Positions 1 to 33,737 of a stretch of DNA of 33,737 nucleotides are shown here, one piece after another (the first letter of the stretch is position 1; every line of letters begins with the position of its first letter). Under the pieces are notes generated by a model, which did not search any database, was not told the DNA's origin, and saw nothing but the letters and a program-made list of their open reading frames with translations. Source of the DNA: Calothrix rhizosoleniae SC01 (GTDB lineage Bacteria > Cyanobacteriota > Cyanobacteriia > Cyanobacteriales > Nostocaceae); the NCBI RefSeq assembly GCF_900185595.1, contig NZ_FYBH01000349.1:1-33737 (forward strand), given 5' to 3'. A program made the position numbers and the translations under genes.

Positions 1-1
1 T

Positions 2-256
2 GAAACTGGCACAACTAAGCTATCTGAACTGTCATTTGTCGATACAGATAATCCTCTATCGGCAGGGATTACAGGAATTAGTGTAGATATCAGTGATACT
101 GCTTTTCCATTATTGGATGACCCCAATAATGGAACGATTGACAACTTCGCTGCTACGTCGGTGCCCGAGCCCAGTTCTATGCTGGGTCTTTTAGTCATTG
201 GTGTGTTGGCAACCAAAATTTCACAGCGTAGAGCTGTGCCAGCGAAACTCAGATAG
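2..256 (+). CDS. PEP-CTERM sorting domain protein, 3' end only
   Basis: An open frame enters from the left edge and stops with TAG at 254-256, giving 84 residues. The end has the classic tripartite PEP-CTERM signal: VPEPSS, then a hydrophobic stretch (MLGLLVIGVLAT), then a basic tail (KISQRR...KLR). In bacteria with exosortase this signal anchors a secreted protein for cleavage and surface or exopolysaccharide association. The visible upstream part is Asp/Thr/Gly-rich, as is usual in these exported proteins. The function of the missing N-terminal body cannot be judged. The sorting-signal call is confident, the protein identity unknown. Confidence 0.85.
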   Translation, partial: ETGTTKLSELSFVDTDNPLSAGITGISVDISDTAFPLLDDPNNGTIDNFAATSVPEPSSMLGLLVIGVLATKISQRRAVPAKLR

Positions 257-313
257 GGTAATTTCTTTTGCCGGATGAGTAAATTGAGTAACGTCTCATG
301 TAATGCCAATTCT

Positions 314-535
314 TTATGATGCTGCGCTGAATAAAGCTTCAAGGATAAAGTCGTAAGAAGTCAGAGAAGCAATCAACTCAGGTGTAGGCGAAAAAGTCGT
401 GAGTCTACCATGAGCTGCTAAGGCTTTATTGTGAATGTACAGTTGCGGCACTCCTTTTTTGTCGTTGATGAGCGTTTTCAGTTTATTTGCTTGATTACGC
501 TCTTCTTCAGCACAATACCCAACTATTTCTTTCAA
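314..535 (-). CDS. Short hypothetical protein or remnant
   Basis: A 73-codon frame starts at MKEIVGYCAEE and ends LEALFSAAS. I do not recognise the family. Its first codons overlap, in another frame, the broken hicA start at 507-572. It may therefore be a frame-shifted continuation of a decayed locus or the tail of another gene joined there by deletion. It is convergent with the PEP-CTERM gene, with 57 bp between the two stops. No good Shine-Dalgarno sequence is seen. It is as likely a remnant as a real small protein. Confidence 0.3.
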   Translation of the reverse strand: MKEIVGYCAEEERNQANKLKTLINDKKGVPQLYIHNKALAAHGRLTTFSPTPELIASLTSYDFILEALFSAAS

Positions 536-572
536 CTATTTTACATAAAGCTTTACCAGAAATAGCTTTCAT
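507..572 (-). pseudogene. hicA: HicA toxin remnant (N-terminal ~21 residues)
   Basis: The minus strand reads MKAISGKALCKIVERNSWVL and then reaches a stop at once. This matches the typical start of HicA mRNA interferases (K-x-x-S-G-K-E-L-x-K-x-L-x-x-x-G-W). The catalytic histidine region that should follow (the GSHH-type motif) is absent, so the toxin is dead. Its ATG overlaps the stop of the hicB remnant in an ATGA junction, the usual arrangement of hicB-hicA pairs. The call rests on a short match, but the coupling to a HicB-like tail supports it. Confidence 0.5.
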
Positions 573-720
573 AAGGATAGCTCGACGAATTGTTTTTCTG
601 GTTCAATTTCTTCTCGCTCGCTTGGGACTTCTAGCCAAGCCTGAACTGCTTCTTGTCGCATTTCCATTAGGTGTTCGTAGCTGTTTCCCCATGATCAAAA
701 TCATGGGAGATACTTCTCTA
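569..720 (-). pseudogene. hicB: HicB antitoxin remnant (C-terminal part, frameshifted)
   Basis: The minus strand encodes LMEMRQEAVQAWLEV followed by about 17 residues and a TGA that overlaps the hicA ATG. This resembles the helix after the conserved HG(E/D)-Y-E-A segment of HicB antitoxins. The upstream piece SHDFDHGETATN lies in a neighbouring frame around 660-710, which suggests a frameshift inside the old gene. No intact N-terminal part was found further upstream. With the truncated hicA it indicates a decayed toxin-antitoxin locus. Confidence 0.45.
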
Positions 721-827
721 CTTCTCATATTCAGAAATTTTAACGCACCCGATATGCGATCGCAGAATTAACAATTAAAAGCGATCACACTGTGCCCAGA
801 TACCAAATCAGTTATCATTGAAGAGTC

Positions 828-958
828 GTAGATTGGGTGGAGACGCACAATAATTTTAATTTAAAATGAATAATCTTAATTTGCGTCGTAACCCAACACA
901 ATATTTCAGGTAAATGAGAGATTAAATGTTGGGTTTCGCTTCGCTGCACCCAATCTAC
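828..958. repeat. Nested palindromic repeat (MITE-like)
   Basis: The outer arms are GTAGATTGGGT at 828-838 and its exact complement ACCCAATCTAC at 948-958. Inside lies a second pair, AACCCAACA at 890-898 and TGTTGGGTT at 927-935. The 131-bp unit has no coding capacity. Short palindromes built on GTTGGGTTTCGCTTCGCTG-type sequence are common as dispersed repeats in filamentous cyanobacteria. The rest of the 536-1008 gap holds only the hic remnants and AT-rich sequence. Confidence 0.7.
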
Positions 959-1008
959 AAGGGGTTGCGATCCCACTGAAAGAAATCTTCGGGATAAAGT
1001 TGTTATCG

Positions 1009-3861
1009 CTACCAAATAGCTCTTATCGGCTCATTTATCGGCTCCTGAACCGCCACCGCCACCGCCACAACCCGAAAACCAACAACGTTGCCCCGACCCG
1101 CGCGCGCGCTTCTGCCGCGATAAGCAGCACGACAGTTCCTGGCATTGCCGAGCCACGAACCACCACGCAGCAGCTTTATGTCATTATCATTACCAGTTAA
1201 CCACGCACTTCCATCTCTTGGCGCGTTCTGGTAATTCTCATTATACACATCTTCGCACCATTCCCATATATTACCATGCATATCGTACAAACCAAAGGCA
1301 TTGGGTGGAAATGTTCCTACATCTGTAGTTCTTTCCCTGTATTCACTCTTGGGTGCAGAACCATATGGATAGTTCCCGTCGTAGTTAACTAAATCAGTGG
1401 TAATAGTCTCCCCAAAGTAAAAAGGTGTAGTTGTACCTGCACGGCAAGCATATTCCCATTCCGCTTCACTGGGTAATCTGTAGGTACGCCCTGTTTTTTG
1501 ACTCAGCTTTTTGCAAAACTCCACTGCATCATTCCAGGATACCTCTTCTACGGGTCGCTTTTCCCCTTTGAAACTGGAGGGATTTTTACCCATAATTGCT
1601 TGATACTGGGCTTGGGTAACTGCATACCTCCCCATAAAGAATCCAGGAACTGTAACTTGACGCTGTGGTCCTTCATCGTCATCTCTCTGTGCTTCCCCTG
1701 CTGGTGAACCCATAGTAAATGTTCCCCCTGGTATCTGTACTATCTCCAAGGTGACACCATTCCCCAAGTCTTCAGCAAAGTGTTTTGCCCCTAATTGCCT
1801 ACGGTTTACAATTGCTCCTTTACTATCTACTGTTACAGTTTCAAAGTCCAAGGTTTGTAGCAAGAAATTGGACTTTGTGGAGATTTTTGTGACAGGAGAT
1901 GGTGGGCTTACTATTTGCGGAGTTGATATTTGTGAAGAAGTAGAAGTAGAAGTAGAAGTAGTTGATGTCTGTGATGAAGTATCTGTAATTAATTTACTCA
2001 CAACAAAAAGGGAGCATCCCAAACCAGCACCCACCCACTCCATAAATTTCCGACGGGATGGGTTGACAGGTGTTAGTGCCTTCTGATTGGCTTGCTGATT
2101 CTGATTAATTGCTGGTGAAGGAATTGTACTCGCAGGCTGAGGAGTTGGTGGTTTAGGTGGGGGTGGTTGATTTCTGGGTGGTTGGGGAGTTACTGGTGTA
2201 GGAGTTGGTGGTTGGGGAATAACTACTGGTTCCTTTAATAATTCCAACCATTCCTGCATAGTTTGCGGACGATTTTCTGGTTCCACCTCCATCCCTTTCA
2301 ATATTGCGTCATTCACCCTGACGCTAAGACTAGGATTAATACTCCTTGGTAAATCTAACACCACTCCACTCACCCGATTTAAAGCAGGATGGGGTAGATG
2401 TTTTGTCACTAAAAAATACAACGTCGCAGCTAAAGCATAAACATCAGTATAAGCACCCCGCTTTGCCACAGTTTGATATTGTTCAATGGGTGCGAAACAA
2501 TGGGAAAGATAAGGAGTATGTAACCTGGTTTGACTAGAGGTAAACTCCCTAGCAATGCCAAAGTCAATTAACACTGCTTCTGGTTTCCCGGTACGGATGA
2601 GAATATTTGCTGGCTTCACATCCCGATGCAACAACCCATTGTTGTGAACTACCGTTAATGCTTCTCCTATTTGGCGAATATATCCTACTGCTTCCGCTTC
2701 CGGTAACGCACCTCTATTAACCACGATATCTGCCAGGTGTTCCCCTTGAATATATTCCATTGCCATACACCAAAGGTTTCCTTCCTGGAATACTTCATGG
2801 ACTTTGACAACATGGGGATGGTTGCACTTGGCTAACTTTACCGCTTCGTTGAGAAAATCTTGTTGGAATTTGGCAAAGTCAGGACGTTTTTGTACTTTCT
2901 CATTCAAACTTTTGATCACAACCCGTTGGTTACGTTCATCCCTAGCTAAATAAGTAATCCCAAAACCACCTTCAGCAATATCTCTTTCAATGGTGTACTT
3001 ACCGTTTTGTAACTGGTGTCCCTGTTGCCAAATCGTCACTGATTCCTCAGTCAGCAACTCCAACCACTCCTGCATAGTTTGAGGACGGTTTTCTGGCTCC
3101 AATTCCATCCCCTTGAGAATGGATTGGTTTAACTCATCGCTAATACTAGAATTATGCTCAGTTGGGGGAACCAATGGCATATTATAAGCTTTACGCTGAA
3201 AAGATTCTGTTGGTCTTTTCCCTGTAATTGCATAGTACAGGGAAGCCGTGAGGGAATATACATCAACGTAGGGTTTTCTATCTCCCCGCATTTGTTCGTG
3301 GGGTGCAAACCCCGGATTCCCAAAAAACCGAGAACTGACGGTGGTGGGCATTGTTTCTCCCGCAATGCCAAAATCTATTAATACAGCCTTGCCATCCTGT
3401 TGAATCATCATATTCCCCGGATGGGCATCTCTATGTACCAAACCCGCTTGGTGAACTACCTGTAATGCATCACCAATTTGGGTAATATATTGCAAAGCCT
3501 CTTCTACTGGTAATGCCCCTCTACGTTGCACCAGGTTAAATAAACTCTCTCCCTGGACAAAATCCATTACCAAACAGTAAGTACCACCCTCATGAAATAA
3601 ATCCCTTACCCGGACAATATTGGGGTGCTGAGTTTCCGAAAGTCTTTCTAATCGCTGTCCTTCGTTGATAAATCGCTTGATGTAGTTTGCATATTCTGGG
3701 TCATTTTTCAAGCTTTCGTTAGGTGTTTTAATAACTACCAAATTATCCAGTATGGAGTGTCGTGCTTTGTAGGTAATACCAAACCCACCTTGCCCAAGCA
3801 CCTGCTCAATAACATACTTTCCACCTTGTAATTGCTGCCCAGATGCCCACACCATCGCCAT
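1009..3861 (-). CDS. Dual Ser/Thr protein kinase with C-terminal FGE-like (C-type lectin fold) domain; probable DGR target
   Basis: Residue numbers follow the longest frame, which starts at 3930. The likelier starts are MAMVWASGQ (M24, 3861) or M26 (3855), because homologous kinases begin close to this motif. Kinase 1 (about 38-290) has GQGGFG, Lys68, the loop HRDAHPGN (166-173) and DFG at 186. The catalytic-loop Lys is His170 here, so activity is doubtful. Kinase 2 (about 310-565) looks complete: EGGFG, Lys340, HRDVKPAN (435-442) and DFG at 456. A Pro-rich linker (570-600) and the motif SRRKFMEW with a hydrophobic segment (625-648) follow. A Ser/Thr-rich spacer leads to an FGE-sulfatase-type domain (about 695-955; PGGTFTMGS, EAEWEYACRAG, GLYDMHGNIWEWCED, RGGSW, GFRVV). 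I infer cytoplasmic kinases and an exported binding domain. The gene is divergent from serC. The last ~110 bp of the fold look like a DGR variable region. Confidence 0.9.
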   Translation of the reverse strand: MAMVWASGQQLQGGKYVIEQVLGQGGFGITYKARHSILDNLVVIKTPNESLKNDPEYANYIKRFINEGQRLERLSETQHPNIVRVRDLFHEGGTYCLVMDFVQGESLFNLVQRRGALPVEEALQYITQIGDALQVVHQAGLVHRDAHPGNMMIQQDGKAVLIDFGIAGETMPTTVSSRFFGNPGFAPHEQMRGDRKPYVDVYSLTASLYYAITGKRPTESFQRKAYNMPLVPPTEHNSSISDELNQSILKGMELEPENRPQTMQEWLELLTEESVTIWQQGHQLQNGKYTIERDIAEGGFGITYLARDERNQRVVIKSLNEKVQKRPDFAKFQQDFLNEAVKLAKCNHPHVVKVHEVFQEGNLWCMAMEYIQGEHLADIVVNRGALPEAEAVGYIRQIGEALTVVHNNGLLHRDVKPANILIRTGKPEAVLIDFGIAREFTSSQTRLHTPYLSHCFAPIEQYQTVAKRGAYTDVYALAATLYFLVTKHLPHPALNRVSGVVLDLPRSINPSLSVRVNDAILKGMEVEPENRPQTMQEWLELLKEPVVIPQPPTPTPVTPQPPRNQPPPPKPPTPQPASTIPSPAINQNQQANQKALTPVNPSRRKFMEWVGAGLGCSLFVVSKLITDTSSQTSTTSTSTSTSSQISTPQIVSPPSPVTKISTKSNFLLQTLDFETVTVDSKGAIVNRRQLGAKHFAEDLGNGVTLEIVQIPGGTFTMGSPAGEAQRDDDEGPQRQVTVPGFFMGRYAVTQAQYQAIMGKNPSSFKGEKRPVEEVSWNDAVEFCKKLSQKTGRTYRLPSEAEWEYACRAGTTTPFYFGETITTDLVNYDGNYPYGSAPKSEYRERTTDVGTFPPNAFGLYDMHGNIWEWCEDVYNENYQNAPRDGSAWLTGNDNDIKLLRGGSWLGNARNCRAAYRGRSARAGRGNVVGFRVVAVAVAVQEPINEPIRAIW
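1021..1068 (-). repeat. Short tandem repeats extending the kinase/FGE C-terminus
   Basis: Directly after the GFRVV codons the coding strand carries GTGGCG three times (1051-1068), encoding VAVAVA. Next come two near-identical 12-bp units starting GAGCCGATAA (1021-1044), encoding EPIN and EPIR. FGE-like domains normally end a few residues after GFRVV. These 18 or so extra residues look like slippage-type additions after the variable region. Confidence 0.6.
1066..1173 (-). other. Putative DGR variable region (VR) in the FGE-like domain
   Basis: In coding sense the block opens CTG CTG CGT GGT GGT TCG TGG and closes GGT TTT CGG GTT GTG. Between these anchors (1152 down to 1081) many codons are NNC or NNT, or otherwise derivable from A-containing template codons: CTC GGC AAT GCC ... 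GGC AGA AGC ... GGC AAC GTT GTT. Only about 11 of 72 bases are A in a generally AT-rich gene, and the block is strikingly GC-rich. This is what adenine-specific mutagenic homing produces from a template rich in AAC codons. The position, the last part of a C-type-lectin-fold domain between RGGSW and GFRVV, is the established site of DGR diversification. No template repeat or reverse transcriptase lies in the window, so the DGR would have to act in trans. Confidence 0.6.
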
Positions 3862-3941
3862 TTTATCTAAGGGACGTTGAGTATGATTATGGCAAAAATA
3901 CTCATGTTTATCAATTACTGAGTACACCAAATATAAATAGG

Positions 3942-3956
3942 TACTCTAGCAGAGTA
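3942..3956. promoter_or_regulatory. Palindrome in the divergent kinase/serC intergenic region
   Basis: TACTCT-AGC-AGAGTA is a perfect 6-bp inverted repeat in the gap between the kinase gene start on the minus strand and serC on the plus strand. It could be an operator or part of a leader hairpin. No protein can be assigned and clear -10/-35 boxes were not resolved. Confidence 0.25.
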
Positions 3957-4015
3957 ATAATAAGTAAAAGAAACCGGGTTTATTATCCTCTAGCAACCGT
4001 GTTCCAATTAGTTTT

Positions 4016-5188
4016 ATGCCAGAAAATTTAACTCCCCCAACTAGCAAACCCCAAGTGGTAAATTTTTCTTCAGGTCCTTGTGCAAAGCGTCCCGGTTGGT
4101 CTGTTTCCGTCCTCGAAAATGCTTATTTGGGTCGTTCTCACCGTTCTGAAGCTGGAAAGGCTAAATTAAAGGAAGTAATTGACCTTTCTAAGAAAATCTT
4201 GGACGTACCCGCAGATTATCACTTGGGTATTGTTCCTGCTTCTGATACTGGTGCAGTGGAAATGGCATTGTGGTCATTGCTGGGAAAACTTCCCTTAGAT
4301 ATCTTAGCTTGGGAAAGCTTTGGTCAAGAGTGGGTAACAGATGTTGTTAATCAACTACAGTTACCAGACACTCGTGTTTTACAAGCTCCCTATGGCAGTT
4401 TACCGGATTTCGGGCAAGTTGATTTTAGCCATGATGTTGTATTTCTGTGGAATGGTACAACTTCTGGAGTCAGAGTATCCAACGCTGATTGGATTCCGGC
4501 AAATCGCACAGGTTTAACTATTTGTGATGCGACATCGGCGGTGTTCGCTATGGATATCCCCTGGGATAAATTAGATGTAGTTACCTATTCCTGGCAAAAA
4601 GTGATGGGTGGGGAAGCACAACATGGTGTACTTGTTCTTTCTCCCCGTGCTGTGGAACGTTTAGAAACTTATCAACCTCCCCGTCCCCTCCCAAAGATAT
4701 TTCGCCTCACAAAAAAGGGCAAGTTCAATGCAGCTATTTTTCAGGGAGATACTATTAATACTCCATCTATGCTGTGTGTAGAAGACGCTTTAGATGGACT
4801 TAAATGGTCAGAAAGGATTGGCGGGAGAACTGGGTTAATTAGCCGCTCTGAGGCTAATTTAGCGGCAATGAGCGAATGGGTAGAAAAAACTAGCTGGGTG
4901 GACTTTTTAGCCGAAAAGCCAGAAACTCGTTCTTGTACTTCCATTTGCTTAAAGGTTGTGGATGAGTGGTTCACAACATTAAGTCCAGAAAAGCAGACAG
5001 AATGTGCCAAAAAAGTGGCAAAACTCTTGGCAAATAAAGAAGTTGCTTATGATATTGCTTCCTATCGTGCAGCACCTCCAGGGTTAAGAATTTGGGGAGG
5101 AGCAACGGTAGAAACCGCAGACCTGAAAGCATTATTTCCCTGGTTAGATTGGGCATATGCCACTGTGAAGACAGAAATGGCAAGCTGA
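4016..5188 (+). CDS. serC: Phosphoserine aminotransferase (EC 2.6.1.52)
   Basis: This 390-residue fold-type I PLP aminotransferase converts 3-phosphohydroxypyruvate and glutamate to O-phosphoserine in cytoplasmic serine synthesis. Visible signatures are [11 protein letters not shown] near the N-terminus, the GRSHRS motif (39-44), ASDTGA for cofactor phosphate contact (75-80), WNGTTSG (145-151), CDATSA with Asp171, and [13 protein letters not shown] with the probable Schiff-base Lys195. RIWGGAT near the C-terminus fits the form found in alphaproteobacteria and cyanobacteria. The length is full. The ATG at 4016 is preferred because the conserved NFSSGP segment begins about 15 residues later. 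A perfect terminator hairpin follows at 5261. The gene is monocistronic and divergent from the kinase gene. Confidence 0.93.
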
Positions 5189-5260
5189 AAATAGCTAGGG
5201 TTTGCTGTTCCCGTAGCCCAGTGTTAGCTGTTGATACATCAATAAGTTTTAGATAATTAT

Positions 5261-5288
5261 AAAAGCCCGGTGATATCACCGGGCTTTT
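5261..5288 (+). terminator. Intrinsic terminator of serC
   Basis: AAAAGCCCGGTGAT and ATCACCGGGCTTTT form a perfect inverted repeat centred at 5274/5275. The 3' arm itself provides a short T run. It lies 72 bp after the serC stop and should end transcription in the plus direction. The remaining spacer to psb34 (5289-5572) holds only the psb34 promoter candidate and a short GGGG...CCCC palindrome near 5303-5317. Confidence 0.85.
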
Positions 5289-5506
5289 GTTTATAGAGAT
5301 AGTGGGGCAATATTCCCCATTAGCTAGTTATAGGAAGTTAGTTATAAATCGTTGCTCTGATATTAGCTACTAACCTCAAACAGATGATTCCGGACAAATT
5401 ACTACGGTCAGCCAAATTTTCATTTACACAAATTTGAAGCGAATCCTGCTTTCCCTTGCTATAAACAGCTTTTATACTCCTTTTCATTTTTATATGTCAA
5501 TAGTGC

Positions 5507-5535
5507 TTGACAATATGTAACGTAATTGTTAAATT
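5507..5535 (+). promoter_or_regulatory. Candidate sigma70-type promoter of psb34
   Basis: TTGACA at 5507-5512 is a consensus -35 box. A 17-bp spacer separates it from TAAATT at 5530-5535, a 4/6 match to the -10 box. It ends 37 bp before the psb34 ATG. The sequence between contains GTTAA-type repeats, in keeping with a regulated light-responsive gene, but no factor can be named. Confidence 0.5.
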
Positions 5536-5572
5536 AGTTTACATAAGTTAACAAACCAGGGAAAAAGGAATC

Positions 5573-5743
5573 ATGTATACCACCACTGATGAGAGAGGTA
5601 TTCTGAATAACTTCGCCAGCGAACCCAAATTGTACTATGCTGAATACCCTTCAACCGAGCAGCAAAATCAATACAAATTGCTAGGTGCAGTTGCTATGCT
5701 TTTAATCTCCACTGTGGTGGCAATTGCTTTTACAGTTAGCTAA
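5573..5743 (+). CDS. psb34: Photosystem II assembly protein Psb34 (ssl1498-family light-harvesting-like protein)
   Basis: This small gene encodes 56 residues: MYTTTDERGILNNFASEP, then KLYYAEYPSTEQQNQYK, then one hydrophobic helix (about 37-55). That layout is typical of the Psb34/ssl1498 family. The family sits in the thylakoid membrane and binds PSII assembly intermediates (CP47-containing modules) during the step from RC47 to full PSII. The start is fixed by AAAAAGGAA a few bases upstream of the ATG. Candidate promoter boxes lie at 5507-5535 and a terminator at 5801, so it is monocistronic. The family call rests on the N-terminal motif and single helix and is fairly secure. Confidence 0.85.
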   Translation: MYTTTDERGILNNFASEPKLYYAEYPSTEQQNQYKLLGAVAMLLISTVVAIAFTVS

Positions 5744-5800
5744 AAAAAATTAAATTTTGGTATCAAGTAGATTTCATCGTCATTTGGACTTCTCCCATCT

Positions 5801-5828
5801 CCTCGGTTGTCAAGCCGGGGTTTTTTAT
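5801..5828 (+). terminator. Intrinsic terminator after psb34
   Basis: CCTCGG (5801-5806) pairs with CCGGGG (5815-5820) through one U-G wobble, with an 8-nt loop, and TTTTTTATT follows. It lies 58 bp after the psb34 stop in the plus direction. Confidence 0.75.
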
Positions 5829-5937
5829 TGTGGAATAGGGGTGGCAAAAATAATAAATCAAAAAAAAGGCTGACTTCACCTTGTTCATAGGGTAGGGTAT
5901 TTAAGTTATAATAAGCGATCGCAATAAGGAGTAAGCT

Positions 5938-6264
5938 ATGGTTGGACAGTCCCCGGAGGCAATATTATCCAAGTTTCTTTTAAAGATTCTGTGGTTAGAT
6001 GACAATGTTGCTCTTGCCGTTGATCAAGTTGTTGGTAAAGGTACAAGTCCTTTGACTAAATACTTTTTTTGGCCTAGGAGTGATGCTTGGGAAGAACTCA
6101 AAAATGAGTTAGAGTCAAAAAACTGGATTACTGAAGTTGAGAGAGTGGCATTGCTCAATAAAGCCACGGAAGTAATCAATTACTGGCAAGAGGAAGGTAG
6201 AAACAGACCTATGGCAGAGGCTCAGTTGAAATTTCCCGAAGTTATTTTTACAGGTAGCAACTAA
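5938..6264 (+). CDS. ycf65: Probable small ribosomal subunit protein PSRP-3 (cS23, Ycf65)
   Basis: The 108-residue product contains [37 protein letters not shown], then [22 protein letters not shown]. These are hallmarks of the PSRP-3/Ycf65 family shared by cyanobacteria and chloroplasts. In plastids PSRP-3 is a genuine 30S subunit component; in cyanobacteria it is taken to bind the 30S subunit in the cytoplasm. The start is set by ATAAGGAG 8 bp upstream of the ATG, just behind an overlapping GCGATCGC site. The length is normal and the gene stands alone. Confidence 0.9.
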
Positions 6265-6280
6265 CAACGAAGAGGACAAG

Positions 6281-6441
6281 GGGCAGGGAGCAGGGAGCAG
6301 AGGAGAAAACCCCATTCATAAATGTAGAGAGCAGCGCAGTCTTGTTGGTTTCCCCCATGAGCGAATGCGGAGGGCTTGAATCCATGTTGGCAGGAAAATT
6401 CATAATCCTACTCCCTACTCCCTACTCCCTACTCCCTACTC
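6281..6441. repeat. Short tandem repeats (GGGAGCA and CTCCCTA heptamers)
   Basis: At 6281-6301 the plus strand reads GGGGCAGGGAGCAGGGAGCAG. At 6409-6441 it reads ACTCCCTACTCCCTA repeated as a heptamer array. The two arrays are partly complementary and could fold across about 110 bp. The second array also forms the last codons of the DUF309 gene. Such heptamer arrays are common in filamentous cyanobacteria; a related GGGAGCAG array is at 27287-27317. Confidence 0.75.
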
Positions 6442-6817
6442 CCCTAATTTTGGGTATGGGTAAGGTAGTATTTGCTGATAAATTCAAAGAAGCGCCCTGT
6501 TCAAGGGATAGTTGCTGGACAATAGATAATAAAGCATGACTTTGATGTAACAATTTATCCACATCAATACCGCCATAGATTGATGGATAACGTCGCAAAC
6601 GATTACTACCTTCTCCCAATAAAATTGCAGCACCTCGGACATTTTCGTTGCCTAAATGGTAGAGTGCCACAGCAATTTGTAAAATGCCTTGATAAAAAGT
6701 TTTTTCTGGCTCTAATGCTTCAATCCATAGAGCTTCTAAAGTATCATGACAGGCGTAGAACTGTCCTGAATTGAACTGTTCTACACCTTCCCAGAATTCT
6801 TGGGGCAAGTTTTCCAT
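6422..6817 (-). CDS. DUF309 domain protein
   Basis: The 131-residue protein carries the DUF309 helical signature: F-W-x-G-V-x-Q-F-N-x-G-Q-F-Y-x-C-H-D-x-L-E-x-L-W near the N-terminus, then FYQGILQIAVALYHLGNEN and GAAILLGEGSNRLRRY. The family is a small all-helical bundle with a conserved H-x-x-L-E-x-x-W motif and no established reaction. Its ATG overlaps the ftrC stop (TAATG), so the two are translationally coupled. The C-terminal residues after about 105 (GVGSRE) run into a heptamer repeat array and are probably not conserved. Confidence 0.85.
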   Translation of the reverse strand: MENLPQEFWEGVEQFNSGQFYACHDTLEALWIEALEPEKTFYQGILQIAVALYHLGNENVRGAAILLGEGSNRLRRYPSIYGGIDVDKLLHQSHALLSIVQQLSLEQGASLNLSANTTLPIPKIRGVGSRE

Positions 6818-7182
6818 TAACCCATACTGTTTCTTACTTCTTTGATTGTTTCTAGGGGTATTTCTTGCAGCTCGCCAGCAAACTCATTGTCTGGAGTTAA
6901 AAATAGCATACAGTGGCATTCTTTACGTTCTCGCATGGGGACACAAGGACAATTCCAAAAAGTAGCTGCAACTTCAGCCTCTTTATCTTCATAGTGACGG
7001 CATGGGCACAAAGGTGCTCCTAGATCATCTTTGTGCTTGGCAAGTCCTTCAATTACCACAGCTGTTACTGAAGGTTCAGCACAGAAGTAAGTTCCAGTGC
7101 GCTTGGCGTATTGTTCGGAAAAATGCCGCATCGCCTCTAAATTCTTATCGGTGGATTTGTTATTAACTTCTGATTCAATCAT
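6817..7182 (-). CDS. ftrC: Ferredoxin-thioredoxin reductase, catalytic (beta) chain (EC 1.8.7.2)
   Basis: This 121-residue protein passes electrons from photosynthetic ferredoxin to thioredoxin through a 4Fe-4S cluster next to a redox disulfide. The three CxC signatures are present: C59-P-C61-R-H, C78-P-C80 and C89-H-C91. By spacing to the known Synechocystis enzyme, C61/C91 form the disulfide and C59, C78, C80 and C89 hold the cluster. The N-terminal FSEQYAKRTGTYFCAEPSVT is also typical. It is the first gene of a two-gene unit with the DUF309 gene. The alpha chain (ftrV) is not in the window. Confidence 0.95.
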   Translation of the reverse strand: MIESEVNNKSTDKNLEAMRHFSEQYAKRTGTYFCAEPSVTAVVIEGLAKHKDDLGAPLCPCRHYEDKEAEVAATFWNCPCVPMRERKECHCMLFLTPDNEFAGELQEIPLETIKEVRNSMG

Positions 7183-7280
7183 GGAATTGGCTGCTGATGA
7201 TTTAAATATTTCTTTGCATTGTACCGCAGTCTAGGAAAGCTATAAATAACAAAATATATCGATGGGGTATGAATCAGAGT

Positions 7281-7362
7281 GCAAGTAATAAGTAATAAGT
7301 AATAAATAATAAGTCATAAGTTTACTGTTCATAGGTTTGGTGCTTCAACAATGTCTTAACCT
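7281..7362. repeat. Dispersed repeat with AAGTAATAAGTAAT array (copy 1)
   Basis: GTAATAA heptamers (7283-7320) lead into TTTACTGTTCATAGGTTTGG and a tail ending ACATTG-like in reverse. The reverse complement matches 17571-17644 almost base for base across about 75 bp, including the CCTATGAACAGTAAACTTA core. It fills most of the spacer between ftrC and the DUF58 gene. It is non-coding and of unknown function. Confidence 0.75.
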
Positions 7363-7471
7363 ATATGGGTAGTGCTATCTTTATGAAGGGTTGGGGATTG
7401 AGAGAATAGCAACTTCCTCGAATATTTTTAGCGAACCATGATGATTTCTAATTTATATAATTTATATTGAT

Positions 7472-8626
7472 TTATGTATTCAATGATTTTTGTAGTTCAG
7501 TTTGTAAAGGTTTTTCTGTTGCGATCGCTATCCCTGGAATATCTGGTTTAAAAGCTATTTTTGTCTCAGATGATGCCGAATTTTCCCACATTAGCCAACG
7601 GCTTCTATTAGGAAGAGAAGAGAGGGTGAGAGGGTTTTGAGTTAACCAAATTAGGGGATAAGTAGAAGGTGGTAGATTGTTGGTATCTTCTAATGCATTG
7701 GTTTTGGCTAAAGCTTCTAACACTTGGCGATCGCCTTTAATTAAACCTGTGGATGCTGTCCACAATTGCACTTGCATTTGTTGTTTTTGGGCATAAAAAT
7801 ATAGGGATGCAGCAGCAATTACTGCTTGTTCAAAGTTTTCTTCTTGCCAACCACCAGCAGTATCTAGGGCAATAATAATTTCTTGACCACTAGTAACAAT
7901 TTCTAGCTCTCGTACCCGTAATTCTCCGTAGCGGGCACTGGTGCGCCAGTGAATTAAACGGATGGGATCACCCATGCGATAAGGACGTAGGGAGCGGGTT
8001 AAGCCTTCTGTAGCTGTCTGTATGGGCATACCAGATGGATCGCCCCTCAGACTATCTTCTTGTCCCATACGGTCTACTAAGGGACAATGGGCTAAGTTTA
8101 ATACGGGAGGATAAACAACTGCACTCGCCTGGTGTTGACGGTGACGACGACACCAAAATAATCCTAATGGTGCAGCACTGGTTAAGTCTACTGTGTGCCA
8201 GCGATATATACCTCGTCGTTGGGTCGGATGATAGTAAGTCCAGCGATAACTCTTTTGGGGGGCAATAGTTTCAATTGCTTGTTGTATGGGTTTACCCAAG
8301 ATAAAGGGTAGTATATCAGCAACTTGTACTAAATTCGCTGCTTGCCGACCTTGATTGCGGATTTCTAACTCCACCTTCAAGTCATCTCCCGCCGTAATTG
8401 CAGAGATAGGTAGTCTTTTCACAGTTAAACCCACAAGCGATCGCGGTGGCAATATAGCGGATAATACCAGTAATGCAGAGCTGATGCCACTAATTACATA
8501 CAACCAGCCCGCCATAGTGTTAATAGCCGCGCCAAAAAAACAAATTGTAATTCCTGCCAATACCCAGCCACTGTATGCTGGTGCAACAGCATGGGTTTCT
8601 AGCCAGTTAGTGATATTTTTAATCAT
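7472..8626 (-). CDS. DUF58 domain protein (membrane-anchored, vWA-like fold)
   Basis: The protein has 384 residues. Two hydrophobic segments near the N-terminus (about 20-40 and 42-62) form a membrane hairpin, followed by a beta-rich region (70-200) of the kind found in DUF58 proteins. The diagnostic DUF58 motif is YRMGDPIRLIHWRTSARYGE with RVRELE, around residues 217-243. The last 130 residues form a vWA-like alpha/beta segment. DUF58 proteins usually work with MoxR AAA ATPases in protein complex maturation, but no moxR gene is adjacent. The start at MIKNITNWLE fits the family. The specific role is unknown. Confidence 0.85.
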   Translation of the reverse strand: MIKNITNWLETHAVAPAYSGWVLAGITICFFGAAINTMAGWLYVISGISSALLVLSAILPPRSLVGLTVKRLPISAITAGDDLKVELEIRNQGRQAANLVQVADILPFILGKPIQQAIETIAPQKSYRWTYYHPTQRRGIYRWHTVDLTSAAPLGLFWCRRHRQHQASAVVYPPVLNLAHCPLVDRMGQEDSLRGDPSGMPIQTATEGLTRSLRPYRMGDPIRLIHWRTSARYGELRVRELEIVTSGQEIIIALDTAGGWQEENFEQAVIAAASLYFYAQKQQMQVQLWTASTGLIKGDRQVLEALAKTNALEDTNNLPPSTYPLIWLTQNPLTLSSLPNRSRWLMWENSASSETKIAFKPDIPGIAIATEKPLQTELQKSLNT

Positions 8627-8797
8627 TCTTTATAAATTTATAATCCTAGGAAGTGGGTATATTAAAATTAAATATTTTTAATTCCTTCCAGGCTAGCCCA
8701 TCTCTTTGATTTACGGTATTAGAAATCACCCAATATATTTTCTTAATTCAGTATGAAGAAGATTTTTGATATCAGTATTTTCACTATTTTATAGGCT

Positions 8798-8901
8798 TAT
8801 AGCATTTACCAGTCTAGTGAAGTACGGTTTTAAATCTAACTGCTATCTAAATAAAGGTTAGAACAAATTAGGTGTACCTCATTTGCTTGGGAAATGCTAT
8901 A
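8798..8901. repeat. MITE-like element with 28-bp imperfect terminal inverted repeats
   Basis: The left arm 8798-8825 starts TATAGCATTT and ends TGAAGTAC. The complement of the right arm 8874-8901 starts TATAGCATTT and ends TGAGGTAC, giving 22 of 28 matches. A related single arm (ATACAGCATTT...AAATGAAGTACA) lies at 14794-14823, right after the carboxypeptidase stop. The element fills part of the 8627-9191 gap. The rest of that gap is AT-rich and holds only a 27-codon frame (8966-9049, MELSARAVLKILAELTAL...) that I cannot assign and regard as a remnant at best. Confidence 0.6.
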
Positions 8902-9191
8902 TTGTTCTCCTCAACCTTTTCTTACCTCGAATGGCGATCGCATTTCCAGGTTGTATCCACGGGATATGGAGTTATCAGCCCGTGCAGTTTTGAAAATTTT
9001 GGCGGAGTTGACAGCGTTGGAGGAGAAGTTGCTGGGGGTGCTGGAATAAGAGTATGGAAGTTTTACCGAATAGCCCCATAAGTGGGTAAATACGAACTAA
9101 TATAGGTTTTCTGCCGCAAGTATCTACCACAAACTATTGCATGAGAAAGGTGATACTCCCTTGGCGTAATTGGGACATAAATCTGAACTAA

Positions 9192-9527
9192 TTAAGCCGC
9201 AGAAAAATCAGTAAACTTACGATTTTCAGGACGAATAAAACCTAACACAATATCGGAGGGAGCCACTCCTAAATCAAGTAAATCATCAGTTATACCCCCT
9301 TCCGTTCCATCCCATTCAATCCACACCTTACCCTCAACAATTCGCAGATGAAATACAACAGCATGAACCCTACCTGTTTTATCCCAGCCTGTATCCATCA
9401 ACAAATAATTATCAGCTTCTCTATCACAAATAGATAAACTTTCAATCTGCCCATGACTTGGTTGATATTGAGCGTGTTTTTTGACAATACTTTCAATTAT
9501 CTGTCTGTATTTTTTTAATTTATCCAT
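9192..9527 (-). CDS. xisI: XisI family protein
   Basis: The 111-residue protein begins MDKLKKYRQIIESIVKKHAQ. It contains DTGWDKTGRVHAVVFHLRI, VWIEWDGTEGGITDDLL and GVAPSDIVLGFIRPENRKFT, which identify XisI. The family is named for a gene needed, with xisF and xisH, for excision of the fdxN element in Anabaena heterocysts. Many paralogous xisH-xisI pairs exist in cyanobacteria without any such element. It overlaps the end of xisH by 13 bp, so translation is coupled. No site-specific recombinase is next to it, so its role here is open. Confidence 0.93.
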   Translation of the reverse strand: MDKLKKYRQIIESIVKKHAQYQPSHGQIESLSICDREADNYLLMDTGWDKTGRVHAVVFHLRIVEGKVWIEWDGTEGGITDDLLDLGVAPSDIVLGFIRPENRKFTDFSAA

Positions 9528-9931
9528 TGTACAATTACCTCCTGATTCGGGTCAAAAATCAGATAATTAATCTGTTGGTCACTTAAAATATCTTGAATTG
9601 CTGGTTTGAGAAAAAAGTCTATATAAACAGTTTCTGCAATTGCTAAATATAATTTACGTTCGGGATTAATTCGTCTCAACAAACTAAGATAAATACTATA
9701 TTGTCCCAGGGTTTTTTCTAACTCAGTGATTAAAGAAGGACTCTTAAAAACCTTTATCTCAATCACTATTTTCTGCTGCATTTTCTCGGCAGCTAATAAC
9801 TTCTCTGCTCCTAAATCTGCATATAAACGTAAGCCCTTGTATTCTATTGTAAAAGGGTCATCAGTAATTACCCAGCCATCTTTGACTAAAGCATTTTTGA
9901 CCTCATTGTGATACAAATCATACTGTGGCAT
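9515..9931 (-). CDS. xisH: XisH family protein
   Basis: The 138-residue protein starts MPQYDLYHNEVKNALVKDGW and carries YKGLRLYADLGAEKLLAAEK followed by IVIEIKVFKSPS. The latter is an E-x-K arrangement typical of PD-(D/E)xK nuclease-like folds, to which XisH belongs. QYSIYLSLLRRINPERKLYLAI and a C-terminal VIVQWIN complete the family pattern. It is the upstream partner of xisI. In Anabaena the homologue is required for fdxN-element excision. Whether this paralogue acts in excision or as a nuclease/inhibitor pair is unknown. Confidence 0.93.
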   Translation of the reverse strand: MPQYDLYHNEVKNALVKDGWVITDDPFTIEYKGLRLYADLGAEKLLAAEKMQQKIVIEIKVFKSPSLITELEKTLGQYSIYLSLLRRINPERKLYLAIAETVYIDFFLKPAIQDILSDQQINYLIFDPNQEVIVQWIN

Positions 9932-9943
9932 TTATCAATTAAA

Positions 9944-10032
9944 AGAATTTAGAATTTAGAATTTAGAATTTAGAATTACGTTTTGCAACGGAGATTTTAC
10001 CCCGACGCAAAACGCGCTGCTTTTAGAAGCAG
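9944..10032. repeat. AGAATTT heptamer array and CTGCTT hairpin
   Basis: AGAATTT is repeated four times from 9944 to 9971, with a fifth degenerate copy to 9978. About 40 bp later CTGCTT-TTAG-AAGCAG (10017-10032) forms a perfect 6-bp hairpin followed by GGGG. The rest of the gap to 10305 is AT-rich, with one GCGATCGC site near 10099 and no gene that I can support. Confidence 0.6.
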
Positions 10033-10305
10033 GGGACTCTTACCCCTAAAGTTGGTTAAAAAACATTGATTTGATTTTATTATCCTCCTCCCAAAGAGCG
10101 ATCGCTAGCACAGTCAGAATTTTGCTATCTTCTAGGGTGCAGGTGTAAGAGATGAGGCACACCGAGGTTTTTCTCTTGCACGATCACTTCTGATGTCTCT
10201 AAAGCACTTGGGTTTGGGCAGTTTGCAGAATATTTTTGTGGTGTTACCCAAGCCCTTTCATAATCATAATATATACATATGGGCATTTTTAATATTTAAT
10301 TTTCT

Positions 10306-10452
10306 ATGAGCAACGTGCCTCTCAATATCCCCCCAAACCTAAAAGTCACTCAAGAACAATTTGCACTCCTAGCTGCTGCTATTCGAGACGTACAGCTAGA
10401 ACTAACTGCTACAGGAAAATTAAGGGAACATCTACAATCTTTCAATATATAA
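10306..10452 (+). pseudogene. Truncated Uma2-family nuclease (N-terminal fragment)
   Basis: The 48-codon frame encodes MSNVPLNIPPNLKVTQEQF, then ALLAAAIRDVQLELTATGKL, then stops. The pattern V-T-x-E-Q-F ... L-A-x-A-x-R-D-x-x-L-E-x-T-A-T-G is the N-terminus of Uma2 proteins, a PD-(D/E)xK-like family greatly expanded in cyanobacteria. A full protein has about 190-200 residues and continues with an IMPPTGG-type segment. Here the match breaks off right after TATG, so the nuclease core is missing. The sequence from 10453 to the sbcC start shows no continuation. Confidence 0.55.
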
Positions 10453-10725
10453 AATTATCTTACTGGTGCCGTGCCCTTACGAAGAATTTATATGTTGCAA
10501 ACATCATTTGAATTGGTATTATATTCCGTGGTGATTATTTTCGGAAACATTTGCCAAACATACAGAATTAATCCTGCATATCAAAAAAATTACCCTCAAG
10601 ATTGTTAACAATTGTAAAAATCACCCCTTGGGGACTAGAAACATGGTTTTTACCTAGCTACACTAAACAAGCAAGTGTATCTACTCGGTCAATTATTAAA
10701 AACAAGGTCTGTTCCCCTAGCTTCA

Positions 10726-13700
10726 ATGATTCCAGTACAACTTACCTTGAAGAATTTCCTCAGTTACAATGAGGCAACTTTAGATTTTCGTGGTCTACAC
10801 ACGGCGTGCATTTGTGGTTCTAATGGCGCTGGTAAATCTTCTTTATTGGAGGCAATCACTTGGGCAATTTGGGGACAAAGTAGGGCTGCAACGGAGGATG
10901 ATGTTATTCGTTCTGGCGCGAAGGAAGTGCGGGTAGATTTTGTTTTTCAAACCAGTCAACAGCAATGTTATCGAGTGATTCGTAGCCGCCATCGATGTGC
11001 AAGTAGTGTGTTGGAGTTGCAAATAGAAACTCCTGAAGGTTTTCGAGCAATTACTGCTAAGGGTTTAAGGGCAACCCAAGAGTTGATTTTGCAACATATT
11101 AAGTTGGACTACGATACTTTTATTAATTCTGCTTATTTGCGTCAGGGACGTGCTGATGAGTTTATGATTAAACGCCCTAGCGATCGCAAACAAATATTAG
11201 CAGAGTTATTAAAGTTGAATCAATATGATCAGTTGGAAGATAGGGCAAAGGAATTGTCCCGTCATTTCAAAGTGAGGGCGGAAGAAAGCGATCGCTCTTT
11301 GGAGGGAATGAAGGTACAATTGCAACAACAGGAAGTAGTAGCTCAACAAAAGGCTGAGTTAGAAGGGGAATTAAATCAACTGCAACAGGTACAGGCTTTT
11401 GATACTATTCAGTTACAGAGTTTGCAGGTTCTACAGCACCAACGCCAAGGATGGGAAGAACAATTAAATTTTGTTAGGCAGCAACATCAGAATTTAATTC
11501 AAGATAGGGAGCGTTTACGCAAAGAAGAGTCAAGCTTAACTGTTCAGTTGGCAGAAATAGAAACTATTTTAAATCAAAAGGCTGATATTCAAGCAGGCTA
11601 TAGCCAATATCAAAACCTCCAATCCCAAGAAGAAGCCTTAGCAACTAAATTTGCAGAATATACCCGTTTTCAGCAAGCAAAGCAGCAAAAACAACAGCAA
11701 CTTAGCCAAGAAATTCATCAAGTTGAAAAGCAATTACAACAGGCTCAAGCAACTTTAAATGTTCTAGAACAACAAGAACAAGAGATTCAGAAAACCCTGA
11801 AAAAAACAGAAGAAGTAGAAGTGGCGATCGCTCATTTGCAAGCAGCCCGACAACGGGTGTTAGAGTTAGATAAACTACAAATGCAAGTTTCTCCCCTGCT
11901 GCAAAAACGGATAACTCTGCAAACTCAGGTAGATAGGGCGCAGGCGGGATTAGTCGCCCGATTAGAGCAGTTAGAAGCCACCCAAAACCAACTCCAATCA
12001 CGGCAGCAACGCCAACCCAAATTACAACAAGCGGTAGTAGAAGTGGCAATGCAAATTGAAGAGTTGGAAAAGAAGAGGGTATACTTGCAACGGGTACAAG
12101 AAAAGGGGCAGGAAAGACGACACTTTATTGAACGACTGCAAGCACACCAACGTGATTATGAAAGACTTTTGGGAGAATTGGAACAAAAGCTGCAAATGTT
12201 GCAAACTCCCAATGCCACGTGTCCCCTCTGCGAGCGCCCTTTAGACGAACATCATTGGAACCGAGTCGTAGATAAAACCCAAGATGAATATAAAGATACA
12301 GAAGGGCAATTGTGGGTAGTCAGGGAGCAAATGGCTTTCTCAGACAGGGAAATTCAAGTATTAAGGCAGGAATATCGAGATGTATCCCAAGAGTTATCTC
12401 CCTATGATTCCCTGCGGGAGCAACGGGGACAACTAGCCGCTCACTTAGAGAGTACCAGTGATGAAGAACAAAGACTGCAACAAATTTCCCAGGAAAGAGA
12501 ACATTTAGAGCGATCGCTACAATTAGGTGATTATGCCCCTGAGCAACAGCAAGAATTGCAACAATTAGATACGTACTTACAAAAGTTAAATTACAACGAA
12601 CAAGACCATGCCCTAGCTCGGAGTGAAGTTGAAAGGTGGCGTTGGGCAGAGATTAAACAAGGGCAAATTAAAGATGCTCTCAAGCGACAGGCACAAATTG
12701 AAGCTCGTAAACCAGAAATTCAAACTCAAATTTCCCAACTACAAGCCAGTATTAATCAATACACTACAAATTCTCCCATAGCCCAAGAGCTGGCCAGCAT
12801 CGAGCAACAAATTAATGATATTGGTTACGATCAACAACAGCATCATCAACTACGTCAAACTGTGCGTCAAGCCCAAGGTTGGCAGTTACGTTATCAACAA
12901 CTGCAAGCCGCCAATCAGCAATATCCAGAATTACAAACTAGAGTGCAAGAAGTAGCCGTATCCTTGCAAGCCCGTTTATCAGAACAACAAAAACTAGGGG
13001 AGCAAATAGAACAAATCAATCAACAACTAGCAACCACAGCCAATCCCCAGTGTCAAATACAAACTTTAGAAGAACAAATTACCACCCGTAGAAGACAGCT
13101 AGACGACCAAATTTCTCAGTTAGGGCGTTTACAACAGATGGGAGTGCAATTAGAAACTTTACAAAGTCAGTATGACGAACAGCAGCAAGAATTGCAAGCC
13201 ATCCGTAGGCAACACCGTATATACCAGGAATTAGCCCAGGCTTTTGGTAAAAATGGTATCCAAACATTAATGATTGAAAATGTCTTACCCCAGTTGGAAG
13301 CAGAAACAAATCAATTACTATCTAGACTGAGTGGTAATCAATTACATGTACAATTTGTGACTCAAAAAGCTGGGCGCAGTGCTAAATCGAAAAAGAAAAA
13401 TGCCAAATTAATTGATACCTTAGATATTTTGATTGCCGACTCCCGAGGAACCCGTTCCTATGAAACCTATTCTGGTGGAGAAGCCTTTAGAATTAACTTT
13501 GCCATTCGCTTGGCTCTAGCTAAATTGCTAGCACAAAGGGCTGGTGCCGCATTACAACTATTGATTATTGATGAGGGATTTGGGACTCAAGATGTGGAAG
13601 GATGCGAGCGTTTGATTTCTGCCATAAATGCGATCGCACCTGATTTTGCCTGTATCCTGACTGTAACCCATATGCCTCACCTCAAGGAAGCCTTTCAAGC

Positions 13701-13755
13701 CAGGATTGAAGTAAATAAAACCCAACAAGGCTCACAATTAAGTTTATTAATTTAA
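10726..13755 (+). CDS. sbcC: Exonuclease SbcC (Rad50-like ATPase)
   Basis: From the ATG at 10726 the protein has 1009 residues. I prefer this to a GTG at 10675 because MIPVQLTLKNFLSY is the standard SbcC/Rad50 N-terminus. SbcC and SbcD form the nuclease that opens hairpins and processes double-strand-break ends in the cytoplasm. Walker A is GSNGAGKSS (31-39). Long Gln/Glu-rich coiled coils cover about 170-480 and 520-850. The zinc-hook CPLC is at 499-502, the ABC signature YSGGEAFRIN lies near the C-terminus, and Walker B is LLIIDE (about 945-950). The length is normal and the frame intact. sbcD is not adjacent. The coding strand is rich in CAA/CAG. Confidence 0.93.
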   Translation: MIPVQLTLKNFLSYNEATLDFRGLHTACICGSNGAGKSSLLEAITWAIWGQSRAATEDDVIRSGAKEVRVDFVFQTSQQQCYRVIRSRHRCASSVLELQIETPEGFRAITAKGLRATQELILQHIKLDYDTFINSAYLRQGRADEFMIKRPSDRKQILAELLKLNQYDQLEDRAKELSRHFKVRAEESDRSLEGMKVQLQQQEVVAQQKAELEGELNQLQQVQAFDTIQLQSLQVLQHQRQGWEEQLNFVRQQHQNLIQDRERLRKEESSLTVQLAEIETILNQKADIQAGYSQYQNLQSQEEALATKFAEYTRFQQAKQQKQQQLSQEIHQVEKQLQQAQATLNVLEQQEQEIQKTLKKTEEVEVAIAHLQAARQRVLELDKLQMQVSPLLQKRITLQTQVDRAQAGLVARLEQLEATQNQLQSRQQRQPKLQQAVVEVAMQIEELEKKRVYLQRVQEKGQERRHFIERLQAHQRDYERLLGELEQKLQMLQTPNATCPLCERPLDEHHWNRVVDKTQDEYKDTEGQLWVVREQMAFSDREIQVLRQEYRDVSQELSPYDSLREQRGQLAAHLESTSDEEQRLQQISQEREHLERSLQLGDYAPEQQQELQQLDTYLQKLNYNEQDHALARSEVERWRWAEIKQGQIKDALKRQAQIEARKPEIQTQISQLQASINQYTTNSPIAQELASIEQQINDIGYDQQQHHQLRQTVRQAQGWQLRYQQLQAANQQYPELQTRVQEVAVSLQARLSEQQKLGEQIEQINQQLATTANPQCQIQTLEEQITTRRRQLDDQISQLGRLQQMGVQLETLQSQYDEQQQELQAIRRQHRIYQELAQAFGKNGIQTLMIENVLPQLEAETNQLLSRLSGNQLHVQFVTQKAGRSAKSKKKNAKLIDTLDILIADSRGTRSYETYSGGEAFRINFAIRLALAKLLAQRAGAALQLLIIDEGFGTQDVEGCERLISAINAIAPDFACILTVTHMPHLKEAFQARIEVNKTQQGSQLSLLI

Positions 13756-13857
13756 ATTTTAGATTTTATTTAGATTTTAGACTTTACTTCGGGTATAGTA
13801 GTTTAGGAAAAGGTTAATTTTTATTACGATTTTCGAGAAAAAGCGACGTGAGGCAAG

Positions 13858-14793
13858 ATGCGAAGACTTAAAACACGAGTCCCAGTTTGGTTTTCCGGGG
13901 TAATGGTAACAATAACCACGATGACTGCTGGTACAAACTTGGAGAGCTTGAACCGAGCAGAAGCTACTGTTGTTCAACAGCCCCTTAAAACTAATCCTGC
14001 CAAGTCCTTTCCCAAATCTATTCCTATCTACGTCCCGCAAATCAAGCCAAGATTTTGTCAAAAGAATCTGGAATCTGCCATTACATCCATCGTTAAAAAT
14101 CCAAGTTTTAAGAGTGCAAGATGGGGAATCCTCATCAAACCGATTCAGGAAGCCAAGGCTCTTTATCAGTTCAACCCCAATCTTTCCCTAATTCCGGCAT
14201 CAAATACCAAGCTATTGACAACAGCCGCAGCACTCAGAATTTATGGCAAGAGCAATCCAGAAAAGCTTGTCTCCCTTCGTCCTTTATTAACTGCGGTGAA
14301 TCGCTACAGCAACAACAGTAAAGCCAACTCTCTTTTGCGCCGTATTGGGGGGCAAAGAGCTGCAAGAAACGCCCTCGATATTCTAGGCTTACATACCACT
14401 GGGTACAAACAAGTAGATGGTTCTGGATTATCTCGAGCTAATCGCGCCAAACCATCCACATTGGTATCCTTGCTTCAGGGAATGTATGTTGGCAATCTCA
14501 ATAAAGTCAATAGAAGCCTTGAGAATGATTTATTTTACAACTCGTTGGCGATCGCTGGAGTAAACGGAACATTAAGAAATCGTTTTCACAATACCCTAGT
14601 TAAAGGCAGACTCTATGGTAAAACTGGGACTTTACGGGGAGTCAGAACCCTTTCAGGATACTTAGAAAATACTGACTATGGCACCATTGCCTTTAGCGTT
14701 ATGGTTAATCAACCAGGGCAATCAGGAAGGCGACTGATTTCAGCTATAGATCGGATTCTGCTGCAAACAGCTCGGGTAAATCGCTGCGATTAG
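13858..14793 (+). CDS. Short PBP4-type D-alanyl-D-alanine carboxypeptidase (peptidase S13)
   Basis: The 311-residue precursor has a basic start and a weakly hydrophobic segment (about 9-27), consistent with export to the periplasm. All three penicillin-binding motifs are visible: SxxK as S115-N-T-K118 inside PASNTKLLTTAAAL, SxN as S151-N-N153, and K255-T-G inside YGKTGTLRG. The segment DGSGLSRANRAKPSTL is typical of the S13/DacB family. The protein is much shorter than DacB/PBP4 (about 450-480 residues). The spacing between SxxK and SxN is only about 35 residues, so the inserted accessory domains of classical PBP4 are missing. It probably trims or cross-links peptidoglycan peptides. Confidence 0.85.
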   Translation: MRRLKTRVPVWFSGVMVTITTMTAGTNLESLNRAEATVVQQPLKTNPAKSFPKSIPIYVPQIKPRFCQKNLESAITSIVKNPSFKSARWGILIKPIQEAKALYQFNPNLSLIPASNTKLLTTAAALRIYGKSNPEKLVSLRPLLTAVNRYSNNSKANSLLRRIGGQRAARNALDILGLHTTGYKQVDGSGLSRANRAKPSTLVSLLQGMYVGNLNKVNRSLENDLFYNSLAIAGVNGTLRNRFHNTLVKGRLYGKTGTLRGVRTLSGYLENTDYGTIAFSVMVNQPGQSGRRLISAIDRILLQTARVNRCD

Positions 14794-14864
14794 ATACAGC
14801 ATTTTGCAGGTAAATGAAGTACAAGACTACATAAGTAGTTAAACATAATTAATTACACAATGTC

Positions 14865-14901
14865 ATTGCGAGTGTAACGGAGTGAAACGAAGCAATCGCA
14901 A
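14865..14901. repeat. ATTGCGA...TCGCAA palindromic repeat
   Basis: TTGCGA (14866-14871) and TCGCAA (14896-14901) bracket GTGTAACGGAGTGAAACGAAG. This resembles the short attgcgag...gcaatcgca repeats dispersed in bacterial genomes, including cyanobacteria. Apart from this, the 14794-15289 gap holds the single MITE arm at 14794-14823 and the heptamer array listed separately. No gene is supported. Confidence 0.5.
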
Positions 14902-15132
14902 GGGTTAGGATTATTTCGCGTAGTTTGTAATAATGGTAAATATTTTTGTTTGATTACTTACTAAAACTAAGAGTGGGATGGGCATCCCTGCCCGTCCAAA
15001 TGTACTTTACGAAGATGAAATATGCTGTATATCTAATTTTTCGTTGAATCGGCTGTACTCGTTTAGGGAGCTTTCCAGCTTCCCATACCACATATTTTCA
15101 AGAATTGGTATTATTACTTATTACTTGTTACT

Positions 15133-15252
15133 TATAGCAATGGACATATTGGTTAGGACAATATTGTTCTACTCAAGAACTATCAACCAACAACTAACAA
15201 CCACCAACCAACAACCACCAACTAACAACTAACAACTAACAACTATCAACTG
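15133..15252. repeat. AACTAAC/AACCACC heptamer array with TTAGGACA flank
   Basis: From about 15178 to 15251 the plus strand is built of CAACTAACAACTAAC-like heptamers. It is preceded by ATAGCAATGGACATATTGG and TTAGGACA. A similar pairing of AACTATCAACCATCAACT and TTAGGACA occurs at 17519-17580, so both are copies of one dispersed cyanobacterial repeat type. It is non-coding. The unit length of 7 bp excludes a CRISPR array. Confidence 0.65.
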
Positions 15253-15289
15253 AGAAACGTCCTAACTTCGGTGGCTATAGCTATATTAC

Positions 15290-17194
15290 TCAACAATCTA
15301 TCCAGTCCCAAAAATTCATCGCCACCCGAAATCCAGATATTCTCAATCCACCATCAGACTCATTCCAACTGCGACTAGCACTACGACACATATCCGGTGT
15401 AAAGTTCCAAGAACCACCGCGTAATACCCGACGATGTGCATCTCCACCAGTTTCCCAAACAGTACCATCAGTTGGTGCCCCTTCATAGTTATTATGCCAA
15501 GGATCGGCACACCATTCCCACACTAAGCCATGCATATCGTAGAGTCCAAAACTGTTCGCAACTTGGAAACTACCTACTGTGGTGGTTTCTTTGCGATATT
15601 TGCCATAACTACCCTGGGTTTGTGCCTTACCAGTGTTACAATTTGCTAACTTATTAGTAATAGTTTCACCAAAATGAAACGGTGTATTAGTTCCAGCACG
15701 ACAAGCATATTCCCATTCGGCTTCACTGAGTAAGCGATAATTTCGCCCAGTTTTTTGTCCAATTCTGGCACAAAATTCCCTAGCTTCATGCCAAGAAACA
15801 TTTTCTACTGGTCGATTTGCACCTCTAAACTTAGATGGATTAGGATGTAAATTTTGTTTGACTTTCGGTAAGGCTACCACTGCTCTCCATTGAGCCTGGG
15901 TAACAGGAAATTTACTGGCAAAAAAAGTTTCAATAGATACTGGGTGTTGAGGGCGCTCGTCTGCATCTCCTTCTGTGATTGGTGATCCCATAGTAAATGT
16001 ACCACCAGGAATTAATACCATATTAATAATGATGTCATTCCCCAATTCCTCAGTAAAGAATTTGGCATTACAGCGATCGCTACTATTTTTGTTACCATTA
16101 ATATCTACTGTCACCACCTCATATTCAAAAATTTGCAAACCAGATGGTGTGGATGTCAGCTTTTCTGGTTCGGGTTCTGGTAAGGTTTCGCGGATGATTT
16201 CTGGTTCTGGCTGAGGTAAAGTTGGTGATATTGTACTAGTAGAGCTGAGGATGGGTAAATTTGCTTTAGCACCGACTAAATCTCGTAAATCATTCAGTAC
16301 TTCCGTCGCTGATTGATATCTTTCCTTGGGTAAATGTTTCAACAACTTATCCAGAATCTTTCCCAAACCCTCACTGAGAATAATACCTTTCTCCTGCAAA
16401 ACTTCTCGCCATAACCAATCACCATTCATGGCATCATAAAGACGGTCATGAATTTGCCCATGAGCATCTTGTTCCGGTAAAGTTTGAGTAATCATGCGGA
16501 TACAAGTAACACCCAATGCATATAAATCGCTTGCTTGACAAGCAAACCCAGCCATTTGTTCACTAGGAGCATAACCAATAGTGTATATTGCCGTTGCTTG
16601 TCTGGCTAAACTAGTTTGTGTTACCTGCTTAGCTCCCCCAAAGTCAATTAATACCAATTTGCGATCGCTATGACGGCGGATGATATTATCTGGTTTAATA
16701 TCTCGATGAATCACATTACGGGAATGAACAAATTCCAGTACCGACAACAAATCGGTTAACATTTCTACAATGTCTGCTTCATTAAAGGACTTAGTCAGGA
16801 GTTCTTGCAGTAAAGTTTGTCCCTGAATCAATTCCTGCACCAAGCACAGGCTTAAACCTTGCTGAAAATAAGCCAGTAATTTGGGAATTTGTAAGTGATT
16901 TTCGCCTAACTCATACAGGTGAACGGCTTCCTCCTTAAATAATTCGGCAGCTTTAAGTCTTGCTCCCGTTCCCTGCACTTGGGGAAAGAATTGCTTAATT
17001 ACACAAGGAACATTCAGTCTATCTACATCTTCTGCGGCATAAGTTTTACTAAAACCACCTTCTCCGATGAGAGAGAGTACGCGGTAACGGTTCCTAAGGA
17101 GGATACCAAATTGATTTGACCCGCAGCTAGTGCAAAATTGATTGCCTTCAGCATTGAAGGGATTGGAACAATTGGGATTTTGGCAGATTCGCAT
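15290..17194 (-). CDS. Zinc-ribbon Ser/Thr protein kinase with C-terminal FGE-sulfatase-like domain
   Basis: The protein has 634 residues. An N-terminal zinc ribbon (C4, C9, C21, C24) is followed by a kinase domain (about 36-310). It has GEGGFSKTY, Lys67, the loop HRDIKPDN (163-170) and DFGGA with Asp184, so all catalytic residues are present. A Pro/Glu-rich linker (about 325-360) leads to an FGE-like domain (about 365-628; PGGTFTMGS, EAEWEYACRAG, GLYDMHGLVWEWC, RGGSW, GFRVAM). No membrane segment is seen, unlike the paralogue at 1009-3861. The codons between RGGSW and GFRV (AAC TTT ACA CCG GAT ATG ...) are ordinary and A-containing, so there is no DGR signature. It probably phosphorylates a partner in response to something bound by the FGE-like domain. 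Confidence 0.9.
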   Translation of the reverse strand: MRICQNPNCSNPFNAEGNQFCTSCGSNQFGILLRNRYRVLSLIGEGGFSKTYAAEDVDRLNVPCVIKQFFPQVQGTGARLKAAELFKEEAVHLYELGENHLQIPKLLAYFQQGLSLCLVQELIQGQTLLQELLTKSFNEADIVEMLTDLLSVLEFVHSRNVIHRDIKPDNIIRRHSDRKLVLIDFGGAKQVTQTSLARQATAIYTIGYAPSEQMAGFACQASDLYALGVTCIRMITQTLPEQDAHGQIHDRLYDAMNGDWLWREVLQEKGIILSEGLGKILDKLLKHLPKERYQSATEVLNDLRDLVGAKANLPILSSTSTISPTLPQPEPEIIRETLPEPEPEKLTSTPSGLQIFEYEVVTVDINGNKNSSDRCNAKFFTEELGNDIIINMVLIPGGTFTMGSPITEGDADERPQHPVSIETFFASKFPVTQAQWRAVVALPKVKQNLHPNPSKFRGANRPVENVSWHEAREFCARIGQKTGRNYRLLSEAEWEYACRAGTNTPFHFGETITNKLANCNTGKAQTQGSYGKYRKETTTVGSFQVANSFGLYDMHGLVWEWCADPWHNNYEGAPTDGTVWETGGDAHRRVLRGGSWNFTPDMCRSASRSWNESDGGLRISGFRVAMNFWDWIDC

Positions 17195-17422
17195 AACTAA
17201 CGGGATATTGCATCTTTTCCACAGTTAGCCCCAATATTTTTAGATTTTAAAAAGATATTTAGATTCTTTAGCAATGCCATACACCTATCTCTACGCTTAC
17301 CTAAAACTTAACAAGATAGATGTCAGCATATCAGTTAGTTTTCTATTTAATTATTTGCGGCTTTAATTTTCCGTTAAAAAAATATTATCTCAAATGCTTA
17401 GATTTAGTCAAGGGTAGGAGAG

Positions 17423-17499
17423 GAGTGTGGGAAGTGTGGGGAGTGTGGGAAGTGTGGGGAGTGATGGAGGGAAAGAGTGATGGAGTGATGGAGTGAAGG
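17423..17499. repeat. AGTGTGGG / AGTGATGG octamer-like tandem array
   Basis: The plus strand repeats AGTGTGGGA/G about four times (17424-17460) and then AGTGATGGA/G (17460-17499). It lies in the 17195-17668 gap between the kinase and CHAT genes, with a further AACTATCAACCATCAACT array at 17519-17556. No gene is supported in this gap. Confidence 0.7.
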
Positions 17500-17570
17500 A
17501 AAATTACAATTCCTAACTCCCAACTATCAACCATCAACTAACAACCATCAACTATAGCACTACGCAATTA

Positions 17571-17644
17571 CGTTAGGACATTGCTGAAGGCTGAAACCTA
17601 TGAACAGTAAACTTATTACTTATTACTTATTACTTATTACTTGC
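17571..17644. repeat. Dispersed repeat with TTATTACTTATTACT array (copy 2, inverted)
   Basis: The sequence reads TTAGGACATTGCTGAAGG, a short spacer, CCTATGAACAGTAAACTTA, then TTACTTA heptamers. It is the inverted counterpart of 7281-7362. It sits 25 bp beyond the stop of the CHAT gene. Confidence 0.75.
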
Positions 17645-17668
17645 GCGTAGCGCTATATCAACTCCCAA

Positions 17669-20257
17669 CTAAACCCAGTTTCCTACCAAGACAAAAGGTG
17701 CCCAATAAAAGGGATGCTGGAAGTCAGGGTCTTTTAAAAAGTTAATTTGAGTTTGCCGCACAGCTTCGGCTTTATTTGCACCAGGTTTACTTAGTTGTTT
17801 GTAAAACTCAGCCATAAACTTGGATGTAGACTCGTCTTTTACTGACCACAGAGTAGCTAATGTACTACGTGCTCCAGAACGGACGGCTACCCCTGCTAAT
17901 CCTAAGATTGCCCGGTTATCTCCTTTTGCGGTCTGACATGCACTGAGCACCATTAATTCTACAGGCATTGAGTCTAATTTGTTCCTTCTTTGGAATAACT
18001 CATCCAATTGTTTGACCTTAATTTTCCCATCCCAAGTCAGTATAAAAGTATCATCAGAACTACTGCTAAATTGACCGTGGGTAGCAAGATGGAGAACAGA
18101 AAAGGGTGTAGTTTGAATCACATCTTGCAGGTTGGTGTCTGTAAATCTTTCATTCAAAAGTTCCTTGGTGGCAACTTTTGCTGAAATTTGTTTCACCTCA
18201 GTTTTAACTCCTGGCAAAGCTTTAAAGCCTTGACGAGCTTCACTAACGGCAGCAGTAATCACTTTTAGCTTTTCTTCCTGGAGGGATTTCCCTTGCAATA
18301 ATTGCATTCCTGGAGATAGGGCAATACTATATTTTTCCACTAAATACTGTTTCCCATCATACAAAGCCGCCATCGGTAAGTTTCGCAAAGAACCATCCAA
18401 AACAAACGCCAGGGTTTTGATGCCGCTATTAGCTAATTGAGATTCTGCTGGACGAATTAACCAGTCATACAACTGCTGATAAAGTCTTAATCTTTTTCGG
18501 TCAGATAATACCGGATTCAAGGCACGTCGCATCTGTTGGATGCTTTTCTCTACCTCAGACTTCGATAGTAAAGTTTGGTAGTGGGAGAGGGGCTTTCCGG
18601 AAATAGACAGAATTACCTCTACACGATCAGGTAAAATAATCGGATAAATGACGGCTGCGGTGGGATCTATTTGGTCAATTTGCTGGGGTTTAGCATTTAA
18701 ACAAGCTTCTTGAAAGAAGTTATCTAATTCTGCCAGTTGTAGAGCTTCAATGGTGTCCCTAGCTTGTTTTAATTTTTTTTGGGATATTTCTCCTTTTTTG
18801 TCTTCGTCAGATAGGAGTAAACTGACGAACTCCCGATATATGGGTTCTACTTTTTCTTGGAAAGAAAACTGGACACCACGATTAACAGCTACTAAGTCAC
18901 CCCGTAAAGTTTTCAGAGTTTTCAAGGCAGAATCATATGCTGCTATTGCTCCTTGATTATTCCCTTTCTGTTTGAGAATCTGACCAACTTGCCAAGCTGC
19001 TTGGTAAGAAATATCACCAGCATTCAGACTCTGGGAAATCTGTAAGGCTTGTTGGGATAGCTTTAAAGCTTCTGGCAATTGTTTAGTTTGTTGATATAGT
19101 TTGCCTAACTCATTTAATGCATAGGCTTTAGCTCGCAAATCTCCCAAATTATCTGCTTGTTTCAATGCCCGTGCCAAAATTTGGGCACTATCTTGATAAA
19201 TGGTGGATTTATCTTGATTATCTTGCTTTGCCAACCGAGAAAGGCTAGTGGCAAAGTTAACGGATGCATACACAGATGTACGACTAGGAGTCAGGCTGGC
19301 TAATTGGGGTTTAATGGACTTGAGTAAAGACTGAGCTGGTTGCCATTGTTTGTTATCTATATGCAAACTCAGTTGATTTAATCGGGCTTCTACTTGTAAA
19401 TTGCTATTAGTAGCTGTTGCTGCTGCTTGTTTATAGTAGTCCAATGCAGTGGGAGTTTGTTGTAAATTTCTGGCAACATTGCCCAAACTGAGGAGAATTT
19501 TACTAGTATCTGCTTGAGAGTTCAACTTTTTAGCGATCGCTAATCCTTGAGTTAAAACTGTCTGGGATTCTTTAATATCTCCTGTTGTCTGTAATGCTTC
19601 TCCCAGACTTTGCAATCCCTTAACTTTGAGTAGGGAATCTGGTTGATTTTGTAACTCTCCATTGATATTAGCTAATAATTTATTTGCTTGGTGATATAAA
19701 CCTAGAGCCTGGAGAGCTTGAACCTGATTGATTTTACTACCTATTTCCCCAATGGGATCATCATTAGACTTATAGGCTTTAGCTGCATTTTGCCAAGCTT
19801 GTAAAGCTGCTTCTGTCTCTCCCATAGCAATTTGGAGACTTCCTTGAATATTAAAAGCAACTGCCAAAGTAGCAGTATTTTCTTGCTGTTTTTGTAACAA
19901 ATTTAGGCTGTGGGTAATTGCATTTTTAGCTTGTTGCCACTTTCCTAAATTTTGATAACTCAAAGATAAGTAATTTAGGCTCCAAGCTTGATTGATAATG
20001 TTTCCTTGTTTCTGGAAGTTAGCAGCAGCTCGTTCCCAGAATTGGGCTGCTTCTGTGAAACGTCCTGATTCTAAAAGATTTTTACCTTGGTTAAACAATG
20101 ATTGGGGATTTTCAGTCCTTTTAACTATACTTGAGGATAAAGAATTATTGGTATTCAGTTTTAGTTTAAAATCAGTGCGTGCCAATGCTGGAAAGCCAGT
20201 AGTAATAAATAAGGTGAGTAATCCTATGCAAACACTATATTTAATATGTCTTTTCAT
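17669..20257 (-). CDS. TPR-CHAT domain protein (secreted, caspase-like)
   Basis: The 862-residue protein starts with a clear signal peptide: a basic MKRHIKYS, a hydrophobic core, then GFPALA near 26. TPR-type helical repeats fill about 50-460 (ALQAWQNAAKAYK, ALDYYKQAAATA, ALKLSQQALQISQ). The C-terminal CHAT domain (about 560-862) carries the cysteine-protease dyad: His727 in HLATHGQF and Cys774 in LSACQTAKG. The ending HPFYWAPFVLVGNW is typical. CHAT is the caspase/HetF-associated fold; relatives regulate heterocyst differentiation (HetF) or act as proteases in defence systems. The signal peptide argues for a periplasmic or outer-membrane role rather than a cytoplasmic defence role. The substrate is unknown. 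It is a single-gene unit between two signalling loci. Confidence 0.9.
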   Translation of the reverse strand: MKRHIKYSVCIGLLTLFITTGFPALARTDFKLKLNTNNSLSSSIVKRTENPQSLFNQGKNLLESGRFTEAAQFWERAAANFQKQGNIINQAWSLNYLSLSYQNLGKWQQAKNAITHSLNLLQKQQENTATLAVAFNIQGSLQIAMGETEAALQAWQNAAKAYKSNDDPIGEIGSKINQVQALQALGLYHQANKLLANINGELQNQPDSLLKVKGLQSLGEALQTTGDIKESQTVLTQGLAIAKKLNSQADTSKILLSLGNVARNLQQTPTALDYYKQAAATATNSNLQVEARLNQLSLHIDNKQWQPAQSLLKSIKPQLASLTPSRTSVYASVNFATSLSRLAKQDNQDKSTIYQDSAQILARALKQADNLGDLRAKAYALNELGKLYQQTKQLPEALKLSQQALQISQSLNAGDISYQAAWQVGQILKQKGNNQGAIAAYDSALKTLKTLRGDLVAVNRGVQFSFQEKVEPIYREFVSLLLSDEDKKGEISQKKLKQARDTIEALQLAELDNFFQEACLNAKPQQIDQIDPTAAVIYPIILPDRVEVILSISGKPLSHYQTLLSKSEVEKSIQQMRRALNPVLSDRKRLRLYQQLYDWLIRPAESQLANSGIKTLAFVLDGSLRNLPMAALYDGKQYLVEKYSIALSPGMQLLQGKSLQEEKLKVITAAVSEARQGFKALPGVKTEVKQISAKVATKELLNERFTDTNLQDVIQTTPFSVLHLATHGQFSSSSDDTFILTWDGKIKVKQLDELFQRRNKLDSMPVELMVLSACQTAKGDNRAILGLAGVAVRSGARSTLATLWSVKDESTSKFMAEFYKQLSKPGANKAEAVRQTQINFLKDPDFQHPFYWAPFVLVGNWV

Positions 20258-20326
20258 GATTGCTTAAATTTTATCAGGAATAAAATTAATAAAAATATTT
20301 ATAATGATTAATGAATCAAAATATAA

Positions 20327-21649
20327 TTATTTAATTGGTAACTCAATAATAAATTCAGTTCCTTTTCCCCATTGGGAGATGCATTTTAATTGTCCTTGAT
20401 GTTTATTTTCGACAATTTCCTGGCTAATAGATAAACCTAATCCGGTGTTGCCTTCAATTGATTTAGTGGTGAAAAAGTGCTCGAATACTTTTTCTTCTAC
20501 ATCGGGATTTATGCCACCAGCATTATCTTTAATAGATATAGTGATATGTGTCATTTCTTCATTATATCCAGTAGAAAAAGTCAAGATATTTTCTCGCATA
20601 TCTTCTGCCCAATCATTCATATTTGCCTCAAATTGCTCAAAAGCTTCAACCGCATTCGTAATAATATTCATAAATACTTGGTTGATTTCTCCTGGATAGC
20701 ATTCAATATATGGTAACTGCTCATATTCTTTAAGCACTTTGATTTCTGTTTGTAGCTTGTTACTTTTAAATTTATTATTTAAAATAATACAATTACTATC
20801 AATGCACTCGTTAATATCGATATATTCCTTATGAGCAGAATCAGGGTTAGCAAAAGTTCGCAAACTATTACTAATTTTACAAATACGTTCTAAGCAAATT
20901 TTTACCGATACTTTAAAGTCATTGATATCTTCAATAGTTTGTTCTAGATCAATCTTTTTTGCATGGTTAATAATCTCTAAATTCGGTTGAGGATAGTGCT
21001 TTTGATACAGGTTAAAATGCTCCTTAAAATCAGATATATAGTCATTCATTAATTCCAAATTACCAGTCATAAAACCTAAAGGATTATTGATCTCATGGGC
21101 AATACTTGAAACTAATTCACCAATAATAGACATTTTCTCATTTTTGATTGTCTGTAATTGTGATTGCTTAAGATTGGTCAAAGTATCAGCTAATTCTTTA
21201 GTCCTTTCTTCTACTCTAGATTCTAATTCCTGATTCTGTAATTCTAGCTTTTTAGTCAAATAACGTAGTTTTAAATGCACAGTAACCCTAGCTAAAACCT
21301 CTTCTGTTTGAAAAGGTTTAGTGATGTAATCCACTGCTCCTATAGATAAACCTCTAACTTTATCGACAGTATCAGAAAGAGCAGTCATAAATAAAATTGG
21401 AATATCATGAGTGCCAGGACTTGCTTTAAGTCGTTGACAAGTTTCAAATCCATCAATTCCTGGCATCATAATATCTAATAAAATTAGATCAGGATGAGCA
21501 TATTCGGCTTGTTCAATGGCACTTTCACCGTCAGTAGCTACTAAAATTTCCCAGCCAGAAGCTGCAATAGCTCCACATAGAACCTTTAAGTTGGTGGGAT
21601 TATCATCAACTACTAAGACTACAGCTTGCGAAAATTCAGTATTTTTCAT
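20327..21649 (-). CDS. Response-regulator/histidine-kinase fusion protein
   Basis: The 440-residue protein begins with a receiver domain (about 9-125): VDD at 14-16, phospho-acceptor Asp59 in [10 protein letters not shown], and Lys111 in ITKPF. A coiled coil (130-170) joins it to a histidine-kinase core. The H-box is [12 protein letters not shown] with His185, the N-box [12 protein letters not shown]1 DNAGGIN and G2 [10 protein letters not shown]. It is soluble, with no membrane segment. The REC-then-HK order is common in cyanobacteria for the second kinase of a phosphorelay. Its ATG overlaps the TGA of the CHASE2 kinase gene by 4 bp, so it very likely receives phosphate from that protein. 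Confidence 0.9.
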
Positions 21650-24441
21650 AGATGCACCCTATCAAAAGATTTAACAAACTCACGAATTTTTTTTATTTGA
21701 AAATTATCCGCTAATTGCCGAATATATGTACTAAATGGTATAAACTTATCATCCGATACTTCTATCTCATCCATTAATTGGTACACAGCTCCAATATTTC
21801 CTCTCATTGCTAAATCAAAGAGTTTATCTAGTACTTCTGGTGATGGTGTAATTATTTTATCAATATCAGGGGATAATTTTACTTGAGAATTTATATTAGT
21901 AGTTGAGACTAAATTATTCGTGGATTGTTCATAAATCCATTCTAAATAGAGAAATTTTTGTAATATCTGTAATAATTCATTTCGCTTCACTGGTTTCGGT
22001 AAAAAATAATTTGCTCCAGCAGCAAAACTTGTTTCTTGGTCGTCCTTAAAAACGCTCGCAGAAGAAACAATGATTGGTAAATCTTTATGTAATGCATTTT
22101 TCCTAATATGTTCAATCATTTCTAATCCATGCATCACTGGCATTGATAAATCAGTAATAATTAAATCTGGTTTAATTTCTACCAATTTGTCTAAGCCCTC
22201 TTGACCATTATTGGCCTCAAAACAAGAAAATCCGAGAGCTATCAACATATTAACGATGAGTTGACAATTTTCTTGGCGGTCATCAACTATCAAAATTTTG
22301 GGATTTTTGTCTTGAATCCCAATAATTTTTTGATCTACTATATTTGATTGCGTTCCTAAGAAGTCTTTAGCTATTTCTAAATCTACATCAAACCAAAATT
22401 TACTACCTACTCCCAAATTACTTTCAACATTGATTTGACTTTCCATTAAGCTGACAATCTTATGACTAATTGCTAAGCCTAATCCTGTCCCTTCTGCTTG
22501 CTTTTTTTTATCACCTACCTGTTCAAAAGGAATAAATATTTTACTTGCTTGGTCTGGTGTCATCCCCACGCCAGTATCTATAACCTCAAAGCCAATTTTC
22601 CGAATTGATTTCTGCTGATTTTCGTGATCAGATTGCTTATCAACTAAGCAATCATTTAAATTTTCCTTTTGTACATAATTAATTTTGAAAGTAACTCCCC
22701 CATTTTCTGTAAATTTAATCGCATTTCCCAGCAAATTAATTAATACTTGGCGTAGGCGTTTTTCATCTGTATGAATTCCTTCTGGTAAATGTGGATCTAT
22801 TTGACAAGTAAAGTTAATACCTTTTTGTTCAGCACGAATGCGGCATATTTCCGCAACCCCCGTTAAAAAAGAAGGGAAGTGAACATCACTTTTGTGTAGC
22901 TCTAGTTTGCGAGCCTCTATTTTCGATAAATCCAAAATATCATTAATCAAGGTAAGGAGATGGGAACCACACTGATGAATAATGTTAACACCATCTAATT
23001 CTGCTTTCTTTAAAGGGTAATTTTGCAGAATTTGTGCATATCCCAAAATCCCATTTAGAGGTGTACGCAGTTCATGACTCATATTTGCCAAGAACTCACT
23101 TTTGGCTTGATTGGCGACATCCGCAGCAACTTTGGCTGATTCTAATTCTTGGGTGCGTTCCTTAACTTTTTCCTCCAAATTCCGAGAATATGATTGTAGC
23201 TGCTGGTTCGCTTGTTGTAGCTGGGATTGTTTATAAAAATTACTAGTGATGATTGCAGATACAACTAGAGCCAGTAATGGTGACACTACAGGAATCCACC
23301 AACCGGATAAAAAAATTATATAACTACTAATAATTAAAGTTCCCGTGGCTAGTGTCATACCTAAAATAGGTAATCCCCATAAAGATTGTTTACGTGTAGA
23401 ATTAATCTGTAATAATTGCCAACTAATACCACTACCAATAAAAGACCAACATATTACCCACAGCCATTCCCCTGAGGAAGACCAGATTTGTATTAGAGTT
23501 CTATTATCAACTGCTGCACTAATAATTTGACTAACTATATTTGCATGAACTACTACTCCAGGCATAAGTTCTCCTGTATGAGTTGCTGTATCGCTATAGC
23601 CAACACTAAAGAAGTCATTAATACTTTCGGCTGTTGTACCAATTAAAACAATGCGATTGCGAATTTGGTCTGGGGATACAGAATCATTTAATACATCTCG
23701 GATGTTTACCATCTCAAATGTTTCTTTGTAACCCCGATAATTAAGTAATATTTGGTATCCTCCTAAATCGTCATCTCGATAAATAAAGTTATCTCCTTGT
23801 AAGGGGTTAAAGACTGCTTTTCCTAAACGTAAGATAGTCCCCTGGTCATCCATATATTTAGGTTTAATATTCTTTGATTCGAGATACATTTGACTCAATC
23901 TAGCAGCTAGGCCTAAAAAAAGTTGACCATCATCATCACCAGCAGTAATCAATGCTCTGCGGACTTTACCATCTCGATCCAAAATTGTATCAGCAAGGGC
24001 AATTTGATTAAGTTGCAATAGGGTAGGAGATGGTGGCACCTTTTTCCCAATCATTTTTTTCACACCAATTAAGTTTGGTGTACTCTCCATCACCTCTATT
24101 AATTGCTGAGAGCCTTGTCCTACTGGTAAATTTCGATAAATATCCATGCCAATGGCAGTTGGTTTTTGAGCTTTGAGTTTAGATATTAGTTTAGCTAAAA
24201 CTGCATCTGGAATAGGCCATTGACCCAATTCAGCAATGTCTTTTTCCTCAATTTTGACGATGAGAATGCGTTTTTCTGGTGGTTCAGCAGGACGTAATGC
24301 CATCAATTTTTCTAGACTTGACCATTCTAATAGCTGGTATAAACCTGTAAGACTCCCAATCATAATACATATAGCTACACTGGGGGCTGTCAGGAAGACA
24401 AAACGCCACTGCCAAAGATAAACTTTTAATTTATACCACAT
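21646..24441 (-). CDS. CHASE2-domain hybrid sensor histidine kinase
   Basis: The protein has 931 residues. A membrane segment (about 15-37) is followed by a periplasmic CHASE2 sensor domain (about 45-315; [54 protein letters not shown]). Three further membrane segments (about 325-400) follow, then a coiled coil, HisKA (His456 in [12 protein letters not shown]), HATPase (N-box LLGNAIKF, G1 DTGVGM, G2 GTGLGLAIS) and a receiver domain (about 714-835; VDD, Asp764 in ITDLSMPV, Lys in FLPKPV). The tail (about 860-931) is helical and unassigned. The CHASE2 ligand is not known. It is the first gene of a two-gene operon with the REC-HK gene, overlapping it by ATGA. Confidence 0.93.
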
Positions 24442-24779
24442 TTATATTGCGTAATGGTAGACATGGATAATAGAAAAGAAAATGGAAAATATAGAATAAT
24501 AATTTCTTAAAATTGGATTTTTAAATAATTTTGTAATTATCTCTCCTGCTAAAAGAAGACAGAAGGCTAAAAAGCTGATAATCCAAACAGGTTATTTATG
24601 AATGTAATGATGTACTATGTATATTTATACCCAAATTTTTTTTAGTCTTGATCGGTATATACTCTGAACTAAGGTTAATATATGTCAATTTTTCATTTTC
24701 TTCGAGACAAAATAGGAGGGGAAAAAGAGATTGACCAAATTATGATCAGACCTATCTACAGTTCAATTTACATACGTTT

Positions 24780-24799
24780 AAGCCCGCATTAGCGGGCTT
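24780..24799. terminator. Hairpin, probable terminator of the DUF928 gene
   Basis: AAGCCCGC-ATTA-GCGGGCTT is a perfect 8-bp stem, 50 bp beyond the DUF928 stop when read on the minus strand. The T tract is short on either strand, so efficiency is uncertain. The rest of the 24442-24849 spacer, which holds the upstream region of the CHASE2 kinase gene, is AT-rich with no other feature that I can support. Confidence 0.6.
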
Positions 24800-24849
24800 T
24801 GATAGAGTTAGTTATTTATTAACAATGAATTGAAACTAGAAAATTATCA

Positions 24850-25605
24850 TTAATCTATGAATGGTTGTTCTGCAAATTCTTTGAGTCCGACATTTTTATC
24901 TTCTAACAAAGCTGTCCAAGTTTTCTTTAATTCCATATTGTCAGGCTGAGATTGCCTTAATTCCATCAAAGTAGAGAGCATATCAACCCAAATACCAGCT
25001 TTAGCGAGATTTTCTACTGATTTAAGGTCAAGGGACTGAGTTTGGCTAATAGTATTAGATACGGGTGAAACTCGCTCAATCCATCCTTGGATAGAAGGAC
25101 TATCTGGCTCTACATCTGTATTGTCACCACAAATTAAAGAAATAGACCATTTATACTTAACGCCTTTTACTAGTTCCGATGCAGAATCAGGAATATTTAT
25201 TTTCATTACACCTGACTTTTGAGGCAAAGTCAAATATGTTTGATAATGTTCTTCTCCTGCTTGATCATTAATAACAAATAATGCTTTTTTCGCATTACTT
25301 TCAGGAATAAAAGCAAGAAGAGTTGGACGACTCATTCGTGTGAGACCAATATTACTTTTTGGCATCAATGGTGTCATCACGTCAGTAACGGCTTTTGTTT
25401 GGGCAATGCCACAGCTATTCCCATCTCTTGAAGCTCCTCCTTTGATGATACTTTTTCTGGGAGCTCTTCGACCAGGAGGGGGATTCCAGAAGGAGACTGT
25501 TTGTGTCCCAGGTATTCCTGCAACACTTGGTTTCATTAAGAGTGGTACAAGAGAGCTTGACAGTAAAAATGCTATGGCAAATAGCAGATATTTATTTTTA
25601 TGCAT
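24850..25605 (-). CDS. DUF928 domain secreted protein
   Basis: The preferred start is the ATG at 25605, giving 251 residues. It places MHKNKYLLFAIAFLLSSSLV directly at the N-terminus as a signal peptide; a longer frame from 25680 adds 25 unlikely residues. The mature part has the DUF928 pattern: W-N-P-P-P-G-R-R-A-P, GGASRDG, LMPKSNIGLT, PTLLAFIPES, ALFVINDQAGEEHYQTYLTLP, YKWSISLICG. A C-terminal helical segment follows (AKAGIWVDMLSTLMELRQ). DUF928 proteins are common in cyanobacteria, often near CHASE2 kinases and CHAT-TPR proteins, as here; their function is not established. A periplasmic sensor accessory is a reasonable guess only. Confidence 0.85.
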   Translation of the reverse strand: MHKNKYLLFAIAFLLSSSLVPLLMKPSVAGIPGTQTVSFWNPPPGRRAPRKSIIKGGASRDGNSCGIAQTKAVTDVMTPLMPKSNIGLTRMSRPTLLAFIPESNAKKALFVINDQAGEEHYQTYLTLPQKSGVMKINIPDSASELVKGVKYKWSISLICGDNTDVEPDSPSIQGWIERVSPVSNTISQTQSLDLKSVENLAKAGIWVDMLSTLMELRQSQPDNMELKKTWTALLEDKNVGLKEFAEQPFID

Positions 25606-26331
25606 ACACTTATTTGCTTTTGTGCATTTGTTAAAACAATGTTTTATATCATCTGTTGCTAAACTCACTACAGACAACATAATACTAGTTTATGTGTATA
25701 TTTTTGAAGTGGCAACTGATAGGACATACTATTTATTTTTAAATCAGAGAATAATTAATTCAGTATAATTACTGCGAATTTAATTAACTTTTTATAAAGT
25801 TATGATGTCGCTATGTCACAAAATAGCAATTACTCAGATGATTTTATCCCACGATTCAATTTATTTTATGTAGAAATAATAGTTTTGGCGTATAGGATTA
25901 TAATCAAGATGACTAATTAGGATGTAAGTATTTCCCTCACAAATATGATTTTATCATCCATAGTTTGTCAGATGAATAAATCTGATATATTGCGAATACA
26001 AATCCATTTAGTTCTTGCTATAACTAGCAAATCAGCTCTTCATCGTCAATTTTTCATCATCCCCACACAAATTTATGCTTGACATAAACTTAACAAATCA
26101 GAAAAAGCGAATTAATAACAAACTATTAAGTTCATTGATAAAATATCTAGATAAAAAATATTAGTAGTCTAATTTATATATTGTTAAATTTAGATTTTGT
26201 TTATATAAAGTTATATCATGTCCGCCTGATTACTTATGAGATTGCCATCCATGCGAAAATCACCCAAACTCTTTTCCCCTGCTCTCTGCCCCCTTGCAGC
26301 CCTAATGATAAATATTTAACCAGACATGATA
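25606..26331. other. Long AT-rich intergenic region
   Basis: I see no gene in these ~725 bp. The sequence is very AT-rich. TTGACA near 26078 could be a -35 box in the plus direction, but no reading frame follows it. The right end contains one of two direct repeats flanking potC (26215-26237) and CTGCTCTCTGCCCCC-type remnants of a dispersed repeat. Confidence 0.4.
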
Positions 26332-27182
26332 TTACTTATTGATGGTGCTTTTTTCCCCTGCAAGGCGAATCAATTCCGCCACCAATACAACTATTGCAGA
26401 GAATACAATTAAAATTAAGCTGAGAGCATTAATATCTGGTTTCACACCTGTTCTGATCCGGCTAAATATTTCTATGGGCAAGGTATTAGAACCACTACCA
26501 GCAGTGAAGCTAGCAATCAATAAATCATCTAAACTGAGGACAAATGCTAGCAAACAACCAGCAATAATCCCAGGCATTAGTTGGGGTAATAGGGCTTGGA
26601 AAAAAGCTTGTACTGGTGTTGCACCTAAGTCTAATGCAGCTTCTTCTAAATGAGGGTCTAGGTTGTTAAATCGAGAAGATACAACTAAAGCAATATAAGC
26701 CAGACAAAATACGACATGAGCCCCAATAATAGTTGATATATTCAGAGGAATGGCAAAGGTTGCTAAAAATACTAAGGTAGATACTGCGATCGCAATATCA
26801 GGGATAATCAAAGGTAAGTAAGTAACTCCTTGGTACAAACCCTTACCAGGAAAGCGATAACGTGCCAAGCCTACAGCCATCAAAGTTCCAAAAACTGCTG
26901 AAATGCCTACAGCACTTAAGGCTACTATTAAACTATTCTTTAAAGCCGATAAAATTCGCTCATCATTGAACAATTTTCCATACCAATCAAGGGTAAACCC
27001 CTGCCAATCAGCACTATAGGGAGACTTGTTAAAGCTGTAAACAGCAAGCACCAGAATCGGCAAATACATAAATAGAAACATTAGTAGGGAAAAAATTGCT
27101 TGCCATGAAAAACGCAGCTGGTTATTAGGTGGTGATATGTTCATAATTTATGGATTCACATCATGTCCGCTTAAATACTTAT
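26215..27182. repeat. Pair of 23-bp direct repeats flanking the potC-like gene
   Basis: ATCATGTCCGCCTGATTACT plus TAT (26215-26237) and ATCATGTCCGCTTAAATACT plus TAT (27160-27182) match at 20 of 23 positions in the same orientation. One lies just beyond each end of the permease gene. They may be copies of a dispersed motif, or the borders of a past insertion or deletion. No transposase is present. Confidence 0.5.
26332..27144 (-). CDS. potC: ABC transporter permease, spermidine/putrescine type (PotC)
   Basis: The 270-residue protein has six predicted membrane segments (about 17-37, 70-90, 103-130, 138-158, 193-213, 240-260). The permease EAA loop is EEAALDLGATPVQAFFQALLPQL. MYLPILVLAVYSFN near the N-terminus and SFTAGSGSNTLPIEIFSRIRTGV near the C-terminus are typical of PotC. 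It is one of two permease subunits for polyamine import across the inner membrane. The ATPase (potA), second permease (potB) and binding protein (potD) are not adjacent, so partners must be encoded elsewhere. Length and start are normal. Confidence 0.88.
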   Translation of the reverse strand: MNISPPNNQLRFSWQAIFSLLMFLFMYLPILVLAVYSFNKSPYSADWQGFTLDWYGKLFNDERILSALKNSLIVALSAVGISAVFGTLMAVGLARYRFPGKGLYQGVTYLPLIIPDIAIAVSTLVFLATFAIPLNISTIIGAHVVFCLAYIALVVSSRFNNLDPHLEEAALDLGATPVQAFFQALLPQLMPGIIAGCLLAFVLSLDDLLIASFTAGSGSNTLPIEIFSRIRTGVKPDINALSLILIVFSAIVVLVAELIRLAGEKSTINK

Positions 27183-27286
27183 CATATCTGTGGTAATTTT
27201 ACCTTCTCTCTAGTCAAGGTTTCCTACCCCTACTCTCACTTCTAAGGGACTTGCAAATAAAAAAATAATCAATCGTTATGAATGCA

Positions 27287-27317
27287 GGAGGCAGGGAGCA
27301 GGGAGCAGGGGGAGGGA
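27287..27317. repeat. GGGAGCAG tandem repeat
   Basis: GGCAGGGAGCAGGGAGCAGG is the same repeat type as at 6281-6301. It lies in the 27145-27614 spacer. The rest of that spacer has AT-rich stretches and AATCTAAAGTCTA / CCAAAATC-type short repeats but no gene that I can support. Confidence 0.6.
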
Positions 27318-27614
27318 AAGTCATTTTGGTGACAAAAATTGGGTAATTTATTTCTTGGAGTTCCCTAATACCAATTTGAAAAATGATTGCGGCAGATGGA
27401 AAGAAAGAAAAGCTTATGTAGTAAATCTTTCACAATCTAAATCTAAAGTCTAGGGGTTGCTGAATAAAGAAATGAATTTGTCTCACCCAGAGGCGCAGAG
27501 AACAAGAGTTTGAGAGACCTGATTTTTAAATTTCATATTCCAATTCAGCAATGCCAAAATCTAAAATTCAAAATCCAAAATCGTATTACCACTACCGCCT
27601 CTACACTCCTCCAC

Positions 27615-28511
27615 TCACTGCATCCTATCTATAGTGCGATACTGTATAGCTTCGGCAACATATTGAGTTTTGATATCCTCATCTCCGGCTAAATCTGCAA
27701 TTGTTCGTGCTACCTTGAGAATGCGATCACTTGCCCGTGCTGATAAACCTAGTTTTCTAATGGCACTTTCTAATAAGTTGCGACTGGCATCATCTAACTG
27801 ACACCATTTATATATGTGGCGGCTCTGCATCTGTGCATTACAACGCAGATTTTCTTCTCCTAGGAACCGTTTCCCGGCCCGAACCCGTGCCTTTTGCACC
27901 CTCTCCCGAACGGATGCAGAACCTTCCCCTGTGGGCTGTTGAGTAATTTCCTCTGGTTTAAGACGATTCACAGCCACTTGTAAATCAATCCGATCCATCA
28001 ATGGTCCTGATAATTTTGCCCAATATTGCTCTCTTTGTCTGGGAGAACAGGTACATTGCTGGATAGTATCGCCATAATAACCGCAAGGACAGGGGTTAGT
28101 ACTTGCCACTAAGGTAAACTGTGCGGGAAACATGACAGATTGTCTGGTGCGAGAAATTGTGACTAAACCATCTTCCAAGGGTTGGCGCAAAAACTCCAAT
28201 ACATCCCGTTTAAATTCTGTTAACTCATCTAGAAAAAGTACACCTAAATGTGATAAAGAAATTTCTCCCGGACGGGGATAACTACCGCCACCCACCAAAG
28301 AAGGACCCGATGCTGAATGGTGAGGACTGCGGAAAGGGCGTGAGCGAACTAAAGAACCACGGTTTTTTAATAAACCAGCTACAGAATGGATCCGAGTTAC
28401 TTCCAAAGCTTCAGAAAACTCCAACGGTGGTAGGATTCCCGGTAAACGCCTTGCTAGCATGGTTTTTCCACTTCCTGGGGGTCCCACAAAAATTAATAAA
28501 CAACAGCACAT
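27615..28511 (-). pseudogene. comM: ComM/YifB Mg-chelatase-like AAA+ ATPase, truncated at the 5' end by an inserted element
   Basis: The remaining 298 codons start MCCCLLIFVGPPGSGKTMLA. They keep Walker A (GPPGSGKT), SPHHSAS, Walker B (GVLFLDEL), STNPCPCGYYGD and the C-terminal SARASDRILKVARTIADLAG of the ComM family. A normal ComM has about 500-510 residues; the N-terminal ~210, a Lon-protease-like domain, are absent. Family similarity begins at LLIFVGPP, so DNA to the right of about 28500 is foreign. ComM is a hexameric helicase that promotes branch migration in natural transformation. The foreign DNA supplies an ATG, so a headless protein might still be made. The 5' half should lie beyond the right edge. 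Confidence 0.88.
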
Positions 28512-28564
28512 TAAAAAGAGTCTTTAAAGTAAACAACAACAACTTGACAGTAGTTATTCTCTCC

Positions 28565-28677
28565 TTGTAGACTAAAAACAGTAATCAAGTCTACAAAGTA
28601 AAAACTGTCTACAAAGAATAGACTTTTCCAAAACGTGTGTGCTTGATCAATAAGTATAACGACCCATTTTTTGGGTC
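28565..28677. repeat. Subterminal repeats of the element (GTCTACAAAG) and GACCCA hairpin
   Basis: AGTCTACAAAG (28588-28598) recurs as GTCTACAAAG (28607-28616) and occurs inverted as TTGTAGACT (28565-28573). A further TAGACT is at 28619-28624. Clustered oriented copies within about 125 bp of the element end suggest recombinase-binding sites. GACCCA/TGGGTC at 28661-28666/28672-28677 forms a hairpin just upstream of tnpA. Confidence 0.6.
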
Positions 28678-28703
28678 GCAAAGCGTCTATCTACTGAATT
28701 AGC

Positions 28704-29825
28704 ATGAAAGTCCAAAGGGTGCGATTAGATGGCGACAAGGTAACTTGGCTAGTCATAGGAGATGACTATTTACCAATTGAACCCATTCAGCAATTTCTAA
28801 ATTACTTAAGGAATATTGAAAGAAGTCCTAACACTATAAGGTCTTATGCATATCACCTCATGCTTTACTGGAAATATCTTGATGAGGTGAGTGTTGATTG
28901 GACAAAAATTGACATCCCTAAGTTAGCAGAATTTATCCACTGGCTGAGAAGCCCAACTGGTAGCGTGATATCACTTCAGGAGCAAGAGTCAAAGCGAACA
29001 GAAGCGACTGTGAATTTGATTCTGACTTCTGTCTGTATGTTATACGATTTCCACGAGCAAGCGGGAAACGTTTCAGAAATATCTCTTTATCGCTCACAAT
29101 TCGTACCCAACAGAAGATATAAAAGCTTTTTGCATCACATCAATAAAAGCAAGCCAACTAAAACTCGCTTGTTAAAACTAAAACAGCCCAGGCTTCAACC
29201 AAAGACAATTACTCCGGGAGAAGCGGAAAAACTTGTCAGTGCTTGTAATCGCATAAGGGATAAGTTTTTGGTATGTTTGATGTATGAAAGCGGAGTTAGA
29301 ATTGGGCAAGCTTTAGGGCTAAGGCATGAAGATATTCAATCCTGGGATAACATCATAAAAATCATCCCCAGAGATGACAATGTTAATGGTTCCCGTGCCA
29401 AAACGAAAGATCCTTATGAAGTCAACGTTTCAAAAGACTTGATGGGACTTTACACTCAGTATTTGCAAGAAGAGTTTATGGAAGTACTAGGTGATAACCT
29501 GAGCGATTACGTTTTTGTAAACCTTTGGGATGGGAAAGTTGGCTCTCCTATGACTTATAGCAATGTAATGGCTCTCTTCTGTCGCCTCAAGAGGAAAACG
29601 GGGATAGCTATAACTCCCCACAGGCTTCGCCATAGCCATGCTACAGAACTAATTCGTGAAGGGATGCCAATGGCTTATGTTCAGAAACGATTGGGGCATT
29701 CCAGCATTCAAACCACTATCAACACTTATGTTCATGTCAGCAACGAAGACATGAAGCATGAATATCAAAAATATCTAGAAAATAGAGATGAGTCAAGCAC
29801 AACCAATATTCCAGAAGTCGATTAA
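28704..29825 (+). CDS. tnpA: Tyrosine recombinase, Tn554 TnpA-like
   Basis: The 373-residue protein has an N-terminal SAM-like core-binding domain (about 25-125; SPNTIRSYAYHLMLYWKYL) and a catalytic domain (about 165-355). The full tyrosine-recombinase set is visible: Arg199 in YESGVRIGQALGL, His306-x-x-Arg309 in TPHRLRHSHATEL, His332 in RLGHSSIQTT and the nucleophile Tyr342 in INTYVHVS. It is the first gene of a three-gene unit and overlaps the next by 38 bp. No strong Shine-Dalgarno sequence precedes the ATG. In Tn554, TnpA and TnpB together catalyse site-specific insertion and excision. The family assignment rests on length, gene order and partners. Confidence 0.88.
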   Translation: MKVQRVRLDGDKVTWLVIGDDYLPIEPIQQFLNYLRNIERSPNTIRSYAYHLMLYWKYLDEVSVDWTKIDIPKLAEFIHWLRSPTGSVISLQEQESKRTEATVNLILTSVCMLYDFHEQAGNVSEISLYRSQFVPNRRYKSFLHHINKSKPTKTRLLKLKQPRLQPKTITPGEAEKLVSACNRIRDKFLVCLMYESGVRIGQALGLRHEDIQSWDNIIKIIPRDDNVNGSRAKTKDPYEVNVSKDLMGLYTQYLQEEFMEVLGDNLSDYVFVNLWDGKVGSPMTYSNVMALFCRLKRKTGIAITPHRLRHSHATELIREGMPMAYVQKRLGHSSIQTTINTYVHVSNEDMKHEYQKYLENRDESSTTNIPEVD

Positions 29826-31371
29826 ACTTACTACTCCTCTTTTCTGTCCAAAGTGTAGTAGTAAGAATGTGGGCAAGAACGGGAAAAATTCTTCAGGAAG
29901 CCAAAGTTACATTTGCAAACAATGCAAAAAGATATTTACCCCAGTAGTTAAAGAAGAGGTTGAAAGGGTTGTTAATCCTAAACTGGAATACCTAAAAGAT
30001 ATTTGGGATTGTCGATGTTTAGGGATTGACGGTGGCGTAGGCAAGTCAAGTTACAAATTAAACTTTACACACTTATTCCAACCGTGGTTACGCAAAACAG
30101 CCAAAGCTTATCTAAAAGTCTGCTTAAGTTCCATAACATTCGCCTCTGTGCAAGAAAAGCTTTATTCGCTTAGAAGACTATCAAGTTTTTTAACTTCAGA
30201 CTACCCGCGCATTGAGCCAGAGGATATCGACCGGAAGGTAATCACTGATTTCACAATTCATTTGGCAAGCCTGAAGTTAGCTTCAAGTACACGATATAAA
30301 ATTCTTAGCGATACGCGGCTATTTTTTGACGCAGCTTACCAGAACAAATGGCTTAATGTATCGAGGTATCTTGTTCGTCCTGAAGACTTCCCCAAGCAAG
30401 AGAAAAGCGTTCCTCGGTATATTCCAGAAGTGGTTATGCAGCAGTTAAACGAGCATCTAGACGACCTGGCACTACCAATTATGAGAATGGTTTTAGTGCT
30501 TCAGGAATGCGGGATGCGTATTTCAGAGTTGGTAAATCTGAGTTTTGATTGCCTTTTACAAGACAAAGCTGGTGACTGGTTTTTGAGATATTACCAATTC
30601 AAGATGAAGAAGGAGATAACAATTCCCATCTCACGGGAAGTTGTTAGAGTCATCCAGGAGCAACAAAAGTATATCCGTCAATACTTTACTCAAGAAGAGT
30701 TTGATTATTTGTTCTCTGCTAACAAAGGTGCAGCAACCCCTAACTTTGTCCCATCACCTTCTGTTATGGAACGCCGTACTCTACCTAGGCATCTCAACCG
30801 ATTAGCTAAGAGGCACAACATTTGTGACAGTCCTGGGAATATTTGGCATTTTCAAACCCATCAATTTCGCCACACCGTAGGAACGCGGATGATAAACAAC
30901 GGCGTTCCTCAGCATATAGTCCAGAAGTATCTGGGTCACGAGTCGCCTGACATGACATCTACTTATGCCCATATTCACGACCAAACCATGAAAGAAGAGG
31001 TTGCTAAATTTCATGGCAAGGTAGTGAACATATCGGGTCAAGTTGTTGAGGAAGTTTGCCCGGAAGTAGAAATTCAAGATTTGCAGTGGTTTAAGAAAAC
31101 GATTCAAGCTCAAGCATTACCTAATGGCTCTTGCGCGTTACCAACTATTTCCCAAGGTTGCCCCCATGCTAATGCCTGTTTAACCTGTACACACTTCCGC
31201 ACCACTAAAGAGCATATTGACAAGCACAAACAGCAGTTAGAGCAAACTGAACAAATCATTGAGAAAGCTAATGCTAATGGTTGGGTGCGGCAAGTGGAGA
31301 TGAACGAAAAAGTCAAAACCAATCTAGAAAACATTATTTCAGCATTAGAGGGGAAAGTAGATGGCAATTAA
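29788..31371 (+). CDS. tnpB: Tyrosine recombinase with zinc-ribbon ends, Tn554 TnpB-like
   Basis: The 527-residue protein opens with a zinc ribbon (C20-P-K-C23 and C43-K-Q-C46). A core-binding domain (about 105-200) and a catalytic domain (about 210-405) follow. Catalytic residues are Arg244 (CGMRISELVNL), His358-x-x-Arg361 (THQFRHTVGTR), His384 (KYLGHESP) and Tyr393 (STYAHIHD). A second Cys cluster (C458, C464, C467 in CPHANACLTCTHF) lies near the C-terminus, as in TnpB-type recombinases. The N-terminal ribbon with an S-G-S-Q-S-Y-I-C-K-Q-C pattern resembles the DNA-binding ribbons of IS1-type transposases. It overlaps tnpA by 38 bp and tnpC by 11 bp, so the three are co-translated. The frame is complete. 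Confidence 0.88.
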   Translation: MSQAQPIFQKSIKLTTPLFCPKCSSKNVGKNGKNSSGSQSYICKQCKKIFTPVVKEEVERVVNPKLEYLKDIWDCRCLGIDGGVGKSSYKLNFTHLFQPWLRKTAKAYLKVCLSSITFASVQEKLYSLRRLSSFLTSDYPRIEPEDIDRKVITDFTIHLASLKLASSTRYKILSDTRLFFDAAYQNKWLNVSRYLVRPEDFPKQEKSVPRYIPEVVMQQLNEHLDDLALPIMRMVLVLQECGMRISELVNLSFDCLLQDKAGDWFLRYYQFKMKKEITIPISREVVRVIQEQQKYIRQYFTQEEFDYLFSANKGAATPNFVPSPSVMERRTLPRHLNRLAKRHNICDSPGNIWHFQTHQFRHTVGTRMINNGVPQHIVQKYLGHESPDMTSTYAHIHDQTMKEEVAKFHGKVVNISGQVVEEVCPEVEIQDLQWFKKTIQAQALPNGSCALPTISQGCPHANACLTCTHFRTTKEHIDKHKQQLEQTEQIIEKANANGWVRQVEMNEKVKTNLENIISALEGKVDGN

Positions 31372-32275
31372 GAGGAATGTTAACGGGCTGCGTAGCAATG
31401 CTCAAAAGAAGCGACAAGAGGCATTCAATAAAGTTGAGCAAGGAATCCAGCAACTGCTTAAAGATAAACAAGCTATTAATTTTAATACAGTTGCCAAAGC
31501 TGCGGGATTAAGCAAAGCATGGCTGTATAAGGAGCCGGAAATCAAAGCTAGGATAGAGCATCTAAGGGAAAATCACTCAAAAACCAAAGTTATACCGCAA
31601 AAGCAAAGAATATCAGATTCATCAAAAGATGCGATAGTTAAAACTTTAAAAGAAAGAGTCAAAAAGATTGAAGCCGAGAACAGGGGACTGCGCGAACAGT
31701 TTGAAGCGATTTATGGTCGAGTTTTATACACTTCTGAGCTTGAAAAACGCTTAGAAGCACTAGAAGCAGAAAACTTGAAGTTAAAAGAAGAACTCAGTAT
31801 ATGCCATAATCAATTGTTTAAACCTTCGCCAAATAACAATCCTAATGTTGTCCAGTTTTCAGTAAAACAATCAAAAGGAGAAGTTAGCGATGCTATCGAA
31901 AATGAGTTAGATGATCTGGGAATTAAGCTAACCAAGACGCTGGCTAACAAAATCAAAAATTCAACGGAAGAAGCTGTTTTAATTGCGATTCAAGCACTAA
32001 AGCAGCAACTACAACACCAAACTATTAGAAGTCCTGGGGGATGGTTGGCGAGTGCAATTGATAATGGATGGCAACCTAATCAAGCTATCGGTGAAGAGAA
32101 CGTTACGGATAAATTTGGTCAATGGTATCATTTAGCACGAGAGCAAGGAATTGTTACCGCAAGCCGGAAGGAAGACGACGGTACTATTTTGGTTAGAGAA
32201 AACACTGGGCAGTGGGTAGACTTTGAAGAGTTTTCGTCTAAATGGACACTTGAGTACTTGCGTTCAAGAATGTGA
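31361..32275 (+). CDS. tnpC: TnpC-like accessory transposition protein (DUF6262 type)
   Basis: The 304-residue protein starts inside the end of tnpB after AGAGGGGAAA, a good ribosome binding site. The N-terminal NFNTVAKAAGLSKAWLYKEPEI is a helix-turn-helix like those in Tn554 TnpC/DUF6262 proteins. A coiled coil follows (about 90-150; KERVKKIEAENRGLREQF, LEKRLEALEAENLKLKEEL). The second half (about 185-304) holds AIQALKQQLQ and PGGWLASAIDNGWQPN, a segment also seen in replication/transposition-associated helical proteins. Tn554 TnpC (about 125 residues) affects orientation and efficiency of transposition. This version is more than twice as long, so it may have an added C-terminal domain. Confidence 0.75.
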   Translation: MAIKRNVNGLRSNAQKKRQEAFNKVEQGIQQLLKDKQAINFNTVAKAAGLSKAWLYKEPEIKARIEHLRENHSKTKVIPQKQRISDSSKDAIVKTLKERVKKIEAENRGLREQFEAIYGRVLYTSELEKRLEALEAENLKLKEELSICHNQLFKPSPNNNPNVVQFSVKQSKGEVSDAIENELDDLGIKLTKTLANKIKNSTEEAVLIAIQALKQQLQHQTIRSPGGWLASAIDNGWQPNQAIGEENVTDKFGQWYHLAREQGIVTASRKEDDGTILVRENTGQWVDFEEFSSKWTLEYLRSRM

Positions 32276-32441
32276 AGTAGGTAGACGATAGGTTCAAAAT
32301 TCTAGATGTCCAGAATCAGTTGAAATTTGGCTCTAAATTGGTCACAATGCGCTAAAAAACTAAAGCTAATATGGGGTTAAAACTTTTTAATTGATTGAGA
32401 AAGATTCCAGCCTTCCATCAGCGATAAATTCATGGTATACA

Positions 32442-32556
32442 TAATTAGGAGGCATGTTCTAACTCGAACCCTACCTCCTAATTAAAACTATATAGACTTG
32501 GAATCTAACGGAGTAAGTAAAGTGATTTTCCACCCCACGTTGCTTACGCTGTTAGA
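32442..32556. promoter_or_regulatory. Two strong hairpins in the spacer downstream of tnpC
   Basis: TAATTAGGAGG (32442-32452) pairs perfectly with CCTCCTAATTA (32474-32484). Its loop contains GTTC/GAAC, which can also pair. Next, TCTAACGGAGTAAG (32504-32517) pairs with CTTACGCTGTTAGA (32543-32556) at 13 of 14 positions, counting one G-U. The ends ATCTAAC and GTTAGAA resemble the R-box core sites of integron attC recombination sites. The spacer (32276-32600) has no gene. Possible roles are a transcription attenuator, a small RNA or a recombination site. Confidence 0.5.
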
Positions 32557-32600
32557 AGACAAGTTGACACTGCCCCTATTACAAAAAAAGGAGGCTTTAT

Positions 32601-33584
32601 ATGTCTAAACTACTTCATAGTTTAGATGACAATGTGCTGTGCAGTCAACTCTCTAATATAATTCAGTCTGCCGATGATGTCACTAACAAACTTACAGCAG
32701 AAAGGCTGCTAGAACTTCCTTCGATAAAGCGAAAGGCTATTTTTGTTGTGAACGCTCTAGAAAAGCCCAAAATAAAGTTGGTAGCCGACGAACTTGGAGA
32801 AGATCGTCGTAAAATTGGCAAAGTTTTAAAGGGGTTAGCTGAGGACGACAATATACTTAGCTATTTTGAGGATGAGAATGAAAAGCTAAAAATCTATCCG
32901 TCAAAAGTCTATTTTATTTCAGATGAGCAGATTAACAAGCTCCTTAGTTCAACCGATATAGTAAGCACATCAAGTAGCTCCAGTCAGGCGGATATTTTCG
33001 CTGAAGAAGTTGCAGGTGCGGACGTTGATTTAAAAACAATTAACGTGGCTCCAAGCGAGAATAAATTTATAAGTAGAGAAGATGCCCAGCATTTCTACCA
33101 AAAAGTTCCAACTTTACCGTCAACAGCTCAGAAAATTATCTCTGTGCTAAATGCAACGGCGAAAACAGCTAAAGCCTTTTCAGAAGAGCTTGGATGCGAT
33201 AAGACTACTGCGAACAAGTATCTAAAACAGTACTGGGATTTGGGAGTGGCACATAGGGCACAAATGCCTTCATCCAGCACGGGTAGAGGCAGGGGAGAGT
33301 TTTTGTATTTTTTGAATCCCAGTATTTCTCCAGAAATCAAAAATCAATATTTGCATTCTGCACAAGCTAATAGTGAAGAGGTTGCCATGAGTACAGATCA
33401 TGCCCAGCAAACGCCAGCAGAACAATCTGTTGAGACTAATTTTGACGAACCATTTGACACATTTGAGGAACTAAGCAAGCTTGCGAACCTTTTGGATCAA
33501 GTTGATAAATGCGAAACAAAATTACGAATACATCTTGGAGACAAAGTGGAAAATCTGATATTGAGACTTAAAAACAAAAGTTGA
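32601..33584 (+). CDS. Unrecognised element-borne protein with two winged-helix-like regions
   Basis: The start is fixed by AAGGAGG 6 bp before the ATG, the strongest ribosome binding site in the element so far. Of 327 residues, 45-110 read like a winged helix (KRKAIFVVNALEKPKIKLVA, ELGEDRRKIGKVLKGL, then a beta wing LSYFEDENEKLKIYPS). Residues 170-245 read like a second one (STAQKIISVLNATAKTAKAF, CDKTTANKYLKQYWDLGVAH, wing GRGRGEFLYFLNP). A Ser-rich linker separates them, and the tail (about 290-327) is helical and acidic/basic. No catalytic motif is seen. It could be a regulator of the element or of a cargo system to the right. I do not recognise the family. Confidence 0.65.
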   Translation: MSKLLHSLDDNVLCSQLSNIIQSADDVTNKLTAERLLELPSIKRKAIFVVNALEKPKIKLVADELGEDRRKIGKVLKGLAEDDNILSYFEDENEKLKIYPSKVYFISDEQINKLLSSTDIVSTSSSSSQADIFAEEVAGADVDLKTINVAPSENKFISREDAQHFYQKVPTLPSTAQKIISVLNATAKTAKAFSEELGCDKTTANKYLKQYWDLGVAHRAQMPSSSTGRGRGEFLYFLNPSISPEIKNQYLHSAQANSEEVAMSTDHAQQTPAEQSVETNFDEPFDTFEELSKLANLLDQVDKCETKLRIHLGDKVENLILRLKNKS

Positions 33585-33586
33585 GG

Positions 33587-33623
33587 AGGTAAAGCGGTGC
33601 AATTTATTTTAACCGCTTTACCT
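33587..33623 (+). promoter_or_regulatory. Hairpin covering the ribosome binding site and start of the next small ORF
   Basis: AGGTAAAGCGGT (33587-33598) and ACCGCTTTACCT (33612-33623) form a perfect 12-bp stem with a 13-nt loop. The Shine-Dalgarno GGAGGT (33585-33590) and the GTG start (33597-33599) fall in the 5' arm. Folding would hide the start of the ORF at 33597. It could also act as a terminator for the upstream gene, but no T run follows. Confidence 0.6.
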
Positions 33624-33728
33624 GGTCATGGGCGGCGCTTGGTGCCAGTCGGGTCTCCTAAACTCAGTGCTGAGGGATTCAATTTCCCTGCCGTCCACAA
33701 TCCTTACTGCCATTTTAATGGATGTTAG
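33597..33728 (+). CDS. Small ORF of unknown function, or part of a structured RNA
   Basis: A GTG start 6 bp after GGAGGT and 12 bp after the preceding stop opens 43 codons. They begin MQFILTALPGHGRRLVPVG and end HNPYCHFNGC. The family is not recognised; the end is Cys/His-rich. The DNA is more GC-rich than its surroundings and folds well. GGCGC-TTG-GTGCC (33634-33646), CTCAG-TG-CTGAG (33663-33674) and AGGGA...TCCCT (33673-33689) follow the large hairpin, so an RNA is an alternative. Another frame from the ATG at 33628 is also open to the edge. ATGGATGTTAGG at 33718 may start the next gene. Confidence 0.35.
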   Translation: MQFILTALPGHGRRLVPVGSPKLSAEGFNFPAVHNPYCHFNGC

Positions 33729-33737
33729 GAAAATTTT

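Follow-up and report, generated by a model that had tools for sequence, protein, structure and literature searches.

The window, a stretch of 33,737 nucleotides from the draft genome of Calothrix rhizosoleniae SC01 (G000), carries a block (1066–1173) at the 3′ end of a minus-strand open reading frame (ORF; 1009–3930) which, judged by its sequence against the templates (TRs) of other genomes, is a genuine diversity-generating retroelement (DGR) variable region (VR) that differs from those templates mainly at template A. With a probability of roughly 0.7, we take this block to be the VR of an orphaned DGR target, the last variant of which has been fixed and the kinase/FGE body of which is under purifying selection. 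Since no DGR machinery was found in G000, the receptor looks frozen rather than self-diversifying.

The target gene and its domains

The target gene (1009–3930, minus strand) is an intact ORF that codes for a protein of 973 aa, in which two protein kinase domains are followed by an FGE-sulfatase (C-type-lectin-fold) domain at the C-terminus; the Pfam Pkinase profile gave two stretches on it. Kinase domain 1 (aa 34–291; 3058–3831, minus strand) is the best stretch of NCBIfam PknB_PASTA_kin, which stayed below its cut-off, and kinase domain 2 (about aa 312–557; 2260–2997, minus strand) is covered by Pfam Pkinase at 312–521 and by PK_Tyr_Ser-Thr at 314–557. The FGE-sulfatase domain (aa 729–955; 1066–1746, minus strand) was recognized by Pfam with an E-value of 5e-56, and its relatives in the PDB include PvdO (E 1.5e-40) and the Treponema denticola variable protein 1 (2y3c; E 3e-25), which belongs to the same domain family by sequence and has a role in a DGR; unlike the protein of the window, the matched 2y3c chain is without kinase domains. 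On these Pfam and PDB matches, the C-terminus is assigned to the FGE/SUMF1-like fold, and the VR sits at the 3′ terminus of a gene with the CLec/FGE fold. The closest named relatives of the gene come from two MAGs, namely Calothrix sp. MO_167.B12 (81%, best segment) and MO_192.B10 (82%).

Compared with the two orthologs in G001 and G002, two genomes of the same genus as G000, the dN/dS values (NG86) are 0.087 and 0.092 for the kinases and 0.199 and 0.176 for the FGE domain, which shows the gene to be maintained under purifying selection. The corresponding values for the VR, 1.06 and 0.71, are rough, as they come from 25 codons. In the hypothesis published for such proteins (PMC7517822), ligand sensing at the FGE face gates the kinases, and the FGE face of the window's protein may act likewise. 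Another published view of such proteins is putative antigen sensing (PMC10907252; PMC12691664).

The variable region and the templates of other genera

The first-pass annotation of this DNA had described a GC-rich, adenine-poor block between the RGGSW and GFRVV codons, and the base counts confirm it: the GC content of these 108 bases, read on the coding strand, is 0.639 and their A content 0.102, as compared with 0.444 and 0.301 for the entire gene. Of the 2815 overlapping 108-base segments of the gene, 42 are equally GC-rich and 21 equally A-poor, and the A minimum of the gene falls at 1066–1173 itself. The limits given to the block were close, the homology to a TR of G008, a genome from a different genus of the family, being somewhat wider (1051–1175, minus strand; E 6e-18, 75% identity) and the hypervariable core, which holds the 11 codons at which the TR of G004 encodes Asn, being narrower (1084–1154, minus strand; changed codons among the 11 at about 1084–1152). 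In G008, a related FGE gene carries a VR, and the TR follows 326 bases away on its 3′ side; when this TR was searched against G000 at E ≤ 1, the sole match was 1051–1175 of the window. The TR of G004 is a cleaner one of the same type and reads LLRGGSWNNNARNCRSANRNRNARANRNNNVGFRVVAVAVA; this type, which matches the VR of the window, is A-rich (NNNARNC..RNRNARANRNNNVGFRVVAVAVA) and is known today from other genera.

At the 11 AAC/AAT positions of the G004 TR, the codons of the window are CTC GGC AAT AAC TAT GGC AGC GGT GGC AAC GTT, all 11 with C or T as the third base, just as had been read from the block alone, where N-N-C/T codons were taken to stand in place of template AAC/AAT. Residues are changed at 8/11 of these Asn codons and at 1/30 of the other codons (p = 1.4e-5). 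By site, the window differs from the G004 TR at 14/24 A sites and 14/93 non-A sites (p 4e-5), from the G008 TR at 14/21 and 17/96, from the TR of Nostoc sp. CHAB 5836 at 13/23 and 14/94, and from a Fortiea TR at 18/27 and 13/90; on a narrower core, the window and TR differ at 14/24 A sites and 12/63 non-A sites (p 6e-4). A control comparison of TRs with one another between genomes showed no excess at A (1/21 vs. 11/96, 2/24 vs. 7/93, and 1/24 vs. 20/93). In eight VR–TR pairs within single genomes, 11–20 A sites and 0–6 non-A sites are changed; the 14 non-A differences of the window are attributed to the compared TR being from another genus. The A-specific differences from the TRs, taken together with the TR–TR control, show that A-specific mutagenic homing produced the block. 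The proposal of a DGR-type variable region on a kinase–FGE gene thus holds, and the evenly spread differences that had been named as evidence against it were not seen, the changes being concentrated at template A.

An RNA element linked to the templates

A conserved stretch follows the TRs: 28/29 flanks align throughout in alignment A1, which has 29 rows from 32 TR flanks (L106, L123, and L258 left out), and L219 departs. Alignment A2 (27 rows) is also without L116 and L219, the latter of which leaves the element after about 45 columns. L058, L096, and L128, which are three listings of one TR without the anchor word, were skipped from the TR flanks. The structure of A2 has four supported helices, with 97.2% of cells paired and two-sided changes in 22/31 pairs, and its covariation exceeds all 500 shuffles and all slid versions, the structure being derived from the same alignment. 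As an observation in its own right, this is a TR-adjacent covarying RNA absent from Rfam, which gave no family at threshold on three loci containing the element.

An RNA model (R1) built from the 27-row A2 found the element at E ≤ 1e-17 in 24/59 genomes, including all 17 genomes with a near full-length RT; many of the R1-positive genomes gave training rows, no locus under the handles G007, G024, G031, or G057 did, and three training rows are named records not matched to genome handles. R1 is a practical finder of templates without a nearby RT. In G000, R1 gave nothing even when this genome was searched alone up to E 10, a result to be read with the facts that R1 E-values are rough and that an empty RNA-model result alone shows little. 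Over the window, R1 found nothing behind the gene, its best score (8.6 bits, E 0.48) lying elsewhere.

Orthologous genes and DGRs in related genomes

At the orthologous gene of G001, the VR is followed 347 bases downstream by a TR with the RNA element present, and an intact avd–RT–TR set was found on C280, a contig separate from that of the orthologous gene. The G001 VR differs from its TR at 12/28 A sites and 1/86 non-A sites, a pattern suggesting that the RT acts or recently acted there, apparently in trans. G002 keeps the orthologous VR but no longer has the TR, and of the RNA element just a 3′ remnant is left (E 5e-5). The RT of G002 is truncated, with matches to residues 1–121 and 113–190 of 353, between which lies an insert containing a stop; the catalytic YVDD, at residue 232, is beyond the matched part. 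In the window, the VR stands alone at the orthologous gene and the original stop is lost. The same-genus orthologs of G001, G002, and the window thus represent stages of DGR loss.

The orthologs of G001 and G002 use a TR of another type (PGGR). In G008 and G001, VR and TR are direct repeats about 320–350 bases apart, and G008 retains this VR-then-TR layout with a decayed RT. It was also observed that TR–VR pairs persist without an intact RT. A complete DGR is present at locus L101 of G003, where the VR gene, avd, RT, TR, and RNA element are adjacent, the RT directly after an avd that scores as both DivGenRetAVD and bAvd. The L101 DGR resembles the window in having an FGE target with the RGGSW..GFRVV frame and A-specific differences (14/31 vs. 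0/86), and is unlike it in that the machinery adjoins the target.

The 3′ end of the gene

The 3′ end of the target gene (1009–1053, minus strand) is rearranged, with the stop lost, 13 extra residues, and a degenerate flank motif AGGA[CT]T that here reads CAGGAGCC. Directly behind the gene lies a dispersed repeat (865–958, minus strand; 78% over 95 bases to L085 8505–8596), and in G001, the TR precedes a similar dispersed repeat (L085 8505–8596). The flank motif was tabulated over 164 distinct RGGSW..GFRV places, i.e., 123 in long ORFs, 32 TRs, and 9 "other". AGGA[CT]T follows 70/123 VR ORFs and 0/32 TRs, and a TR motif, AG[CT][AG]CTC, follows 27/32 TRs, with 5/32 TRs having neither. Among the 123 VR ORFs, 4 of the 70 also have the TR motif, 3 have the TR motif only, and 50 have neither. 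AGGA[CT]T, a motif derived in this analysis, presumably reflects the homing-initiation site. The flank of the window does not have the VR-type motif, and this degenerate flank together with the lost stop amounts to a decay in cis that counts for the orphaned state. Of the 15 distinct VR-like places in G000, 8 keep the VR flank motif, which fits either a recent loss of the DGR or an unseen one.

The origin of this end was followed in an alignment of the window with G001, G002, and G008. In columns 828–887, counted per 20 codons, the window matches G001/G002 at 53–56 of 60 bases and G008 at 44–48. Just before the VR, it matches G008 at 47/57 bases and G001/G002 at 33–35/57, and within the VR, at 47/60 and 33–36/60, respectively. 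The switch toward G008 similarity covers roughly the last 80 codons and begins about 25 codons before the VR; because this onset is ahead of the VR, ordinary recombination with a gene of the G008 type is likely to have been involved. The FGE tail and its VR could accordingly have been acquired by such a recombination and never have been diversified in this lineage, a reading that we consider unlikely, yet worth keeping in view, and with which the similarity of the last ~80 codons to G008, the upstream similarity to G001/G002, and the PGGR-type TR of those two orthologs agree. However, just one donor-like gene was compared, and an ARAN-type TR could have served the target gene locally before it was lost. 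An imported relic would still be a DGR product and would still be orphaned, and thus it overlaps with the reading of an orphaned target favoured here.

Search for DGR machinery in the genome

The G000 assembly is a draft of 5.97 Mb in 472 contigs with a completeness estimate of 99.89%. The first-pass annotation had placed the TR and RT elsewhere in this genome, and neither was found in the draft assembly. The RVT_1 profile, which is present in 51/59 genomes searched (G000 among the 59), gave 0 matches in it. The RT of the complete DGR in G003 (P0001), used as the query for cyanobacterial DGR RTs, likewise gave 0 matches at E ≤ 1 in the draft assembly; its near full-length relatives (490 bits or more) are found in 17/59 genomes. 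A TR peptide search of G000 returned 17 places, 16 of them in open frames of at least 284 aa; the remaining place is in a frame of 161 aa that contains a stop. No template-like Asn run is present in the 15 distinct G000 places that were read (0–4 Asn in the motif), the places on C302 and C159, which are without an RGGSW..GFRV motif match, being outside these 15.

A search for a near-repeat of the block, which had been set as the test of the annotation, gave no template repeat in the G000 assembly, and no same-genome TR was found in this draft to which the VR could be nearly identical at non-A sites. The TR of G001 has one weak match in G000, in an FGE gene; the short matches on C435 and C380 are FGE genes, and a 22-base match to the GC-rich tail on C382 is in a locus (L004) where the motif scan gave no RGGSW..GFRV frame. 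The sole trace of the machinery is on contig C407, where a VR gene is followed by an avd stub (350–472; 41/104 positions, two stops, E 2e-7, below cut-off). Past the stub, C407 has no match to the G001 or G003 DGR and ends about 350 bases on. The VR of C407 shows A-specific differences from the TR on C280 of G001 (16/31 A sites vs. 10/77 non-A sites). The avd family has two further matches in G000, both weak and below cut-off (E 0.022 and 0.093).

A functional DGR, i.e., an RT, an intact avd, and a TR with the structured RNA, is thus not supported in the draft assembly of G000, and as no TR, RT, or RNA was found there, the claim that the receptor is self-diversifying now is not supported either. 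A draft of 472 contigs may lack an RT or TR that is present in one copy, and a target still being diversified in trans from a TR and RT present in the cell would agree with the flank motif retained at 8/15 VR-like genes of G000 and with the service by an RT on another contig that the 12/28 vs. 1/86 pattern suggests in G001. Nevertheless, this is improbable, since the searches of G000 for the RT, TR DNA, TR peptide, and TR-linked RNA each came back empty, the avd is a stub, and the flank motif and stop of the target gene have degenerated.

Plain divergence of an FGE paralog with no DGR history, which would draw on RGGSW..GFRV being a conserved FGE frame with widespread variation between its motifs, is ruled out for practical purposes by the codon test (8/11 vs. 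1/30), the C/T third bases at 11/11 codons, and the TR–TR controls without A bias. Least probable of all is a recombination of VR with TR, in which the direct repeats seen about 320–350 bases apart in G008 and G001 would have recombined, deleting the TR and leaving a hybrid and the rearranged stop region. The 70 bases after the VR match 33 TR flanks no better than shuffles do (best score reached by 49/300, mean by 74/300), 13/122 other VR flanks also reach that score, and neither a profile HMM of the 33 TR flanks nor the RNA model found anything behind the gene; VR–TR recombination was therefore rejected as the origin of the 3′ end.

In the orphaned-target reading, which we prefer, an RT acting in trans would have rewritten the target gene of the ancestor from a TR a few hundred bases 3′, in a layout such as that of G001. 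The TR would then have been lost beside the dispersed repeats, and the RT lost as well, so that the last homed variant would now be fixed as a putative ligand-binding face on a two-kinase signalling protein.

Relation to known systems and implications

The protein of the window resembles the cyanobacterial remote variable proteins described by Vallota-Eastman et al. 2020 (PMC7517822), in which a Ser/Thr kinase is joined to a C-terminal CLec-type domain, the VR is at the 3′ end, and the target is away from the RT. Those proteins are defined there by an identity of 50% or more between their VR and the VR of a DGR in the same genome, whereas the TR matching the window is in other genera and no DGR was found in G000. 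Targets at loci without an intact RT/TR are also known from the disrupted, trans-served DGR loci of Thiohalocapsa PB-PSB1 (PMC10907252), although intact components are present there at other places of the genome or in population variants, whereas none was found in G000. Likewise, an RT decayed near its targets was reported for Pseudogulbenkiania sp. NH8B, the distal targets of which lie by a strongly mutated RT, but in that case all targets are presumed to be served by an RT that is still present (DiGReF, PMC3521204). In Nostoc punctiforme, which has an intact DGR, mutation of A positions is reported at a low level (PMC12691664). The literature already describes kinase–CLec targets remote from the RT, action in trans, disruption of DGR loci, and decay of RTs (PMC7517822, PMC10907252, PMC3521204). 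Among the top-listed titles and abstract openings of the literature searches, none described targets that persist in a genome lacking any DGR.

With this analysis, what had looked like an active site of hypermutation is probably a relic, and DGR loss can be followed in ordered stages at a single orthologous gene inside one genus. It is an even question whether loss of the DGR enzyme is recurrent in filamentous cyanobacteria while its products are kept, leaving receptor kinases frozen at the variant that homed last and, in some genomes that are complete or nearly so, TR–VR pairs with a conserved structured RNA but no intact RT. If the gene is indeed frozen, such genes would test if a binding face produced by a DGR is still of value after diversification stops, and if enzyme loss is indeed recurrent, they would document, in nature, receptor variants that became fixed once the diversifier had disappeared.

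RNA element and template repeats in genomes without an intact RT

The template repeats (TRs) of cyanobacteria are followed downstream by a conserved and covarying RNA element of ~150 nt, e.g., at L101:8756–8905, L083 ~7246–7395 and L125:1351–1500 (− strand), for which an Rfam search of three loci gave no match. Among the 24 genomes in which this TR-linked RNA element was detected strongly, seven lack a near full-length DGR reverse transcriptase (RT), i.e., G008 (L083), G011 (L090), G024 (L290), G030 (L121), G031 (L123), G034 (L094) and G035 (L095). Only RT fragments were found in G008, G030, G031 and G034, while the RT search of each genome gave no match above 50 bits in G024 and G035 and no match at all in G011. 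Of these seven genomes, G008, G011, G030 and G034 are assemblies of 1 to 5 contigs. The differences between variable region (VR) and TR are still confined almost entirely to A in G011 (14/25 A sites, 1/86 non-A) and G034 (11/26 A sites, 0/82 non-A).

The G008 TR (L083 7112–7246) encodes INNALFC at the place where the G004 TR has NNNARNC, a pattern that would fit changes to A-containing codons in the template of G008 itself. In G004, locus L125 (contig C38) has a TR and the RNA element, and the 3.1 kb of sequence covered there contains no FGE gene, so that on this stretch the TR is a free-standing template.

VR-like FGE genes and the recombinase region in Calothrix rhizosoleniae SC01

A Mg-chelatase/ComM-like gene without its N-terminal part (window 27615–28511, − strand) adjoins two tyrosine recombinases and a DUF6262 gene (28704–32275, + strand). 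The arrangement resembles a Tn554-type element that has inserted into comM.

The second kinase-FGE gene of the window (15290–17194, − strand) carries RGGSWNFTPDMCRSASRSWNESDGGLRISGFRV and lacks both VR-type and TR-type flank motifs; it could carry an older VR or else be a non-DGR paralog. Beyond the window, this genome without detectable RT has 13 more VR-like FGE places (contigs C225, C229, C327, C365, C380, C390, C403, C407, C409, C435 and C436), several of which share a RAERD-type frame with a GFRVVCA[FV]G end.
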